NCBI GenBank assembly: GCA_030447725.1
Contig: JAUJOQ010000003.1
Location: 233,508 to 297,507, forward strand
Direction: 5' to 3'
Length of the DNA stretch: 64,000 nt
Source: Thermoleophilaceae bacterium
Lineage (GTDB): Bacteria > Actinomycetota > Thermoleophilia > Solirubrobacterales > Thermoleophilaceae
The notes beneath the pieces are model-generated. The model did no database searches and was not told the DNA's origin. It worked only from the letters and a program-made list of their open reading frames with translations. Each line of letters starts with the position of its first letter. Position 1 is the stretch's first letter. The translations under genes and the position numbers were made by a program. Shown here piece after piece: positions 1 to 64,000 of the stretch.

Positions 1-55
1 CTCCACCGAGCGGGTTGCCAACATCCTCGAAGGCATCGTGATCAAGAACTCCTGA
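1..55 (+). CDS. C-terminal end of PhoU-like/DUF47 protein (partial)
   Basis: Only the last 17 codons are inside the window, read from base 2 to the TGA at 53-55. The tail ERVANILEGIVIKNS is the typical ending of the DUF47/PhoU-like proteins encoded just before Pit phosphate transporters. These all-helical proteins are thought to regulate or assist the transporter. The assignment rests on this short tail plus the downstream pit gene, so it is plausible rather than proven. Confidence 0.6.
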   Translation, partial: STERVANILEGIVIKNS

Positions 56-62
56 TGGAAAA

Positions 63-156
63 GGTGCGGTGCTCGCCGGAGAAGCCCCGGTGCGGTGCTC
101 GCCGGAACGGCGTTCCGGCTGCGCTCCTCCCGCAACGTTCCGCCTGCGCTCCTCCC
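63..156. repeat. Two short direct-repeat pairs before pit
   Basis: An 18-base unit occurs at 63-80 and 89-106, identical. A second 21-base unit occurs at 111-131 and 136-156 with one mismatch. Both pairs have a period of about 25-26 bases. They fill the gap between the DUF47 gene and pit. No function is evident; replication slippage in GC-rich DNA is the simplest explanation. Confidence 0.6.
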
Positions 157-180
157 AGGTCCCGGTAGGGGGCGCTCTCC

Positions 181-1284
181 GTGGACAACGACCTCATCCT
201 GATCATCGTGGTGGTCACGGCGCTCGCCTTTGACTTCACCAACGGCTTTCACGACACGGCCAACGTGGTGGCCACGTCGATCTCCACCCGGGCGATGGGG
301 CCGCGGATCGCGGTCACCTACGCGGCGATCCTCAACTTCGTGGGTGCGTTCCTCTCGCTGGAGGTGGCGGCCACGATCGCCAAGGGGATCGTCGACGCCG
401 ACCTGGTCACTCCGCTGATCGTGTTCGGAGGGCTCATTGGGGCGATCAGCTGGAACTTGATCACGTGGTATTTCGGCCTGCCCTCCAGCTCCTCGCACGC
501 GTTGATCGGAGGGGTGGTGGGCGCCACCTTCGTGGCTCAGGGTCCCGAGGGCGTGCTGGGCGAGGGTCTGATCGGGAAGGTCGCCGTCCCGGCGCTGGTC
601 GCACCCACGCTCGCGTTCGTGGTGGCGGGTCTGGCCATCCTCCTGATCTACCGGATCGTCGGTCGGCTTAGGCCGGGCTCGGTCACACGCGGCTTCAAGG
701 CCGGACAGATCGTGTCAGGCGGGCTGCTCGCCCTCGCGCACGGCACCAACGACGCCCAGAAGACGATGGGAGTGATCACCCTCGCGCTCATCGCCAACGG
801 CAACCTGAGCGGTGACGCGGAAACGCCGTTCTGGGTCGTGGTCTCCGCCGCCACCGCAATCGCGCTCGGCACCTACATGGGCGGCTGGCGGATCATCAAG
901 ACGATGGGCAGCCGGATCATCAAGATGGACGCCGCGCAGGGCTTTGCCGCTCAGGGCAGTGGTGCCGCGGTGATCCTGGCCTCCACCCACGGCGGCTTCC
1001 CCCTGTCGACCACCCACACGATCTCCGGAGCGGTGATGGGCGCCGGGGCAGCCAAGCGGCTCTCGGCCGTGCGGTGGGGCGTAGCCGGCAACATCGTCGT
1101 GGCCTGGGTGCTCACCCTGCCCGCCGCAGCGCTCATAGGCGCGGGCACCTACGGCATCACCCGGTTTTTCGGCACCGGCGCCGCGGGTCCGCTGGTGGTA
1201 TCGCTGCTCATCCTGCTCGCCGCCGCCGCAGTGTTCGTACGCCGGGTCCAGCGGGGCTCTCCAATCACGGCGGTCGGCGGGTGA
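181..1284 (+). CDS. pit: Inorganic phosphate transporter, Pit family
   Basis: Low-affinity inorganic phosphate (metal-phosphate) symporter of the inner membrane, PiT/PHO4 family. The 367-residue protein shows the two inverted family signatures: DFTNGFHDTAN near residues 18-28 and AHGTNDAQ near residues 186-193, plus a later STTHTISGAVMG motif. Hydrophobic segments fill the chain. The GTG at 181 is the only start that keeps the first signature near the N-terminus. It follows the DUF47/PhoU-like gene, the usual pairing for this transporter, and its stop overlaps the next gene by 4 nt. Confidence 0.93.
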   Translation: MDNDLILIIVVVTALAFDFTNGFHDTANVVATSISTRAMGPRIAVTYAAILNFVGAFLSLEVAATIAKGIVDADLVTPLIVFGGLIGAISWNLITWYFGLPSSSSHALIGGVVGATFVAQGPEGVLGEGLIGKVAVPALVAPTLAFVVAGLAILLIYRIVGRLRPGSVTRGFKAGQIVSGGLLALAHGTNDAQKTMGVITLALIANGNLSGDAETPFWVVVSAATAIALGTYMGGWRIIKTMGSRIIKMDAAQGFAAQGSGAAVILASTHGGFPLSTTHTISGAVMGAGAAKRLSAVRWGVAGNIVVAWVLTLPAAALIGAGTYGITRFFGTGAAGPLVVSLLILLAAAAVFVRRVQRGSPITAVGG

Positions 1285-1529
1285 CCCCACTCGCCGATCC
1301 CGTCGTGGACTGGAGCGCGGTGCTCGAGGTGATCTGGTCGTCGCTGCTGGGAGGCATCGGCGTGACCGCCGCCTTCTCCCTCGGCATCCTCGGCGCCAGC
1401 CGCGTCTTCGTGCACCGCCGTGAGGGCAACGTGGCGGTGGCGGGGGCCTATGGGCTGCTTATGGCGCTTGCGTTCGTGGCCGTGGGGGCAGCGGTGGTGT
1501 TCGGCATCGTGGTCATGACCTCGAAGTAG
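1281..1529 (+). CDS. Small two-helix membrane protein
   Basis: An 82-residue protein starting at a GTG that overlaps the pit stop (GTGA). It has two hydrophobic segments, roughly residues 15-38 and 53-77, separated by a short basic stretch (VHRREGN). No known domain is recognised. Tight coupling to pit suggests co-expression and perhaps an accessory role in phosphate uptake, but this is inference only. The predicted 3' end converges on the aminotransferase gene. Confidence 0.7.
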   Translation: MTPLADPVVDWSAVLEVIWSSLLGGIGVTAAFSLGILGASRVFVHRREGNVAVAGAYGLLMALAFVAVGAAVVFGIVVMTSK

Positions 1530-2598
1530 CGGCTTCCTCGGCCAGTCCCGCCAACTCCTGCTCGGTCGTCCACGCGCCCACCGAAGCGCGCACGTATGGC
1601 GTGCCCGGAAGGTTGCGCACCAGGTAGCCGGCTCTCAGCAGGCGGGCGGACTCCTCCTCGGGGTCGGAGGTCTCCCAGGACACGAGCGTCGAGTCGCCCC
1701 GCGGCGCGACCGTGAGGCCGCGATCGGTGAGCAGCCCGGCCAGACGGCGAGCCCCTTCGATGCCCTCCGCCTGCACCGTGCCGTCGTCGCCGAGCACCTG
1801 CAGCGCCGCCAGGGCCCAGGCCAGGTGGTGCGACGGGGGAAAGCCGCCGTCGAACCGCGCCGCGCCGTCCTTCAGGGGGAGATCCAGCGCCCGCACGGGA
1901 TCCGACAGCGTCTGGTAGCCCGGCGCTGCGGGCGCAAGGTCGGCTGTACGGTCCGAATGCACGTACAGGTAGCCGCTGCCGATCGGACCGCACAGCCATT
2001 TCTGTCCCGAGGCCGCGTAGAAGTCACATCCGAGCGCGCCGACGTCGACCGGTACCGCGCCGAGGCCCTGCGCGCCGTCCAGGAGCACCGGAGCGCCGGC
2101 GGCCGACAGCGCCTCGGTGTCCATCACCCGCCCGGTCTGCCAGCCCACGTGCGAGCAGGCCACGAGGCGCGTGTGGGCGGTCACCGCCGCGGCCAGGTCG
2201 GCGAACGGCGCCACGCGGACCCGGACTCCCCGGCGTTCGCGGGCCGAGGCGAGGGGAGCCAGCAGGCCTGGATGCTCCTCGTCGCTGGTGAGCACCTCGT
2301 CGCCGGGGCGCAGGTCCAGGCCCGCGATCACGGCGTTCACCCCGTCGGTGGTGGCCCCGGTCAGCGCGACCTCGCCGGGCGCGGCGCCCATCAGGCTCGC
2401 CACGCGGGCGCGTAGACGGTCGCCCATGTCGATCAGGCGATCGAAGTGGGCCTTGCCGGCGCGGCCGTTCTCCACTGCGTCGTCGAGCTCCTCCCGAGCG
2501 GCGTCCGCCGCGGCGGTGGGCATCGGTCCAACAGAGCCGGTGTTGAGGTACGCCACGCGCGCCAGCACCGGGAATGCGGAGCGCAGATCGGCCGACAC
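1513..2598 (-). CDS. Class V aminotransferase / cysteine desulfurase-like PLP enzyme
   Basis: A 361-residue fold-type I PLP enzyme of the class V aminotransferase family (SufS/EgtE/kynureninase relatives). Visible are the substrate-loop start YLNTGSVGPMP, the SDEEHPG motif, the cofactor-binding LLDGAQGLGAVPVDV, and the SGQKWLCGP motif with the Schiff-base lysine at about residue 200. The exact substrate cannot be read from sequence. I place the start at GTG 2598 because a TAGTAT box lies 7 nt upstream on this strand. A longer reading to ATG 2664 would run into the divergent hydrolase gene. The 3' end overlaps the end of the small membrane-protein gene by 17 bp. Confidence 0.85.
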   Translation of the reverse strand: MSADLRSAFPVLARVAYLNTGSVGPMPTAAADAAREELDDAVENGRAGKAHFDRLIDMGDRLRARVASLMGAAPGEVALTGATTDGVNAVIAGLDLRPGDEVLTSDEEHPGLLAPLASARERRGVRVRVAPFADLAAAVTAHTRLVACSHVGWQTGRVMDTEALSAAGAPVLLDGAQGLGAVPVDVGALGCDFYAASGQKWLCGPIGSGYLYVHSDRTADLAPAAPGYQTLSDPVRALDLPLKDGAARFDGGFPPSHHLAWALAALQVLGDDGTVQAEGIEGARRLAGLLTDRGLTVAPRGDSTLVSWETSDPEEESARLLRAGYLVRNLPGTPYVRASVGAWTTEQELAGLAEEAATSRS

Positions 2599-2605
2599 GC
2601 CGCAG

Positions 2606-2615
2606 ATACTAGGCT
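2606..2615. promoter_or_regulatory. Overlapping divergent -10 boxes
   Basis: Minus-strand TAGTAT (2606-2611) ends 7 nt before the aminotransferase GTG. Plus-strand TAGGCT (2610-2615) ends 8 nt before the hydrolase GTG. The two hexamers share 2 bp in a 25-bp intergenic space, so both transcripts would be leaderless and the polymerases would compete. Confidence 0.6.
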
Positions 2616-2623
2616 CGGGCACC

Positions 2624-3376
2624 GTGATCCTCGAGCGCTCGATGCACGACGGCTGGCTCTCCAACTCCTACCTGGTGGGCGACGAGCCCGGTGGCCACGG
2701 AGTGGTGATCGACTCAGGCGGCCCCTCCGGACCGCTGCTCGAGAAGGTCTCCGAGCACGGGCTGGCGATCTCCCACCTTCTCCTCACCCACCATCACGCG
2801 GATCACGTGGCCGAGAACCACGTGTACAAGGAGCGCTTCGACGCAGAGATCCTCGCTCACCCACTGGAGGCCGAGCGCCTGCTCGACGTGGACCGCACGA
2901 TCGAGCCGGGCGACGGCGTGCTGGAGGTCGGCGGGCTGAAGGTCGGCGCCCTTCACACCCCAGGTCACACGGCCGGGATGCTCAGCTTCGTGGTCAACGG
3001 CACCGAGGTGTTCACCGGTGACACGCTGTTCAGGCGCTCGGTGGGCGGTGTCCGCGCCCCCGGCTCGACCGGCTTCGATGACCTCAAGCGCTCGGTGATG
3101 GACGTGCTGATGGGCCTGGACCCCGCCACCCGGCTGCACCCCGGCCACACCGACCCCACCACGGTGGGGGAGGAGTGGGAGAGCAACTCCTTTATCCGGG
3201 TCTGGCGCGGCCTCGACCGCGAGGCCTCGGAGCGCTGCACCGTCTGGGGAGAGCCGGCCACGCTGGTGCTCTGGGGCGAGGACTACGATGGCGGCCACAA
3301 GGCCTGGGTCCGCTGGGACGAGTCAGGCAGCGACGACATCGTGCCCGGCAGCCAGGTCGTCCGCGAGGGCGGCTGA
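2624..3376 (+). CDS. MBL-fold metallohydrolase (glyoxalase II-like)
   Basis: A 250-residue metallo-beta-lactamase-fold hydrolase. The dinuclear metal site motif THHHADH lies at residues 55-61 (His56, His58, Asp60, His61), followed by HTPGHTAGM and GDTLFRRSVGG, the pattern of the glyoxalase II/persulfide-dioxygenase branch. A C-terminal extension of about 50 residues, rich in W and D, follows the catalytic domain. GTG 2624 is chosen because a TAGGCT box ends 8 nt upstream. Substrate unknown; a thioester or a sulfur compound is possible given the divergent PLP enzyme, but that is inference. Confidence 0.88.
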   Translation: MILERSMHDGWLSNSYLVGDEPGGHGVVIDSGGPSGPLLEKVSEHGLAISHLLLTHHHADHVAENHVYKERFDAEILAHPLEAERLLDVDRTIEPGDGVLEVGGLKVGALHTPGHTAGMLSFVVNGTEVFTGDTLFRRSVGGVRAPGSTGFDDLKRSVMDVLMGLDPATRLHPGHTDPTTVGEEWESNSFIRVWRGLDREASERCTVWGEPATLVLWGEDYDGGHKAWVRWDESGSDDIVPGSQVVREGG

Positions 3377-3379
3377 TCC

Positions 3380-3835
3380 CTATCCGCAGGCGGGCCACTG
3401 GCCCGGGCCGGACTGCTCGTACAGGATCGTCGCGCGCAGGTCCTGCTCGGCCTCGGGCGCGGCGGCCGGATCACCGGTCCCGCCCACGGCCTGCCACGTC
3501 GCGGTCGAGAACTGGTACTTGCCGCGGTAGGCGCCGGTCGAGCTGACCGCGGCCGGGTCGCCCCCCGACTCGCACGCGGCTATCGCTGCGAGCGCGGGGG
3601 AGACCGTCACCGCGGGCGCGGGCTCGGGGCGTGACTTGCGCCTGGCCTGTCTGACGGCCGCGCGTGCCTGACTGCGAGCCTCGACGGGTCGGAACGGATC
3701 CACGAACGTGGGCGAGGAGACCAGGCTGACGTCGCCCTTCGAGCCCGTCGCGCCGGGGGTCCCCGTCGCGGCGAGAGCCACGGCCGGCAGGAAGACGAGA
3801 TAGGCGGGAAGGAAGGGAAGGAAGAGCTTGCGCAC
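3380..3835 (-). CDS. Secreted transglycosylase/Rpf-like protein
   Basis: A 151-residue exported protein. Residues 1-22 (MRKLFLPFLPAYLVFLPAVALA) form a signal peptide with an AxA-type cleavage site. The C-terminal 75 residues match the actinobacterial transglycosylase-like/resuscitation-promoting-factor fold: AIAACESGGDPAAV contains the catalytic Glu, then GKYQFSTATWQAVGG. It probably cleaves peptidoglycan glycan strands outside the cell. The start is GTG 3835, with an AGAGGTG ribosome-binding site about 9 nt upstream. A basic, low-complexity linker separates signal and catalytic domain. Confidence 0.88.
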   Translation of the reverse strand: MRKLFLPFLPAYLVFLPAVALAATGTPGATGSKGDVSLVSSPTFVDPFRPVEARSQARAAVRQARRKSRPEPAPAVTVSPALAAIAACESGGDPAAVSSTGAYRGKYQFSTATWQAVGGTGDPAAAPEAEQDLRATILYEQSGPGQWPACG

Positions 3836-3953
3836 GCGATTTCACCTCTGCGTGTCGGGGCGATTGCCGGCGGAGCCGGCGCCGCGCGGGATGCGCGGTC
3901 AGCAGGGTCGGTCGCGGGCGGCGCCCGGCGGGGATCGACCCAGAGCGAGAGGC

Positions 3954-3959
3954 TAGGGT
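3954..3959 (+). promoter_or_regulatory. Candidate distal -10 box of thrS
   Basis: TAGGGT, whose predicted start point near 3966 would give a leader of about 40 nt that contains the 3973-3994 hairpin and a strong GGGAGGGA ribosome-binding site before ATG 4005. No clear -35 was found. Confidence 0.35.
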
Positions 3960-3972
3960 GGATTCGTCTCCT

Positions 3973-3994
3973 GACTGTGACGAGCCGCACAGTC
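3973..3994 (+). promoter_or_regulatory. Leader hairpin before thrS ribosome-binding site
   Basis: A perfect 7-bp stem GACTGTG/CACAGTC with an 8-base loop ends one base before the GGGAGGGA at 3995-4002. The position would let it modulate translation from ATG 4005. The loop does not carry an obvious Thr anticodon, so mimicry of tRNA-Thr is not supported. Confidence 0.45.
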
Positions 3995-4041
3995 GGGAGG
4001 GAACATGCATGGCGGCGCAGCGCCTGGCCGGGGCCCTCGGC

Positions 4042-4047
4042 TAGCGT
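4042..4047 (+). promoter_or_regulatory. Leaderless -10 box of thrS
   Basis: TAGCGT, 8 nt before ATG 4056, the start that fits the TGS domain. It lies inside the 17-codon extension that begins at ATG 4005. Confidence 0.5.
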
Positions 4048-4055
4048 GGGTTCGC

Positions 4056-5975
4056 ATGACCTTCGAGCTCCCCGACGGCACCCGGCTCGAGCTGCCCCCC
4101 GGCGCCACGGGCGCGGACGCCGCCCGCTCGATCGGAGAGGGCCTGGCCCGCGCCGCCCTCGGCGCGAAGGTGAACGGTGAGCTGCTGGACCTGGGCGCCC
4201 CGCTGCCCCGAGACGGTGGTCGCCTCGACATCGTCACGTCCCGAAGCCCCGAAGCTGTCTGGCTCATACGCCACGACGCGGCTCACGTGCTGGCCACCGC
4301 CGTGATGGAGATGTACCCGGGAGTCAAGATCTCGATCGGCCCCCCCATCGACGACGGCTTCTACTACGACTTCGAGTTCCCCGAGGGTGTGTCGCTCTCC
4401 GACGGCGACTTCGAGGCGATCGAGGCCAAGATGCGTGAGCACGTGAAGGCGGACGAGCCCTTCGAGCGCGAGGACGTGCCGGTGGGCGAGGCGCTCGAGC
4501 GCTTCACCCGCGAGGGCCAGGACTACAAGGTGGAGCTGATCCAGGATCTGGTGCGCGACCAGGGCGTCGAGACGGTCTCGCTCTACCGCAACGGGCCCTT
4601 CACCGATCTCTGCCGCGGTCCCCACGCGCCCTCCACCAAGCGGATCAAGGCGTTCAAGCTCACGGGCGTAGCGGGCGCTTACTGGCGCGCGGACGCGTCC
4701 CGGCAGATGCTCACCCGTGTCTACGGGACGGCCTTCCTGTCGAAGGACGACCTGGCCGAGCACCTCGAGCGTCTAGAGCAGGCGCGGCTGCGCGACCACC
4801 GCAAGCTGGGGCGCGAGCTGGGCCTGTTCCTGTTCTCGGAGCTGTCTCCGGGCATGCCGTTGTGGGAGCCGGGGGGGACGCAGATGTGGAATGAGCTGAC
4901 CGGCCTGTGGCGATCTGAGAACGCCGCCTGGGGCTATGAAGAGGTGCGCACACCGACCCTCTACGACGTAGACCTCTGGAAGCGATCCGGCCACTGGGAC
5001 GTCTATCGCGACAACATGTACTTCACCGACATCGAGGAGCGGCCGATGGGCCTCAAGCCGATGAACTGCCCCGGGCACACGCAGATCTACGGCTCCCAGC
5101 GGCGCTCCTACCGCGACCTCCCGATCCGCTACTCGGAGGCGGGTGCGGTGCACCGTCACGAGCCCAGCGGCACGCTGCACGGCCTCATGCGCGTGCGTCA
5201 CATCACCATCGACGACGCGCACATCTTCTGTACGGACGACCAGGTAACCGAAGAGGTCCAGCGCTGCCTGGACTTCGGCTTCTACATCTACGACATCTTC
5301 GGCTTCGAGCCGCGACTGGAACTGTCCACACGCCCTGAGAAGCGCGTCGGCACCGACGATATGTGGGACCGCGCCGAGGGTGCCCTGCGGACAGCGCTGA
5401 GCGAGAAGGGACTCGACTTCGAGCTCAACGAGGGCGACGGAGCCTTCTACGGACCGAAGATCGACCTCCACATGACCGACTCGATCGGCCGTTCATGGCA
5501 GCTCGGCACGGTGCAGCTCGACTACTCGATGCCCGAGCGTTTCGATCTCACCTACACGGGTGCCGACAACGCCGATCACCGCCCGGTGATGATCCACCGG
5601 GCGCTGATGGGCTCCTTCGAGCGCTTCATCGGCATCCTCATCGAGCACTACGCGGGCGAGTTCCCGCTCTGGCTCGCCCCCGTGCAGGCCGTGGTCCTGC
5701 CGATCGCTGACCGTCACGCCGACTATGCCCGCCGCGTGGCCGGGGAACTCGGCCAGGCCGGTCTGCGGGTGGATGTGGACGAGCGCACCGAGTCGATAGG
5801 CAAGAAGATCCGCGAGACCGAGGTGCGCAAGGTCCCGTACATGCTCGTGGTCGGCGACCGCGAGGCCGAGGCCGGCGAGGTGTCGGTGCGACGCCACCGC
5901 GAGGGTGACCTGGGCGCGGTGGCCGTGGGACAGTTCGCCGCACGGGCCTCGGCCGAGGTGGCGGAGCGGGTCTGA
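4056..5975 (+). CDS. thrS: Threonine--tRNA ligase
   Basis: Cytoplasmic class II aminoacyl-tRNA synthetase that charges tRNA-Thr. 639 residues from ATG 4056. Order: TGS domain (1-63), second additional/editing domain with HDAAHVLA (HxxxH) and CRGPH, then the catalytic core with MNCPGH (zinc cysteine), RYSEAGAVHRHEPSGTLHG (motif 2) and a C-terminal anticodon-binding domain (LAPVQAVVLPI onward). An in-frame ATG at 4005 with a strong ribosome-binding site would add 17 residues (MHGGAAPGRG...) that are not part of the TGS fold, so two starts are possible. It stands alone, divergent from the Rpf-like gene and followed by infC. Confidence 0.96.
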   Translation: MTFELPDGTRLELPPGATGADAARSIGEGLARAALGAKVNGELLDLGAPLPRDGGRLDIVTSRSPEAVWLIRHDAAHVLATAVMEMYPGVKISIGPPIDDGFYYDFEFPEGVSLSDGDFEAIEAKMREHVKADEPFEREDVPVGEALERFTREGQDYKVELIQDLVRDQGVETVSLYRNGPFTDLCRGPHAPSTKRIKAFKLTGVAGAYWRADASRQMLTRVYGTAFLSKDDLAEHLERLEQARLRDHRKLGRELGLFLFSELSPGMPLWEPGGTQMWNELTGLWRSENAAWGYEEVRTPTLYDVDLWKRSGHWDVYRDNMYFTDIEERPMGLKPMNCPGHTQIYGSQRRSYRDLPIRYSEAGAVHRHEPSGTLHGLMRVRHITIDDAHIFCTDDQVTEEVQRCLDFGFYIYDIFGFEPRLELSTRPEKRVGTDDMWDRAEGALRTALSEKGLDFELNEGDGAFYGPKIDLHMTDSIGRSWQLGTVQLDYSMPERFDLTYTGADNADHRPVMIHRALMGSFERFIGILIEHYAGEFPLWLAPVQAVVLPIADRHADYARRVAGELGQAGLRVDVDERTESIGKKIRETEVRKVPYMLVVGDREAEAGEVSVRRHREGDLGAVAVGQFAARASAEVAERV

Positions 5976-6007
5976 CCGAAGTGCTTCTCAGCATCTCCGC
6001 GCGGCGC

Positions 6008-6013
6008 TATACT
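6008..6013 (+). promoter_or_regulatory. -10 box of infC leader transcript
   Basis: TATACT, a near-perfect -10, ending 8 nt before ATG 6022 of the short leader ORF rather than before infC. No TTGACA-like -35 is visible at the right distance. Confidence 0.6.
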
Positions 6014-6021
6014 CGCCGCAG

Positions 6022-6057
6022 ATGAGGGGCACCCACACCCAGCGCCGCCGCCGCTGA
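6022..6057 (+). CDS. Arginine-rich leader peptide upstream of infC
   Basis: An 11-codon ORF, MRGTHTQRRRR then TGA, starting 8 nt after a TATACT box, so it would be the first thing translated on a leaderless transcript. It ends with four consecutive CGC Arg codons and stops 69 nt before the infC GTG. Its position and codon run suggest a translation-coupled control element for IF3 expression. There is no homology evidence, and chance cannot be excluded for an ORF this short. Confidence 0.45.
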   Translation: MRGTHTQRRRR

Positions 6058-6126
6058 ACGCGCTCGTGCCCTCTCCCGACTGTCCTCTCGCCTCCTGCCC
6101 TTGACGTCCCACCACATGCTCGCGTA

Positions 6127-6792
6127 GTGCCGGTCCCGCGTAGGTTCGATCGGCGCCCGCCCGAGCGGGACGAGACGCGCACCAACGAGCGCATTCGCGT
6201 ACGCGAGGTACGCCTGGTGGGAGACGACGGCAACCAGATCGGCGTCGTGCCGATCGACGAGGCGCTCAAGTACGCCCAGGACCGCGACCTCGACCTCGTC
6301 GAGGTGGCGGCCGAAGCTCGGCCGCCGGTCTGCCGTGTGCTCGACTACTCCAAGTTCAAGTACGAGCAGGAGCAGAAGGCCAAGCAGGCGCGCAAGCACC
6401 AGAAGACGGTGAACGTGCGCGAGATCAAGCTGCGTCCGAAGATCGCGGACAACGACTACGAGACCAAGAAGAACCACGTCGTGCGCTTTCTCAACGGCGA
6501 CGACCGGGTGAAGGTCACCATTATGTTCCGTGGCCGTGAGCAGACCCACCCCGAGCGCGGCGTGGCCCTGCTGATGCGCTTGGCCGAGGACGTCTCAGAT
6601 ATCGGGACGATCGACCAGCGGCCGATCCAGGACGGCCGCAACATGACGATGCTGTTGTCGCCGATGCCGAAGAAGCGGGCGGAGGAGGGGAGCGGCGACG
6701 CTGCTCCCTCTCCCGCGGGGGCCGAGCCCGCGGAAACGCCGGTGCCAGACCCCGCGCAACTTCCCGCGTCGAAGACCGCCCCAGCTTCGTAG
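6127..6792 (+). CDS. infC: Translation initiation factor IF-3
   Basis: IF-3 binds the 30S subunit, blocks premature 50S joining and checks the start codon-anticodon pair. 221 residues from GTG 6127. The N-domain begins [17 protein letters not shown], the linker is [17 protein letters not shown], and the C-domain carries [11 protein letters not shown] and [14 protein letters not shown]. About 45 residues of Ala/Pro/Glu-rich tail (from roughly 178) extend past the usual end. The gene has an unusually long leader, about 105 nt, holding a small Arg-rich ORF. No ATG lies in frame upstream. Confidence 0.95.
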
Positions 6793-6920
6793 CGGCTGTC
6801 GGCTCAGGCCGCCCGTCTGAGGCGGGCCCCTCGACGACGGCTGACGCTGGGTCGGGAGCGTGAATGGAGGCTCAGGCTCCGAGGACCGCACCGTTCTGCC
6901 TCCGGCGTGTTCACTCCTGC

Positions 6921-8408
6921 ATGGATGCGCGCCGCTTGATCGTCATGGCTTTGACCGGCCCAGCGCTCCTCGTCGGAAGTGCGGGCGCTGCTTCGGCGGC
7001 CGAGGTGCTTACCAGCACTCGCTACGACGTGTTCGACGGACCTTCGTTGGCCGGCCCCGGAGTGGCGTGGCAGGACACACGATGCGATCCCGCTCTTTAT
7101 TCCTGCCCGGCCCTTCCCGATGTCGACGACGAGACCGCGCCAACTCGCGAGACACTGCGGCTGGCCACCCCCGGCAAACGTCTGCGCATACTCCATGAGC
7201 GACTTGCCGGCGGCGACACGGGCGGGCCGGGCGGGGGAAACGTGCGCACGTCGTTCGCGGTGTCGAGAACCCGGCTCGCACTCCTTCATTCGGGATACTT
7301 CTACGACGAGTTCACTGGTGAGTCCATCACGCTGCGGCTCGCCGCAGGTTCGCTGCGTTCCAGCCCTGCCCTGGTCTATCGGTGCCAGGCCCGCCAGAGC
7401 GACGACGCCGAGACTGCCCTCACCCAGTTCCCGAACTTCGTGCTCGGCGGTGACGTGCTCGCCTATCAACCGAACCCGTGCAGGGACACCCTCCCACGCG
7501 TGACCGTCCGGGATCTGAAGACCGGCGTCCAGCGGACGATCTCCGTGAGGCCCGCCACCGATCGGGTGGGACCGTTCCGTCTCGCGGGCAGATACCTCGC
7601 CGTCAGGCACTACCCGGAGGCAGCGTCAGCGTCTCGCGCCGCTGCCGTAACCGTGTACGAGCACGACACGGGCGATGTGGTGTACGACGCGGCCCCGCCG
7701 CCCGGGCGGTCCATCAGCCTGATGGACGTGCAGTCGGATGGCACCATCTTTGTCGTCACGAGCCCGGATCGAGCGGACTACGGCTGCTCCAATCTGCGAC
7801 TCGGCTGGTACTCCTCAGCCGACCCGACGTTTCATCCTCTGCCGGGCCGCCCGTGCGGTGGTCTCATCCGCGCGGGGGCGAACCGGGTGGTCTACCCGAC
7901 AGGTCGCTTCGCCCTGAAGGCGCTGAGGGCGGTGACGGTCACCGGGACGACGACCACGGTGGCGTCGTTCGGAAGAGTCGAAAGTACCTTCGCCTTCGAC
8001 GCTGATGCACGGCGCGCGGTCTTCGGAGTGAGGCGCTGCGACCAGGGCTTCGACATCGTGTCCGTGCGTCACGGCGACGGCTCCTATCGCGCCGGTCGGA
8101 CCGGGTGTCCGGTCAAGTTGATGACACCACTGAGACTTCGAGCCGAGGGAAGACGGGTCAAAGTCAGCCTGAGCTGTCCCGCCGGCTGCCGTGGTTCGAT
8201 CAAGCTGATGGTCAACCGCCGTCGACTGGCCTTCCGGGCGTTTCGCCTGGTCCCTCAGGGCCGAAAGCTCGTTCCGCTGCGCCTCACCCGCCGGGCCAAC
8301 CGATTCCTCACTCGGCGGGGAGAACTCCCCACAGCAGTCCGTACCACCACCATCGACCGCAATGGCCGCCGGCGCCGGACCGAACGCTTGGTGGTGCTGA
8401 CCCGCTGA
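6921..8408 (+). CDS. Exported beta-propeller-like protein of unknown function
   Basis: 495 residues from ATG 6921. A signal peptide is clear ([27 protein letters not shown]). The mature part has repeated short strands and paired cysteines, resembling TolB/WD-type propeller proteins common in Solirubrobacterales. The last 90 residues form a Cys-containing basic module ([19 protein letters not shown]) seen at the C-termini of other exported proteins of this group. An ATG at 6864 would place extra residues before the signal peptide and is less likely. It sits between infC and rpmI-rplT, a position normally without an extra gene. Function unknown. Confidence 0.75.
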
Positions 8409-8424
8409 CGGCCGCGCCGCGGAA

Positions 8425-8455
8425 TTGATCCTGTTCTCCCGTCTGCTTCAATACT
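8425..8455 (+). promoter_or_regulatory. Promoter of rpmI-rplT
   Basis: TTGATC (8425-8430), a 19-bp spacer and AATACT (8450-8455), ending 9 nt before the rpmI ATG. This gives the ribosomal pair its own, probably leaderless, promoter separate from infC. Confidence 0.5.
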
Positions 8456-8464
8456 TCGTTCGCC

Positions 8465-8655
8465 ATGCCCAAGATGAAGACCCATTCCGGCGCGAAGAAG
8501 CGCTTCAAGAAGACCGGCAGCGGCAAGCTGCGCGGCCGTCACGGCATGACCAGTCACATTCTCGAGAAGAAGAGCGCAAGGCGCAAGCGCAAGCTCGGCC
8601 GGCCCGTCGTGGTGGCCAAGTCGGACCAGAAGCGGATCAGGGAGATGCTCGGCAA

Positions 8656-8659
<4 letters not shown>
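8465..8659 (+). CDS. rpmI: 50S ribosomal protein L35
   Basis: 64-residue basic ribosomal protein. The opening [23 protein letters not shown] and the [14 protein letters not shown] segment are diagnostic of bL35. The stop overlaps the rplT start by 4 nt (GTGA), so the two are translationally coupled. It lies 56 nt after the exported-protein gene and has its own promoter-like sequence. Confidence 0.97.
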
Positions 8660-9015
<356 letters not shown>

Positions 9016-9043
9016 CTCCAGGCTCGGCCACCACGAACTCCCG

Positions 9044-9068
9044 GGGCGCCCATCGAGGCGCCCTTTTT
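9044..9068 (+). terminator. Intrinsic terminator after rplT
   Basis: Perfect 7-bp stem GGGCGCC/GGCGCCC with a 6-base loop (CATCGA), followed at once by five T residues (9064-9068). It separates rpmI-rplT from the methyltransferase gene and is the clearest rho-independent terminator in the window. Confidence 0.9.
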
Positions 9069-9091
9069 CGTTCTAGGGCCGAAGGAAACCC

Positions 9092-9793
9092 ATGATCACG
9101 TCACCTGACAACGCCCAGCTCAAGCTCATTCGCAAGCTCCAGCGCAAGAAGGCGCGCGCCGATACAGGCCTGTTCGCAGCCGAGGGCGAGGATCTGGTCG
9201 GGGCTGCCGAGGCGGCCGGGTGGCCAACCGAGGTGCTGCTACATGCCGGCGAGGACGTCGAGCCGGAGCTGCTCGACAGGGTGAGCTCGCTCGGGTCCGG
9301 CAGCCGGGTGGTGGGCGTCTACCGACAGCGGTGGGCCGAGGCGCGCGGCGAGCTGTCGGTGTATCTGCACGGCGTGGGAGACCCGGGCAACGTGGGCGCG
9401 GTGATCCGCTCCGCCCACGCGCTGTGCGACGGGCCGGTGATCCTCGGCCCCGGCTGCGCCGACCCGTTCTCGCCGAAGGCGGTGCGCGCAAGCATGGGTT
9501 CCGTCTTCGCCCGCCCGCCGGCGCGGCTGGGCTTCGGCGAGCTGATCGGCACGAAGATCGCACTCGATGCCTCAGCCGAGACCAAGCTGGGCGCGGGGCC
9601 GGTGGCCGTCGGGCCGCCGGTGGTGCTCTGCGTGGGCGGCGAGCGCGAGGGTCTGCCCCCGGAGCTGGCGGCAGCCGCCGACCGGGCGCTGGCCATCCCG
9701 CTGCGCGCCGGTGGCCCGGAGTCGCTGAACGCCGCCATGGCGGCCACCGTCGGGCTCTACGAGCTCGCCAATAGGATGGCCGCCGATGCCTGA
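9092..9793 (+). CDS. TrmH/SpoU family RNA 2'-O-methyltransferase
   Basis: 233-residue SPOUT-class RNA methyltransferase. The three family motifs are DPGNVGAVIRSAHA, GCADPFSPKAVRASMGS and VGGEREGLPPE with ESLNAAMAATVGLYE forming the knotted SAM site. The N-terminal 90 residues resemble the RNA substrate-binding (L30e-like) domain. The rRNA or tRNA target cannot be told from sequence. An AAGGA ribosome-binding site precedes ATG 9092. The 3' end overlaps pheS by 8 nt, matching the common rplT-trmH-pheST order. Confidence 0.92.
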   Translation: MITSPDNAQLKLIRKLQRKKARADTGLFAAEGEDLVGAAEAAGWPTEVLLHAGEDVEPELLDRVSSLGSGSRVVGVYRQRWAEARGELSVYLHGVGDPGNVGAVIRSAHALCDGPVILGPGCADPFSPKAVRASMGSVFARPPARLGFGELIGTKIALDASAETKLGAGPVAVGPPVVLCVGGEREGLPPELAAAADRALAIPLRAGGPESLNAAMAATVGLYELANRMAADA

Positions 9794-10850
9794 GGCCCCC
9801 GCCCGCCTGACCGAGATCCGCGGCGAGGGTGAGGCGGCGATCGAGGCCGCCGGTTCCGCCGCCGAGCTCGAGGAGCTGCGCGTGCGCTACCTGGGCCGCA
9901 AGGCGGAGCTGACGCAGATGCTGCGCTCGATCGGCGAGTTGCCACCGCAACAGCGCGGCCCGGTGGGCAAGGGCGCGAACGAGGTCAAGCGCGCGCTGGA
10001 GGGGCTGCTCGACAGCCGCACGAGCGCCCTCGCGGCGTCCGAGCTGGACGAGCGCCTGCGCACCGACGCCATCGATGTGACGCTGCCCGGCGATCCGCCG
10101 GCCGCTCCCGGGCACCTGCACCTGATCACCGAGACCCGCCGCGAGATCGAGGACGTGTTCCTCGGCCTCGGCTTCTCGGTGGCCGAAGGGCCGGAGGTGG
10201 AGTTCGACTACTACAACTTCACCGCGCTCAACCACCCTCCGGACCACCCGGCCCGGATGCTGGCCGACACCTTCTACTTCACCGACGAGGTGCTGCTGCG
10301 CACCCACACCTCCCCGATGCAGGTGCGGGCGATGGAAGAGACCGAGCCGCCGATCTACATCATCGTGCCCGGCAAGGTCTACCGGCGCGACTCCGACGCC
10401 ACGCACACGCCGATGTTCCATCAAGTCGAGGGCCTCGCCGTGGACGACGACATCACGCTCGGCGACCTCCAGGGAGTGCTGCTGGAGTTCGCGCGGGCGA
10501 TCTTCGGCGCCGAGCGCGACATCCGCCTGCGCCCGCACTACTTCCCGTTCACCGAGCCCAGCGTGGAGGTGGACGTGTCGTGCTTCGCCTGCAACGGCAC
10601 CGGCACGCTGGACCGCGGCGCGCGCTGCAACCTCTGCAAGGGCTCGGGCTGGATCGAGATTCTGGGCTCGGGCATGGTCGACCCCAATGTGCTGGGCTTC
10701 GTCGCTCACAACGGCTACGACCCCGAACGCGTGCAGGGCTTTGCCTTTGGCATGGGGATCGAGCGGATCGCGATGCTCCGGCACGGTGTGCCAGATCTGC
10801 GTCTCTTCTTCGAGAACGACGTGCGCTTCCTGGAGCAGTTCGGCCGATGA
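9786..10850 (+). CDS. pheS: Phenylalanine--tRNA ligase alpha subunit
   Basis: 354-residue catalytic subunit of the alpha2-beta2 PheRS. N-terminal coiled coil (residues 1-85), then class II motifs: HPARMLADTFYF, RTHTSPMQVRAM, the motif-2 region KVYRRDSDATHTPMFHQVEG and motif-3 FGMGIERIAML. A four-Cys insertion (CFACNGTG...CNLCKGSGW) looks like a small zinc-binding knuckle and occurs in other bacterial PheS. It overlaps trmH upstream and pheT downstream (ATGA). Confidence 0.97.
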   Translation: MPEAPARLTEIRGEGEAAIEAAGSAAELEELRVRYLGRKAELTQMLRSIGELPPQQRGPVGKGANEVKRALEGLLDSRTSALAASELDERLRTDAIDVTLPGDPPAAPGHLHLITETRREIEDVFLGLGFSVAEGPEVEFDYYNFTALNHPPDHPARMLADTFYFTDEVLLRTHTSPMQVRAMEETEPPIYIIVPGKVYRRDSDATHTPMFHQVEGLAVDDDITLGDLQGVLLEFARAIFGAERDIRLRPHYFPFTEPSVEVDVSCFACNGTGTLDRGARCNLCKGSGWIEILGSGMVDPNVLGFVAHNGYDPERVQGFAFGMGIERIAMLRHGVPDLRLFFENDVRFLEQFGR

Positions 10851-13279
10851 GGGTGCCGCTGGCATGGCTGCGCTGCCTCTGCGATCCCGGGTTGTCGGCC
10901 GAGGAGCTGGGTGAGCGCCTGGATCTGACCGGCACCGAGGTCGAGCGGATCGAGCGCGTGGGTGTGGGCTCGGCCGACAACTTCGTGATCGGCAAGGTGA
11001 TGAGCGCCGAGAAGCACCCCGACGCCGACCGCCTGAGCGTGTGCCGGGTCGACGATGGGTCCGGCGAGCCGCGCACGATCGTCTGCGGCGCACCCAACGT
11101 GGCCGCCGGGCAGACCGTGGCGGTGGCGCTGCCCGGCGCGGTGATGCCCGACGGCACCGAGCTGGGAGAGGCCAAGTTGCGGGGAGTCCGCTCGAGCGGG
11201 ATGATCCTGGCCGAGGACGAGGTGGGCATCGGCGGCGACCACGATGGAATCATGGTTCTCGCCGATGAGCTGGAGGCCGGAGCTGCGCTCACCGACGCCC
11301 TGCCGATCGCCGACGAGGTGCTCGAGCTCGAGATCACGCCCAACCGGCCCGACTGCCTGTCGGTCTATGGCGTGGCGCGCGAGGTGCACGCCGCTACGGG
11401 GGCCGACCTGGCCCAGGATCCCGCCGCCACCGACGCCGGGGCGACCGGGGGAAGCCCCGCCGACTCCATGGTGAGCGTCGAGATAGCCGACCCGGACATC
11501 TGCCTGCGCTTCACGGGCCGCGTGTTCGAGGGTGTGGGGGTCCGCGCGTCCCCCGAGTGGCTCAAGCAGCGCCTGACGGCTGCCGGACAGCGGCCGATCT
11601 CGAACGTGGTGGACATCACCAACTACGTGATGCTCTGCACGGGCCAGCCGCTGCACGCCTTCGACCTCGACTACGTGCGCGGCGGCCGGATCGTCGTGCG
11701 CGGCGCCAAAGAAGGCGAGCAGATGGTCACCCTCGACGGCGTCGAGCGCACGTTGGGCGCCGACGTGGCGCTGGTCTGCGACGCCGACGGGCCCTCCGGC
11801 ATCGCCGGCGTGATGGGCGGGCAGGTCTCGGAGGTCTCGGGCGCGACGTCGCGGGTCCTGATGGAGGCCGCCACCTGGGTCGGACCGAACATCCTGCGCA
11901 CCTCGAAGGCGCTCGGACTGCGCACGGAGGCCTCCGCGCGCTTCGAGAAGCAGCTGCACCCCGAACTGGCCCTGGCCGCTCAGCGCCTGGCGGCCAAGCT
12001 GATGGTGGACCTCTGCGGAGCGCGGATGGCGCCCGGAACGATCGACGTCTACCCGTCACCGGCGAAGCCGCGGGTCGTGGCGCTGCGCCTTGACCGCATC
12101 GAGCAGCTGCTAGGTGCGCGCGTCCCGGAAAAGGTCGTGCGCCGGATCCTCGAGGCCCTGGGCTTCGAGGTGCAGTCCGCCGGTGACGCGCTGCTCGAGG
12201 TGACCGTGCCCACCTGGCGCGACGCCGACGTGCAGCGGGAGGCTGACCTGATCGAGGAGGTCGCGCGCATCCACGGCCTCGAGAAGCTGCCCATCACGCT
12301 GCCCGCGCGCGAGCGCGCGGTCGGGCGGCTCACCCCGCGCCAGCGCCTGCGACGGCGGTCAGAGGACACGCTGCGCGACCGAGGGATGCACGAGGTGGTG
12401 GGGTGGAGCTTCACCTCGCCGCAGGCCCTCGAGCGGCTGAGGATCGGCGATGCACCCTCGCTCGTGCTCGCCAACCCCTTGAGCGAGGACGGGAGCGTGA
12501 TGCGCTCGCTGCTGCTACCCGGGCTGCTCGACGCGGCGGCACACAACCGCGCGCGTGGAGCGGGGGGTGTCGGACTGTTCGAGTCGGCGCACGTGTACGC
12601 GCCCGACGGACCGCTTGACGCTCCCGAGGGCAGTCCGGGCGGCCTCGCGCCCGCCGCCGAGCGTCACCACCTGGCGGCGCTGCTCACCCCGGTGGCGCCC
12701 GGCGGGTGGCGCAGTCAGGGCCGGCCGGCCGACTTCTACGCGGCCAAGGGTCTGGTGGATGCGCTCGGCGCCACCGCCGGCGTGGAGCTGGTGGCCGAGC
12801 CGGGCTCGCGGCCGTTCCTGCACCCTGGCCGCTCGGCGGCGGTGCTGGCGCCTGACGGTGGCGAGATCGGGTGGATCGGCGAGCTGCACCCGCTGGTGGC
12901 CGGCGCGTGGGATTTGGAGGAGGCCGCTGCCTTCGAGCTGGACTTCGACGCCCTGTCCGAGGCGGCGCCGGGGCCGGCGGCCTACCGCGACCTCACGAGC
13001 TTGCCCGCCGTGCTGCAGGACATCGCCGTGGTGACGCCCGAAGAGGTGAGTGCCGCCACCATTCTCGCTCTCGTGCGCGAGGCGGGCGGAGAGTTGCTCA
13101 TCTCGGCCCGGGTCTTCGACGTCTATGCGGGCGAGCAGGTGGGGGAGGGCAACCGGTCGCTTGCGATCCGGCTCGAGTTCCGCGCCGCCGACCGCACCCT
13201 CACCGACGACGAGGTGGCGGCTCGGCGCGACGCGATCGAGTCGGCGCTGGGGAGCATTGGGGGGCGGCTGCGTGGCTGA
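10847..13279 (+). CDS. pheT: Phenylalanine--tRNA ligase beta subunit
   Basis: 810-residue beta subunit. Domains in order: short N-terminal domain, an OB-fold EMAP-like tRNA-binding domain (about 40-150, FVIGKVMSAEKHPDADRLSVCRVD), B3/4 editing domain (about 205-370), B5 domain (about 400-470), and a C-terminal FDX-ACB anticodon-binding domain (last 90 residues, YRDLTSLPAVLQDIAVV). ATG 10847 overlaps the pheS stop. A longer in-frame reading from 10580 lies entirely inside pheS in another frame and was not used. Confidence 0.97.
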   Translation: MRVPLAWLRCLCDPGLSAEELGERLDLTGTEVERIERVGVGSADNFVIGKVMSAEKHPDADRLSVCRVDDGSGEPRTIVCGAPNVAAGQTVAVALPGAVMPDGTELGEAKLRGVRSSGMILAEDEVGIGGDHDGIMVLADELEAGAALTDALPIADEVLELEITPNRPDCLSVYGVAREVHAATGADLAQDPAATDAGATGGSPADSMVSVEIADPDICLRFTGRVFEGVGVRASPEWLKQRLTAAGQRPISNVVDITNYVMLCTGQPLHAFDLDYVRGGRIVVRGAKEGEQMVTLDGVERTLGADVALVCDADGPSGIAGVMGGQVSEVSGATSRVLMEAATWVGPNILRTSKALGLRTEASARFEKQLHPELALAAQRLAAKLMVDLCGARMAPGTIDVYPSPAKPRVVALRLDRIEQLLGARVPEKVVRRILEALGFEVQSAGDALLEVTVPTWRDADVQREADLIEEVARIHGLEKLPITLPARERAVGRLTPRQRLRRRSEDTLRDRGMHEVVGWSFTSPQALERLRIGDAPSLVLANPLSEDGSVMRSLLLPGLLDAAAHNRARGAGGVGLFESAHVYAPDGPLDAPEGSPGGLAPAAERHHLAALLTPVAPGGWRSQGRPADFYAAKGLVDALGATAGVELVAEPGSRPFLHPGRSAAVLAPDGGEIGWIGELHPLVAGAWDLEEAAAFELDFDALSEAAPGPAAYRDLTSLPAVLQDIAVVTPEEVSAATILALVREAGGELLISARVFDVYAGEQVGEGNRSLAIRLEFRAADRTLTDDEVAARRDAIESALGSIGGRLRG

Positions 13280-14255
13280 GCGCGTGCCCGTGGCGGTGAT
13301 CGGCTCGGCCGGGTTCGGGGGCGCCCTCGGCGCGATGCTGGTGCACCGCCACCCCTCGCTGGACCTCACAGCCGTGACCGCCCGCACCGATGCCGGGACC
13401 CGTCACGACGAGCTGTACCCCCGCTACGGCGTGCCCCTGGCGATGGAGCAGCTCGATCCTGACAGGATCGCCGAGAAGGCCCGGGCGGCGCTCGTGGCCT
13501 ACCCGCACAAGGCGGCGGCTCCGGCCGTGTCCGCCCTGCGCGAGCGCGGCCTGAAGGTCGTCGACCTGTCCGCGGACTTCCGCCTCGACCAGGAGCGCTA
13601 CGAGCGCTGGTATCAGCCCCACGAGGCGCCCGAGCTGATCGGAGAGGCGGTGTACGGTCTGGCCGAGGCTCACCGCGACCGGATCCGCGGCGCCGACCTC
13701 GTTGCCGGACCTGGCTGCAACTCCACGGCGGCGCTGCTCGCCCTGCTTCCTCTGCGCGACGTGATCCGCGACGTGGTGGTGGACATCAAGACGGGAGTCT
13801 CGGGCGCCGGGCGCGAGGCCACCCCTACCACCCACTTCGTGTCGGTGACCGAGAACGCGAATCCCTACAAGACCGAGGGCCATCGCCACAGCGCCGAGCT
13901 GGAGCAGGAGCTGGGGGACGGGGTGCGGATCACATTCGTCCCGCACCTGGTTCCGATGGACCAGGGATTGCTGGCGAGCTGCTACGTGACCACGGAGCCG
14001 CAGCTCTCGAGCGAAGAGGCGCGGGCGCTGTTCGAGCGAGCCTACGCGGACGAGCCGTTCGTCGACGTGATCGACTCGCCCCCGCACACCGCCGACGTGC
14101 GCGACACCAACCGCTGCCGGGTCTACGTGACCACGGCCGGCGAGCGCGTGCTCGCGTTCGCCGCCCTCGACAACCTCTGGAAGGGCGCGGCAGGCCAGGC
14201 GGTGCAGGACCTCAACCTGATGCTCGGGCTGCCCGAGACCGAGGGCCTGGAATGA
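13272..14255 (+). CDS. argC: N-acetyl-gamma-glutamyl-phosphate reductase
   Basis: Third step of arginine synthesis: NADPH-dependent reduction of N-acetylglutamyl phosphate. 327 residues. The dinucleotide loop is VIGSAGFGGALGAML and the catalytic-Cys motif reads GPGCNSTAALL, close to but not identical to the usual PGCYPTA. KTGVSGAGREAT and the C-terminal DNLWKGAAGQAVQ are typical. GTG 13272 overlaps the pheT stop, and its own stop overlaps argJ (ATGA), so the arg genes are linked to pheT. Confidence 0.93.
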   Translation: MAERVPVAVIGSAGFGGALGAMLVHRHPSLDLTAVTARTDAGTRHDELYPRYGVPLAMEQLDPDRIAEKARAALVAYPHKAAAPAVSALRERGLKVVDLSADFRLDQERYERWYQPHEAPELIGEAVYGLAEAHRDRIRGADLVAGPGCNSTAALLALLPLRDVIRDVVVDIKTGVSGAGREATPTTHFVSVTENANPYKTEGHRHSAELEQELGDGVRITFVPHLVPMDQGLLASCYVTTEPQLSSEEARALFERAYADEPFVDVIDSPPHTADVRDTNRCRVYVTTAGERVLAFAALDNLWKGAAGQAVQDLNLMLGLPETEGLE

Positions 14256-15493
14256 GCGAGGGCTTCTTTCGATCGCGCTGGACAGAGCGCCCCAAGCACG
14301 TGTCCGAGGCAGAGCCGGCCTCGCTGCCGCAGGGTTTCCGGGCGGCTGGCGTGGCCGCCGGCATCAAGCCCGAGGGACTCGACCTGGGGCTGCTGGTGTC
14401 CGAGGAGCCGGATACCACTTCCGCGGCTCGGTTCACCACCAACGCCCGCGTGGGAGCGCCGGTGATGGTCTCCCGCCAGGCCGATCTCCGGGGCTTGCGT
14501 GCCGTGGTGGCCAACTCGGGCTGCTCCAACGTCGGCGACGGCCGGCGGGGCCTCGAGACCGCTACCGCCATGCAGGCGCGGACGGCCGAGCGACTGGGGC
14601 TGGAGCCGGCGCAGGTGGGCGTGGCCTCGACCGGCATCATCGGGCAGGAGCTGCCTCGCGATGCCGTGCTTTCGGGAATCGACGCGGCCATGGGCGAGCT
14701 GGGCGAGCGCGCAGAGGAGCTTTCGGAGGCGATCCTCACGACCGACGCCGCCCCCAAGCGGGCCTGCCTCGACGTCAAGCTGCCGGCGGGCCTCGTGCGC
14801 TTGGCCGCCCAGGCCAAGGGCGTCGCCATGATCTCGCCCCGGTTCGCGACGATGTTCTGCTTCGTAGAGACCGACGCCCTGGTGGACCCAGACACCCTCG
14901 ACCTGCTCACCGGCGTGTGCGTCAAGCGCTCCTTCGACCGCATCTCGGTGGACGGCCAGCTGTCCACGAGCGACACCGTCTTCGCGCTGGCGAGCGGTCG
15001 CTCCGGCGTTACGGTGCAGCCGCAGTCCGAGGACGAGCTGCGCCTCGGGGAGGCGATGGACGCGCTGCTGCGCCAGCTGGCGTTGGACATGGTGGCCGAC
15101 GGCGAGGGCTGCGAGCGCGTGGGCAGGATCGTGGTGCGCGGCGGCATGGAGATCGTCGAGCCTGTGGCCCGTTCGGTGGCCAACTCGCCGCTGGTAAAAA
15201 CAGCGCTGCACGGGGGCGACCCCAACTTCGGCCGCATCCTGCAGGCGGCAGGGGCCGCGATGCCCCCCGGCAGCCACTTCGTGGCCGACCTGGAGATCGA
15301 GGGCCGGCAAGTGGTGTCGGCCGGCGACGCCGTCGACCTCGACGATGCGGAGCAGAGCGACCTCGAGGCGGTGGTGCGCCGCTCCGAGGTGGACTTCGCG
15401 CTCACCCTTCCCGGTGAGGGCGGCGAGGCGGAGATCTTCTTCAGCGACCTGTCTGAGGCCTACGTGTCCTTCAACTCGAAGTACACGTCATGA
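14252..15493 (+). CDS. argJ: Glutamate N-acetyltransferase / amino-acid acetyltransferase
   Basis: ArgJ transfers acetyl from N-acetylornithine to glutamate, closing the acetyl cycle. 413 residues. The self-cleavage site reads KGVAMISPRFATMF, so the Thr nucleophile follows Ala as expected. The conserved oxyanion region is STGIIGQELP and the C-terminal HGGDPNFGRILQAAG fits. The first motif reads ANSGCSNVGDG where most family members have NSGNANA. Whether the enzyme also uses acetyl-CoA (bifunctional form) cannot be told. Overlaps argC and argB by 4 nt. Confidence 0.92.
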   Translation: MSEGFFRSRWTERPKHVSEAEPASLPQGFRAAGVAAGIKPEGLDLGLLVSEEPDTTSAARFTTNARVGAPVMVSRQADLRGLRAVVANSGCSNVGDGRRGLETATAMQARTAERLGLEPAQVGVASTGIIGQELPRDAVLSGIDAAMGELGERAEELSEAILTTDAAPKRACLDVKLPAGLVRLAAQAKGVAMISPRFATMFCFVETDALVDPDTLDLLTGVCVKRSFDRISVDGQLSTSDTVFALASGRSGVTVQPQSEDELRLGEAMDALLRQLALDMVADGEGCERVGRIVVRGGMEIVEPVARSVANSPLVKTALHGGDPNFGRILQAAGAAMPPGSHFVADLEIEGRQVVSAGDAVDLDDAEQSDLEAVVRRSEVDFALTLPGEGGEAEIFFSDLSEAYVSFNSKYTS

Positions 15494-16332
15494 GAGACGT
15501 CGCCACCCTTCTCGAGGCGCTGCCCTACATCCGTGACTTCCACGGCAAGACCGTGGTGATCAAGTACGGGGGCGCCGCCATGACCGACGACGCCCTGCGC
15601 GAGGAATTCGCCCGCGACGTGGTGCTGCTCAAGTACGTGGGCATGAACCCGGTCGTGGTTCACGGCGGGGGCCCCGACATCACCCACTACATGGAGCGCC
15701 TTGGGATGAAGGTCGAGTTCGTGGAGGGCCTGAGGGTGTCCGACGAGGCCACCGTCGAGGTGGCGAAGATGGTGCTCGTGGGCAAGCAGAACAAGGACAT
15801 CGTGCTGCGCCTGGGGCGCCACGGCCAGCCCGCGGTGGGGCTCTGCGGTGACGATGGAATGCTCTTCACCGTCAAGAAGCAGCTCGGCGCCGGTGCCCGC
15901 GACCTCGGCTTCGTAGGCGAGATCGAGCGCGTCGACGTAGACGTGCTCAACCACATCGCACAGGACTACATCCCCGTCGTGGCTTCCGTGGGCGCGGACC
16001 GCGAGGGCAACTCCTACAACGTGAACGCCGACACCGCCGCGGCCGCGGTCGCCGCCGCGCTGCGGGCCTACAAGGTGATCTTCCTCACCGATGTCGAGGG
16101 CTGGCTGGCGCGACCGGACGATCCAAGCTCGCTGATCCGCCAGGGCACAGCGGAGGAGGTGCGGCGGGCCCTCCCCAAGGTCGGCGGCGGCATGCGGCCC
16201 AAGCTGGAGGCCTGCGTGCAGGCGCTCGGCGGCGGGGTCCGCAACGCCTACATCGTCGACGGCCGCGCTCGCCACTCGCTCCTGCTCGAGCTATTCACCG
16301 TCGAGGGCAGCGGAACCAAGCTGTGGCCATGA
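15490..16332 (+). CDS. argB: Acetylglutamate kinase
   Basis: 280-residue amino-acid kinase that phosphorylates N-acetylglutamate. Motifs: VIKYGGAAM (phosphate binding), VHGGGPDITHYM, the glutamate-site region EGLRVSDEATVEV, and the C-terminal KVIFLTDVEGWL with GGGMRPKLEACVQAL. An N-terminal helix preceding VIKYGG matches the arginine-inhibited hexameric type, so feedback inhibition by arginine is likely (family knowledge). Overlaps argJ and argD. Confidence 0.95.
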   Translation: MRDVATLLEALPYIRDFHGKTVVIKYGGAAMTDDALREEFARDVVLLKYVGMNPVVVHGGGPDITHYMERLGMKVEFVEGLRVSDEATVEVAKMVLVGKQNKDIVLRLGRHGQPAVGLCGDDGMLFTVKKQLGAGARDLGFVGEIERVDVDVLNHIAQDYIPVVASVGADREGNSYNVNADTAAAAVAAALRAYKVIFLTDVEGWLARPDDPSSLIRQGTAEEVRRALPKVGGGMRPKLEACVQALGGGVRNAYIVDGRARHSLLLELFTVEGSGTKLWP

Positions 16333-17477
16333 CCCTCGCAGAGCTGCAGTCGTTGGAGAGCCGCTCGGTGATGGACACCTACCGCCGCAACCCCGTCGAG
16401 TTCGTCCGCGGCGAGGGCTGCCGCCTGTGGGACGCCGAGGGCAACGAGTACCTCGACTTCCTGGCGGGGATCTCCGTGGTGCAGATCGGACACTGCCATC
16501 CGGCGCTCGTCGAGGCCGTGACCGGTCAGGCCGCCCGCCTGATGCACGCCGGCAACCTCTACTACACCGAACCTTCGATCCGGCTCGCTGCACGGCTGTC
16601 GGAGCTGGCGCTCGGCGGCAAGGTCTTCCTGTGCAACTCCGGCGCCGAGGCCGTCGAGTGCGCGCTCAAGCTGGCCCGCCGGCACCGGGCGGGTGGCGGA
16701 TTCGTGGTGATGGAGGGCGGCTTTCACGGGCGCACCCTGGGGGCTCTGTCGGCCACCCCGCAGGAGGCCAAGCAGGCGCCCTTCGCCCCGCTGGTCCCCG
16801 GCTTCACCGTGGTTCGCCGCGACGACCCCGGCGCACTGGCCGCAGCGGTGCGGCCGGACACCGCGGCGGTGCTCCTGGAACCGATCCAGGGGGAGAGTGG
16901 CATCCACCCGCTGTCGCCCGAGACCCTTGCCGCGGCCCGCGCCGCCTGTGACGAGCACGGCGCGCTGTTGATCTTCGACGAGATCCAGTGCGGCATGGGC
17001 CGCACCGGTGACATGTGGGCGTGGCAGGAGTCCGGCGTGGCGCCCGACGTGATGACCGTGGCCAAGGGCCTCGGCGGAGGACTGCCGATCGGCGCCTGTA
17101 TCGCCGCGCCCGAGTTCGGCGACGTCCTGCAGCCGGGCGATCACGGGTCGACCTTCGCCGGCGGGCCAGTCGTGGCCGCGGGCGCCAATGCGGTGCTCGA
17201 CGTGTTCGAAGAGGAGGACTTCCTCGAGGGCGTGGCCGATCGCGGCCGCCGGCTGGCGGAGGGTCTGCGCGGTCTCGAACTCGAGGTGCGCGGCCGCGGG
17301 TTGATGCTGGCCTTCGCCGCCTCCGAGGCGGCCGAGCTGGCACGGCGGCTGCTGCTCGATCAGCGGCTGGTGGTCCACGCCACCGGTCCCGACACGGTCC
17401 GGCTGCTGCCGCCGCTCACCGTGAGTGCCGCCCAGGTGGACGACGCGGTCGAGCGGATCGGGCGGTGCTTGCACTGA
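16329..17477 (+). CDS. argD: Acetylornithine aminotransferase
   Basis: 382-residue class III PLP aminotransferase making N-acetylornithine. Visible: YLDFLAGISVVQIGHCHP, CNSGAEAVECALKLAR (cofactor phosphate loop), FHGRTLGALS, IFDEIQCGMGRTG with the PLP Asp, and AKGLGGGLPIGA with the Schiff-base Lys. ATG 16329 overlaps the argB stop exactly (ATGA), preferred over GTG 16323. argF and argR, often next in this order, are absent; a toxin-antitoxin pair follows instead. Confidence 0.94.
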   Translation: MTLAELQSLESRSVMDTYRRNPVEFVRGEGCRLWDAEGNEYLDFLAGISVVQIGHCHPALVEAVTGQAARLMHAGNLYYTEPSIRLAARLSELALGGKVFLCNSGAEAVECALKLARRHRAGGGFVVMEGGFHGRTLGALSATPQEAKQAPFAPLVPGFTVVRRDDPGALAAAVRPDTAAVLLEPIQGESGIHPLSPETLAAARAACDEHGALLIFDEIQCGMGRTGDMWAWQESGVAPDVMTVAKGLGGGLPIGACIAAPEFGDVLQPGDHGSTFAGGPVVAAGANAVLDVFEEEDFLEGVADRGRRLAEGLRGLELEVRGRGLMLAFAASEAAELARRLLLDQRLVVHATGPDTVRLLPPLTVSAAQVDDAVERIGRCLH

Positions 17478-17552
17478 GGGGAGCCTACGACGGGGCCGGC
17501 ATGCGGCCGACCCCTCGGGTCTCATCGCCGCCAGGAGCGTATGCTGTCATGA

Positions 17553-17562
17553 ATGCTAGCAT
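17553..17562. promoter_or_regulatory. Palindromic operator overlapping vapB -10 box
   Basis: ATGCTAGCAT is a perfect 10-bp palindrome. Its TAGCAT half (17557-17562) ends 6 nt before the vapB ATG, so the same bases serve as -10 and as a likely ribbon-helix-helix binding site. This is the expected layout for toxin-antitoxin autorepression. Confidence 0.6.
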
Positions 17563-17568
17563 GCCATC

Positions 17569-17865
17569 ATGACCCAGGTGACCCTGCGCATCCCTGAGAA
17601 GCTCGCCGACGCTCTGCGGGCGCGCGCCGCCAGTCGAGGGCAGAGCGTCAACGCCTACGCCACCGCGGTACTCGGAGCCGCCGTTGACCCCGACCTCGCG
17701 GGGGACGAGGCGGAGCGGCTACGTGAACGCCTCGCACGGGCCGGCCTGCTCCAAGAGTCCTTTCCCCGACGGGGGAGGCCGAACGCCACGGCGGTACGCC
17801 GGGCGCGTGAGCTCGCGGGATCGGGAACGGCGCTTTCGGAGCTCGTTGGCGAGGGCCGGCGCTGA
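17569..17865 (+). CDS. VapB-like ribbon-helix-helix antitoxin
   Basis: 98 residues. The N-terminal 40 residues (VTLRIPEKLADALRARAASRGQSVNAYATAVL) form a ribbon-helix-helix DNA-binding domain of the Arc/FitA type. The basic C-terminal part would wrap and inhibit the toxin. It precedes a PIN-domain toxin whose start overlaps its stop. A palindrome over its own -10 box suggests repression by the VapBC complex. The module sits between argD and argG. Confidence 0.85.
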   Translation: MTQVTLRIPEKLADALRARAASRGQSVNAYATAVLGAAVDPDLAGDEAERLRERLARAGLLQESFPRRGRPNATAVRRARELAGSGTALSELVGEGRR

Positions 17866-18299
17866 GCGCCTTCGCTGACTCCTCGGCTCTCGTCAAGCTC
17901 TACGCGGACGAGGACGGGCACGATGCGGTGGGGAGACTGGATGCGATCGCCGTGTGCGCGCTTGCGCGCGTTGAGGTGCCGGCCGCACTCTGGGGCAAGG
18001 TACGTATGCGACAGCTCGAGCCTGCCGACGCGGGCACCCTCGTGCTGGAGTTCGAGGCCGACTTCTTCGGTACCGAGGAGGAGCTGCCGCGCTTTGCGGT
18101 ATTGGCGGTCGGGATGCCGGTCCTCGAAGAGGCCGCAGCTCGCGCCGCCGCCCACGGACTGCGCGCCTACGACGCGGTGCAGCTCGCAAGCGCCATCGCT
18201 GCACGGCAAGCCGACGAGGACTGCGATTCGCTTGCGTGCTTCGACCGCGATCTGAGGGACGCGGCGGCGGCGTGCGGATTCGCGTTGATCCCGGAGTGA
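17862..18299 (+). CDS. VapC-like PIN-domain ribonuclease toxin
   Basis: 145 residues if translation begins at CTG 17862, which overlaps the antitoxin TGA (CTGA). The first in-frame standard start is GTG 17928, but it would remove ADSSALVKLY, the first beta strand with the catalytic Asp of the PIN fold. The in-frame stop at 17808-17810 and the lack of ATG/GTG/TTG between leave CTG (or ATC 17820) as the start. Later acidic residues lie in AYDAVQLASAIA and CFDRDLRDAA. Likely a Mg-dependent RNase held inactive by VapB; target unknown. Confidence 0.8.
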   Translation: MSAFADSSALVKLYADEDGHDAVGRLDAIAVCALARVEVPAALWGKVRMRQLEPADAGTLVLEFEADFFGTEEELPRFAVLAVGMPVLEEAAARAAAHGLRAYDAVQLASAIAARQADEDCDSLACFDRDLRDAAAACGFALIPE

Positions 18300-18355
18300 T
18301 CGCGGCTGGCGCCCGGTGTCGGCGACGCCGACCCCAACCGCCACCGGGCCCTTGC

Positions 18356-18361
18356 TAGGTT
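18356..18361 (+). promoter_or_regulatory. Leaderless -10 box of argG
   Basis: TAGGTT ending 8 nt before ATG 18370. No -35 recognised. Confidence 0.45.
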
Positions 18362-18369
18362 GCGCCGCC

Positions 18370-19650
18370 ATGCCAGAGGCCGGCCGCCACACGATCGCCC
18401 GCACCGCCTCGTACGAGGCCGATCCCGACGAGGTGGGCCGGGTGCTGCTGCTCTACTCCGGCGGCCTCGACACGAGCGTGATGCTCAAGTGGATACAGGA
18501 CGAGTACGAGGCCGAGGTGGTCGCCCTCACCGTGAACCTCGGCCAGCCCGGCGAGGACTTCGACGTGGTCCGCGGCAAGGCGCTCGATCTCGGCGCGCTG
18601 GAGTGCCATGTGGTCGACGCGCGCGAGGAGTTCGCGCACGAGTACGTGAAGCCGGCGATCAAGGCCAACGGGATGTACGGCGGCGGCTACCCGCTGTTCA
18701 CCGCGCTCGGCCGCCCGCTGATCGCCAAGCTGGCCGTCGAGAAGGCGCACGAGGCGGGCTGCGACACCATCGCCCACGGCTGCACCGGGAAGGGCAACGA
18801 CCAGGTGAGGATCGAGTCCACCGTGGTCGCGCATGATCCTTCGATGAAGATCATCGCCCCCGTGCGTGGGTGGCAGATGGGCCGCGAGGAGGAGATCGAA
18901 TACGCCCGCCGCCACGGCATTCCCGTCAAGGGGGGCACGGAGGCCCCGCCCTACTCCATCGACGACAACATCTGGGGCCGCTCGTCCGAAGGGGGCCCGA
19001 TCGAGGATCTGGGCGAACCCCCGCGCGACGACGTGTTCGAGCTGGTGGCCGACGCCCGCGACGCGCCCGACTCACACCAGGATCTGCGCGTGGAGTTCGA
19101 GCGCGGGGTGCCGGTGGCCCTCGACGGCGAGCGGCTGGGCCTGGTCGAGCTGATCGAACGCGCCGCCGAGGCAGGCTGTCGCCACGGTGTGGGGATCGTG
19201 GACCACATCGAGGACCGCATCGTCGGCCTGAAGGTCCGCGACCTGTACGAGGTCCCCGCCGCGGAGATCATCCTCACCGCACACCGGGAGCTGGAGAAGC
19301 TCGTGGGCACCATCCACCAGAACCGCTTCAAGCGCAGCCTCGACGAGCAGTGGGCCTTCCTCGTATACGCCGGGCTCTGGTACGAGCCGCTGCGCGAGAA
19401 CCTCGACGCCTACATGGACAGTGTGAACGAGCAGGTGACTGGCGAGATCGTGATCCGCCTCTTCAAAGGTCGAGCCACAGCCGTGGCGCGCAAGTCGCCC
19501 AACGCCCTCTATGACGAGGAGTTGGCGGGCTTCAGCCAGTCCGGGGGCCTCTTCTCCCAGCAGGCGAGCCCCGGCTTCATCGAGCTCTGGAGCTTGCAGT
19601 CGCGAATGGCGCATGGAATCCGCCAACGCAGGGGTAAGGAAGGCTCATGA
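18370..19650 (+). CDS. argG: Argininosuccinate synthase
   Basis: 426-residue ATP-pyrophosphatase-type ligase joining citrulline and aspartate. The PP-loop reads LLLYSGGLDTSVMLKW; HGCTGKGNDQVRIE, AP(V)RGWQMGREEEI and the C-terminal tetramer region complete the family pattern. ATG 18370 is chosen from the TAGGTT box 8 nt upstream; ATG/GTG codons further up add an unrelated low-complexity N-terminus. argH is not in the window. The stop overlaps a small membrane-protein gene. Confidence 0.96.
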   Translation: MPEAGRHTIARTASYEADPDEVGRVLLLYSGGLDTSVMLKWIQDEYEAEVVALTVNLGQPGEDFDVVRGKALDLGALECHVVDAREEFAHEYVKPAIKANGMYGGGYPLFTALGRPLIAKLAVEKAHEAGCDTIAHGCTGKGNDQVRIESTVVAHDPSMKIIAPVRGWQMGREEEIEYARRHGIPVKGGTEAPPYSIDDNIWGRSSEGGPIEDLGEPPRDDVFELVADARDAPDSHQDLRVEFERGVPVALDGERLGLVELIERAAEAGCRHGVGIVDHIEDRIVGLKVRDLYEVPAAEIILTAHRELEKLVGTIHQNRFKRSLDEQWAFLVYAGLWYEPLRENLDAYMDSVNEQVTGEIVIRLFKGRATAVARKSPNALYDEELAGFSQSGGLFSQQASPGFIELWSLQSRMAHGIRQRRGKEGS

Positions 19651-19814
19651 ACTCACGCAGCTACACCATCCTGGGATGGATCGTCTGGCAGGTTGGGTCG
19701 CGCGTGGCCAAGCGCAAGATGAGCCGGAACCGCACGAAGATCGGCGCCGCGGGCGTGATCGCGCTGGTCCTGGTCGGCGGCGTGCTGGCCGCCCGCGCAG
19801 ACTCCGAAGAATAG
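19647..19814 (+). CDS. Small single-pass membrane protein downstream of argG
   Basis: 55 residues from ATG 19647, overlapping the argG stop (ATGA). The N-terminal part is basic (RVAKRKMSRNRTK). One hydrophobic helix follows (AAGVIALVLVGGVLAA), then an acidic tail DSEE. No known family is recognised. The overlap with argG and good spacing make it likely real and co-translated. It may be cytoplasm-in by the positive-inside rule. Confidence 0.6.
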   Translation: MNSRSYTILGWIVWQVGSRVAKRKMSRNRTKIGAAGVIALVLVGGVLAARADSEE

Positions 19815-19832
19815 GAAATTGCGCCCGGCTGA

Positions 19833-20237
19833 TCAGGCGCGGGGGGACCGCTCGGCGACCTTGGCGCGCGGCGCGGCCTCCGCATCGGTGCGAAAGCGGG
19901 TGCCGATCGTGATCAGCAGGTGGGCGACCCCGAGCACGATGAACATCACGGTGGGAGCGGTCTCTCCGGAGAAGCCGGCGAGGAAGGGCAGCGCGATCAG
20001 CACCACCACCAGCACGTAATCCAGCGCCACGTGGGCGGGCCGCGGGATCTGGTTCACCAGGCTCGTGGGTCCGTCGGTGGCGGCGGCGATCGCCAGGATC
20101 ACCACACCGATCACGATCGACAGCGCGGTGGCCGCACCGCTGTCGAAGTCGAGGAGGAACGGCGCCACGATCAGCGCGGCGGCCGCCACGTATTCGATCA
20201 CGCCGTGAGCGAGCAGCGGGATGGGTCCGTCGCGCAT
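19833..20237 (-). CDS. Four-helix membrane protein (SPW-repeat-like)
   Basis: 134 residues from ATG 20237; GTG 20246 is an alternative. Four hydrophobic helices arranged as two similar halves: HGVIEYVAAAALIVAPFLLDF / ATALSIVIGVVILAIA and HVALDYVLVVVLIALPFLAGF / TVMFIVLGVAHLLITI. The repeat of 'D/EYV...P F' suggests an internal duplication, as in SPW-repeat proteins. A TATAAA stretch lies 10 nt before ATG 20237. Function unknown. It converges with the argG cluster and is divergent from gdh. Confidence 0.7.
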   Translation of the reverse strand: MRDGPIPLLAHGVIEYVAAAALIVAPFLLDFDSGAATALSIVIGVVILAIAAATDGPTSLVNQIPRPAHVALDYVLVVVLIALPFLAGFSGETAPTVMFIVLGVAHLLITIGTRFRTDAEAAPRAKVAERSPRA

Positions 20238-20294
20238 CACGTGCACCTTTATACCCGTCCGAGGTCCGGCTGGATCAGCAGGCGAGGTATTCCG

Positions 20295-20300
20295 TACCCT
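20295..20300 (+). promoter_or_regulatory. Leaderless -10 box of glutamate dehydrogenase
   Basis: TACCCT ending 6 nt before ATG 20307. Confidence 0.45.
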
Positions 20301-20306
20301 GCCGGG

Positions 20307-21632
20307 ATGAAGACCGAGCGAAGGGGGGACGGCGGCTGGGCGGGCGTCGTGGCCTCCGAGCCCTACATGGTGGGACCGGGTTCGGAGTGGCGCTCTGAGC
20401 TCTATCGGGTGGCCGTGGATCAGTTCACTCGCGCCGCGGACCTGCTCGGGCTCGAGCGCGAGGTGCGCTCACGGCTGCTGGAGCCGCGCCGCTCGCTGGT
20501 CGTGAACTTCCCGGTGCGACGCGACTCCGGTGAGGTCGAGATCTTCACCGGCTACCGGGTGCAGCACACGCTCACCATGGGTCCGATGAAGGGAGGCGTG
20601 CGCTACGGGCCCGGTGTGTCGATGGGGGAGTGCGCCGCGCTTGCGATGTGGATGACGCTCAAGTGCTCGCTTCTCGGGCTCCCCTTCGGCGGTGCGAAGG
20701 GCGGCGTGCGCTGTGACCCCAACCGGCTCTCGGTCGCCGAGCTGGAGCGGCTCACCCGCCGGTACGCCTCCGAGCTCTTCCCCATCATCGGCCCCGACAG
20801 CGATATCCCGGCTCCCGACATGGCCACCGGCGAGCGGGAGATGGCGTGGTTCATGGACACCTACTCTCAGCAAGTGGGTCACCCGGTGCCCGAGATCGTG
20901 ACCGGCAAGCCGCTCGTGCTGGGCGGCACCGAGGGCCGCGACATCGCGACCGGCCTCGGTGTGGTGTTCGTCCTCGAGGAAGTGCTGCGCTCCCTGAGCC
21001 GGCCGGTCGAGGGGCTGCGGGTAGCCGTGCAGGGCCTCGGCAACGTCGGCGCTGTGGTGGTGCGTGAGCTGGCTGCCCGCGGGGCGCTCATCGTGGGCGT
21101 CTCCGACGTGAGCGGTGGGCTCGTGGAGCCGGACGGACTCGACGTGGACGCGGTCTTCACCTGGGTGGCCGAGCACGATTTCCTGCGCGGCTTTCCCCGC
21201 GGTGAGCACGTGAGCCGCACCGCCGTGCTCGAGGCCCCCTGCGACGTGCTCATCCCCGCCGCCGTCGAGCGGCAGATCACCGCGGAGAACGCCGAAGCGA
21301 TCGACTGCGAGCTGGTGGTGGAGGCGGCCAACGGGCCGACCACCCCCGAGGCCGACGTACTGCTCGCCCGGAGGGGGATCGACGTGGTGCCCGACGTCCT
21401 CGCCAACGCCGGCGGGGTCACGGTGAGCTACTTCGAATGGGTCCAGGACCAGCAGAAGTACTCTTGGAACGGCGAGGAGGTCGTCACCCGCCTGCGGCTG
21501 CAGCTCCAGGAGGCGCTGGCGAGGGTGGTCGCCGCCCGTGCCCGCCACGGGGTGGACTGGCGCACGGCGGCGCAGTCGGTGGCGATCGAGCGGGTCGCCG
21601 AGGCGTCGCGCCTGCGCACGATCTACCCGTAG
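20307..21632 (+). CDS. Glutamate dehydrogenase
   Basis: 441-residue Glu/Leu/Phe/Val dehydrogenase interconverting glutamate and 2-oxoglutarate plus ammonia. The substrate domain shows GPMKGGVRYGPGVS, then LPFGGAKGGVRCDP with the catalytic Lys, and PAPDMATGEREMAWFMD. The Rossmann domain shows VAVQGLGNVGAVV. VEAANGPTTPEAD and NAGGVTVSYFEWVQD follow, matching hexameric GDHs of about 420-440 residues. NAD versus NADP use is not certain from sequence. It links carbon metabolism to the neighbouring arginine genes. Confidence 0.93.
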   Translation: MKTERRGDGGWAGVVASEPYMVGPGSEWRSELYRVAVDQFTRAADLLGLEREVRSRLLEPRRSLVVNFPVRRDSGEVEIFTGYRVQHTLTMGPMKGGVRYGPGVSMGECAALAMWMTLKCSLLGLPFGGAKGGVRCDPNRLSVAELERLTRRYASELFPIIGPDSDIPAPDMATGEREMAWFMDTYSQQVGHPVPEIVTGKPLVLGGTEGRDIATGLGVVFVLEEVLRSLSRPVEGLRVAVQGLGNVGAVVVRELAARGALIVGVSDVSGGLVEPDGLDVDAVFTWVAEHDFLRGFPRGEHVSRTAVLEAPCDVLIPAAVERQITAENAEAIDCELVVEAANGPTTPEADVLLARRGIDVVPDVLANAGGVTVSYFEWVQDQQKYSWNGEEVVTRLRLQLQEALARVVAARARHGVDWRTAAQSVAIERVAEASRLRTIYP

Positions 21633-21754
21633 ATGGTTGGTCCAGCGCCGATATGGCGGGTCATCCGTGGGTGCGGCAAAAAGGAATCAATCATCTAGTT
21701 CCTGAGTCCGCCCCAAAGTGCGGTGGTCGCCGCTTTAGCGTCGGGTCGCGTCCC

Positions 21755-21760
21755 TATATT
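21755..21760 (+). promoter_or_regulatory. Leaderless -10 box of dnaE
   Basis: TATATT ending 8 nt before GTG 21769. The 136-bp gap before dnaE holds nothing else I can name. Confidence 0.55.
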
Positions 21761-21768
21761 CGACGCCC

Positions 21769-24700
21769 GTGAGCGCCGCCCACCTCCACGTCCATTCCGA
21801 GTACTCGCTGCTCGACGGCGCCTGCAAGATCGACTCGCTCGCCGAGCGCGCCGCCTCCTACGGCCAGCCGGCCCTCGGCCTCACCGACCATGGGGTCATG
21901 AACGGCGCGGTCGAGCACTACAAGGCATGTCAGAAGCACGGGATCAAGCCGATCATGGGCTTCGAGGCCTACTACGTCGACGACCGCCGCACGGAGGCCG
22001 TGCGCTATGAGCGCAACCACCTCACGCTGCTGGCCCGCAGCGACGAGGGCTTTCGCAACCTCGTCAAGCTCACCAGCGCCGGCTTCCTCGAGGGCTACAA
22101 GCGGGGCAAGGCCAACGTCGACATGGACCTGCTCTCACGCCACTCGGCGGGGGTGATAGCGCTCACGGGCTGCCTTGCCTCGCGCTTCTGCCAGCGACTG
22201 GTGGCCGACAATCCGGCCGAGGCGCGCGCCCACGTCGACGAGCTGTTGCAGGTCTTCGGCGCCGACAACCTCTACTTCGAGGTCCAGAAGAACGGGCTGG
22301 CCCCTCAAGACAAGGCCAACGAGGGCATCGTGAGGATCGCCCGCGAGGTCGGCCGGCCGGTGGTGGGCACCGCCGACGTGCACTACCTGGGGCGTGACGA
22401 CTACCACAACCACTCCGCGCTCCTGTGCGTTCAGACCAAGAGCACCATCTCAGAGCCCAAGCTCAGCTTCGAGACCAACGAGTTCTACCTCAAGAGCTCG
22501 GAGGAGATGGCGGCCTCGTTTGCCGAGTGGCCCGAGGCCGTGCCCACGTCCCTGGAGATCGCCGAGCGCTGCCAGGTCGACATCGAGCTGGGGAAGATGC
22601 TGATCCCCACCTACGTGACGCCAGAGGGCGAGACCGAGGGCTCCCACCTGCGCCGGCTCGCGCTAGAGGGCATGCAGCGCCGCTACGGAGCGCCTGCGCC
22701 CGCGGAGGCGATGGAGCGCCTCGACATGGAGCTCGAGGTGATCGGCCGGATGGGCTTCGACGCCTACTTCCTGATCGTCTGGGACTTCGTCAAGTTCGCG
22801 AAGGACAACGGCATCGCCGTGGGCCCCGGCCGCGGCTCGGCGGCCGGCTCGATCGTCTCCTACTGCCTCGACATCACCGAGGTCGACCCGCTCGCCTATG
22901 GGCTCCTGTTCGAGCGCTTCCTCAACCCCGAGCGGGTGTCGATGCCCGACATCGACATCGACTTCTCGGTGCGCGGCCGCGACCGCGTGATGCGCTACGT
23001 GGCCGACAAGTACGGCCAGGAGTCCGTAGCGCAGATCGTCACCTTCGGCCGGATGTTCCCGCGCGCGGCCACACGCGACGCCGCGCGCGTGCTCGGCTTC
23101 GACTACGGCACCGGGGACCGGATCGCCAAGCTCATCCCCGAGCCGGTGATGGGCCGCTCCAAGACCTTCGAGCAGTACCTCAAAGAGGAGGCCGAGCTCA
23201 AGCGCATCTACGACTCCGAGCCCGAGTCACGCCAGGTGATCGACACCGCTCGCGGGCTGGAGGGCATCGTGCGCAACGCGTCCATTCACGCCGCCGCGGT
23301 GGTGATCGCCGACCGCCCCCTCACCGACATCGTCCCGCTGCAGCTGGCCGAGGACAAGGGCGCCGCGGTCGACGGCGAGCGCGCCTACCGCACCGTCACC
23401 CAGTACTCCATGAAGCCGATCGAGGAGATCGGGCTGCTCAAGATGGACTTCCTCGGCCTCCGCAACCTCGATGTGATCGAGGACTGCCTGGACATCCTCG
23501 AGGAGTCGTCCGGTGAGCGGCTCGACATGGCCGCGCTGCCACTCGACGACGAGAAGACGTTCGAGATGATGGCCCGCGGGGATTCGATCGGCGTCTTCCA
23601 GTTCGAGTCCGAGGGAATGCGCGAGACGCTGCGCAAGGTGCGCCCCAACGAGTTCCAGGACTTCATCGCGCTGAACGCGCTCTACCGACCGGGCGCGATG
23701 GCCTACATCGACACCTACGCGCGAAACAAGCGCAACCGCGACGGGATCGAGTACCTCGATGAGCGGCTGCGCACGATCACCGAGAAGACCTACGGGGTGA
23801 TCCTCTACCAGGAGCAGCTCATGCAGATCTCGAAGTCGATCGCCGGCTTCACGGGCGCGCAGGCAGACGACTTGCGCAAGGCGATCGGCAAGAAGAACCG
23901 CGAGGCGATGGCCGCCCTGAAGGAGGCCTACTTCGAGGGCGCACGCGCGAGCGGGACGAGCGAGGCGGTCATCAACCAGCTCTGGTCGGTCAACGAGGCC
24001 GCGGCCGACTACTCGTTCAACCTTGCCCACGCCGCCTGCTACGGGCTGATCGGCTACCGAACGGCGTGGCTCAAAGCCAACCACCCGGCCGAGTACATGG
24101 CGGCGCTGATCTCCTCGGTGATGTCGACCAAGGACAAGGTGCCCTTCTTCGTCGCCTGCTGCGAGGAGATGGGCATCGAGGTGCTGCCGCCCGACGTCAA
24201 CGAGTGCGGCCACACGTTCGTCACGGCCGGCAACAACGTGCGCTTCGGCCTCGACGCGGTCAAGAACGTGGGCTCCTCGGCGGTCGACGCGATCATCACC
24301 GCGCGCGATGAAGGTGGTCCGTTCTCCTCGATCTGGGACTTCTGCCGCCGGGTCGATTGCCGCTGCGTGAACAAGAAGGCAACCGAGGCGCTGATCAAGT
24401 GCGGTGCGCTGGACTCCACGGGAGCCACCCGGGCCGGGATGCTGGCGGTGCTCGAGCAGGCTCAGGGGTCGGGCCAGAAGACACAGCAGGACGCCGCTCT
24501 CGGCCAGGCCTCCATCTTCGACCTCGAGGAGCTGCCCCCCGGGGGTGCGGCGCCCGGAGGAGCCTTCGGCGCGCCCGACCTTCCGGTGCCGGCGATCGCC
24601 GACGAACGTGCCGAGCTCAACGAGTGGGAGAGGGAGACGCTTGGCCTGTTTCTCTCGAGCCACCCGCTGAAGGAGGTGCGTGCCGTGATGCGGTCACGGG

Positions 24701-25260
24701 TCGACTGCGCGCTGACCGACCTCAGGGACAAGCGCGACAACGAGTGGGTCACGATCGGCGGGATGATCACCGAGTGCAAGAAGATCCGCACCCGCAAGGG
24801 CGACACGATGATGTTCGCCACCCTCGACGACCTCACCGCGAGTGTCGAGATGCTGATCTTCAAAGCCGACAGCACCGCCAACGCCGACATCCTCGAGGTC
24901 GACCGGCTGGTGATCGTGCGTGGCCGCGTGGAGCACAAAGAGGCCGGCGAGATCAAGTTCATCGCTCAGGACCTCGAGGCCTTTCAGCCGACGCCGGAGG
25001 AGGTGGTGGCCGCCGACGCCCTCGCCGCTGTCGAGCCTGTGGCCAAGCGGGTCACGATCGATGTCGACCCCGGCGTGCCCGACAGCTTCCTCGACGAGCT
25101 GCGCGACATCTGCCGCAACAACCCCGGCGACCACGAGCTGCTGCTTGTCGTGGGCCGGCGCTCACTGCTCCTGGGCGAGAGCTACCGCGTGGCGGCCAAC
25201 AGATCCTGCTTCGCGGAACTGGAGCAGCTCCCCGGCACGGCTCGCAGAGCCGCGGCCTGA
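21769..25260 (+). CDS. dnaE: DNA polymerase III alpha subunit
   Basis: 1163-residue replicative polymerase of the DnaE1 type. Order: PHP domain (HLHVHSEYSLLDG at residues 5-17), palm with catalytic aspartates in PDIDIDF (residues 393-399) and KMDFLGLRNLDVIED, fingers, tandem helix-hairpin-helix region, then an OB domain (WVTIGGMITECKKIRTRKGDTMMFATLDD near 990) and a C-terminal tail. Intact PHP histidines suggest metal binding and possible proofreading, as known for actinobacterial DnaE1. GTG start supported by a TATATT box. The TGA lies in the left arm of a 17-bp inverted repeat. Confidence 0.97.
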   Translation: MSAAHLHVHSEYSLLDGACKIDSLAERAASYGQPALGLTDHGVMNGAVEHYKACQKHGIKPIMGFEAYYVDDRRTEAVRYERNHLTLLARSDEGFRNLVKLTSAGFLEGYKRGKANVDMDLLSRHSAGVIALTGCLASRFCQRLVADNPAEARAHVDELLQVFGADNLYFEVQKNGLAPQDKANEGIVRIAREVGRPVVGTADVHYLGRDDYHNHSALLCVQTKSTISEPKLSFETNEFYLKSSEEMAASFAEWPEAVPTSLEIAERCQVDIELGKMLIPTYVTPEGETEGSHLRRLALEGMQRRYGAPAPAEAMERLDMELEVIGRMGFDAYFLIVWDFVKFAKDNGIAVGPGRGSAAGSIVSYCLDITEVDPLAYGLLFERFLNPERVSMPDIDIDFSVRGRDRVMRYVADKYGQESVAQIVTFGRMFPRAATRDAARVLGFDYGTGDRIAKLIPEPVMGRSKTFEQYLKEEAELKRIYDSEPESRQVIDTARGLEGIVRNASIHAAAVVIADRPLTDIVPLQLAEDKGAAVDGERAYRTVTQYSMKPIEEIGLLKMDFLGLRNLDVIEDCLDILEESSGERLDMAALPLDDEKTFEMMARGDSIGVFQFESEGMRETLRKVRPNEFQDFIALNALYRPGAMAYIDTYARNKRNRDGIEYLDERLRTITEKTYGVILYQEQLMQISKSIAGFTGAQADDLRKAIGKKNREAMAALKEAYFEGARASGTSEAVINQLWSVNEAAADYSFNLAHAACYGLIGYRTAWLKANHPAEYMAALISSVMSTKDKVPFFVACCEEMGIEVLPPDVNECGHTFVTAGNNVRFGLDAVKNVGSSAVDAIITARDEGGPFSSIWDFCRRVDCRCVNKKATEALIKCGALDSTGATRAGMLAVLEQAQGSGQKTQQDAALGQASIFDLEELPPGGAAPGGAFGAPDLPVPAIADERAELNEWERETLGLFLSSHPLKEVRAVMRSRVDCALTDLRDKRDNEWVTIGGMITECKKIRTRKGDTMMFATLDDLTASVEMLIFKADSTANADILEVDRLVIVRGRVEHKEAGEIKFIAQDLEAFQPTPEEVVAADALAAVEPVAKRVTIDVDPGVPDSFLDELRDICRNNPGDHELLLVVGRRSLLLGESYRVAANRSCFAELEQLPGTARRAAA

Positions 25261-25360
25261 GCCGCGGCGACCAAGCGATTCGGGGGACGCAGGGAGCGAC
25301 GCGTGCGCGAGCACGCAAGCGACCGAGGACCTCGAAGGGCGCCGGTCGCCGCGGCTCAGG
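25256..25360. repeat. 17-bp perfect inverted repeat around a GNRA-capped hairpin
   Basis: CCTGAGCCGCGGCGACC (25256-25272, containing the dnaE TGA) is exactly complementary to GGTCGCCGCGGCTCAGG (25344-25360). The 71-nt interior holds a second hairpin, GCGTGC-GCGA-GCACGC, with a GNRA-type tetraloop. The right arm ends 4 nt before the TACACT box of the next gene. No T-run follows, so it is not a standard terminator. Confidence 0.75.
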
Positions 25361-25364
25361 GGGC

Positions 25365-25370
25365 TACACT
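25365..25370 (+). promoter_or_regulatory. Leaderless -10 box of Cys-rich protein gene
   Basis: TACACT ending 7 nt before GTG 25378. Confidence 0.55.
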
Positions 25371-25377
25371 GGGCCGC

Positions 25378-25767
25378 GTGGAGAGCGCATCCGTCAATGC
25401 GGCCGAGCAGCACGAGTGCCGGCAGTGCTGCACGTTCTGCGACCGGGTCGTCCACCCCTCCGGGTGCATCGAGTCGCGCTGCGCGTACCTCTACCTCTTC
25501 GACGACGAGCAGACCGGCCAACGGTTCATGGGCTGCATGAACAAGGTCTTCCGCGCGGAGATCGAAGTCGAGGCCTTCGAGCAGGCCCAGCGCACCCGCC
25601 ACGGCTTCGGCGGGGTGAAGATGACCGGCCGTCCGATCCCCCGGTGCCGCACCTCGGTCGAGAAGGCCTACGGCGGCTACGGCGAGCCCTTCGACTGCGT
25701 CAACCCGCGCTTCTTCGACTCGCCGGTCGAGCCCGATCCGGCGTTTGACTTGCGCGACCGCCTGTAG
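25378..25767 (+). CDS. Conserved cysteine-rich protein of unknown function
   Basis: 129 residues from GTG 25378. It has nine cysteines: 14, 17, 18, 21 (CxxCCxxC), 30, 35, 53, 90 and 107. The spacing suggests one or two metal or Fe-S sites. An aromatic-rich middle (AYLYLFDDEQTGQRFMGCMNKVF) follows the first cluster. No signal peptide is seen, so it is probably cytoplasmic. I do not recognise the family. It is transcribed from its own leaderless-type promoter between dnaE and the convergent endonuclease gene. Confidence 0.7.
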   Translation: MESASVNAAEQHECRQCCTFCDRVVHPSGCIESRCAYLYLFDDEQTGQRFMGCMNKVFRAEIEVEAFEQAQRTRHGFGGVKMTGRPIPRCRTSVEKAYGGYGEPFDCVNPRFFDSPVEPDPAFDLRDRL

Positions 25768-25781
25768 CCCGTTCGACTGGT

Positions 25782-26657
25782 TCAGGTCGATACGCGCCGC
25801 CTGCGCGCCCGCAGGCCATTGGCGCGCAGCTTGCGCGCGCGGTCGATGTCCGCCTTCGCGGGCGCCCTTCCCTCCACGCCCGGGCCCTCGAAGATCGCCG
25901 GCAGGCCCTCGAAGCGCGGCTCCGAGAGGAAGGCCCCGCAGCCGCGCGCGCCCAGCTCGCCGTCGCCAAGTGGGGCGTGACGGTCGCGGTTCGAGCCGAG
26001 CGGCGTCTGAGAGTCGTTCACGTGCAGGCAGCGCAGCCGGTCCCCGCCCACCAGCGAGACACAGCTGGCCATCACGTCCGCGAGCCCGTCCGCGGTGCGC
26101 ACGTCGAACCCGCTCGCCAACAGGTGGCAGGAGTCCAGGCACAGGCCGAGGCGCTCGTGGCCGCCCGCCAGCTCCACGAGCTCGGCCAGCTCCTCGAAGG
26201 ACCGCCCGAGCGTGTTGCCGGCGCCCGCGGTGTCCTCGAGCAGCAGCGGGCAGTTCTCGGACTCCTCGAGGGCGAAGCGGAGTGCGTCTCCCACCCGGGC
26301 CAGCGCTTCGTCATGGGGCTCGCCCACGGTCGAGCCGGGGTGCAGCACCACCCCCGCGGCGCCGATCGCGTCGCCCATCCGCAGGGCGTGCACGAGGGAG
26401 GCCAGCGACTTCTCTCGGATGGCGGGGTCCTTCGAGGCGCAGTTGATGAGGTAGACGGCATGGATCACGACCGAGCGGATCATGCCGTCGTCCATCAGCT
26501 CCAGGAAGGCGGCGATGTCGTCGTCCCTCCAGCGGGTGGGCCGCCACATCCGGGGTGACTGGTTGAAGACCTGGATCGCATCGGCGCCGATCTCGACTCC
26601 CCGAGAGTGCGCGTTCACCAGGCCGCCCGCGGTGGATACGTGAGCGCCGATTAGCAT
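25782..26657 (-). CDS. nfo: Endonuclease IV (AP endonuclease)
   Basis: 291-residue TIM-barrel AP endonuclease for base-excision repair. It begins MLIGAHVSTAGGL and shows the Zn-site stretches VFNQSPRMW, HAVYLINCAS, LHPGSTVGE, LLEDTAGAGNTLG, LCLDSCHLLASGFD, CLHVNDSQTPLGSNRDRHAPLGDG and IFEGPG. All expected metal ligands appear present. The start ATG at 26657 is only 6 bp from the divergent gltX ATG. A longer antisense reading through gltX was discarded. Confidence 0.95.
   Translation of the reverse strand: MLIGAHVSTAGGLVNAHSRGVEIGADAIQVFNQSPRMWRPTRWRDDDIAAFLELMDDGMIRSVVIHAVYLINCASKDPAIREKSLASLVHALRMGDAIGAAGVVLHPGSTVGEPHDEALARVGDALRFALEESENCPLLLEDTAGAGNTLGRSFEELAELVELAGGHERLGLCLDSCHLLASGFDVRTADGLADVMASCVSLVGGDRLRCLHVNDSQTPLGSNRDRHAPLGDGELGARGCGAFLSEPRFEGLPAIFEGPGVEGRAPAKADIDRARKLRANGLRARRRRVST
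26652..26657 (+). promoter_or_regulatory. Leaderless -10 box of gltX inside nfo start
   Basis: TAGCAT ends 6 nt before gltX ATG 26664. Its last three bases are the complement of the nfo ATG, so gltX promoter and nfo start codon share DNA. Confidence 0.5.
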
Positions 26658-26663
26658 CGAAGG

Positions 26664-27950
26664 ATGGCCGGTCCGGACAACGAGGGCATGAGGGTGAGGT
26701 TCGCGCCGTCCCCGACGGGAGCGCTGCACATCGGCGGCGCGCGCACCGCACTCTACAACTGGCTCCTGGCGCGCAAGGAGGGCGGCGCCTTCGTGCTGCG
26801 CATCGAGGACACCGACCGTGAGCGGTCCACGCCCGAGAACGTGGAGCAGATCCTCGACGCCCTGCGCTGGCTCGAGCTCGACTGGGATGAGGGTCCGCTC
26901 TCGCAGGCCGAGCGCGCAGCCCGCCACCGTGAGCAGATCGACCGCCTGCTGGCTGACGGCCACGCCTACGAGGACGAGGGCGCCGTGCGGCTGCGCGTCC
27001 CCGACGAGGGCGAAACCGTGGTCGAGGACGTGATCCGGGGCGAGGTGAGCTTCCCGCACGCCTCCATCGACGACTTCGTGATCGCCCGGTCCGACGGCAG
27101 CGCGCTCTATAACCTGGCCGTCGCCGTCGACGACCTTGACATGGGGATCACCCACGTGATCCGCGGCGCCGACCACCTGTCGAACACCCCCCGCCAGGCG
27201 ATGATCCTGAGGGCCTTGGGAGCATCGCCGCCGGTGTACGCCCACCTGCCCCTGTTGCACGGCACAGATGGCAAGAAGCTCTCCAAGCGCCACGGCGCGG
27301 CGTCGGTGCAGCAGCTGCGCGAGGCGGGCTACCTGCCTGAAGCGGTGCGCAACTACATCGCTCTGCTCGGCTGGGGTCTCGACGCCTCCACCACCTTCAT
27401 GACCACCGAGCAGCTGATCGATGGCTTCTCGTTGGAGCGTGTGTCGAAGTCCCCGGCTGTCTTCGAGGAGCAGAAGCTGCGCTGGATGAACGGCCGCTAC
27501 CTGCGCGAGCTGTCTCCGAAGGAGCTGGCGGATCGGCTCGAGGCCCGGTTGGGACGCGACGGGCTCGAGCACGCCGCCGTGGTCGCGCAGGAGAAGATGC
27601 AGACGCTGAGCGACTTCTGGCCGCTCGCCGGCTTCCTCGTGGAGCGCCGGCCGACCGACGAAGAGGCGTGGCAGAAGGTGATGGTGGAGGGCGCGCGTGA
27701 GCGCCTGGAGGCAGTCCGCGACGCGCTTGCATATCTCGACTCGTTTCGCCTCGAGAGCATCGAGACCGCCCTGCGCGAGGTGGTCGAGCGGTTCGAGGTG
27801 AAGCCCAAAGAGGTCTTCCAGCCGCTTCGCGTGGCGATCGCCGGCAGCACCATCTCTCCCGGCATCTTCGAGTCGGTGGCCGCCCTGGGACGTGAAGAGA
27901 CCCTCGCGCGAGTCGACGGCGCCCTCGCGCGCCTCGCCTCACCCGCGTAG
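26664..27950 (+). CDS. gltX: Glutamate--tRNA ligase
   Basis: 428-residue class I synthetase. The HIGH-type motif is APSPTGALHIGGARTALYN (near residues 13-31), RIEDTDRERS follows, and the KMSKS-type motif is DGKKLSKRHGA. The C-terminal helical anticodon-binding domain is present. With gatCAB also in this window and no glnS seen, it is probably non-discriminating, charging tRNA-Gln with Glu for amidation (inference). ATG 26664 fits the TAGCAT box; ATG 26688 just before VRFAPSPTG is an alternative. Confidence 0.94.
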   Translation: MAGPDNEGMRVRFAPSPTGALHIGGARTALYNWLLARKEGGAFVLRIEDTDRERSTPENVEQILDALRWLELDWDEGPLSQAERAARHREQIDRLLADGHAYEDEGAVRLRVPDEGETVVEDVIRGEVSFPHASIDDFVIARSDGSALYNLAVAVDDLDMGITHVIRGADHLSNTPRQAMILRALGASPPVYAHLPLLHGTDGKKLSKRHGAASVQQLREAGYLPEAVRNYIALLGWGLDASTTFMTTEQLIDGFSLERVSKSPAVFEEQKLRWMNGRYLRELSPKELADRLEARLGRDGLEHAAVVAQEKMQTLSDFWPLAGFLVERRPTDEEAWQKVMVEGARERLEAVRDALAYLDSFRLESIETALREVVERFEVKPKEVFQPLRVAIAGSTISPGIFESVAALGREETLARVDGALARLASPA

Positions 27951-28023
27951 AGTCCTCAACCTTCGCCGCAGCCTGCCGATAAAGAGGACGACCGGGCCCA
28001 CGAACGGCAGGGACGCCCCAAGA

Positions 28024-29097
28024 ATGCAACCAGCAGTCATGACGCCGACGCCAGCCCATGCCGCGAGCCGCGGAGATCGACCCAACGAGGGGCACGGCCG
28101 CCGGCTGACTGCCGCCTTCGAAGCACTCGAGGCCTTCCCCGCCTTGGCCGAGTCGCGCGACCGTGTACTGAGCCTCGTACGTCAAGAACGTAGCTCCAAC
28201 TCGAAGGTGGTCTCCGCGATCGAGTCCGACGTGGCGCTGGTCACCACCGTGTTGCGAATGGCCAACGGTCTGGCCTCCAAGCAGAAGGGCAAGATCGGTG
28301 GGATTCCCGAGGCCGTGGCGCTGATCACCCCCGAGGGGGTCGAGCACCTCGCCAGCCGGGCGAAGGTCTTTGACTTCTTCGAGAGCACGCCCGGGTGGGA
28401 CTGCGCTCCCGAGCGCTTCCGCCTACACGCCGTCGCCACCCAGGCAGCAGCCGACCGGCTGGCGCGCGAGCTCGACTACTCCCAACGCGACGAGCTGCTC
28501 ACCGCCGCGCTGCTCCACGACATCGGCAAGCTGGTGCTGCTGCACGCCTACCCCGCCTACCCGGACCAGATCCACGGCGAGGCGCGTACGCCGGAGGCCC
28601 GCATCCATCGTGAGCGTCGGGAGCTCGGCGTCGACCACGCCCTGGTCGGAGGAGTGCTCGCCCGCCGATGGGGGCTGCCCAACACGCTGGCCACGGCGAT
28701 CGAGCGCCACCACTCCGACGACGCCGAAGGGCAGGCCGCCATGGTGCGCCTGGCCGACATGCTGGCCCACTACGGCCACAGTGAGTCGGTGGACCGCAAC
28801 GCCCTGCTCGCAGCGGCCCGCGCACTGGAGATGACCCCCGCCGGTCTACGGGAGCTGATGTACAACCTTCCCTACGCCGGCAACGGCAAGCGCCATGTGG
28901 ATCCCTGCCCGCTCAGCCCCCGCGAGCTGGACGTGCTCAAGAAGCTCGCCCTCGGCAAGGTCTACAAGCAGATCGCTCACGACCTCGAGCTGTCCACCAG
29001 CACGGTCCGCACGCATCTGCACAACACCTACGCCAAGCTGGGCGCCAGCGATCGGGCGCAGGCCGTTCTCATCGCCACCGACCGCGGCTGGCTCTGA
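28024..29097 (+). CDS. HDOD-domain protein with C-terminal LuxR-type HTH
   Basis: 357 residues from ATG 28024 (ATG 28039 also possible). The centre (about 30-245) is an HDOD/HD-related domain with SNSKVVSAIESDVALVTTVLRMAN and a metal-type LLHDIGKLVLLH. The last 65 residues are a LuxR/NarL helix-turn-helix: PLSPRELDVLKKLALGKVYKQIAHDLELSTSTVRTHLHNTYAKLG. HDOD proteins usually act in signalling; here a DNA-binding output is fused and no receiver domain is present. It converges on a histidine kinase gene. Target genes and signal unknown. Confidence 0.85.
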   Translation: MQPAVMTPTPAHAASRGDRPNEGHGRRLTAAFEALEAFPALAESRDRVLSLVRQERSSNSKVVSAIESDVALVTTVLRMANGLASKQKGKIGGIPEAVALITPEGVEHLASRAKVFDFFESTPGWDCAPERFRLHAVATQAAADRLARELDYSQRDELLTAALLHDIGKLVLLHAYPAYPDQIHGEARTPEARIHRERRELGVDHALVGGVLARRWGLPNTLATAIERHHSDDAEGQAAMVRLADMLAHYGHSESVDRNALLAAARALEMTPAGLRELMYNLPYAGNGKRHVDPCPLSPRELDVLKKLALGKVYKQIAHDLELSTSTVRTHLHNTYAKLGASDRAQAVLIATDRGWL

Positions 29098-29106
29098 CAG
29101 CGGCGC

Positions 29107-30303
29107 TCAGTCGCCGGCTGCGGGCAGGGGAGCGCGCACGATCACGGCGCTGCCCTCCGGGGTGCTCTCGATCGTCAGGCTGCCGTGCAGCAGCTCCGCA
29201 CGCTCGCGCATGCTGGCCAGGCCGATATGCCCGGGTTCGGTGATTGCGAGGGGGTCGACTTCACCGAAGCCGGTGCCGTCGTCGACGATCGAGAGCTCGA
29301 TGTGCTCGTCACAGCGGAGCGAGATGCTCACGTGGCCGGCGCAGCCGTGCTTGACTGCGTTCATCACCGCCTCCTGGGTGATGCGAAACAGGTCACCCTC
29401 GGTCTGTGAGGGCAGCTCATGACGGTCGATCTGCAGGCTGGTACTCAAGCCGTAACGGCGCTGCCAAACCGGCAGGCAGCGCTCGAGGGCGGCCCCGTAG
29501 GTCATCTCCTTGAAGGCGTAGGGACCGAGGTCGATCATCTCGTCGCGCAGGCTGCGCACGTTTCGCTCTGTGATCGCGCGGGCCTCGGCGAGCAGCTCCC
29601 CCGTTCTCGGGGCCCCTTCTCGCTCGGCCTCGCGGCGGGCGGCCGCGAGTGCCATGTCGAGGCCGACCATCTCCTGAACCGGCCCGTCGTGCAGGGCTTC
29701 GGAGATCTGGCGTCGGATCTCGCCCTCTCGGCGCATGGTTCGCCGGGTGAGCTCGCGGGCGCGTAGGCGCGAGGCGCTCTCCGCTGTTCGAAACGCGCCG
29801 ACCAGCGCGGCGGTGGAGAGTGCCGCCGCCGTGAAGATCACCTCGTAGAACACGAGCAGCCGGCCATGCACCGGTCCGCCGCCGGTGACCACGCTGAGCC
29901 CGACGAGCCCAGCGCAGGCGAATCCACCCACCGCCAGACCAAGGCGCCCGCCCTGGAAGTGGGCGTGCACGGCGAGGAAGGCGATCGCCATGAAGCGCAC
30001 CGCCGCGTAGGTCTCGGGGGCCGCCAGCTCGATCGCGATCAGCATCAGCATGTCGCCGATAGCGGCCAACGGGGTGACGGCCAGCGCTGGTGCGCGTCGT
30101 GCCAGCAGCACGTTTGCGAGGCTCCAGGGCAGGGCCACTCCGGCCAGCACCGCGGCCAGGCGCCCGGAGTGGGGAAAGCCGAGAGCCATCACCAGGGCGA
30201 CCGACATCAGCGTCAGCCCGATCCGGGTCCACGCGAAGATCAGGACCGGCCGGGTGGACTCGATCGGAACCCGCCGCAGGGTTGGAGCGCCGTCGGCGGT
30301 CAT
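29107..30303 (-). CDS. HisKA_3-type sensor histidine kinase
   Basis: 398 residues. Five to six hydrophobic helices in residues 18-172, no large sensor domain, then a HisKA_3 dimerisation segment RRQISEALHDGPVQEMVGLDMALA with the phosphoacceptor His205. The HATPase_c domain shows ITQEAVMNAVKHG (N box), IVDDGTGFGEVD (G1) and GHIGLASMRERAELLHG. Kinases of this type normally pair with NarL-family regulators. None with a receiver domain is adjacent, so it is an orphan here. It lies 7 nt downstream of a VanZ gene in the same direction. Confidence 0.9.
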   Translation of the reverse strand: MTADGAPTLRRVPIESTRPVLIFAWTRIGLTLMSVALVMALGFPHSGRLAAVLAGVALPWSLANVLLARRAPALAVTPLAAIGDMLMLIAIELAAPETYAAVRFMAIAFLAVHAHFQGGRLGLAVGGFACAGLVGLSVVTGGGPVHGRLLVFYEVIFTAAALSTAALVGAFRTAESASRLRARELTRRTMRREGEIRRQISEALHDGPVQEMVGLDMALAAARREAEREGAPRTGELLAEARAITERNVRSLRDEMIDLGPYAFKEMTYGAALERCLPVWQRRYGLSTSLQIDRHELPSQTEGDLFRITQEAVMNAVKHGCAGHVSISLRCDEHIELSIVDDGTGFGEVDPLAITEPGHIGLASMRERAELLHGSLTIESTPEGSAVIVRAPLPAAGD

Positions 30304-30310
30304 GGGCCGG

Positions 30311-30685
30311 TCATGCCCGACCGCCGTTTCGCCGGATGACGAGCGCTGCAGCGGTGGCTGCCCCGGCGGTGTCGATCACAACGTCGCGGGCCGTGCCGGC
30401 GCGGCCCTCAACGGTGAGCTGGTGCAACTCATCCGAAACGGCGTATGCCACCGAGATGGCGAACGCCACGCCTACGGCCTTGCCGGGCGGCAGGCGCGTC
30501 CGGAGCGCTCGCCACCACAGCCCGAGCAGGAGCGCGTACGCCAGGAGGTGAGCGAGCTTGCGGGCGAGCAGGTAGGCAAGGCCGTGATCGACGTCGTCGC
30601 TGGGCATGGCCGACAGGGCAAAGATCAGCGCCATCATCAGCAGCGGCGGCAGCCACAGCCCGGCCGCGCGGAGGAGCCGGTGCAT
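30311..30685 (-). CDS. VanZ-like membrane protein
   Basis: 124 residues with four hydrophobic helices. The VanZ pattern is visible: LWLPPLLMMALIFALSAMP, KLAHLLAYALLLGLWWRAL, YAVSDELHQLTVEGR and DVVIDTAGAATAAAL. VanZ-family proteins are linked to low-level teicoplanin resistance and to membrane acyl-chain chemistry; the role here is unknown. It is probably co-transcribed with the downstream histidine kinase from a TAGTTT box 6 nt before its ATG. Confidence 0.85.
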   Translation of the reverse strand: MHRLLRAAGLWLPPLLMMALIFALSAMPSDDVDHGLAYLLARKLAHLLAYALLLGLWWRALRTRLPPGKAVGVAFAISVAYAVSDELHQLTVEGRAGTARDVVIDTAGAATAAALVIRRNGGRA

Positions 30686-30691
30686 GCCCGT

Positions 30692-30718
30692 AAACTAAAT
30701 GCTCTGCGGCACTACACT
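30692..30718. promoter_or_regulatory. Divergent leaderless promoters of vanZ-like and rrf2-like genes
   Basis: Minus-strand TAGTTT (30692-30697) ends 6 nt before the VanZ ATG. Plus-strand TACACT (30713-30718) ends 7 nt before the Rrf2 GTG. Both start codons lie within 43 bp. Confidence 0.55.
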
Positions 30719-30725
30719 CGCCGCG

Positions 30726-31127
30726 GTGCTGGCGATCACCTCGAAGTCCCCGTACGCGGTTCGCGCACTGTCAGAGCTGGCGCGGCGCGGCTCCGGCCAG
30801 CCGGTGCCGATCGGCGAGATCGCTCGGGCACGCGACATTCCGGTGCAGTTCCTCGAGGGGCTGTTCGCCACCCTGCGCAGGGCCGGAGTCCTGCACAGCC
30901 AGCGGGGCGTGAAGGGCGGCTATCTCTTCGCCCGGGCGCCAGCCGATGTGACGGTGCTCGAGGTGGTGGAGCTGCTGGAAGGCGAGCTGGGTGCCGACGC
31001 CTCGGTCCCCGGATCGGTGTGGGCGGAGGCGGTGGAGGCCGTGAAGGCGGTGCTGGCGCGAACCACCATCGCCGACGTCGCGGAGCGCGAGGCCAGGGAG
31101 GCCGGAGCGCCGATGTACTACATCTGA
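30726..31127 (+). CDS. Rrf2-family transcription regulator
   Basis: 133 residues from GTG 30726. Winged helix-turn-helix of the Rrf2 family: KSPYAVRALSELARRG, IGEIARARDIPVQFLEGLFATLRRAGVLHSQRGVKGGYLFARAP. The three cysteines that hold a [2Fe-2S] cluster in IscR are absent, since the dimerisation segment has no Cys. This resembles the CymR branch, which senses cysteine supply in other bacteria. cysK, thiF/moeB and cysE lie about 1.2-4 kb downstream, making a sulfur-regulatory role plausible but unproven. Confidence 0.85.
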   Translation: MLAITSKSPYAVRALSELARRGSGQPVPIGEIARARDIPVQFLEGLFATLRRAGVLHSQRGVKGGYLFARAPADVTVLEVVELLEGELGADASVPGSVWAEAVEAVKAVLARTTIADVAEREAREAGAPMYYI

Positions 31128-31165
31128 GCGCCGGGCCCCGTGCTCGTCCCCGAGAGCGACAGTGA

Positions 31166-31291
31166 TCAGAAGAGCCGGATCAGCACGTTGATCAGCACGG
31201 TGAGGCCGACCGAAAGCAGGATCGACCCCACCAGGCAGCCGGGCATGAAGCGCACCTGAGTACGCCTGCCCGGCCGCTTGGTGAAGCGCAC
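31166..31291 (-). CDS. Very small basic membrane protein
   Basis: 41 residues from GTG 31291. A basic N-terminus (MRFTKRPGRRTQVRF) precedes one hydrophobic helix (PGCLVGSILLSVGLTVLINVLI). An AGGAG ribosome-binding site overlaps the end of the preceding gene on this strand, so the two are probably translated together. Family unknown. Confidence 0.55.
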   Translation of the reverse strand: MRFTKRPGRRTQVRFMPGCLVGSILLSVGLTVLINVLIRLF

Positions 31292-31299
31292 AGAGTCTC

Positions 31300-31587
31300 C
31301 TAGTGATCCTGTTCGGAGTAGGGCTCGCGCGTGCCGGCCTTGGCAAGTCCACGGCTCACCATGTAGCCGAACGTGAGGATCGTGATGTAGAGCCAAGCCT
31401 TGTCGGCTTGGAAGAAGTCGTTTCCACCCTCTTCCTCGATCACGTTCGCGGCGACGAGGATGCCGATGAAGACGACGATGTACGCGGCAAACTCGCTCGT
31501 CTTGAAGGACGCCTTCGTTTCGGTGTGGCTGTGGGTGGCGCGCTGAACTCCGCGACCGCCTCCGGTCGTCTCGTCTCTTGCTGCCAT
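31300..31587 (-). CDS. Two-helix membrane protein
   Basis: 95 residues from ATG 31587, with AGGAG 8 nt upstream. A polar, Gly/Thr-rich N-terminus of about 30 residues precedes two hydrophobic helices (EFAAYIVVFIGILVAANVI and AWLYITILTFGYMVSRGLA). No known domain is recognised. It forms an operon with the 41-residue protein 3' of it. The 214 bp upstream, up to the DUF2294 gene, contain no other gene I can support. Confidence 0.65.
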   Translation of the reverse strand: MAARDETTGGGRGVQRATHSHTETKASFKTSEFAAYIVVFIGILVAANVIEEEGGNDFFQADKAWLYITILTFGYMVSRGLAKAGTREPYSEQDH

Positions 31588-31782
31588 GGTGAAAACTCCT
31601 ATCCGTCGGGGGACTGGGTAGATGAGCCAACCCCGGTCCCGCCAGGCCTGTGTTCCAGTGCCGTGCGGCCTAACGGGGTTCGAGACATCGGACAGAGAAC
31701 CGCGGGCCAGATGCCGCCTCCTATCCGCTCGCATGCTCCCCCCGATTCGGATGTGACAAACATCTTGCAGCGCAACAAGGCA

Positions 31783-31788
31783 TAGGAT
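31783..31788 (+). promoter_or_regulatory. Candidate -10 box of DUF2294 gene
   Basis: TAGGAT, 13 nt before ATT 31802, with a G-rich stretch between. Confidence 0.35.
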
Positions 31789-31801
31789 TGCCGGGGGGCA
31801 G

Positions 31802-32317
31802 ATTTCGGACTCTCGTGAACACCCGACCGAGGCCGGCAGCGCGGAGCTAACGGGGCCTGACTGGACGCATGGGGTCGAGACCAAGTCGGGGTCTAGCATC
31901 ACCGCTGAGGTCTCGAACGCCATCGTCGGCCTGAAGAAGCAGTTCTACGGGCGCGGCCCCACCCGTGCGAAGACCTACGTCAACGACAACTACATCTTCT
32001 GTGTCCTCGACGGAGGCTTGACCCAGAACGAGAAGACTTTGCTGGATGCCGGGGAACGGCAACTGGTGCGCGGCTACCGACTGCGCTTCGAGGAGGTCAT
32101 GGCAGAGCAGACCACTGAGGCCGTGGAGCGAATCACCGGTCGCAAGGTGCTCGGCTATCAGAGCCAGATCATTTTTGAACCGACAGTAGGGATTGAGATG
32201 TTCATCCTCGACGGCGAGCCGTCCGAGAGCGATCACGAAAGCCGGGGCGTCCTGACCTGCGCTGAGCCGCGCTGCAGATCGAGCCGGTCGCCCCCACCGG
32301 TACCGTTTGCTCGATGA
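31802..32317 (+). CDS. DUF2294 (Na-Nap) domain protein with non-standard start
   Basis: 171 residues if begun at ATT 31802. The domain (from about residue 33) is complete: ITAEVSNAIVGLKKQFYGRGPTRAKTYVND, FCVLDGGLTQNEKTLLDAGERQLV, ERITGRKVLGYQSQI. Function of the family is unknown. The frame is open from the TGA at 31754-31756 onward, yet has no ATG, GTG or TTG before the domain. The first ATG (32018) would remove half of it. Either ATT/ATC is used or a frameshift hides the true start. The stop overlaps cysK (ATGA). Confidence 0.7.
   Translation: MSDSREHPTEAGSAELTGPDWTHGVETKSGSSITAEVSNAIVGLKKQFYGRGPTRAKTYVNDNYIFCVLDGGLTQNEKTLLDAGERQLVRGYRLRFEEVMAEQTTEAVERITGRKVLGYQSQIIFEPTVGIEMFILDGEPSESDHESRGVLTCAEPRCRSSRSPPPVPFAR
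32301..32306 (+). promoter_or_regulatory. Leaderless -10 box of cysK
   Basis: TACCGT ending 7 nt before ATG 32314, inside the end of the DUF2294 gene. Confidence 0.45.
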
Positions 32318-33261
32318 GCGTCACCTCGATCGGCCGCGCGCTGCCCGGCAACCTCTCCGATCTGGTGGGCGGCACGCCGATGGTTCGCCTCGGGCGCCTG
32401 GCGCCCGACTGCGGCGCCGAGCTGGTGGGCAAGCTGGAGGCCCACAATCCGGCGGGCAGCGTCAAGGACCGGATCGGCGTGGCGATGATCGAGGCCGCCG
32501 AGGCGGACGGCCGCATCGAGCCCGGCAGAACGACGATCGTGGAGGCCACGTCGGGAAACACCGGCATCGCGCTCGCGTTCGTATGCGCTGCGCGGGGCTA
32601 CGAGCTCGTGCTTGCCATGCCGCAGGGCATGAGTCGTGAGCGGGAGGGGCTGCTGCGCCTCTACGGCGCACAGGTGGAGGTCACGGAGTCGATGGGAGGG
32701 ATGGACGAAGCGGTCGACGCCGCCGGGCGCATCGCCGCCAGCCGCGACGATGCCTTCGTCTGCGACCAGTTCGCCAACCCGGCCAACCCCGAGGTGCATC
32801 GCCGCACCACCGCCGAAGAGATCTGGCGGGACATGGACGGCCGGGTGCACGCCCTCGTGGCCGGTGTCGGCACGGGGGGCACGATCACCGGCGCCGGCGA
32901 GCGTCTCAAGGAGCGCAACCCTGAGATCCACGTGGTGGCGGTGGAGCCCAAGAGCTCGCCGGTGCTCTCGGGGGGGCTTGCGGGCCCTCACAAGATCCAG
33001 GGGATCGGGGCAGGCTTCGTGCCGCCCGTGCTCAACCGCGAGATCGTCGACGAGGTGATCGCGGTGGACGACGAGGACGCCATCGAGATGGCCCGCGCCT
33101 GCGCCCGCCGCGAGGGTGTGCTGGCGGGCATCTCCTGCGGCGCTGCGCTGTGGGCGGCGATCCTGGTGGGCTCACGCGCGGACATGCAGGGCAAGCGGAT
33201 CGCGGTGGTCATGCCCGACTCGGGCGAGCGCTACGTGAGCACCCCCTTCTTCGCCCCGTGA
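32314..33261 (+). CDS. cysK: Cysteine synthase
   Basis: 315-residue fold-type II PLP enzyme converting O-acetylserine and sulfide to cysteine. NPAGSVKDRIG contains the Schiff-base Lys, TSGNTGIAL is the substrate loop, and GVGTGGTITGAG binds the cofactor phosphate. IPCG-type C-terminal motif reads GISCGAAL. Overlaps the DUF2294 gene and the next gene (GTGA). Together with cysE downstream it supplies the full two-step route from serine. Confidence 0.95.
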   Translation: MSVTSIGRALPGNLSDLVGGTPMVRLGRLAPDCGAELVGKLEAHNPAGSVKDRIGVAMIEAAEADGRIEPGRTTIVEATSGNTGIALAFVCAARGYELVLAMPQGMSREREGLLRLYGAQVEVTESMGGMDEAVDAAGRIAASRDDAFVCDQFANPANPEVHRRTTAEEIWRDMDGRVHALVAGVGTGGTITGAGERLKERNPEIHVVAVEPKSSPVLSGGLAGPHKIQGIGAGFVPPVLNREIVDEVIAVDDEDAIEMARACARREGVLAGISCGAALWAAILVGSRADMQGKRIAVVMPDSGERYVSTPFFAP

Positions 33262-34010
33262 TCCTCACGGCGCCGGAGCTCGAGCGCTACTCGCGCCAGC
33301 TGTTGATGGCGGAATGGAGCGGGGAGGCGCAGGAGCGCCTGCGGGGAGTACGCGCGCTGGTGATCGGCGCGGGGGCTCTGGGCAGCCCGGCCGCCACCTA
33401 CCTGGCGGCCGCCGGGGTGGGGCAGCTCGGGATCGTTGATCCCGACCGGGTCGAGCTGTCCAACCTCCACCGCCAGCCGCTGCACTTCACGCCGGACGTG
33501 GGGCGGCCCAAGGCGGAGGTGGCGGCGGCCAAGATCGGCCTGCTGAACCCGGAGGTGGTGGTCGAGGCCCACCCGGTCGAGCTGACCGGCCAGAACGCCG
33601 AGGCGGTGGTGATGGGCGCCGACGTGGTGCTCGACTGCACCGACAGCTTCGACACCCGCTACCTGGTGAACGACGCCTGCTGTGCACAGGAGGTGCCGCT
33701 GGTGGAGGCCGCCGTCGTGGCCTTCGACGGGCTCGTGCTGTCCGTGAGACCGGGCAAGTCCGCCTGCTATCGCTGCGTGTTCCCGAGCGCGCCGCCCACC
33801 GGCAGCCGACGATCGTGCCGTGAGGCCGGCGTGCTCGGGGCGATGGCGGGCATCGTGGGCTCGATCCAGGCCCTCGAGGCGCTCAAGCTGCTCACCGGGG
33901 TGGGGGAGCCCCTGCTCGACCGGATGCTGCAGATCGACGGGCGCGACATGGCGCAACTGGTGGTGCACACGAGCCGCCGGGAGGACTGCCCCGCCTGCGC
34001 GCGCGTTTGA
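33258..34010 (+). CDS. ThiF/MoeB/HesA-type adenylyltransferase
   Basis: 250-residue E1-like enzyme that adenylates the C-terminal Gly of a ubiquitin-like sulfur carrier. Visible: YSRQLLMAEWSGEAQERL, the ATP loop VIGAGALGSPAATYLAAAGVG, DPDRVELSNLHRQ, DCTDSFDTRYLVND and two CxxC zinc pairs (CYRC near 173 and CPAC near 245). No carrier protein (ThiS/MoaD/CysO) is encoded nearby, so the partner is unknown. Its place between cysK and cysE points to sulfur transfer. Confidence 0.88.
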   Translation: MILTAPELERYSRQLLMAEWSGEAQERLRGVRALVIGAGALGSPAATYLAAAGVGQLGIVDPDRVELSNLHRQPLHFTPDVGRPKAEVAAAKIGLLNPEVVVEAHPVELTGQNAEAVVMGADVVLDCTDSFDTRYLVNDACCAQEVPLVEAAVVAFDGLVLSVRPGKSACYRCVFPSAPPTGSRRSCREAGVLGAMAGIVGSIQALEALKLLTGVGEPLLDRMLQIDGRDMAQLVVHTSRREDCPACARV

Positions 34011-34034
34011 CCGCTTGGCAGAATCCGGACTCTG

Positions 34035-34772
34035 ATGCTCGGCCTCGGCACCTTCACCCGCGTGACGCGCGAGCTGCGCGAGGATCTGACCGCCGCGCGG
34101 GACCGCGATCCGGCTGCACGCGGCGTGGGCCGGCTGGAGATCCTGCTGACATACGGCGGCGTGCAGGCGCTGCTGTCACACCGCGTCGCCCACGCCCTGC
34201 ACGAGGCGGGGGTGCCACTCGCGCCTCGCCTCCTGGCCAACGTCACCCGAGTGGGCACGGGGGTGGAGATCCATCCCGCGGCTGACATCGGCCGAGCGCT
34301 GTTCATCGACCACGGGGAGGGGGTGGTGATCGGCGAGACCGCCGAGATAGGCCGCGACGTGACCCTCTATCAGGGCGTGACCCTCGGCGGCACCGGCTTC
34401 GCGCGAGGCAAGCGCCACCCGTCGGTGGGCGACGACGTGGTGATCGGCTCGGGCGCCAAGCTCCTCGGGCCCGTCGCCGTGGGCGACCGGGCCAAGATCG
34501 GCGCCAACTCGGTGGTGGTGCACGACGTGCCCGCGAACTCCACGGTGGTGGGCAACCCCGGACACCCCGTGCGCGTGGACGGCAAGCGCCCCGGCGGACC
34601 CGACGCCGACTGGGCCCACCTGCCCGACCCAGTGGCCGACGCCCTGCGCAGCCTCGCCGCGCGCGTGAACGAGCTTGAGGGCATCGTGGCCGACCTCACC
34701 GGCAAGCGGCCCGAGTCGGGCGAGGTCCATCCGCTGCGCCGCAGCCGGGGCGGGGATACCGCCGGCGGCTGA
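34035..34772 (+). CDS. cysE: Serine O-acetyltransferase
   Basis: 245 residues. Left-handed beta-helix acetyltransferase producing O-acetylserine for CysK. Diagnostic text: GVEIHPAADIGRALFIDHGEGVVIGETAEIG, TLYQGVTLGGTG, KRHPSVGDDVVIGSGAKLLG and VVGNPGHPV. The N-terminal helical part is short, as in many actinobacterial forms. A polar C-terminal tail of about 60 residues with a possible short coiled coil (AARVNELEGIVADL) follows; CysK usually binds the CysE C-terminus, but this tail does not end in the usual Ile. Confidence 0.93.
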   Translation: MLGLGTFTRVTRELREDLTAARDRDPAARGVGRLEILLTYGGVQALLSHRVAHALHEAGVPLAPRLLANVTRVGTGVEIHPAADIGRALFIDHGEGVVIGETAEIGRDVTLYQGVTLGGTGFARGKRHPSVGDDVVIGSGAKLLGPVAVGDRAKIGANSVVVHDVPANSTVVGNPGHPVRVDGKRPGGPDADWAHLPDPVADALRSLAARVNELEGIVADLTGKRPESGEVHPLRRSRGGDTAGG

Positions 34773-34803
34773 CGCTGCCTCAGCGAAGAGGTGGGCGGCT
34801 GGG

Positions 34804-36579
34804 TCAGGCGGCGTGCTCAACCACGCTGTTCGGATCGGATTGGTGGCCGAGGACCGCCAGGAGCGCCTCCACTACCTCCGCGTCGAATTGGCTGCCGGCC
34901 CCGCGCCTGACCTCGGCGCGAGCGGCTTCGTGGCCGATCGACCTGCGGTAGGCGCGATCGCTGGTCATGGCCTCGTAGGCATCGGCCACTGCGAGGATGC
35001 GTGCTTCGAGCTCCAGCTGCGGCTCTGACAGACCATGCGGGTAGCCTCGGCCGTCAGGCCGCTCGTGGTGGCTGGCAACCCACGTCCGGACGTCGGCGAG
35101 GCACGGATGCTCGAGCATCTGCGCGCCGAGCAGCGGGTGTGTCTTGATTGTGGCGAAGTCCTCTTGGCTGAGCGATTCGGGCTTGTTGAGGATCGAGTCC
35201 GGGACTCCCACCTTGCCGATGTCGTGCAGCAGACCGCCGAGCCTCACACGGCCGATGCGGTGTTCGGAGAGCCCCAGCTCCCGAGCCATCATCTCCGCAT
35301 AGCGACCGACGGTTTCCGAGTGCCTTGCGCTGCCACTGAAACGCAGGTCGACAGTTGCGGCGAGATCGAGCATGACCGCCACGAAGCGCTCCCCTTCGAC
35401 GTCGCGGTTGTGCGAGCCGTGCTGCGCGCTCGCTTGGTTGTCGCGGTTGAAGATGACGCTGCGGTTGCGCCCGCTTTCCTTCGCCTCGTAGAGCGCATCG
35501 TCTGCCGCGCGAAGCAGCGAGGCCGCCGTCTCGCCGTGGGCGCGGAAGGTTGCGATCCCGAAGCTGATCGTGATCGGAACCGGGTCGTCGGCGAACTCCT
35601 CGAGCACCGCACACCGCAGCCTCTCCGCCGCGATGTACGCCTTGTCCTGATCGGTGGCGGGCAGGATCAGCGCAAACTCCTCCCCTCCCACCCGAGAGGC
35701 GCTGTCGATCTGGCGCTTGGCCGACTCGAGGACGTGCGCTATTCGCTTGAGCGCGGCGTCACCGCCAGGATGGCCCGAGCGGTCGTTGACCGCCTTGAAG
35801 TGATCGAGGTCGCCCACCAGCACCGTCATCGCCGATTCGCTGCGTCGCGCGCGCTCTAGCTCGAGATCGAGCAGCTCGCGAAAGCCGCGCCGGTTGAGCA
35901 GCTTGGTCAGCGGATCGGTCCGCGCGGCGTTGTAGAGCCGCGCGATCAGCAACTCGGCTCGCTCGCGCATCGTCCAGATGAGCACGGCCGTCACAAGCAG
36001 GGTGCCCATGCCGACCGCCCACCACGCCAACGCTCCGGGCGGGGGCCGTACGACCAGCACGGTGGCATAGGCGATCGCGACATAGGCGATCTGCAGGGCG
36101 ATCTGCGCCTTCGTGAAGAAGTAGGAGGAGTAGAGAAAGATCCAGAGGTAGAAGAAGATCAGCGGGCTCGGTCTCTCGGCGGAGAAGTAGGCGACGCTGG
36201 TGATGAGGCTGGTTCCCCAGGCCAGCGCCACGGGCAGAAGCCATCTCGGCGCGCTCCTCGCCCACCGAAGCAGGCCTGCGGCGACGAGGTACGCGATTCC
36301 CAACGTGATGAGCAGCCCGAGCTCGTTCGCCCGGGCGTTGTGGGGAAGCACCACGCTCAGCAAGGCCAGCGTGCCACCGGCTGCAAACAGCCCGCCCAGC
36401 GCGCGCGCCATGAGCGGAACTTCGAAGCTCGCGCCCGTCTCGGGGCGCCGACCTACAGTCTCCTCGCGGAGGCTTCCGGGCCCCGCTACTTCAGCGGGCT
36501 CGACCGGGCGACTGATTTTCAAGCTGACATCTCCATGGACGGATCGCCGGCTGCGGGCGTCCGACTGCTGTATCGGCAC
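34804..36579 (-). CDS. GGDEF plus HD-GYP cyclic-di-GMP enzyme, membrane-bound
   Basis: 591 residues. Six or so membrane helices (residues 55-205), GGDEF domain (about 215-375) with GGEEF at 298-302 and an RxxD inhibitory site (R289-D292) five residues before it, then an HD-GYP domain (about 395-575) with HD at 452-453 and HHERPDGRGYP ending at 514. Both the cyclase and the phosphodiesterase sites look intact, so the protein could make and degrade cyclic-di-GMP. GTG 36579 has a GGGAAGGGAAGG ribosome-binding site. It follows the queuosine-salvage gene on this strand. Confidence 0.93.
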   Translation of the reverse strand: MPIQQSDARSRRSVHGDVSLKISRPVEPAEVAGPGSLREETVGRRPETGASFEVPLMARALGGLFAAGGTLALLSVVLPHNARANELGLLITLGIAYLVAAGLLRWARSAPRWLLPVALAWGTSLITSVAYFSAERPSPLIFFYLWIFLYSSYFFTKAQIALQIAYVAIAYATVLVVRPPPGALAWWAVGMGTLLVTAVLIWTMRERAELLIARLYNAARTDPLTKLLNRRGFRELLDLELERARRSESAMTVLVGDLDHFKAVNDRSGHPGGDAALKRIAHVLESAKRQIDSASRVGGEEFALILPATDQDKAYIAAERLRCAVLEEFADDPVPITISFGIATFRAHGETAASLLRAADDALYEAKESGRNRSVIFNRDNQASAQHGSHNRDVEGERFVAVMLDLAATVDLRFSGSARHSETVGRYAEMMARELGLSEHRIGRVRLGGLLHDIGKVGVPDSILNKPESLSQEDFATIKTHPLLGAQMLEHPCLADVRTWVASHHERPDGRGYPHGLSEPQLELEARILAVADAYEAMTSDRAYRRSIGHEAARAEVRRGAGSQFDAEVVEALLAVLGHQSDPNSVVEHAA

Positions 36580-36634
36580 GAGCCTTCCCTTCCCTGAGGC
36601 CGGCGCGCCAGGGGGGACCCGGAGAGCGGGACCT

Positions 36635-37507
36635 TCAGTAGGAGACGGTGCGAGTGCGGTGGCGGGGAACCGCTTTGTAGCGAGCGTCCTGGCCGCGGTT
36701 CCACAGCCACGTGTCGAGCACGCGCGGCGCCACCCCCAGCCTTGGAGCGATCAGCTCGCAGGCGTGAAGGGCACAGGCACGGATCTCGCGCTCCTCGCGG
36801 CCAGGCTCGAGCAGCTCCCCCGCGTCGATCCGGGCGGCGAGAGCAGGGTCGTAGCGCAGGACGCCGTCGAGCCTGAGCACGTGGGGCACGAGATTGTCGG
36901 CGAAGATCGTGAGCCGGTCGAGATCTGAGAACTCGACCACCCCCGCCAGCGCAAGGTCGTTAGGCACGATCTGGGCTCGCTTGAAGAAGCCGGGGTCGTC
37001 GAAGAAAGGCATGCCGGCGACCAGCTGCTCGGCGAGTCGCTGCGCCGATCCGCCGGCCGCCTCGACCACGCCGAGCGCGCTTCGCTCTCCGAGAAAGGCG
37101 CCGAGATCGTTGAGGGCACGCGCGTAGAGGGCCATCAGCTCGTGACCCTGCTCCTGGCCGAGCACGCCGGCGATGGTCGCGGCGTCCAGCGACCGCAGAC
37201 CGGCCGCCGTCCACGGCCCCTGCGACCGAAACCGGTCCGCCAGCGCCCAGGCCACCGTGCCATAGCCCGAGCAGCCCGGCCGCTTGCGCAGCGTCGGAAA
37301 CCATCCGGAGCCGAAGTTGATGGCATCGAGGGTGAGCAGGTACGCCGCCACGGCGTCACGGCTGCCCTCCAGGTAGTGACACTCGGGGTCGAGCATGGGT
37401 TCGGGACCCGGGAGCACATCGCCCAGGCGGTCGAGGTCGATGCTCACCGAGCCGGCGCCGGCGGCGATGGCGGCGCCGGACCGGCGCACGTTCTCGCACA
37501 GCGGCAT
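36635..37507 (-). CDS. Queuosine salvage protein (DUF2419/Qng1-like)
   Basis: 290 residues. Family members remove the base from queuosine 5'-phosphate so that queuine or preQ can be reused for tRNA. Matching blocks: INFGSGWFPTLRKRPG, MPFFDDPGFFKRAQIVPNDLALA, LTIFADNLVPHVLRLDGVLRYDP and REEREIRACALHACELI, then DTWLWNRGQ. The conserved acidic residues of these blocks are present. No other queuosine gene (tgt, queA) is in the window. It starts 42 bp from the divergent ABC transporter gene. Confidence 0.85.
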   Translation of the reverse strand: MPLCENVRRSGAAIAAGAGSVSIDLDRLGDVLPGPEPMLDPECHYLEGSRDAVAAYLLTLDAINFGSGWFPTLRKRPGCSGYGTVAWALADRFRSQGPWTAAGLRSLDAATIAGVLGQEQGHELMALYARALNDLGAFLGERSALGVVEAAGGSAQRLAEQLVAGMPFFDDPGFFKRAQIVPNDLALAGVVEFSDLDRLTIFADNLVPHVLRLDGVLRYDPALAARIDAGELLEPGREEREIRACALHACELIAPRLGVAPRVLDTWLWNRGQDARYKAVPRHRTRTVSY

Positions 37508-37537
37508 CCGCCAAGCCTGCCACGGCCGGCCGGCTCC

Positions 37538-37543
37538 TACACT
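37538..37543 (+). promoter_or_regulatory. Leaderless -10 box of ABC exporter operon
   Basis: TACACT ending 6 nt before GTG 37550. Confidence 0.55.
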
Positions 37544-37549
37544 CCGGCG

Positions 37550-38386
37550 GTGCCCGCCGCTCTGGCCGCTACCGGCTTGCAGAAGCGCTACGGCAGCGCC
37601 GAGGCGCTCGTCGGGGCCGATCTCCGCGTGGAGGAGGGTCAGCTGCTCGGTCTCCTGGGACCCAACGGCGCCGGCAAGTCGACGCTGGTCAAGATCGCCT
37701 GCGGCCTGGTGCGCCCCAGCGCGGGCGGCATAGAGGTGCTGGGCGTGCCCGCGGGCTCGATCGAGGCGCGGCGCGGGATCGGCTACCTGGCCGAGCTGTT
37801 TCGCTTCCCCGGATGGCTCAGCGCCGACGAGCTGCTCACCCTTCACCAGCGACTGGCCGGCTCGGACGGCGCCGAGGCCGAGCGCGCCGAGCTGCTGGCC
37901 CTCGTCGGCCTGGCCGACGCCCGCGCGGTGAAGGTCGAGGCGATGTCGAAGGGCATGCAGCAGCGGCTGGGCATCGCCCAGGCGCTGGTGGGCTCGCCGC
38001 GGCTGTTGCTGCTCGACGAGCCGACCAGCGCGCTCGACCCGGTGGGACGCCGGATCGTCCGCGACCTGCTGCAGGAGCTGCGCTCGCGCGGGGTGGCGGT
38101 GCTGCTGAACTCGCACCTGCTGTCAGAGGTCGAGCTCGTGTGCGACCGGGTGGCGATCATGCTGGACGGCCGGATCGTGGAACAGGGCGCGCCGGCTGAG
38201 CTGTCGCGCCCGCGCGGGGTGGAGATCGAGACCGCTTCCGGCACGCAGGTCTACGAGGGGGCGGGGCGCGACGACGTGCCGCGGATCGTGGCCGAGCAGG
38301 TGCACGCGGGAGGGCAGGTGTACGGCGTGCGGGTGCTGTCGTCGACCCTGGAGGACACCTACCTCGAGGCGGTGAGCGGAGGGTGA
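37550..38386 (+). CDS. ABC transporter ATP-binding protein
   Basis: 278 residues. Walker A is GPNGAGKSTLV, the signature is MSKGMQQRLGIAQAL, and Walker B is LLLLDEPTSALDPVG followed by the switch His in NSHLLSEVEL. It belongs to the CcmA/NatA-like DrrA class that powers ABC-2 type exporters. Its stop overlaps the permease gene (GTGA), giving a two-gene exporter. Substrate unknown. Confidence 0.93.
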   Translation: MPAALAATGLQKRYGSAEALVGADLRVEEGQLLGLLGPNGAGKSTLVKIACGLVRPSAGGIEVLGVPAGSIEARRGIGYLAELFRFPGWLSADELLTLHQRLAGSDGAEAERAELLALVGLADARAVKVEAMSKGMQQRLGIAQALVGSPRLLLLDEPTSALDPVGRRIVRDLLQELRSRGVAVLLNSHLLSEVELVCDRVAIMLDGRIVEQGAPAELSRPRGVEIETASGTQVYEGAGRDDVPRIVAEQVHAGGQVYGVRVLSSTLEDTYLEAVSGG

Positions 38387-39246
38387 GCGGGGTGCGCGTG
38401 GTGGCGGCCTACGCGCTGCAGGAGAGCCTGCGCCGCCGGGTCTTCACCGTCGTCCTGATCCTCACGGCGGTGTTCCTCGCCCTCTACGGGTGGGGCGCCT
38501 CTCTCGCCTTCGACGAGGTGACCACGTTCTCCGGCGAGGGCGAGCAGGGCAACCCGGTGGACGCCGAAGTGGTGACCGGTTCGACGATCTTCGGCCTGGC
38601 GATGTTCTCGACGCTGTTCCTCGGCGCCGTGCTTGCTGTCTTCCTGACGCTCAGCGCCGTGCGCGGAGACGCCGAGCGGGGGCTGCTGCAGCCGCTGGTG
38701 GTGAGGCCGGTGGGGCGCACGCAGATGCTCGCCGGGCGGTTCGTGGCCGCTGCCGGGGTGTGCGCGGCCTACGTCGGCGCCGTCTATGTGGTGGCGATGC
38801 TGATCACCGGCGCCGTCGGCGGCTGGTGGCCGGATCGCGTGTTGGAACCCGGGCTGGCGCTCGCCTCGGCGGTGGTGGTGATCGCCGCGATCGCGCTGCT
38901 GGGCTCGATCTTCCTCTCGGCCACGGCAAACGGGATCGGGGTGTTCATGGTCTTCGGCGCCGGCCTCGCCGCCGGGCTGCTGGGCCAGATCGGTGAGGCG
39001 CTGTCCTCGAACCGGCTCGAGGACATCGCCGAGGTGACGGCATGGCTGCTGCCCTTCGAGGCGCTCTATCAGTCCGGGCTCGACGCCCTGACCGCCGACG
39101 CCCGCGGCTTCACCGACTTCGCGGTCCAGCTCGGGCCCTTCGGCGGCGCCGACGAAGGCGGTCCGCTGCTGTGGGTCTGGGCGGCGGTCTACGTCGGCCT
39201 GATCGGACTGGCGGCGCGCGCAGGATTCGCCCGGCGCGATCTCTGA
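38383..39246 (+). CDS. ABC-2 type permease
   Basis: 287 residues, GTG start overlapping the ATPase gene. About six hydrophobic segments: VFTVVLILTAVFLALYGWG, IFGLAMFSTLFLGAVLAVFLTL, VCAAYVGAVYVVAMLITGAVG, ALASAVVVIAAIALLGSIFL, GVFMVFGAGLAAGLLG and a final one near 265-282. Fits the membrane partner of a NatA-like ATPase. Substrate unknown. Confidence 0.88.
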   Translation: MSGVRVVAAYALQESLRRRVFTVVLILTAVFLALYGWGASLAFDEVTTFSGEGEQGNPVDAEVVTGSTIFGLAMFSTLFLGAVLAVFLTLSAVRGDAERGLLQPLVVRPVGRTQMLAGRFVAAAGVCAAYVGAVYVVAMLITGAVGGWWPDRVLEPGLALASAVVVIAAIALLGSIFLSATANGIGVFMVFGAGLAAGLLGQIGEALSSNRLEDIAEVTAWLLPFEALYQSGLDALTADARGFTDFAVQLGPFGGADEGGPLLWVWAAVYVGLIGLAARAGFARRDL

Positions 39247-39264
39247 GCGCTCCGACCCCCGCTC

Positions 39265-39270
39265 TATCCT
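39265..39270 (+). promoter_or_regulatory. Leaderless -10 box of uvrD/pcrA-like gene
   Basis: TATCCT ending 7 nt before GTG 39278. Confidence 0.55.
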
Positions 39271-39277
39271 CGGATAG

Positions 39278-41560
39278 GTGACCACCGCGCTCGCTCCGGA
39301 GGCTCTTCTAGAGGGTCTCAACGACCCCCAGCGGGAGGCGGTGTCTCACGGAGAGGGGCCGCTGTTGATCCTCGCCGGCGCCGGGTCGGGCAAGACCCGC
39401 GCGCTCACTCGCCGGATCGCCTATCTCGTGGGCACCGGTGCGGCCCGGCCGAGCGAGATCCTCGCCATCACCTTCACCAACAAGGCGGCGGCGGAGATGC
39501 GTGACCGCGTCGAGGCGCTCGTGGGCGCGCGCGCGCGGGCGATGTGGGTGATGACCTTCCACTCCGCCTGCGCCCGGATCATGCGCTCAGACGCCGAGCG
39601 GCTGGGCTACACCCGCGGCTTCACGATCTACGACGAGGCCGACTCCGTCCGGCTGGTCAAGCAGTGCGCCGCTGAGCTGGGCGTGGACCCCAAGCGCTTC
39701 CCGCCACGCGGGCTCAAGCGTCAGATCTCAGACGCCAAGAACGGCCTGCTCGACGCCGAGGCCTATCGGCTCAAGGTGAGCTCCTACTTCGAGCAGACCG
39801 CCGCGGAGGTCTACGAGCTCTACGAGAAGCGGATCCACGCCATGAACGCGATGGACTTCGACGACCTGCTGTTTCGCTGCGTCAACCTCTATGAGCTGTT
39901 TCCCGAGGTGCTCGACCGCTACCGCCGCGCCTTTCGCCATGTGCTGGTCGACGAGTACCAGGACACCAACCACGCCCAGTACCGCTGGCTGCGGCTGCTG
40001 AGCGAGGAGCACCGCAACCTGGCGGTCGTCGGGGACGATTTCCAGGCTGTCTACAGCTTCCGTGGCGCCGACATCAGGAACATCCTCGACTTCGAGCAAC
40101 ACCACCCCGATGCCAAGGTGATCAAGCTCGAGCAGAACTACCGCTCGACCCAGACCATTCTCGACGCGGCCAACGCGCTGATAGCCAACAACCGGTCGCA
40201 GAAGGCCAAGCATCTGTGGACCGACCTCGGTCAGGGGGAGCCGATCCACGTCCGCGAGCTAGAGGACGAGCACGCCGAGGCGCGCTTCGTCGCGGGCGAG
40301 ATCGAGCGTTACGTGGAGGGCGGCGGCTCGCGCGACGACGTGGCCGTCTTCTACCGCGCCAACGCCCAGAGCCGGGTGCTCGAGGACACGCTGGTGCGCT
40401 ACGGGGTGAGCTATCAGGTGATCGGCGGCACGCGCTTCTACGAACGCGCCGAGATCCGCGACGCGCTGGCCTATCTGACGCTGCTCACCAACCCGCAGGA
40501 CGTGGTGTCCTTCCAGCGCGTCGTGAACTCACCGCGGCGCGGCATCGGCGACACCTCGCAGGCGCGGATGGTGTCCCACGCCGACACGATCGGGGAGCCG
40601 ATCTTCGACGTGGCCATGACCCCCGAGGACGTGCCGGGGCTTGGAGCTGCCGCCATCAAGGCGGTGGGGCGCTTCATGGACACGATGGGCAAGCTGCGCG
40701 ACCGCGCCGGGGGCGAGGAGCGCAGCCCGACCGGTGATCGGGCGAGCACCGCAGCCGGACCCTCGGTGGGGGACCTCCTGCAGGAGACGCTCGACGACAC
40801 GGGCTACATCGCGGCCTTGGAGGCCGAGCGCACGATCGAGGCGCAGGGCCGCCTGGAGAACCTCGAGGAGCTGGTTGGCGTGGCGCGCGAGTACGACGCG
40901 AGCGCTGACGAGCCGTCCGTTGAGGAGTTTCTCCAGCAGGTGGCGCTGTTCACGCAGGCCGACGACCTCCGCGACGACGAGGGGATCGTGAAGCTGATGA
41001 CCCTCCACAACGCCAAGGGGCTCGAGTATGAGCTGGTGTTCATGATCGGGATGGAGGACGGGATCTTTCCCCACTCGCGCTCGATCGAGGCGGGGGACGT
41101 CGAGGAGGAGCGCCGCCTCTGTTATGTGGGTGTCACGCGCGCGCGCAGGGAGCTTTTCCTCACCCACGCGCGCACACGGGCCCTCTATGGCGGGCGCGAG
41201 TGGAACGTGCCGAGCCGGTTCCTCGGCGAGATACCCGACCAGCTGACCGACGCCGACTCGCAGCCCGGCGCGCGCCGGTCGGCCGGGATGTGGACCGGCG
41301 CGGGAACGACCTCCTGGGGCGGCGCCCCCAGCTCCGCCCCGTCCGTCCCGGCGGCTCCCGGCCCCTCGGCGAGCTTCTCGATGGGCGACGACGTGACCCA
41401 CGCCAAGTTCGGCGAGGGGGTGGTCACGGGACTCGAGCCGGGCGGCCTGGTGGTGGTGCGCTTCAGCTCTGACGGCATGGAACGCAAGCTGATGGCCGAC
41501 TACGCGCCGCTCAAGAGAAGAGAGCGAGGGGGGACACCGCCCCCCCTCGCAACACCGTGA
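39278..41560 (+). CDS. UvrD/PcrA-type DNA helicase
   Basis: 760-residue superfamily 1A 3'-5' helicase for repair and replication restart. Motifs: Q motif LNDPQREAV, Walker A AGAGSGKT, Ia ITFTNKAAAEM, II VDEYQDTN, III VVGDDFQAVYSFRGAD, IV LEQNYRST, V/VI LMTLHNAKGLEYELVF and RRLCYVGVTRAR. The last 50 residues (MGDDVTHAKFGEGVVTGLE...) form the PcrA-type Tudor-like domain that contacts RNA polymerase. GTG start fits the TATCCT box; the stop overlaps folD. Confidence 0.95.
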   Translation: MTTALAPEALLEGLNDPQREAVSHGEGPLLILAGAGSGKTRALTRRIAYLVGTGAARPSEILAITFTNKAAAEMRDRVEALVGARARAMWVMTFHSACARIMRSDAERLGYTRGFTIYDEADSVRLVKQCAAELGVDPKRFPPRGLKRQISDAKNGLLDAEAYRLKVSSYFEQTAAEVYELYEKRIHAMNAMDFDDLLFRCVNLYELFPEVLDRYRRAFRHVLVDEYQDTNHAQYRWLRLLSEEHRNLAVVGDDFQAVYSFRGADIRNILDFEQHHPDAKVIKLEQNYRSTQTILDAANALIANNRSQKAKHLWTDLGQGEPIHVRELEDEHAEARFVAGEIERYVEGGGSRDDVAVFYRANAQSRVLEDTLVRYGVSYQVIGGTRFYERAEIRDALAYLTLLTNPQDVVSFQRVVNSPRRGIGDTSQARMVSHADTIGEPIFDVAMTPEDVPGLGAAAIKAVGRFMDTMGKLRDRAGGEERSPTGDRASTAAGPSVGDLLQETLDDTGYIAALEAERTIEAQGRLENLEELVGVAREYDASADEPSVEEFLQQVALFTQADDLRDDEGIVKLMTLHNAKGLEYELVFMIGMEDGIFPHSRSIEAGDVEEERRLCYVGVTRARRELFLTHARTRALYGGREWNVPSRFLGEIPDQLTDADSQPGARRSAGMWTGAGTTSWGGAPSSAPSVPAAPGPSASFSMGDDVTHAKFGEGVVTGLEPGGLVVVRFSSDGMERKLMADYAPLKRRERGGTPPPLATP

Positions 41561-42435
41561 GCGCGGAGATCATCGACGGCAAGGCGATCGCCGCGCAAGT
41601 GCGCGAGCGTGTGGCGAGAGAGGTGCGCGAGCTGCGCGCATCAGGGGCCGACCCCGGCCTGGCCACCGTCCTCGTGGGCGACGATCCGGCTTCTCACGTG
41701 TACGTGCGGATGAAGCGCGAGGCGTGCGAGGAGGTCGGGATCACCCCGATTCACCACGAGCTCGACGCCGCCACGCCCGCGGATGAGCTTCGCAACCTGC
41801 TGGCGGCGCTCAACGAAGATCGGGCCGTAACCGGCGTCCTGCTGCAACTCCCGCTCCCGGCGCACCTCGATCCCAACGAGATGACCGGGTTGATCGCCGC
41901 GGAGAAGGACGTGGACGGGCTCACCCCGCTGAGCGCGGGATTGCTGGCCCAGGGCCGGCCGAGCCTTGTGCCGTGCACGCCCGCGGGCGTGATGGAGCTG
42001 CTGGCCCACGCGCGGGTCGCACTTGAGGGCGCACGCGCCGTGGTGATCGGCCGCTCCCAGCTGGTGGGCAGGCCGATCACCCAGCTGCTCCTCGCCGCCG
42101 ACGCCACCGTCACCCAATGCCATTCGCGCACGCGTGACCTGGCCGCCGTGTGCCGTGAGGCGGACGTGCTGGTGGTCGCGGTCGGGCGCCCGGGCACGGT
42201 GACCGGCGAGATGGTGGCCGAGGGCGCGGTGGTGATCGACGTGGGCACCAGCCGCACCGACGACGGTCTCGTCGGCGACGTGGACTTCGAGTCGGCGGCC
42301 GCCAAGGCGAGGGCGATCACGCCGGTGCCCGGCGGCGTCGGCCCGATGACGATCGCGATGCTGCTCTCCAACACGGCGCGAGCCGCGCAGATGCAGCTGC
42401 ACGGGTCCGGCTCTCCCACCCCCGCCGCCGGATAG
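41557..42435 (+). CDS. folD: Bifunctional methylenetetrahydrofolate dehydrogenase/cyclohydrolase
   Basis: 292 residues. One-carbon metabolism: interconverts 5,10-methylene-THF and 10-formyl-THF. VLVGDDPASHVYVRMKREACEEVGI contains the catalytic Tyr and Lys, LLQLPLPAHLDPNEM the folate site, KDVDGLTPLSAG, and VVIGRSQLVGRPITQLLLAADATVTQCHSRT the NADP site. PVPGGVGPMTIAMLL closes the family pattern. GTG overlaps the helicase stop. Confidence 0.95.
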   Translation: MSAEIIDGKAIAAQVRERVAREVRELRASGADPGLATVLVGDDPASHVYVRMKREACEEVGITPIHHELDAATPADELRNLLAALNEDRAVTGVLLQLPLPAHLDPNEMTGLIAAEKDVDGLTPLSAGLLAQGRPSLVPCTPAGVMELLAHARVALEGARAVVIGRSQLVGRPITQLLLAADATVTQCHSRTRDLAAVCREADVLVVAVGRPGTVTGEMVAEGAVVIDVGTSRTDDGLVGDVDFESAAAKARAITPVPGGVGPMTIAMLLSNTARAAQMQLHGSGSPTPAAG

Positions 42436-42438
42436 CCT
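42433..42438 (+). promoter_or_regulatory. Leaderless -10 box of membrane-protein pair
   Basis: TAGCCT ending 7 nt before ATG 42446; it overlaps the folD stop codon. Confidence 0.5.
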
Positions 42439-42445
42439 GCGCCCC

Positions 42446-42949
42446 ATGGACCTGCGCAGGCTCAGGGCCGGGGAGTGGATCGCCGCGTCGGCGGGCGTCG
42501 TGCTGATCGTGTCGCTGTTCCTGCCGTGGTATCAGGCCGGGCCGTTCGACGCGACCGCGTGGGATGCCTTCGCGGTGATCGACGTGCTCCTGTTCGTCGC
42601 CGGAGCGATCGGCATAGGCTTGCTGCTGATCGCCGCATCGCAGGCGACCCCGCCCGTGGGCGTCGCCACCCAGGCGCTCGCGTTCCTGATCACGGCACCG
42701 ATCGCCGTGGCCACGCTCGTCCGTGTGCTCAACCTGCCGGGCGACCTCGACGCCGCCGGCGCAGGCCGCACCGCGATCGCCTGGATCGGGCTGCTCGCTG
42801 CCGTCGGCGTCGCCGTCGGATGCCTGGTGGCCATGCGCGACGAGCGCATCAGTCCGCCCGGCCGGCCCACCGATGCCACCGGCCTCCCGATCGACGCCCA
42901 GCCGGCGATCGAGACGCTGCCGGCGCCGCCTCGCGGCGCCTCCTCGTGA
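42446..42949 (+). CDS. Four-helix membrane protein of unknown function
   Basis: 167 residues. Four hydrophobic helices: WIAASAGVVLIVSLFLPWYQ, VIDVLLFVAGAIGIGLLLI, ALAFLITAPIAVATLVRVL and AIAWIGLLAAVGVAVGCLVAM. A Pro/Ala/Thr-rich cytoplasmic-like tail of about 40 residues follows. The LFLPWY after helix 1 is common in actinobacterial small membrane proteins. The family is not recognised. Stop overlaps the next gene (GTGA). Confidence 0.7.
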   Translation: MDLRRLRAGEWIAASAGVVLIVSLFLPWYQAGPFDATAWDAFAVIDVLLFVAGAIGIGLLLIAASQATPPVGVATQALAFLITAPIAVATLVRVLNLPGDLDAAGAGRTAIAWIGLLAAVGVAVGCLVAMRDERISPPGRPTDATGLPIDAQPAIETLPAPPRGASS

Positions 42950-43500
42950 GCTTCGGGCGGCTGCCGCGCGCCAACATCATCGCGGCGGCGGCCGCACTGG
43001 TGCTGCTGTTCGTGATGGCGCTCGACTGGTACAGCACCGTCGCGGGCAAAGAGGCCCGGCGGATCGAGGCCCTGTCGCAGCCCGAGGGCGCTCTGAGCGG
43101 CACGCCCGAGCGGCGGATCCAAGAGGAGGCGCGCTTCAGCGCCGAAGACGCCGAGAAGAACGCCTGGCAGGTCTCGGGCGCGCTCGATCGGCTCATCCTG
43201 CTCGGTCTGCTCGCCACCGTGCTCCTGACGCTCGGCGGCGTCTTCTTGCGCGCGGCATCGAAGCGGTCCGGCGCTCCCGTCACGCCCAGCGTGCTGGGTG
43301 GGCTTGCGGCCACCGTCACCGCCGTGCTGGTGGCCTACCGGCTCTTGGACCAACCCGGCCTCGACGAGGCCACCACCGTCGAGTCCGGCCTGCCGCTGGC
43401 ACTGGTGGTGCTGGGGGTGATCGCCCTGTCGAGCCGCGCGGCGATGCGCGAAGAGGAGCCGGGTCGGCTCAGCCGCCCGCCTCGGTCTCCGCCAGCTTGA
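42946..43500 (+). CDS. Membrane protein, partner of preceding gene
   Basis: 184 residues from GTG 42946. First helix NIIAAAAALVLLFVMALDWYS, a polar extracytoplasmic-type loop of about 60 residues rich in E/R (residues 27-80), then three helices (LILLGLLATVLLTLGGVFL, VLGGLAATVTAVLVAYRLL, LALVVLGVIALSSRAA). Both this and the upstream protein share the W-Y end of helix 1, suggesting related roles. Function unknown. Its last 32 bp overlap the 3' end of the convergent gene. Confidence 0.7.
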   Translation: MSFGRLPRANIIAAAAALVLLFVMALDWYSTVAGKEARRIEALSQPEGALSGTPERRIQEEARFSAEDAEKNAWQVSGALDRLILLGLLATVLLTLGGVFLRAASKRSGAPVTPSVLGGLAATVTAVLVAYRLLDQPGLDEATTVESGLPLALVVLGVIALSSRAAMREEEPGRLSRPPRSPPA

Positions 43501-43948
43501 GGCTGGAGGCGCGGACGCCCTCGAAGTGCCGGCGCTGTACCTTGACCGCCCAGTCCGACAACTCGCTGACGGCACCGTCGCCGAGCGTCCTTGCCATCGT
43601 CTGCACTATCTCCCAGTGGCCCAGCTCCCCGGCCTCGGCCATCGTGAGGAACTCGAACCCGTCGAGTGCCTCCTCCTCTCCCTCGAGGTAGGCCTCGCGC
43701 ATATCCGCCGCTTCGCTCTTGGTCTCCGCTGCCTTCTCGCGGATCGCGGTCTTGCGCCCCTCGAGCGTGTCGACGTGGGCGTCCGTGCGGCGCTCGGTCT
43801 CCGCCGCATCCTCGCCCATCCCCATCAGCTGCTCGCGGAAGTCGCCGGCGTCCTCCATCCCGGCCACGTGGGCGGTGGTGTCCTGGGCAGCCTGCGCGAG
43901 GCCCAGCACCTCGGCCAGCTTCTCGTCGAGCGGTGTCAGGTCGGCCAT
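43469..43948 (-). CDS. Helical ferritin-like protein of unknown function
   Basis: 159 residues, strongly acidic and predicted all-helical. The N-terminal half has heptad-like Ala/Glu repeats (AAETERRTDAHVDTLEGRKTA). The C-terminal half (LTMAEAGELGHWEIVQTMARTLGD) recalls ferritin-like DUF892 helices with an E and H metal-type spacing, but the match is weak. A good GGAGGAG ribosome-binding site precedes ATG 43948. Convergent and overlapping with the membrane-protein gene. Confidence 0.6.
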   Translation of the reverse strand: MADLTPLDEKLAEVLGLAQAAQDTTAHVAGMEDAGDFREQLMGMGEDAAETERRTDAHVDTLEGRKTAIREKAAETKSEAADMREAYLEGEEEALDGFEFLTMAEAGELGHWEIVQTMARTLGDGAVSELSDWAVKVQRRHFEGVRASSLKLAETEAGG

Positions 43949-44019
43949 CTTCTCCTCCGGATAGGTGGGCGGATTCGGGGCCTGGTTGCCCGAACCGGCA
44001 TCTGGGGAAACGACGGGCC

Positions 44020-44955
44020 ATGACCACGGCGGCCGCAGTCCCTCGCACGCACGGGGAGTTGGAGGGCGACGAGGCGCTCGAGACCCTTCGCCGAACGGGC
44101 CGGCGCCGACTCGCGCTGGACTCGGTCGCCCGGTTTCGGGCCGCGGACGGCTTCAGCCACTCCAGGGCGCTCGCCTTCCAGGTCACGCTGACGCTCCTGC
44201 CGGCGCTGATCGCAGTGGTGGGTCTGGCCGAGGCACTCGGGCAGGAGACGTTCCGCCGGGTGGTTCAGGAGACCATCAACGCGCTGGCCCCGGGGGCCGC
44301 CGGCGACATCCTCACCGAGGCGCTGCAGCAGGGAACCAGCAGCGCGGCGCGGGAGTCGGGCGAGACGGCCCTCGTCGCGGGATTCATAGCCGCCGTGGCA
44401 GCCGGCACCGCCGCGATGGCGCAGGTGGAGCGCGGGGCCAACCGCATATACGGGGTGGAGCGCGACCGACCCTTCATCCGCAAGTACGCGATGGCCTTGC
44501 TGCTCGCCCTGTCGGCGGGCGTCCTCGGCCTGCTCTCGCTGGTTCTGCTGGTGGGAGGCACCGCCATCCGAGAGGCCGTCGACGGCGGCGAGACGTTCGA
44601 CCTCGTGTGGAGGATCGCGCGCTGGCCCGTGGGCCTCGTCTTCGTCGTGGCCTCGGTGTCGCTGTTGCTCGAGTACTCGCCTCGCCGCCGCCAACCCGAG
44701 GCCTCGTGGCTGGCCTTCGGGGCCGCCGCCGCCGCGGCGCTCTGGCTCGTGTTCATGGCCCTGCTGGCCCTCTACATCGACGCCACCGACTCCTTCGGCG
44801 CCACCTACGGCCCGCTCGCCGGCACGATCGGCGTGCTGCTATGGAGCTTTCTCACGTCGATCGCGCTCTTCCTCGGACTGGCCTTCGCCGCCCAGCTGGA
44901 GGCGGTGCGCGCAGGCGTGCCCATCCCGCGCACCGACCGCGACGAGAACGGCTGA
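44020..44955 (+). CDS. YihY/BrkB-family membrane protein
   Basis: 311 residues, six membrane helices. The family pattern is visible: RFRAADGFSHSRALAFQVTLTLLPALIAVVGLA, TAAMAQVERGANRIYGVERDRP, and the C-terminal pair TYGPLAGTIGVLLWSFLTSIALFLGLAFAAQLEAVRAG. YihY proteins were once called RNase BN; their actual role is unsettled, with transport proposed. ATG 44020 has a weak upstream purine run. Divergent from the ferritin-like gene. Confidence 0.88.
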   Translation: MTTAAAVPRTHGELEGDEALETLRRTGRRRLALDSVARFRAADGFSHSRALAFQVTLTLLPALIAVVGLAEALGQETFRRVVQETINALAPGAAGDILTEALQQGTSSAARESGETALVAGFIAAVAAGTAAMAQVERGANRIYGVERDRPFIRKYAMALLLALSAGVLGLLSLVLLVGGTAIREAVDGGETFDLVWRIARWPVGLVFVVASVSLLLEYSPRRRQPEASWLAFGAAAAAALWLVFMALLALYIDATDSFGATYGPLAGTIGVLLWSFLTSIALFLGLAFAAQLEAVRAGVPIPRTDRDENG

Positions 44956-45098
44956 GCGGCGCCTGTATCCGCCTACCGCCACGGCCATTTCGACAGGCGA
45001 CTTGCACCGTGATGCCGTATGGTCGCTCGCCGGACTGGCAAGACGGGCCTGCGTGCACCCGCCGGCCGCGACCCCGAGACGGAGGACTGATAGCTGCG

Positions 45099-46748
45099 AT
45101 GAGGTGGTGGGGGTGGGGTCACGACGGCGTTTCGTTCACCCACGAGGACAAGCCGGCTCTCGCGCCCTTCCTGCGACAGCGCATCGACCTCGACGTCACC
45201 CGTGTGACGTCGGTGCCGGTCGCTTTCGAGCACCTGGACATTGCCGAGCCGTCGCTGTCGCCGGCCCTGCAGGCCGCCCTCGAGCAGGCGCTCGGCGGCG
45301 GCCCCGCGTCGACCGACGCTCTCGATCGGGTCGTTCACGCGCGCGGCAAGAGCCTGCGGGACCTTGTCCGGCACCGCCGCGGTGAGCTCGGCCGGCTTCC
45401 CGACGTGGTTGTCCGGCCGGGCGACGAGGACGAGGTGGCGGCCGTCCTGCGCGCGGCGCTCGACGCCGACGCCGTGCTCATCCCCTTCGGCGGCGGCACG
45501 AGCATATCCGGCAGCCTCGAGGCCCCGGCGCGGGAGCGGCGCACGATCGTGTCGCTCGATCTGTCGCGGCTGTCGCGGGTGCTCGCCGTCGACGAGGCGT
45601 CCCGCCTCGCCCGGATCCAGGCCGGCGCGTTCGGTCCGGACCTGGAGCGCCAGCTCAACGCCCGGGGATGGACGCTCGGCCACTTTCCGGACAGCTTCAC
45701 CCACTCGACGCTCGGCGGCTGGATCGCCACGCGCTCGTCGGGCATGCAGTCGGACCGCTACGGCGACATCGGTGACCTGACGCGCGCGGTGCGCGTCGTT
45801 ACGCCCTCGGGGCTGCTAGCCACGCGCCCGGTGCCCAGCACGTCGACCGGTCCAAGCGTACGGGAGATGGTGCTTGGCAGCGAAGGGCGCTTGGGCGTCA
45901 TCACCGAGGCGACCCTGCACGTGCGGCGCGTCCCCGAGCGCCGGATCATCCTCGGCTACCTGTTCCCGACGTGGGCTGACGGCCTCGCGGCCATGCGCGA
46001 CATCGCCGCCGGCGAGGCCGCCCCATCGGTCACTCGCGTGTCCGACGCGAACGAGACGGCATTCTCCTTTGCGACTCGCAAGAAGCCGTCCATCCTCGAC
46101 CGGCTCAAGTCCAGGGCGCTGACCACGTACCTGCGGCGCCGGCACGACTTCGACGTCGAAGCCATGTGCCTCTCCTTCATCGGCTACGAGGGCAGCCCGC
46201 GCCACGTGGCCGCCCAGCGCAAGCTCGTAGGGCGGACCGTCGGTCGCCACGGCGGGGTGTGCATCGGCAGCTCCCCCGGTGAGCTCTACGACCAGAAGAA
46301 GTTCGACACGCCCTACATCCGGGACTTCCTGCTCGACCGCGGCGCTCTCGCCGACGTCTCCGAGACCTCGGCTCCCTGGAGCGCGCTGCCTGAGCTCTAC
46401 GACACCGTCATGGCCGCCGGCCACGGAGCCTTCGACGAGCTGGGGGTCCGGGGCTTCATGATGTGCCACCTGTCGCACTCCTACCACGCGGGTGCGTGCC
46501 TGTACTTCACCTTCGCGTTCAAGCCGTCGGCGCAGGAGGACGGTCTGCGCGAGTACGACCTCGTCAAGTCGGCGATCCAGCAGGCGTTCGTCGACTCCGG
46601 CGCCACGCTGTCGCATCACCACGCGGTGGGGACAGAGCATGCCCGCTGGCTCGAAGAGGACATCTCGGCGCCGGGCGTCGCAATGCTGCACGCGCTCTTC
46701 ACCGGCGTCGATCCGGGCGCCAACCTCAACCCGGGGAAGATCGTGTGA
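45099..46748 (+). CDS. Alkyl-DHAP synthase-like FAD-linked oxidase
   Basis: 549-residue VAO/PCMH-family flavoprotein. It opens MRWWGWGHDG as in bacterial AGPS-like enzymes. The FAD-binding part (about 105-290) shows LPDVVVRPGDEDEVAAVLRAA, IPFGGGTSISGSLE and HFPDSFTHSTLGGWIATRSSGMQS. The C-terminal part ends with SHHHAVGTEHARWL and LDPxGxLNPGK-like GANLNPGKIV; the His triplet corresponds to the active site of alkyl-dihydroxyacetonephosphate synthase, which makes the ether bond of ether lipids. GGAGGA lies 12 nt upstream. Other VAO-family oxidases remain possible. Overlaps the acyltransferase gene. Confidence 0.82.
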   Translation: MRWWGWGHDGVSFTHEDKPALAPFLRQRIDLDVTRVTSVPVAFEHLDIAEPSLSPALQAALEQALGGGPASTDALDRVVHARGKSLRDLVRHRRGELGRLPDVVVRPGDEDEVAAVLRAALDADAVLIPFGGGTSISGSLEAPARERRTIVSLDLSRLSRVLAVDEASRLARIQAGAFGPDLERQLNARGWTLGHFPDSFTHSTLGGWIATRSSGMQSDRYGDIGDLTRAVRVVTPSGLLATRPVPSTSTGPSVREMVLGSEGRLGVITEATLHVRRVPERRIILGYLFPTWADGLAAMRDIAAGEAAPSVTRVSDANETAFSFATRKKPSILDRLKSRALTTYLRRRHDFDVEAMCLSFIGYEGSPRHVAAQRKLVGRTVGRHGGVCIGSSPGELYDQKKFDTPYIRDFLLDRGALADVSETSAPWSALPELYDTVMAAGHGAFDELGVRGFMMCHLSHSYHAGACLYFTFAFKPSAQEDGLREYDLVKSAIQQAFVDSGATLSHHHAVGTEHARWLEEDISAPGVAMLHALFTGVDPGANLNPGKIV

Positions 46749-47509
46749 GACGCGACCGCGGCGGGCTAGACCTGTCCTGGGCACGCAGCGGCGTGGCGGG
46801 CGCGGTGCGCGAGGTCATGCTGAGCGGTCTGCTGGGACCGATCCTCGACCTCTACACCCGCCGGCGGACAATCGGGCGCGAGAACCTCACCGGCCTCGAG
46901 CCTCCCGTCCTCTTCGTCGCGAACCACTCGAGCCACGTGGACACGCCGACCATCCTCCGAGCGCTGCCGCGGGCGTGGCGCCGGTGCACCGCGGTTGCCG
47001 CGGCGGCGGACTACTTCTACCGCGTGCCGTGGATCGCGCGGGTGGTGTCGCTGGCGTTCAACACCGTTCCCGTGTACCGCAACGGAGAGGGAGTCGTGCC
47101 GGATGCCGCGTCGGATCTGGTGCGGCTGATCGACGAGGGGTGGAGCCTGCTCGTCTTTGCCGAGGGCACCCGCTCGCGCGATGGCACCGTCGGCCGCCTG
47201 CGCTCGGGCGCGGCGGTCCTCGCCGCCGAGCACGGCTTGGTGATCGTGCCCGTCTACGTCTCCGGGACGCACGCGGCCATGCCTCCGGGACGCAGGTGGA
47301 TGCACCGCCAGCGGGGGCGCTTCACCGGCGGCCGGCATCCGACCTCGGTCCGCTTCGGTCCGCCGGTCCGCCCCAGGGACGGCGAGCACCGTGTCGAGGT
47401 GATGGAGCGGGTCCGGGTGTTCTTCGAGGCATCGGGCGCCGTCACGACGCCGGATACGCGGATCCTGGCTCGCGGCCGGCGTGCCGCGTCCCGGTCTCCG
47501 GCTCCATAG
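46745..47509 (+). CDS. PlsC-like 1-acylglycerol-phosphate acyltransferase
   Basis: 254 residues from GTG 46745, overlapping the flavoenzyme stop. The acyltransferase motifs are complete: NHSSHVDTP (HX4D), the PVYRNGEG region, and FAEGTRSRDG, followed by VIVPVYVSG. The enzyme would move a fatty acyl group to a glycerolipid precursor. Next to an AGPS-like gene it could supply or use acyl-DHAP/alkyl-glycerol-phosphate. A basic C-terminal tail of 20 residues follows the domain. Confidence 0.88.
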   Translation: MRRDRGGLDLSWARSGVAGAVREVMLSGLLGPILDLYTRRRTIGRENLTGLEPPVLFVANHSSHVDTPTILRALPRAWRRCTAVAAAADYFYRVPWIARVVSLAFNTVPVYRNGEGVVPDAASDLVRLIDEGWSLLVFAEGTRSRDGTVGRLRSGAAVLAAEHGLVIVPVYVSGTHAAMPPGRRWMHRQRGRFTGGRHPTSVRFGPPVRPRDGEHRVEVMERVRVFFEASGAVTTPDTRILARGRRAASRSPAP

Positions 47510-47511
47510 CC

Positions 47512-48525
47512 GTGGCGCGGGTCTTCGTCACGGGTGGGAGCGGCTTCATCGGCGGCGCACTGGTGGCCCGGCTGGTCGACCGTGGCGACGAGGTCGTGGG
47601 GCTCGCGCGCTCCGAGGAGGCAGCGGCGGTGGTTGCGCGGCGCGGGGCCACGGTCGCCCGGGGGGACGTGCTCGACGAGGACAGCCTCGCCGAGGGCATG
47701 GCGGGCTGCTCGCTGGCCTATCACGTCGCCGGGGTCAACTCGCACTGCCCGGCCGACCCCGCCACGCTCCTGCGCGTGAACGTGCAGGGCGCCGAGGCGG
47801 CCGTTCGGGCAGCCGCCCGGGCGGGCGTAGCGCGCCTGGTGCTCACCTCCTCCGCGGCGTCGGTCGGCGAGCCCGCGGGCACGGTCGGCCGCGAGGACAC
47901 AAGGCACCGGGGCTCCTACCTCTCGGTCTACGACCGGTCCAAGCACCACGGCGAGCAGGCGGCGTTCCGGATGGCTGGGAGCCTCGGGGTGGAGGTCGTG
48001 GCCGTCAACCCCTCCTCGGTCCAGGGGCCGGGACGCTCCGCCGGCAACGGAACGATCATCATCGCCTACCTCAACGGCCGGCTGCGGGCCTTCGTGGACA
48101 CCTACGTCAGCGTGGTCGACATCGACGACACCGTGGAGGGCCACCTGCTGGCCGCCGAGCGAGGGTGCAGCGGAGAGCGCTACGTCCTCAACGGCGCGAC
48201 GATCACGTCACGCGAGGCGCTGGACCTCGTATCCGAGTTGTCCGGGGTCGGTGACCGGGTCCACATGCTGCCGCCGGCGCTGGCGCGCTCGGGTGCGGCC
48301 CTGGCCGAGGGCGCCGCACGCGCAAGAGGCCGGGCGTCCTCGATGTGTCGGGCACGGATCCGCACCATCCTGCACGGCCACCGCTACGACGGCTCGCGGG
48401 CGACGCGGGAGCTCGGCTTGACCTACACGCCGACCGCCGACACCTTCCGCCGGACGATCGAATGGGCCGTGGCCGAGGGGCTCGTGACGCGCCCCCTTCC
48501 GGCCCGGGCCAGGGCGGACGCGTGA
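47512..48525 (+). CDS. Extended short-chain dehydrogenase/epimerase
   Basis: 337-residue NAD(P)-dependent extended SDR. The Rossmann loop is VTGGSGFIGGALV, the active site has LTSSAASVG (Ser) and YDRSKHHGE (Tyr-x3-Lys), and NPSSVQGPG follows. It resembles HpnA/dihydroflavonol-reductase/3-beta-HSD-like members; the substrate is not evident. GTG 47512 comes 2 nt after the acyltransferase stop. In a lipid cluster it could reduce a keto group or aldehyde (inference). Its last 134 coding bases also exist as a degenerate copy at 49700. Confidence 0.85.
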   Translation: MARVFVTGGSGFIGGALVARLVDRGDEVVGLARSEEAAAVVARRGATVARGDVLDEDSLAEGMAGCSLAYHVAGVNSHCPADPATLLRVNVQGAEAAVRAAARAGVARLVLTSSAASVGEPAGTVGREDTRHRGSYLSVYDRSKHHGEQAAFRMAGSLGVEVVAVNPSSVQGPGRSAGNGTIIIAYLNGRLRAFVDTYVSVVDIDDTVEGHLLAAERGCSGERYVLNGATITSREALDLVSELSGVGDRVHMLPPALARSGAALAEGAARARGRASSMCRARIRTILHGHRYDGSRATRELGLTYTPTADTFRRTIEWAVAEGLVTRPLPARARADA

Positions 48526-48563
48526 ATGCACGCCTCGGCATGGGCCGGCGCACCTGCGGGCTC
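48392..48563 (+). repeat. Parental copy of duplicated SDR 3' end
   Basis: The final 134 bases of the SDR gene and 38 bases beyond its stop recur at 49700-49870 with scattered substitutions and one missing base. The copy begins at a GCTCG shared by both parental sequences. Confidence 0.85.
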
Positions 48564-48622
48564 CAATACGCTCGCAATGAGCGGCACAGTCTGGGCTCGA
48601 CACGGCGCCGCGTTTATCGGCA

Positions 48623-49405
48623 CTACCACGGCTCTCGCGACATGCCCCTAACGAACGCCATCTCCGCCTTGAGGGCGGAGCGTGCCCGGTGCCACGGATA
48701 GCGCGCCTTGGCGCTCGCGTGGGCACGCTCTCTCAGCTCTGCGCAGGTCGCCTCTCGTCGCAGGAGCACAGCATCGATCCAGCCCTCCTGCGGCGGCAAG
48801 CCATAACTGCGGAGAAATCGACGAGCGCGCGAAGGAAGATCGGTCACGTCGTCTGCTCCAACTTCCTGGCGGCGCTCCACCGGGTACAGGGGCACCCATT
48901 GCCAAAGCGCGAACGCGAGGTCCCACGAGCGAGTACCGGGTGCCGCCGAGTCCCAATCGATGAGGCCGCGCGGCTGACGGCCGCTGAAGACGGTGTTCCA
49001 GGGCGCAAGGTCGTTATGACAAACGATCTTCGTGTCATCGCGGATAGGAGGAAGGCGCTCGATCGAGGGAGTTGTGCGCCACTCCGCAGGAGGCATGAAT
49101 GCCGCGGCCGCGTCGTGAAAGCGGCGAATCAGGCGTGCAACGGCCACTAGCACGTCGTCGGTCCAAACCCACGACGGCGGCCTTCCCGTCGCAACCTGGC
49201 CCTCCAGGTACTCCACGACATGACGCCCTTGCCGATCGATCCCGAAAGAACGGGGGGAGCCGTCAAACCCCACAGCTTGGAGATGCCTGAGAAACAAGTC
49301 GAGGAACCGGCTGGTTGCATGGCCGGGTCGAACCACCCGATCACCCACCCGACGGACATCCGTCTGGAATCCGCCCTCAAGCGGTACGCCCCCACGGTCA
49401 GGCAC
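48623..49405 (-). CDS. Aminoglycoside phosphotransferase-family kinase
   Basis: 260-residue APH/choline-kinase-fold protein. The catalytic loop reads VCHNDLAPWNTVF (HxDxxxxN) and the metal motif is GLIDWDSAAPG, followed by SWDLAFALWQW. The usual N-terminal nucleotide lobe is present (GGFQTDVRRVGDRVVRP). Substrate unknown: such genes often phosphorylate small hydroxylated metabolites and need not give antibiotic resistance. GTG 49405 start. It lies antisense within the first copy of a duplicated segment. Confidence 0.85.
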   Translation of the reverse strand: MPDRGGVPLEGGFQTDVRRVGDRVVRPGHATSRFLDLFLRHLQAVGFDGSPRSFGIDRQGRHVVEYLEGQVATGRPPSWVWTDDVLVAVARLIRRFHDAAAAFMPPAEWRTTPSIERLPPIRDDTKIVCHNDLAPWNTVFSGRQPRGLIDWDSAAPGTRSWDLAFALWQWVPLYPVERRQEVGADDVTDLPSRARRFLRSYGLPPQEGWIDAVLLRREATCAELRERAHASAKARYPWHRARSALKAEMAFVRGMSREPW

Positions 49406-49462
49406 GAGCGCATCTTGGCACCCCTCTGTCGAGCGGAGGCCGAGGAAGGCGCCTTGCGCCGC

Positions 49463-49704
49463 CGCGCCGCGTGCCGGGCAGCGCGCGGCTTCGCCGTCAG
49501 CTCAGATGGCGAGGGCTGCCTGACGAGCCCCGCGGTACGGACGGCGCTGCTCGCTGTGCCGCGCGAGCGGTTCGTCCCCGAGGTCGCAAACCGCGAGGGA
49601 CTCGAGCGGGTCTACCCCGGACCAGGCGATCGTCACTGCACACGATGAGCGCGGCATCCCGACGAGCTCCTCCTTCCAGCCGTCGATGATGGCCTCGATG
49701 CTCG
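49463..49704 (+). pseudogene. Truncated copy of PCMT-like methyltransferase 5' end
   Basis: Closely matches 50695-50946, the start of the intact PCMT-like gene. Compared with it, an 11-nt loss near 49506 and a 1-nt gain near 49617 break the frame. At 49700-49704 the sequence switches, at a shared GCTCG, into a copy of the SDR 3' end. The methyltransferase core is missing, so it is non-functional. Confidence 0.85.
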
Positions 49705-49870
49705 CGGGCCACGCGGGAGCTCGCCTTGACCTACACGCCGACCGTCACACCTTTCCGCCGGACGATCGAATGGGCGGTGGCCGAGGGGCTGGTGACCCGC
49801 CCCTTCCGGTCCGCGCCCGGGCGGACGTGTGAGTGCAGGCCTCGGGATGGGCCGGCGCACCTGTGGGCTC
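49700..49870 (+). pseudogene. Duplicate of SDR gene 3' end
   Basis: A 171-base copy of 48392-48563. Translation still reads LTYTPT and FRRTIEWAVAEGLVTRP, then one missing base shifts the ending. It is fused downstream of the PCMT fragment. The pair marks the internal junction of an old tandem duplication. Confidence 0.85.
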
Positions 49871-50085
49871 ACCTGCGCGATATCCCCTGACCCACCCTCG
49901 CCGCGCAGCTCAGCACCCGGTTGTGCGTAGTGACCGTGCCCGATGCCGGAGTCACGGTGCGGGGCGTGACGGTGCGGGTAGGGATTTGAACCCATCCACG
50001 CGTGCCCCTCGCGTGCGCCGAAGTGCAACTTGGGCAGTTGCCGCCTGGTGCTCGCCGCTGCTTCTTGCGGCTACCGACTCGCGCG
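49871..50085. other. Non-coding stretch with a tRNA T-arm-like remnant
   Basis: No gene is supported here. On the minus strand near 49974-49998 the sequence contains GGGTTCAAATCCC, the core of a tRNA T-arm. The outer two stem pairs do not form and no matching acceptor 5' strand is found, so no intact tRNA exists. A 10-base direct repeat (ACGGTGCGGG at 49954 and 49969) lies beside it. Confidence 0.5.
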
Positions 50086-50542
50086 TTATTCGTCGATCAG
50101 GTCCTCCGTCCAGTTGTGCGCTTGGATCTGCGTGTCCAGTTCTCGGCGCTCGCGAGCAAGATGGTCGAGCCTCGCACGTATGGCCGCCACGTCGATGAGC
50201 CGCACCAGCCGGATCTCCGAGCGGCTGTAGCGGGCTTGAGCCTGAGCGCTCGCCTCCGCTGCCTGACGAAGCACGCCGTGACGCAGCGCCAGCACGTCGC
50301 GCCGTGCGAGCGCTTCGGTCAGCGTTGCCCCGGACGGGAGGCGTGTCGAGGAGTTCGTCCGGTTGATGGTTGCGATCAGCCGCTCGAGCTCGTCGGCCAG
50401 CCGGTCGACCTCCTCCAGAAGCTCGTCCGGTGACTCCGGTGGCTCATCGCCCTCCTGCACCACAGCGCTCTCGCGCAGCCGCACCCCCAGCTGTGCCAAC
50501 CGCTTTTGCAGGTCGCTTCGCCAGGGCCTCGCCGAGCTTCAT
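50086..50542 (-). pseudogene. DIP1984-family protein gene, frameshifted near its start
   Basis: From 50499 down to 50086 the frame encodes a near-complete DIP1984 protein: LAQLGVRLRESAVVQEGDEP, ELLEEVDRLADELERLIATINRTNSS, GATLTEALARRDVL, YSRSEIRLV and ELDTQIQAHNWTEDL. The natural start is ATG 50542 (MKLGEALAKR), but the frame changes between that and DLQKRLAQ near 50515. A shortened product from an internal TTG is possible. Family function is unknown. Either a real disabling mutation or a sequencing error. Confidence 0.75.
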
Positions 50543-50651
50543 GAATTCTCACCGTAACGGATTCCGGACCCGCGGCGTGAGAGCAGCAGGCACGCCTGGA
50601 GGGACTTCTGCGAGGTACTCGACGCGGTGAAGAGGCGGCCATCGCCTGAGG

Positions 50652-50657
50652 TAGCGT
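50652..50657 (+). promoter_or_regulatory. Leaderless -10 box of PCMT-like gene
   Basis: TAGCGT ending 6 nt before GTG 50664. Confidence 0.5.
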
Positions 50658-50663
50658 CACCCC

Positions 50664-51854
50664 GTGCAGCCCACAGCAAGGATGCCCGCCCCGGCGCGCC
50701 GCGTGCCGGGGAGCGCGCGGCTTCGCCGTCAGCTCGTCGAGCAGCTCGAGAGCAACGGCTGCCTGACGAGCCCCGGCGTGCGGAGGGCGTTCCTCGCTGT
50801 GCCGCGCGAGCGCTTCCTGCCAGAGATCTCAAAGCGCGAGGGACTCGAGCGGGTCTATCAGAACCAGGCGATCGTCACGGCGCACGACGAACGCGGCATC
50901 CCCACGAGCTCCTCATCCCAGCCGTCGATGATGGCCTCGATGCTCGAGCAGCTCGACCTGCGCCCAGGGCAGCGGGTGCTCGAGGTCGGCGCCGGCACCG
51001 GCTACAACGCCGCGCTGCTGGCGAAGATCGTCGGCGCACGGGGCCGGGTGATCTCGGTGGAGTTGGACGCTGCCACGGCGCGTGGCGCGCGCCGGGGCCT
51101 CGCGAGCGTCAAGTCTCGGGCGAAGGTGGTGCGAGGTGATGGCCGCGAGGGTTGGCCGCGTCTCGGGCCCTACGACCGCATCATCGTCACCGCCAGCACG
51201 CCGACGGTGACGCGTGCCTGGCACGAACAGCTCTCCGAGGGTGGCCTTCTCGAGCTGCCGCTGGTCCATCGACCGGGCCAGGTTCAGGCGATCGTCACCT
51301 TACGCAAGCAGGCGCAGGCACTGCGCTCAGAGGCCGTGCTGTACGGCGGGTTCATGCCGCTGCGCGACGCCCCCGGGGCTCCGGTGGCGCCGCCGCCTCC
51401 CAGTCTCGGCGCGACCGAGCGGATCGGCGATCAGTCTCGCTCGCTCGCACAGCTGAGCGGGGAGGCGCTTCGCCGCCTCTCGGCGGCGCGAAGGCAGCGG
51501 CTGCTGTCGCTGGCGCTCTCCGAGCCGCGCACCCACGAGCTCGGCCTGCGAGCTCCGCGTCCGGCGCTCAATCTCTACCTGATGATCGAGGCGCCCGAGG
51601 ATCGGCTGGTCGGCGGCTGGGCACGGATAGGGGTGATCGGCGAGAACGGGGACGGGCTCGCGCTGATGGCCGGCGGCGCGAGCACCTTCACCCGCATCGA
51701 GTCCTATGGCGACAGCGACGCCGAGCGCGTGCTGCTGAGCCTGATCGAGGGATGGAAGCAGCGCGGCCGTCCGGCCGGCCACGACCTACGCGTCGAGGTG
51801 GGCTTTCCACCAGGAGCTGCCAGCTCCGATGTCCGCCTGAGCTGGGGGTCCTAG
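50664..51854 (+). CDS. Protein-L-isoaspartate O-methyltransferase-like protein
   Basis: 396 residues. N-terminal 220 residues match PCMT: RRAFLAVPRERFLPE, YQNQAIVTAHDERGIPTSSSSQPSMMASMLEQL, SAM motif I VLEVGAGTGYNAALLA, and DRIIVTASTPTV. PCMTs repair isoaspartyl damage. About 170 extra C-terminal residues form an unrecognised domain with an LYLMIEAPEDRL strand. This long form occurs in some actinobacteria. GTG start fits the TAGCGT box. A broken copy of its 5' end lies 1.2 kb upstream. Confidence 0.85.
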   Translation: MQPTARMPAPARRVPGSARLRRQLVEQLESNGCLTSPGVRRAFLAVPRERFLPEISKREGLERVYQNQAIVTAHDERGIPTSSSSQPSMMASMLEQLDLRPGQRVLEVGAGTGYNAALLAKIVGARGRVISVELDAATARGARRGLASVKSRAKVVRGDGREGWPRLGPYDRIIVTASTPTVTRAWHEQLSEGGLLELPLVHRPGQVQAIVTLRKQAQALRSEAVLYGGFMPLRDAPGAPVAPPPPSLGATERIGDQSRSLAQLSGEALRRLSAARRQRLLSLALSEPRTHELGLRAPRPALNLYLMIEAPEDRLVGGWARIGVIGENGDGLALMAGGASTFTRIESYGDSDAERVLLSLIEGWKQRGRPAGHDLRVEVGFPPGAASSDVRLSWGS

Positions 51855-51880
51855 CTCGCGGGGCGGGTGCCACCAACTCC

Positions 51881-52801
51881 TTGGTCGGCCACTTCGACAA
51901 CCCACTCCTGCGGCGGCCGCCGGTCGAGGCGCTCGATTGGGTCGCCGAGTCGGTCGGCCCGGGCGCTGAGGTCGTTTGCGTCCGCCGGTTGACCGAAGGC
52001 CGTTCGCATGCGAATCACGTGGTGGTGGTTCGGGACCCGGGCGGCGGTGAGCAGAAGCTCGTCCTGCGCCGCTGGGCGAGGCCAGAGTGGAAGTCAGAGG
52101 ATCCCGACTTCACACCAGAGCGCGAGACCGTCGCCCTCGAGCTGCTGGGACAGTCGTCCGTTGTGACTCCACGCGTGATCGACGTCGACGCGGACGGCTC
52201 TGCCTGCGACGTGCCCGCCCTGCTCACCGACAAGCTGCCGGGCGATCCGCCGGGGCAGCCGGGAGACATCGACGCTTTCGTCTCACAGCTCGCCGAGGCC
52301 CTGCCTGCGATCCATGCGATCGACGGCGAGGCGCGCACGCGGTTGCCCCCGTACAGGCGCTACTACGAGGATCTCACCGCCGCCGTTCCTCCGGCGTGGG
52401 CATGCAAGCCTGATCTGTGGAGGCGGGCCTCAGCGATGGCAGCCGGGGTCCCTCCGGCGGGCCGAGAGTGCTTCATCCACCGCGACTACCACCCGGGCAA
52501 CACGCTCTGGAGCGACGGTCGCCTGACGGCAGTGGTCGACTGGACCCAGGCGTCGTGGGGGCCCGCCGCCGTCGATACGGCGCATATGCGGTGGAACCTC
52601 GCCGTCGGGTACGGGCTGGATGTCGCCGATGGGTTTCTCGCCCACTACCGCCGTCTCTCATCCGACACGGAGACCGACCAGCGCTACTGGGATGTCGTCA
52701 CCCTCCTCGACGTGATTCCGGAGCTCGACCCCGACGATCTGCCGCCGACCTGGGAGCTCGATCGGTTCGAGCAGTACCTCAACAGCGTGCTCGAGCGATG
52801 A
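51881..52801 (+). CDS. APH-family phosphotransferase
   Basis: 306 residues from TTG 51881; no ATG or GTG is available before the domain. APH/ACAD10-like kinase fold: RRLTEGRSHANHVVVVRD (nucleotide lobe), catalytic loop CFIHRDYHPGNTLW and metal motif AVVDWTQASWGP followed by DTAHMRWNLAV. Substrate unknown. The start codon is uncertain. Overlaps the following broken APH-like gene (ATGA), suggesting a former operon. Confidence 0.82.
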   Translation: MVGHFDNPLLRRPPVEALDWVAESVGPGAEVVCVRRLTEGRSHANHVVVVRDPGGGEQKLVLRRWARPEWKSEDPDFTPERETVALELLGQSSVVTPRVIDVDADGSACDVPALLTDKLPGDPPGQPGDIDAFVSQLAEALPAIHAIDGEARTRLPPYRRYYEDLTAAVPPAWACKPDLWRRASAMAAGVPPAGRECFIHRDYHPGNTLWSDGRLTAVVDWTQASWGPAAVDTAHMRWNLAVGYGLDVADGFLAHYRRLSSDTETDQRYWDVVTLLDVIPELDPDDLPPTWELDRFEQYLNSVLER

Positions 52802-53345
52802 GCGCCGAGCGCAGGCGCGTCGATCGCGCCGTCGAGGCGGCCGTCGCCGTCGCGGCGGCCTGCGGCGTCGTGGCCACCAGACCGCGCGTGCAGCATCACT
52901 CGAACAACGTCGTGCTACTGCGCGAACGGCGCGGACGGCGAGCTGGACGGCCGCGCGGCGGGGGGGCAGCCTCGCCGCGCTGCACGGTGCGCTCGACGGC
53001 TACCCCGGCGAGCTGCCCCCGTTCACCGCTCAGGTCGAGGGCGTGGGCGCCATCCTCGCCCACGCGCCGCTGCCCACACTGCCTCGCGCCGGTCGTACGT
53101 TCCTGGCGGACTTGCACGAGGCTCGGCGCGACGCTCGCCGCAAACGCCTGTCAGCGCCCGCCCGCTGCACGGCGATGTCCATCTCGGCAATCTCCTCGCC
53201 GCCGACGGTGGTCTGCGCTGGATCGACTTCGAGGCCGCCTGCACCGGGCCCCTCGAGTGGGACTTGACCGGTCTTCCCGGCGAGGCCCTCGAGGCCTGCC
53301 CTCGGGCCGACCGGAGCTTGTCACCTCGATCGACTTCGCTGCCGG
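52798..53345 (+). pseudogene. Broken APH-family phosphotransferase
   Basis: Three reading frames together encode an APH-like protein. From 52798: MSAERRRVDRAVEAAVAVAA to HHSNNVVLLRER. In a second frame near 52965-53120: SLAALHGALDGYPGELPPF and FLADLHEA. In a third from about 53163: LHGDVHLGNLLAADGG and WIDFEAACTGPLEWDL. At least two frameshifts and a loss of part of the N-lobe are evident. It cannot make a working kinase. Confidence 0.8.
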
Positions 53346-53366
53346 CACCGTTGACATGCTGAACGT

Positions 53367-54206
53367 ATGGGCAAGCTGAAGGTTGTCGTCACGCGTGATC
53401 CCCGGATGTTCGCTCGGCATGCCGGCGGGTTCCTGACGAGCCGGCCGGTCGAGCACAACGTGCTCGCGACGGTGCTGGCAACGCTCGAGCGAAGCGAGGG
53501 GGAGTCCGGCCCTCTGTTTGCGTGGGTGGAGTCCGGTGAGCACGGCGAGGTGTCGGCGGCGCTGCGCACGCCTCCACGCTGCTTGCTGGCCTCGACGATG
53601 TCCGCGCGATCGGCTCAGGCGCTCATGAAGCTGCTCGCGGTGGATCCGCAGTTGCCCGGCGTCAACGGCCCACAGCCGGCCGCGTCCTATCTCGCAGCGG
53701 CATGGCGCCATTGCACCGGTGGCGTCGTGGAGCCCGACATGAGCCAAGGCGTCTATCGGCTCTCTCACATGAACGAGCCACGGCATCAGCCGGGCGGCCA
53801 TGCGCGCCCTGCCCGCCGGGACGATCGAGACCTGCTCGTCGAATGGTACGGCGCCTTCCAACACAAAGTAGGCGACCGGGGACGGGATCTCGAGTCTCAC
53901 GTCGATCGCCGCCTGGACAATGGCGAGCTCCTGGTGTGGGAGGACGGGCGCGTCGTCTGCCTGGTGGGAGCGTTCCCCCCGGTCGCGCGCGTTGTCCGCC
54001 TGGCGCCTGTCTATACGCCGGTCGATTCGCGTCGCCACGGCTATGCCGGCGCGCTCGTGGCGGAGGTGAGCCGCCGGGCCCTCGCCACCGACGCGGAGGA
54101 GTGCATGCTCTACACCGATCTCTCCAACCCGACCTCGAACAGCATCTACCAGTCGGTTGGCTACCGCCGCTCCAGCGACGCCCGGCAGTATTTCTTCCGC
54201 CGCTGA
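53367..54206 (+). CDS. GNAT-family N-acetyltransferase
   Basis: 279 residues. The C-terminal half (from about 145) is a GNAT fold: NGELLVWEDGRVVCLVGAFPP, VYTPVDSRRHGYAGALVAEVSRRAL with the acetyl-CoA loop RRHGYAGAL, and ECMLYTDLSNPTSNSIYQSVGYRR. The N-terminal half has a second, degenerate-looking lobe typical of two-domain GNATs with an FR47-like domain. Substrate unknown. Confidence 0.85.
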   Translation: MGKLKVVVTRDPRMFARHAGGFLTSRPVEHNVLATVLATLERSEGESGPLFAWVESGEHGEVSAALRTPPRCLLASTMSARSAQALMKLLAVDPQLPGVNGPQPAASYLAAAWRHCTGGVVEPDMSQGVYRLSHMNEPRHQPGGHARPARRDDRDLLVEWYGAFQHKVGDRGRDLESHVDRRLDNGELLVWEDGRVVCLVGAFPPVARVVRLAPVYTPVDSRRHGYAGALVAEVSRRALATDAEECMLYTDLSNPTSNSIYQSVGYRRSSDARQYFFRR

Positions 54207-54250
54207 GTCGAAGCCTCGACAGCGTTGCGGGGCTCAAGCCGAACGCGAAC

Positions 54251-54256
54251 TACACT
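54251..54256 (+). promoter_or_regulatory. Leaderless -10 box of methyltransferase gene
   Basis: TACACT ending 6 nt before ATG 54263. Confidence 0.55.
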
Positions 54257-54262
54257 CGCTCG

Positions 54263-55045
54263 ATGTCGTCGCCGGACGACACCCGACGCGGAGGCCCGTT
54301 TCGGGAAAAACGCGTCGTTGCACCGATCGACCTGAGCGAGGCCTGGGAGGCGAATGCCTCGGACTTCACCGCGTGGGCGCGGGCGCCGATGCACGACAGC
54401 TACGGGCGCTTTCACCGCGATCAGTTCCTGGAGAGCGTCTCGCCGCCCGGGAGGCTGACGCTAGACATCGGCTGCGGGGAGGGCCGCCTCTCGCGCGACC
54501 TCAAGGCGCTCGGCCACACCGTCGTCGGGATCGACTCCTCACCCTCGATGGTCCGGAACGCGCGAGAGGCCGACGCCTCGATCGAGGTCCACCTGGCCGA
54601 CGCCGCGAGCCTTCCGTTCGCGGACGGGGTCGCCGATCTCGCGATTGCGTTCATGTCGCTGCAGGACATGGACGACATGCCGGCTGCGATCGCGGAGGCC
54701 GCGCGTGTGGTGGAGCCCGGCGGGCGCCTCTGCCTGGCGATCGTGCATCCACTCAACTCGGCCGGGGTGTTCGCCGGCGAAGAGGCCGACAGCCCGTTCG
54801 TCATCTCGGGCTCCTACTTGGAGCATTTCCGCTATGAGGACTACCTGGAGCGCGACGGCCTCGCCGTGACCTTGGCCAGCGAGCACCGGCCGCTCGAGGC
54901 CTACTTCGAGGCGCTCGCAGCCGCGGGGTTCCTGGTCGAGCGCCTGCGCGAGCCCGCCCTACCCGACGCGGCTATCCGGCGGCCGCGACGACGCCGCTGG
55001 CAGCGCGTCCCGCTGTTCCTGCATCTCCGGGCCGTTCTCTCGTAG
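54263..55045 (+). CDS. SAM-dependent class I methyltransferase
   Basis: 260 residues. The SAM site is LDIGCGEGRLSRDLKALGHTVVGIDSS, followed by the motif II region DLAIAFMSLQDMDD and motif III VEPGGRLCLAIVHP. The pattern is of the UbiE/Methyltransf_11 type. A basic tail (RRPRRRRWQR) ends the protein. Substrate unknown. The 293 bp to gatC contain no gene I can support; a small inverted repeat (GGGTC/GACCC near 55123-55138) is the only visible feature. Confidence 0.88.
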   Translation: MSSPDDTRRGGPFREKRVVAPIDLSEAWEANASDFTAWARAPMHDSYGRFHRDQFLESVSPPGRLTLDIGCGEGRLSRDLKALGHTVVGIDSSPSMVRNAREADASIEVHLADAASLPFADGVADLAIAFMSLQDMDDMPAAIAEAARVVEPGGRLCLAIVHPLNSAGVFAGEEADSPFVISGSYLEHFRYEDYLERDGLAVTLASEHRPLEAYFEALAAAGFLVERLREPALPDAAIRRPRRRRWQRVPLFLHLRAVLS

Positions 55046-55325
55046 GAGGTACGGCACAGGCGGCGCGAGCCCTCCACCGAGAACCGCCTCGGACTGGCGG
55101 CGTGGCCTCCTTTTCGCCACCCGTCCCATCTAGGGGTCGTCCTAGGACCCTGGATTGGAACAGAACCGCTCCGCGCCCACGGGCACCCTGGCGCAGACGC
55201 GGCCGCGGACCAACCGCACGACCCTTCCGGCGTGAAGGCGATCGCGACGCGCCCTCGAAGAGCCGGACCGCAGACACGACCCGTGGCCGCAACGCCGCGG
55301 GCGCCGCCCGATCCAGTCCTCCACC

Positions 55326-55331
55326 TAGAAT
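55326..55331 (+). promoter_or_regulatory. Leaderless -10 box of gatCAB
   Basis: TAGAAT ending 7 nt before GTG 55339. Confidence 0.55.
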
Positions 55332-55338
55332 CGCCCGC

Positions 55339-55623
55339 GTGATCGATCGCGACCAGGTGCTGCACGTGGCCCGCCTCGCGCGCCTGCGCCTCACCGATGA
55401 GGAGGTCGAGCGCATGACGGGGGAGCTTTCCACCATTCTCGACCACATCGAGAAGATCTCCGAGCTCGACCTGGACGACGTGGCGCCGACATCGCATGTG
55501 GTCGCGATGGAGAACGTGCTGCGGCCCGACGAGCCGCGCCCAAGCCTTCCCCGCGAGGGCGCGCTCGGGCAGGCGCCCGATACCGACGGCGTGGGCTTCC
55601 GGGTCCCCAGTCCCGGCGCATGA
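55339..55623 (+). CDS. gatC: Asp/Glu-tRNA amidotransferase subunit C
   Basis: 94 residues. The stabilising belt subunit of GatCAB: VLHVARLARLRLTDEEVERMTGELSTILDHIEKISELD and the C-terminal RPDEPRPSLPREGAL are characteristic. GTG 55339 follows a TAGAAT box by 7 nt. The stop overlaps gatA (ATGA). Confidence 0.95.
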   Translation: MIDRDQVLHVARLARLRLTDEEVERMTGELSTILDHIEKISELDLDDVAPTSHVVAMENVLRPDEPRPSLPREGALGQAPDTDGVGFRVPSPGA

Positions 55624-57038
55624 CGGGCGATTTGCTCGATCTGACCGCGGCGCAGGCCGGGCAACGGGTGCGCGCCGGCGAGCTGTCGGCCTCCGACCTG
55701 TTCGAGGCCTGGCGCGAGCGGGCCGCCACCGACAGCCTCAACGCCTACCGCTGGGTGGCGGACGCCCCACCGCCCGAGATCGCAGCCGGCGCTCCCCTCG
55801 GCGGCGTCCCGGTGGCGATCAAGGACCTGTTCTGCACCGAGGGGGTGCCGAGCGCGGCCGGCTCACGCATCCTGGAGGGCTACCTGCCTCCCTACACCGC
55901 CACCGCCGTCGAGCAACTGGCGCAAGCGGGCGCCCCGATGCTCGGCAAGACCAACATGGACGAGTTCGCGATGGGCTCGTCGAACGAGAACTCCGGCTTC
56001 GGGCCGGTCATGAACCCGTGGGACGAGAGTCGGGTGCCGGGCGGCTCCAGCGGGGGGTCGGCGGCCGCGGTGGCCGCGGGCCTGGCACCGTGGGCGATCG
56101 GCACCGACACCGGCGGGTCGATACGCCAGCCGGCCGCGCTGTGCGGGATCGTCGGCCTCAAGCCGACCTACGGGTCGATCTCGCGCTACGGGATGATCGC
56201 GTTCGCCTCCTCGCTGGACCAGGCGGGACCGCTGACGCGCGACGTGACCGACTGCGCCCTGCTGTTCCGGCACATGGTGGGTCGCGACCCGCTGGACTCG
56301 ACCTCCACCGGCTTGCCCGAGGAGGTGCGCCTCCCGGACCAGGAGCGCCTCGACGGCCTGCGCTTCGGCGTGCCGCCCGAGCTCACGCGCGGAGGCGTGG
56401 ACCCCGGGGTGGCCGCCGTGTTCGAGCAGAGCCTGCGCCACATAGAGGAGCTGGGCGGCACACTCGAGGAGGTCTCACTGCCGCACTCCGATCAGGGCAT
56501 CTCCGCCTACTACGTGATCGCGCCGGCGGAGGCAAGCGCCAACCTGGCACGCTTCGACGGGGTGCGCTACGGCCTGCGCGCCGAGGCCGGCGACCTGGCA
56601 TCCATGTACGAGGACACACGCGAGCACGGCTTCGGTGATGAGGTCAAGCGGCGCATCATGCTCGGCACCTACGCGCTCTCATCGGGCTACTACGACGCCT
56701 ACTACGGTCGCGCCCAGCGCGTGCGCACGAAGATCGCGGAGGACTTCCGCTCCGCGTTCGAGCGAGTCGACCTGATCGTGACGCCCACCTCGCCCACGGT
56801 CGCCTTCGGCCTGGGCGAGCGCACCGACGACCCGCTCGCGATGTACCTGTCGGACTTCTGCACGGTGCCGATGCCGCTCGCGGGCATCCCGGCCATCTCC
56901 ATCCCGGGCGGACTCTCTGATGAGCTGCCGGTGGGGATCCAGCTGGCCGGGCCGGCTTTCAGCGAGAACCGCATCCTCGAAGCGGCGTACGCACTCGAGC
57001 AGGCCATCGGGTTCGATGGGAGCGGCGCCCGTGGCTGA
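55620..57038 (+). CDS. gatA: Asp/Glu-tRNA amidotransferase subunit A
   Basis: 472-residue amidase-signature enzyme that releases ammonia from Gln for tRNA-bound Glu or Asp. The Lys of VAIKDLF, the cis-Ser of GGSSGGSAAAVAAG and the Ser nucleophile of TDTGGSIRQPAALCG form the Ser-cisSer-Lys triad. All appear intact. Length is usual for the family. Overlaps gatC and gatB. Confidence 0.96.
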   Translation: MTGDLLDLTAAQAGQRVRAGELSASDLFEAWRERAATDSLNAYRWVADAPPPEIAAGAPLGGVPVAIKDLFCTEGVPSAAGSRILEGYLPPYTATAVEQLAQAGAPMLGKTNMDEFAMGSSNENSGFGPVMNPWDESRVPGGSSGGSAAAVAAGLAPWAIGTDTGGSIRQPAALCGIVGLKPTYGSISRYGMIAFASSLDQAGPLTRDVTDCALLFRHMVGRDPLDSTSTGLPEEVRLPDQERLDGLRFGVPPELTRGGVDPGVAAVFEQSLRHIEELGGTLEEVSLPHSDQGISAYYVIAPAEASANLARFDGVRYGLRAEAGDLASMYEDTREHGFGDEVKRRIMLGTYALSSGYYDAYYGRAQRVRTKIAEDFRSAFERVDLIVTPTSPTVAFGLGERTDDPLAMYLSDFCTVPMPLAGIPAISIPGGLSDELPVGIQLAGPAFSENRILEAAYALEQAIGFDGSGARG

Positions 57039-58467
57039 CGCACTGGCCGAGCGCGCGTACGAGCCGGTCATCGGGCTCGAGATCCATGTGCAGCTGTCCA
57101 CCCGCACGAAGATGTTCTGCGGCTGCGAGCTGTCCTTCGGCGAGCAGCCCAATACGCGAACCTGCCCGGTGTGCCTGGGGTTGCCCGGCACCCTCCCGGT
57201 TACCAACGCCGAAGCGGTGCACTTCGGGCTGATGATCGGGATGGCGCTCGGCTGCGAGCCGGCGCCGCGCTCGATCTTTCACCGCAAGAACTACTTCTAT
57301 CCGGACCTGCCCAAGGGCTACCAGATCTCCCAGTACGACATCCCGCTTGCGCGCGACGGCCGCCTCGGCGACATCCGCATCCACCGGGTACACCTCGAGG
57401 AGGACGCCGCCAAGCTCGTGCACGCCGGGGCGTCGGGGCGCATCCACGGGGCCGAGGCCAGCGCGGTGGACTTCAACCGCGGCGGCACGCCGCTGGTGGA
57501 GATCGTGACCGAGCCCGACGTGCGCTCCGCCGCCCAGGCCGCGGAGTGGCTTCGCCTTCTGCGGGTGACGCTGCGCCAGCTCGGGGTCTCCGATGTGAAC
57601 ATGGAGGAGGGCTCGCTGCGCTGTGACGCCAACGTGTCCATCCGCCCGGCCGGCGAGGCCACGCTTGGCACGAAGACCGAGCTCAAGAACATGAACTCGT
57701 TCCGGTTTCTCGAACGGGGCGTGAACGCGGAGGTCGCGCGCCAGGAGGAGCTGCTGCGAGAGGGGGGCGCCGTGACCCAGGAGACGCTGCACTTCGACCC
57801 CCGAACCGGCGCGCTCAGCCCGCTGCGCTCCAAGGAGGAGGCGCACGACTACCGCTACTTCCCCGAGCCGGACCTGGTGCCGATCGCGCCGACGGAGGAG
57901 ATGCTCGAGCGCGCCCGCTCGGCGCTGCCAGAGCTTCCGGCCCAGCGGGCCGAGCGCCTCGAGAGCGACATGGGGCTGGTCCCGGACACGGCCCGCCTGC
58001 TGGCGTTTCGATCAGACCTCGGCGACTTCTTCGAGCGGGCGGCCGCGGCCCGCGTGGGGGACGACTCGAAGGCGATCGCCAACTGGATAGTGGGAGAGCT
58101 GGTGGCCAACATCGGCGACGCCGATCCGGCCGACACGAAGCTGGAGCCTGAGTCGCTGGCTGCGCTGGTGGGGATGGTGAGAGAGGGAACGGTGGCCGGC
58201 TCGGCGGCCAAGGATGTGCTCACCACCTTGGTCGCCGAGGGCGGAGATCCCGCCGAGATCGTGGAGGCCGAGAACCTGGGCGCCGCCGGCGGCGACGAGC
58301 TGGCGCGGGTCGTGGACCAGGCGATGGCCGACCAGGCAGACGCCGTGGAGAAGATCCGCGCCGGCAACGACAAGGCGACCGGAGCCGTCATGGGCGCCGT
58401 GATGCGCGCCACGGAGGGCCGCGCCGACGGCGCCGAGGTGCAGCGCCTGATCCGCGAGCGCCTATAG
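57031..58467 (+). CDS. gatB: Asp/Glu-tRNA amidotransferase subunit B
   Basis: 478 residues. Kinase-transamidase subunit: YEPVIGLEIHVQLSTRTKMFC, zinc cysteines C-x-C and CPVCLGLPGTLPV, FHRKNYFYPDLPKGYQISQYD and the C-terminal YqeY-like tail domain. GTG 57031 is preferred because GGGAG lies 8 nt upstream; ATG 57016 would add five residues. With gltX in this window, the indirect Gln-tRNA route is likely. Confidence 0.95.
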   Translation: MADALAERAYEPVIGLEIHVQLSTRTKMFCGCELSFGEQPNTRTCPVCLGLPGTLPVTNAEAVHFGLMIGMALGCEPAPRSIFHRKNYFYPDLPKGYQISQYDIPLARDGRLGDIRIHRVHLEEDAAKLVHAGASGRIHGAEASAVDFNRGGTPLVEIVTEPDVRSAAQAAEWLRLLRVTLRQLGVSDVNMEEGSLRCDANVSIRPAGEATLGTKTELKNMNSFRFLERGVNAEVARQEELLREGGAVTQETLHFDPRTGALSPLRSKEEAHDYRYFPEPDLVPIAPTEEMLERARSALPELPAQRAERLESDMGLVPDTARLLAFRSDLGDFFERAAAARVGDDSKAIANWIVGELVANIGDADPADTKLEPESLAALVGMVREGTVAGSAAKDVLTTLVAEGGDPAEIVEAENLGAAGGDELARVVDQAMADQADAVEKIRAGNDKATGAVMGAVMRATEGRADGAEVQRLIRERL

Positions 58468-58550
58468 ACACGCGATCTCGCAACGCCGGATCCGCCCACG
58501 GCCTGCGTGCGTACCATGCAAGGACAGGCTCACTCGAGGGAAGGAATGGC

Positions 58551-58775
58551 ATGTCCAGGTTGATCCGGATGGATGCGAGCGGGCACTCCACGCTCGCCGA
58601 GTGGACACAGGAGGACCAGGCCGGCTTCGACGCCGCCGTGCGCGAGTTCCGCGCGGCGCTCGACGAGGGCTGCATCGCGGTGCTCAATCAGGGCGAGGGT
58701 CAGGCCCGCCAGCTCCGCGAACTGCCCCGCGACGCCGGGCTGGTGATCATGCGGCGCCCGATCGCCGGCGGGTAG
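58551..58775 (+). CDS. Small soluble protein of unknown function
   Basis: 74 residues. AAGGA lies 7-8 nt before ATG 58551. The sequence reads SGHSTLAEWTQEDQAGFDAAVREFRAALDEGCIAV and ends with a conserved-looking MRRPIAGG. It resembles a short alpha/beta protein; no family name is known to me. It ends 4 nt before the next gene and is probably co-transcribed with it. Confidence 0.6.
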   Translation: MSRLIRMDASGHSTLAEWTQEDQAGFDAAVREFRAALDEGCIAVLNQGEGQARQLRELPRDAGLVIMRRPIAGG

Positions 58776-58779
58776 CGCC

Positions 58780-59418
58780 GTGGCGGCGGAGGCGCTCGCC
58801 GAGCTGGGCACAGTTCCGTGGCGCCAGCCCACCGACGAGCGCTTCCTGCGCCGATACGCCCGCATCTGGCTGTGCTGGACGGTGGCATACACCGTCCCGT
58901 TCGCCGCCGCGGCGATCGGCCTCATGCTGCTGGAGCCGCTGGCCTTTCCCGTCGCTCTGGCCAGCCTGGCCCACGCTTGGATAATTCCCGAGCTGTACGC
59001 CTTCCGCGGCGCCAGCGTGCTGAGGCCCAAGGGGCCGCGCAACGAGCACAGCGAGCCGGTGGCCCAGGGTCTGCTCGGCGACCTCCTCGATCACGAGTCT
59101 CGCGAGCGACAGCGCCGGACCGGCCTGGCGATGGAGCACGGCGGCATGGGTGTGTGGCTGGTGGGTGAGGCGGGAGCCGTGCTCTTGGCGCCCGGGGGCC
59201 ATAGAGCACATTGCTTCTGCGTCCGGACGACCGACCGCGAGCTCCCGCCGTCCGACCGTGTCGCTCACCTCCTGCTGGCGCTGCGCACCGATGAGCAGGG
59301 TTTCGCGACGGTCGCCAACCATGCCTTCTGCGGCGCGCCGTGGCGGGTCCGGCGCAGGCTGCCGGAGGGCATGCGCCCCGCGATCGACGCAGCCCGGGCG
59401 GCGGCCCTCGCCGCCTGA
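58780..59418 (+). CDS. Membrane-associated protein of unknown function
   Basis: 212 residues from GTG 58780. Two adjacent hydrophobic helices (residues 29-65, WTVAYTVPFAAAAIGLMLL and AFPVALASLAHAWII) are followed by a soluble C-terminal half with conserved-looking stretches RNEHSEPVAQGLLGDLLDHE and CFCVRTTDRELP. The family is not recognised. It follows the 74-residue gene by 4 nt. Confidence 0.65.
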   Translation: MAAEALAELGTVPWRQPTDERFLRRYARIWLCWTVAYTVPFAAAAIGLMLLEPLAFPVALASLAHAWIIPELYAFRGASVLRPKGPRNEHSEPVAQGLLGDLLDHESRERQRRTGLAMEHGGMGVWLVGEAGAVLLAPGGHRAHCFCVRTTDRELPPSDRVAHLLLALRTDEQGFATVANHAFCGAPWRVRRRLPEGMRPAIDAARAAALAA

Positions 59419-59436
59419 TCGCGCGCCGCTGGGGAG

Positions 59437-59442
59437 TAGCCT
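59437..59442 (+). promoter_or_regulatory. -10 box of NDH-2 remnant
   Basis: TAGCCT 10 nt before GTG 59453, probably the original promoter of the deleted NADH dehydrogenase gene. Confidence 0.35.
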
Positions 59443-59452
59443 CGCCCGCCGG

Positions 59453-59731
59453 GTGGCTTCGAACGTGGTGATAACGGGCGGCGGCTTCGGGGGGCTCTAT
59501 GCCGCCCGCAGGCTGGAACGCCTTCCCGCCTGGTTCGCGGCGCGCACCTACCACCTGGCCACCATGCCCGGGGTCGCCCGCCGCCTGCGCCTGAGCGCCG
59601 ATCGGACCGTCGGAGTGTTCTTCGGCCGTGCCTCCGCGGCCCTGGGGCAGCTGGGCCATCCCCCCGGCTTGGGCGACGAGCTGCGCGAGGAGCAGGTCGC
59701 GGCCCCGCCCGAGGAAGGCGAACCCGGATGA
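59453..59731 (+). pseudogene. Internally deleted type II NADH dehydrogenase
   Basis: 92 codons, still open. Residues 4-23 (NVVITGGGFGGLYAARRLER) are the N-terminal FAD loop of NDH-2. They join directly to LPAWFAARTYHLATMPGVARRLRLSADRTVGVFFGR, which is the membrane-anchoring C-terminus of the same family. About 300 residues with the NADH site and most of the FAD domain are missing, and the frame is kept. It cannot be an active dehydrogenase. Stop overlaps the next gene (ATGA). Confidence 0.75.
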
Positions 59732-60693
59732 CCGCCGAGCAGATACCGACAGCAGAGCTCGCCTTCCGAAAGGGCGGCCCGGATGACCTGCGCGCCGCCT
59801 TCACGGTGTCCGAGCTGGCGGTGCATGACACCGCCCTTCGCGCCGGGGTACTCGACACCGCGCCCCCTTCCGAGGCCCAGGTCGAGCATGACTGGCGGCG
59901 GCGCCGCGACCTGCTGGAGTTCACGGCGGCTCAGCCCGGCAGCGGCTTCTGGCTGTGCGAGTACGAGAGCGAGTTGGTGGGCTACGGGCGTGTGGCCCGC
60001 TTCGGCGAGATGGAGCAGCTGACCGAGTTGATGGTGCTCCCGCACCACCATCGCCAGGGCATCGGCCGGGCGTTGCTCCGGCGGCTGTGGGCCGGCGACC
60101 CGAGCCCGGACCTCGGTCGGGTCGTCGTCGCGGCCGGCGCCTCGGCCGACCTCACGCTCTACTCGGACTTCGGGGTGATGCCCATCACCGGCCACTGGCA
60201 CATGAGGGCCCGCCCGAAGGACTTCCTCGAGCGCCGCTCCCGTGAGATCGACACGGCAGAGCCCCCGGTCGTGGTGCTCGAGAGCGACGGCGCCGTGGGG
60301 GAATGGAAGCGCCTCGAGCCGCCCGCGATCGGCCACCGCCGACCGCGCCTGCACGAGTTCTTCGGCCGTACCCGCACCTGCCTCGCCACCATGGATCCCG
60401 GCGCGAGCGGCGCGACGGCGCTGTGCTGGATCGGCTCAGACGGCGAGATCGGCCCGGCGGTCGGGTCCACCCCCCAGGACCTGGTCCCTGTGGTCCTCCA
60501 GGCGCTCGACCGCGTGGCCAAGACCCGCGAGCCCGACAGCCTGTCGGTGTTCTGCGCCACCGACAGCTGGTGGCTGCTCCGGCGCCTGCGCAGCCTGGGA
60601 TTCCGGGTCTGGTGGCCCAGCTGGGTGATGTGCAGCGTGCCGCTGCCCGGGCTGGACCGCTACATGCCCACCAGGCCCCCGCACCTCCTCTAG
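59728..60693 (+). CDS. GNAT-family N-acetyltransferase (two-domain)
   Basis: 321 residues. The first half (1-160) is a GNAT fold with ESELVGYGRVARFGEMEQLTELMVLPHHHRQGIGRALLRRL, where HRQGIGRA is the acetyl-CoA loop. The second half (165-321) looks like a second GNAT-like lobe without a clear acetyl-CoA loop. Substrate unknown. ATG overlaps the NDH-2 remnant. Confidence 0.82.
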   Translation: MTAEQIPTAELAFRKGGPDDLRAAFTVSELAVHDTALRAGVLDTAPPSEAQVEHDWRRRRDLLEFTAAQPGSGFWLCEYESELVGYGRVARFGEMEQLTELMVLPHHHRQGIGRALLRRLWAGDPSPDLGRVVVAAGASADLTLYSDFGVMPITGHWHMRARPKDFLERRSREIDTAEPPVVVLESDGAVGEWKRLEPPAIGHRRPRLHEFFGRTRTCLATMDPGASGATALCWIGSDGEIGPAVGSTPQDLVPVVLQALDRVAKTREPDSLSVFCATDSWWLLRRLRSLGFRVWWPSWVMCSVPLPGLDRYMPTRPPHLL

Positions 60694-60739
60694 CTCGTCG
60701 TTCGCGTACCCCCCGGGGGCGGCGAACGGTCCCCGGAGC

Positions 60740-60745
60740 TACGCT
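60740..60745 (+). promoter_or_regulatory. Leaderless -10 box of small membrane-protein gene
   Basis: TACGCT ending 7 nt before ATG 60753. Confidence 0.5.
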
Positions 60746-60752
60746 TTGCACC

Positions 60753-60923
60753 ATGGGCGAGATTGCCACGCAGGCCGGTCGCAAGGCACTGGCCGTCGGC
60801 GTGCTCGTGGCCGCGGGCTACGTGCTGTTCAAGCTCGTGCTCGGCTTCGTGACCACGGTGGCCTGGATCGCGGTGATCGCGGTCGCCGTCGTCGCCGTCG
60901 TGTGGGCCTTGCGAGTCCTCTGA
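60753..60923 (+). CDS. Small two-helix membrane protein
   Basis: 56 residues from ATG 60753. Two hydrophobic helices (ALAVGVLVAAGYVLFKLVLGF and AWIAVIAVAVVAVVWAL). No known family. Supported by a TACGCT box 7 nt upstream and by the zinc-ribbon gene that follows 12 nt later. Confidence 0.6.
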   Translation: MGEIATQAGRKALAVGVLVAAGYVLFKLVLGFVTTVAWIAVIAVAVVAVVWALRVL

Positions 60924-60935
60924 GGGAGGAGCGGC

Positions 60936-61190
60936 GTGGAGCTGCTCGTGATCCTCTTCTTCTTCGGGATGTCGGCCGGGGCCGTCGCCAAGATCAAGGG
61001 GTCCTCGTTCGTCCTCTGGTTCCTGATCGGGTTCTGCTTGCCCTTCTTCGGCACGCTTGCGGCGCTGCTCACACGCAATGAACGAGGGGTCGACGTACGC
61101 GCGTGCGAGGAGTGCGGCAACGTCGTGCCGATCCACGATCAGGTGTGCCGCCGCTGTGGTCGCGACCTGGATTACGCGCCGAGCGGCTGA
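60936..61190 (+). CDS. Membrane protein with C-terminal zinc ribbon
   Basis: 84 residues from GTG 60936, with a GGAGGAG ribosome-binding site. Two hydrophobic helices (LLVILFFFGMSAGAVA and VLWFLIGFCLPFFGTLAALL) precede a zinc-ribbon knuckle CEECGN...CRRCG. The layout is common to actinobacterial zinc-ribbon membrane proteins of unknown role. Confidence 0.7.
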   Translation: MELLVILFFFGMSAGAVAKIKGSSFVLWFLIGFCLPFFGTLAALLTRNERGVDVRACEECGNVVPIHDQVCRRCGRDLDYAPSG

Positions 61191-61201
61191 GAAACCGCTG
61201 G

Positions 61202-61207
61202 TAGAAT
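61202..61207 (+). promoter_or_regulatory. -10 box of ilvBN
   Basis: TAGAAT, giving a leader of about 65 nt before ATG 61280, unlike the leaderless units. AAAGGA (61265 region) serves as ribosome-binding site. Confidence 0.5.
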
Positions 61208-61279
61208 GCCTCGCTCGGCCGGCCGGAATACCACCGCACCGGACTCAAAGCGCCCGGAAGATCCCGGAAAGGACTCAGA

Positions 61280-62956
61280 ATGCGAGCAGTCGACGCGGTG
61301 ATGGAATGCCTCAAGGCGGAGGGCGTCAAGCACGTATTCGGGATCCCGGGCGGAGCCAACCTGCCCACCTACGACGCTCTGTACGACGCCGGCCTGCGCC
61401 ACGTGCAGTGTCGCCACGAGCAGGGCGCCGGCCATGCGGCCGAGGGCTATGCCAAGGCCTCCGGCCAGGTGGGGGTCGCCCTCGCCACCTCGGGCCCCGG
61501 CGCGACGAACCTGGTCACGGCAATAGCCGACGCGATGATGGACTCGGTGCCCACGGTGTTCATCACCGGCCAGGTGCGCACCGACCTGCTCGGTACCGAC
61601 GGCTTCCAGGAGGCCGACGTGACCGGCATAACGATGCCGATCGTCAAGCACTCGATCATGATCCAGGATCCCCTGGAGATCCCCGGGGCGATCCACGAGG
61701 CCTTCCACATCGCCCGCACCGGGCGCCCCGGGCCCGTGCTGGTGGACATCCCTCAGGACCTGTCGCGGGCGGACATCCCGTACGAGCCGGTCGACTCCGT
61801 GCGCCTGCCGGGCTATCAGCCCACCAAGGAGGGCAACACGAAGCAGATCCGGCTGGCCGCGAAGGCGCTGGCCAACGCCCGCCGGCCGGTGATCTACGCC
61901 GGTGGGGGAGTCGTGAACGCCGACGCGTCCCCGGAGCTGGTCGCGCTGGCCGTGTCCGACAGGTTCCCCGTGACCTGCACGCTGATGGGGCTCGGGTGCT
62001 TCCCCGCTCCTCACGACCAGTGGCTCGGCATGCTCGGCATGCACGGCACGCGCTGCGCCAACTACGCGATGGACGAGGCCGACCTGATCTGCTGCGTCGG
62101 CGCCCGGTTCGACGACCGGATCACCGGCAAGCTGTCTGAGTTCGCGCCGCGCGCCAAGTTCATCCACATCGACGTCGACCCGGCCGAGATCTCCAAGAAC
62201 GTGCCGGCCCACATCCCGATCGTGGGCGACGCCAAGCAGATCCTGCCCAAGCTGACGGCCGAGTACCGCGCGCTGGAGACCGACTCCGCCCGCCTCGACG
62301 GCTGGTGGGAGCGCATCCGCGGGTGGCAGGAAAAGCACCCGCTCGGCTACGAGGACTCCGAGGGCTCGGAGATCAAGCCGCAGTACATGATCGAGGCGCT
62401 CTACGAGGCGACCGGCGGTGACGCCATCGTCACGTCCGACGTGGGCCAGCACCAGATGTGGACCGCGCAGTACTTCCACTTCGACGCACCCCGCAAGTGG
62501 ATCAACTCCGGCGGCCTGGGCACGATGGGCTTTGGCCTGCCGAGCGCGATGGGCGCGAAGGTCGCCATGCCCGATGAGCAGGTGGTGTGCGTGGCCGGCG
62601 ACGGCTCGATCATCATGAACGTCCAGGAGCTCGCCACATGTGTGACCGAGAACATCGCGGTCAAGGTGTTCATCATGAACAACGGCTATCTCGGCATGGT
62701 CCGCCAGTGGCAGGAGCTGTTCTGGGACGGGCGCTACAGCGCTGTCGATATGGGCTCGAGCCCCGACTGGGTGAAGCTGGCCGAGGCCTTTGGCGCCACC
62801 GGCCTGCGGGTCGACGACAAGGCGCAGCTGCCGGGAGTGATGAAGCAGGTGCTCGAGGCCGAGGGCCCCGTGGTATGCGACGTGCGCGTCACGCCGGAGG
62901 AGAACTGCTACCCGATGATCCCCGCCGGTCAAGCGGCGAGAGACATGGTGGGCTGA
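61280..62956 (+). CDS. ilvB: Acetolactate synthase large subunit
   Basis: 558-residue ThDP enzyme for the first common step of Val/Leu/Ile synthesis. The catalytic Glu is in CRHEQGAGHAAEGYAKASG, the FAD/ThDP region follows (TSGPGATNLVTAIADAM), and the ThDP motif reads GDGSIIMNVQELATCVTENIAVKVFIMNN. GARFDDRITG lies in the middle domain. Length is usual. Followed 3 nt later by the regulatory subunit. Confidence 0.96.
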   Translation: MRAVDAVMECLKAEGVKHVFGIPGGANLPTYDALYDAGLRHVQCRHEQGAGHAAEGYAKASGQVGVALATSGPGATNLVTAIADAMMDSVPTVFITGQVRTDLLGTDGFQEADVTGITMPIVKHSIMIQDPLEIPGAIHEAFHIARTGRPGPVLVDIPQDLSRADIPYEPVDSVRLPGYQPTKEGNTKQIRLAAKALANARRPVIYAGGGVVNADASPELVALAVSDRFPVTCTLMGLGCFPAPHDQWLGMLGMHGTRCANYAMDEADLICCVGARFDDRITGKLSEFAPRAKFIHIDVDPAEISKNVPAHIPIVGDAKQILPKLTAEYRALETDSARLDGWWERIRGWQEKHPLGYEDSEGSEIKPQYMIEALYEATGGDAIVTSDVGQHQMWTAQYFHFDAPRKWINSGGLGTMGFGLPSAMGAKVAMPDEQVVCVAGDGSIIMNVQELATCVTENIAVKVFIMNNGYLGMVRQWQELFWDGRYSAVDMGSSPDWVKLAEAFGATGLRVDDKAQLPGVMKQVLEAEGPVVCDVRVTPEENCYPMIPAGQAARDMVG

Positions 62957-62959
62957 GGC

Positions 62960-63517
62960 ATGGGCGAGCCCGCAACCAAGGAGGTCCTCAACCTCGATGA
63001 CCTGCAGGCATCCAGCGGGTTTCGCACCGGGCGCAGGCACATCCTCTCCCTGCTGGTGGAGAACAAGCCCGGCGTGCTGGCCCGGATCTCGGGCCTGTTC
63101 GCGCGGAGGGGATTCAACATCGACTCGCTGGCGGTGGGCCCGACCGACGACGACCAGATCTCGAGGATCACGCTGACGGTCGACGGGGCTTCACATCCGA
63201 TCGACCAGGTGACCAAGCAGCTGCACAAGCTGATCAACGTGATCAAGATCAGAGACCTCGAGCCCAACGAGGCGGTGGCTCGCGAGCTCGCGCTCTTCAA
63301 GGTATCCGCAGACGGCGACAGCCGCGGGCAGATCATGGAGTACGCCGAGATCTTCCGCGGGCGGATCGTCGACGTGTCCAAGCGCTCGGTCACGGTCGAG
63401 GTCACGGGCCCCGACGACAAGATCGAGGCCTTCGAGCAGATGATCCGCCCCTTCGGACTGATCGAGATGGTGCGGACCGGTGAGATCGCGGTGTCTCGCG
63501 GCAGGTCGGCCACCTAG
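62960..63517 (+). CDS. ilvN: Acetolactate synthase small (regulatory) subunit
   Basis: 185 residues. ACT domain in the first 100 residues: HILSLLVENKPGVLARISGLFARRGFNIDSLAVG, which binds valine for feedback control in relatives. A second C-terminal ALS_ss_C domain follows (ALFKVSADGDSRGQIMEYAEIFRGRIVDVS, IRPFGLIEMVRTGEIAVSRG). It raises the activity of IlvB and makes it valine-sensitive. Confidence 0.95.
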   Translation: MGEPATKEVLNLDDLQASSGFRTGRRHILSLLVENKPGVLARISGLFARRGFNIDSLAVGPTDDDQISRITLTVDGASHPIDQVTKQLHKLINVIKIRDLEPNEAVARELALFKVSADGDSRGQIMEYAEIFRGRIVDVSKRSVTVEVTGPDDKIEAFEQMIRPFGLIEMVRTGEIAVSRGRSAT

Positions 63518-63530
63518 GCGCCGTCGGGGC

Positions 63531-64000
63531 GTGAAGCTCTCCACCAGGTCGGCGGGCAGCCCGTTCTCGCTCGACGAGGCGGCGACCGGCCTGCTCGCGG
63601 CCAGGATCGGCAGCGCGCTGCGGATCGCCGCCAGCGGCGGCCGTGGCGTCGCGTCGGTGTGCGTTTCGGTTCCGGCGGAACTGGATCTGTCGGCGGCGAT
63701 CCTGGGGTGCCGGCGTCCGGGCGACCGCTTCTTCTGCATCGAGCAGCCGGGGCGCGAGGGGTACGCGGTGTGCGGGCTCGGCGCCGCGGTCGCGATCGAG
63801 GCGACTGGGCCCGACCGGTTCACCGACACCGCGGCCGCCTGCCGGGCGCTCGCCGCGCGCACGGTGGCCGACGACCCCTCCCTCGACCCCGACCGTCCCT
63901 CGGGGGCGGGCCCGGTGTTCGCCGGTGGGTTCGCCTTCGCAGCCGACGGGGGAGGGTCGCCCGAATGGTCGTCTTTCGCGCCCGCCCAGCTGGTGCTGCC
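63531..64000 (+). CDS. menF: Isochorismate synthase (partial)
   Basis: The first 156 codons are in the window, from GTG 63531, open to the end. Translated text matches the N-terminal part of MenF-type isochorismate synthases: CRRPGDRFFCIEQPGREGYAVCGLG, ATGPDRF and GPVFAGGFAFAADGGGSPEWSSF. The catalytic chorismate-binding domain would lie beyond the edge. It would start menaquinone or siderophore synthesis from chorismate. Confidence 0.8.
   Translation, partial: MKLSTRSAGSPFSLDEAATGLLAARIGSALRIAASGGRGVASVCVSVPAELDLSAAILGCRRPGDRFFCIEQPGREGYAVCGLGAAVAIEATGPDRFTDTAAACRALAARTVADDPSLDPDRPSGAGPVFAGGFAFAADGGGSPEWSSFAPAQLVL

Follow-up and report, generated by a model that had tools for sequence, protein, structure and literature searches.

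The window analysed here, a 64,000-nucleotide stretch (G+C ~70%) of contig JAUJOQ010000003.1 from a Thermoleophilaceae bacterium, a soil-type actinobacterium, carries three tightly packed genes on the + strand between positions 45099 and 48525. The first (45099–46748) encodes a 549-aa flavoenzyme resembling alkyl-DHAP synthase (AGPS), with a FAD_binding_4/FAD-oxidase_C architecture, an N-terminal MRWWGWG and an LSHHHAVG close to its C terminus. The second (46745–47509) encodes a 254-aa PlsC/LPAAT-type acyltransferase, whose GTG start, a call that matches the N termini of its relatives, sits within the stop region of the first gene (4-nt overlap). The third (47512–48525), which starts 2 nt past the PlsC stop, encodes a 337-aa extended SDR of the 3-beta-HSD/NAD-epimerase type (PF01370, E 2.6e-31; PF01073, 4e-21). 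The coordinates, MRWWGWG and HHH motifs, overlap and gap given in the original prediction are reproduced exactly by the open reading frame calls. PlsC has the expected motifs, NHSSHVD (HX4D) and EGTRS, and matches PDB entry 5kym, itself a PlsC, at 1.5e-8; its best family match is the LPAAT type (TIGR00530, 1e-15, below cut-off), and PF01553 (E 1.5e-20) is its sole Pfam match, with no fused FAR1-like domain. The SDR carries the cofactor and catalytic motifs TGGSGFIGG and YDRSK, and its best curated match is HpnA-like, at 224 bits against a cut-off of 368.

The first finding of this study is that the flavoenzyme is an AGPS by every available test of sequence and predicted fold, as had been suggested from its motifs. 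In phmmer searches of the PDB it matches Dictyostelium AGPS (2uuu; E 9e-111, 374 bits) and guinea pig AGPS (4bby; E 3e-91, 310 bits), while hydroxy-acid dehydrogenases, the next matches, reach only ~E-21, which puts AGPS ~90 orders of magnitude ahead. An AlphaFold model built from 34 orthologues (mean pLDDT 86, pTM 0.86) gives the same picture in Foldseek: 37 AGPS chains rank first with TM scores up to 0.92, including Tyr578Phe and Arg419His mutant structures, whereas D-lactate dehydrogenases rank below at ~0.7. Identity to the two eukaryotic enzymes is 31–34% over the structural alignment. Guinea pig R419, R515, Y578 and H615–617, which we take to be its catalytic residues, correspond in a pairwise alignment to R313, R408, Y469 and H506–508 of the window protein, and these positions do not vary across an alignment of 101 proteins from bacteria and eukaryotes. 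The cysteine at position C576 is also common to eukaryotic AGPS and the clade of the window protein; paralogues have serine or alanine there, including a second, more distant AGPS-like protein in the same genome (38% identity, alanine). 2-Hydroxy-acid dehydrogenases have a metal-binding signature, HxGDGNxH/SxEHG, which is missing from the window AGPS and replaced by SYHAGACLY and LSHHHAVG. The positions of Y578 and H616 are presumably metal ligands in those dehydrogenases, and because they hold AGPS residues here, a dehydrogenase identity is untenable; we rejected it on sequence scores, fold scores and metal motif alike. A fit to 2-hydroxy acids, named in the original prediction as the finding that would speak against it, is contradicted by these results, and exchange of the acyl group of acyl-DHAP for a fatty alcohol, as in eukaryotic AGPS, is the likely chemistry.

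The second finding is that the trio is a real unit. Thirteen of 121 Solirubrobacterales genomes, that of the window included, have a close AGPS orthologue; the loci come from Thermoleophilaceae and Solirubrobacterales MAGs, and the proteins other than the window's own are 69–77% identical to it. PlsC adjoins AGPS in 12 of the 13 loci (11 of 12 besides the window), being divergent from it in two, and is missing beside it in one. The SDR follows in eight (7 of 12 besides the window); the PlsC-SDR junction measures −1 to +2 nt at seven of these eight loci, and the SDR orthologues show 69–76% identity. It was not seen beside AGPS in the other five, of which one is truncated by the end of its contig. 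Apart from the trio, almost no flanking gene occurs at more than one locus. We count the five loci in which no SDR adjoins AGPS, and the one that lacks PlsC there, against the pathway proposed below. No PlsC was found beside b-type AGPS paralogues at the seven loci examined.

Beyond the order, a scan of 84,980 species genomes yielded a best 80 relatives, nearly all from Actinomycetota. In 68 of them a PlsC homologue adjoins AGPS. A draw across the whole phylum produced few matches under the strict threshold applied. In the gene-called subset PlsC is immediately adjacent in 66 of 66 cases, upstream in 61 and downstream in five, all five from Thermoleophilia. The gene-neighbourhood search that the original prediction had proposed therefore found AGPS-PlsC linkage conserved at both scales, and chance adjacency is rejected, since the two genes lie together at 12 of the 13 loci of the order, whose flanks are otherwise unshared, and in 68 of the best 80 relatives. 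Because adjacency is kept in three differing arrangements—PlsC downstream, divergent or upstream—the partnership has outlived at least two rearrangements of gene order. In a tree made by a quick method, in which the program flagged long branches, window-type AGPS groups with that of the 80 relatives in a single clade (SH-aLRT 99) that excludes the b and c paralogues and has Thermoleophilia as a grade at its base.

The neighbourhoods of these relatives are also informative. A classical SDR is present at 61 of the best 80 loci, and a fusion (FAR-HAD) of NAD_binding_4 (male sterility, fatty-acyl reductase), a Sterile domain scoring below cut-off and a HAD hydrolase at 47. The fusion is encoded somewhere in the genome of 18 of 20 relatives checked, in some of them unlinked to AGPS, and would supply the fatty alcohol in these organisms. 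About one third of the loci encode a di-iron protein with invariant metal ligands, the model of which is acyl-ACP-desaturase-like, although even its top fold match is weak (7t63, E 3e-4). Judged by their gene content, the relatives hold the set that the eukaryotic route to ether lipids would call for, except that no DHAP acyltransferase was identified. The SDR-PlsC-AGPS clusters of Microbacteriaceae, Brevibacterium, Kocuria, Georgenia and others share the AGPS clade and the adjacent PlsC with the window but differ from it in having reversed gene order, a classical rather than extended SDR, a linked FAR-HAD fusion and sometimes the di-iron protein. We found no description of this actinobacterial cluster in the literature searched; AGPS homologues have been listed earlier in actinobacterial metagenome bins (PMC11868695).

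Comparison with known ether-lipid systems highlights both similarities and differences. The window AGPS is like its eukaryotic peroxisomal counterparts (4bby, 2uuu) in fold, catalytic residues and likely chemistry, but has a shorter N terminus. The eukaryotic alkyl-DHAP reductase is of the DHRS7B class, whereas the candidate reductase of the window is an extended SDR. The eukaryotic system also includes GNPAT and FAR1, and a GNPAT-specific homologue was not identified for the window system. Alkyl or alkenyl ether lipids are also made in bacteria by the elb (ElbD) and PlsA/PlsR/Ger systems, which use different enzymes; PlsA/PlsR act on ready-made diacyl lipids, whose acyl chain they reduce. We take DUF2229 (PF09989) to mark PlsA-type enzymes; it had no match in the window genome with controls working, and the PF09989-type reductase of the anaerobic PlsA/PlsR plasmalogen route was thus not found there. 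Among described systems, the Myxococcus xanthus operon MXAN_1676–1674 comes closest. It encodes an AGPS, a FAR–GNPAT-like acyltransferase fusion and a NAD-epimerase family protein (PMC9131029), and so lists an AGPS, an acyltransferase and an extended-SDR family member in the order seen in the window trio. The acyltransferases are likened by description: that of Myxococcus is fused to a FAR1-like domain, whereas the window PlsC stands alone, with no linked FAR. Disruption of MXAN_1676 causes just a slight drop in Myxococcus ether lipids, since that organism makes them mainly through ElbD (PMC9131029). AGPS being only a minor contributor there is a further point that we count against the pathway. 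The original prediction had held that aerobically made ether lipids are poorly described in such bacteria; the description of this Myxococcus relative makes the pathway less isolated than that implied.

Published lipid data agree, in a correlative way, with the presence of ether lipids in carriers of the window-type AGPS. Kineococcus rubinsiae B12 contains anteiso-C15:0 dimethyl acetal, which the authors of that study took to indicate plasmalogens (PMC7472656), and this strain, the source of our locus L078, has a window-type AGPS and the FAR fusion. No PlsC was present in the AGPS locus retrieved from it, which we count against the pathway. Dimethyl acetals are also regular in aerobic Subtercola (PMC5945732). 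In the literature we found no published lipid data for the order to which the window belongs. PF10520, the family of the CarF/PEDS1 desaturase, had no match in the window genome or in 20 relatives, the control genomes being equally silent. A Pfam search for the Sterile domain also had a silent control. The linked di-iron protein, with its desaturase-like modelled fold, could perform a CarF-independent vinyl-ether step in some actinobacteria. It is absent from the window genome and from the dimethyl-acetal-positive K. rubinsiae, and the latter absence counts against it as a general solution. We see an even chance that a clustered, eukaryote-like DHAP/AGPS pathway (AGPS, PlsC, SDR and FAR-HAD) in many aerobic actinobacteria, this Thermoleophilia lineage included, explains such sporadic dimethyl acetals.

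The AGPS identity, the conserved linkage, the Myxococcus operon and the K. rubinsiae dimethyl acetals together support a DHAP/AGPS ether-lipid pathway, and we put the probability that the trio is the core of an aerobic, DHAP-based pathway of eukaryotic type at roughly 75%. Family membership, active-site residues, predicted fold and gene linkage are direct observations, from which we infer substrates, an order of steps, an alcohol source and a lipid product. A fatty acyl group would first be put on DHAP, and the AGPS-like enzyme would then swap it for a long-chain alcohol via a covalent FAD-DHAP adduct. Reduction of the 2-keto group by the extended SDR would yield 1-O-alkyl-glycerol-3-phosphate. 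The PlsC-like enzyme would either make the acyl-DHAP substrate or acylate sn-2, so that 1-alkyl-2-acyl-phosphatidate could feed normal phospholipid synthesis. A role of the SDR as acyl/alkyl-DHAP reductase is proposed from the pathway and by analogy with Myxococcus; that the linked SDR of other actinobacteria is of a different subfamily is a point against it. The joint role in ether-lipid synthesis that the original prediction foresaw is thus strengthened by conserved linkage and by co-occurrence of the FAR fusion in relatives, while two of its assignments are qualified: PlsC may form acyl-DHAP instead of acylating sn-2, and the SDR is a putative reductase.

The alcohol would probably come from elsewhere in the genome, where three strong candidates, all male-sterility-type reductases, lie outside the trio. 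One is a PRK07201 protein (869 bits against an equivalog cut-off of 549), a family that presumably includes bacterial fatty-acyl-CoA reductases, and the others are two further NAD_binding_4 proteins, one of them within a fatty-acid-synthase-like cluster; a PRK07201-type or other enzyme of this kind is the putative source. A genome-wide search found no FAR-HAD fusion in the window genome. This absence, with the PRK07201 activity being a prediction, is likewise counted against the pathway.

How the three proteins divide the labour can be read in other ways. The reading that comes closest to our preferred one, with odds slightly short of even, is that the PlsC-like protein is the DHAP O-acyltransferase that feeds AGPS, as GNPAT does, and that the other PlsC of the genome acylates sn-2. 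To our knowledge, formation of acyl-DHAP is the one step not supplied by ordinary PlsX/PlsY/PlsC synthesis, and PlsC is the only acyltransferase that consistently adjoins AGPS. The genome search turned up a single further PlsC homologue, a PlsC-type protein encoded at C1:967118, in keeping with a dedicated role of the clustered one. Eukaryotic GNPAT and AGPS, moreover, form a complex (PMC9131029). Against this, the motifs and best family match of PlsC are of the LPAAT type, which normally acylates sn-2.

It is unlikely, though deserving of some weight, that only AGPS and PlsC cooperate and that the SDR is an unrelated passenger such as a hopanoid-associated sugar epimerase or a steroid-type dehydrogenase. 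Myxococcus likewise pairs AGPS with a NAD-epimerase family protein (PMC9131029), and the tight PlsC-SDR junctions and the high identity among SDR orthologues speak for membership of the unit, in spite of the sub-threshold HpnA-like match, the several order-level loci that lack the SDR beside AGPS and the different SDR class found at this place in other actinobacteria. More doubtful still is an AGPS-like enzyme that couples the FAD-DHAP adduct to a different nucleophile in place of the fatty alcohol (e.g., a diol, hydroxy-lipid, thiol or amine) to give an unusual glycerolipid. The chemistry of the adduct does not itself dictate the nucleophile, and the trio has neither a linked dedicated fatty-acyl reductase nor the FAR-HAD fusion, but the window AGPS shares a clade with FAR-linked AGPS and has lost none of the catalytic residues, and the male-sterility-type reductases encoded elsewhere are strong. 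A flavoenzyme of the GlcD/D-LDH type, acting as D-2-hydroxy-acid dehydrogenase or oxidase beside unrelated neighbours, is very improbable, for the shared domain architecture and a weaker, partial sequence similarity are outweighed by the AGPS residues Y469 and H507 in place of the metal-ligand motif, the far better AGPS scores in sequence and fold, and the conserved linkage to PlsC.

As far as the literature we found shows, aerobic bacterial ether-lipid synthesis has been established genetically in myxobacteria only, where AGPS plays a minor part. The AGPS-PlsC unit proves widespread in aerobic actinobacteria, and the pairing of an animal-type AGPS with a recurrent acyltransferase raises the possibility that these bacteria synthesize ether lipids much as animals do. 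The conserved AGPS-PlsC-SDR unit gives the ether lipids and plasmalogen-like signals reported from aerobic actinobacteria a genetic basis that can be tested, with culturable carriers in Kineococcus, Frigoribacterium and Brevibacterium, and it bears both on the origin of the eukaryotic pathway and on the question of which bacteria in soil could be sources of ether-lipid biomarkers.

A pair of ferritin-fold proteins lies next to actinobacterial AGPS genes, one on either side of a fusion of a fatty-acyl reductase with a HAD domain (nucleotides 149-4079 of locus L097), and about 27 of the 80 loci from actinobacteria have matching genes. One protein of the pair retains a complete set of di-iron ligands, and its predicted model resembles an acyl-ACP desaturase. 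The pair is possibly a modifier of the ether-linked chain. A special acyl chain or alcohol could come from a fatty-acid-synthase-like cluster on contig C4 of the window's own genome (L062, 7051-13895), which by sequence encodes FabD, FabH, FabG, FabF, a carboxyltransferase and a MaoC-like protein, and whose last gene is a fatty-acyl-reductase-like SDR.

The same genome contains a second AGPS-like paralogue (38% identity; L046, 8176-10787, at 503 kb on contig C1), which retains the HHH motif and the Tyr and has Ala in place of the conserved Cys (C576). It is followed by an MBL-fold hydrolase gene. Directly downstream of the AGPS-PlsC-SDR trio there is a decayed tandem duplication (window 49443-49870), which holds remnants of two sequences: the start of a PCMT-like gene, with 85-92% identity to 50675-50946, and the 3' end of the SDR gene, with 88% identity to 48500-48563.

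Names or taxonomy of three records (L114, L120 and L135) conflict with their position in the AGPS tree, in which an "Acidobacteria" MAG falls within Microbacteriaceae and "Kocuria sp. 36" within Brevibacterium; the three are probably mislabelled or contaminated.

Adjoining or near b-type AGPS paralogues are genes that, judged by eye from the protein start only, resemble FAD-dependent glycerol-3-phosphate dehydrogenases (L051, 6286-7767; L053, 6368-7963); such an enzyme would yield DHAP.
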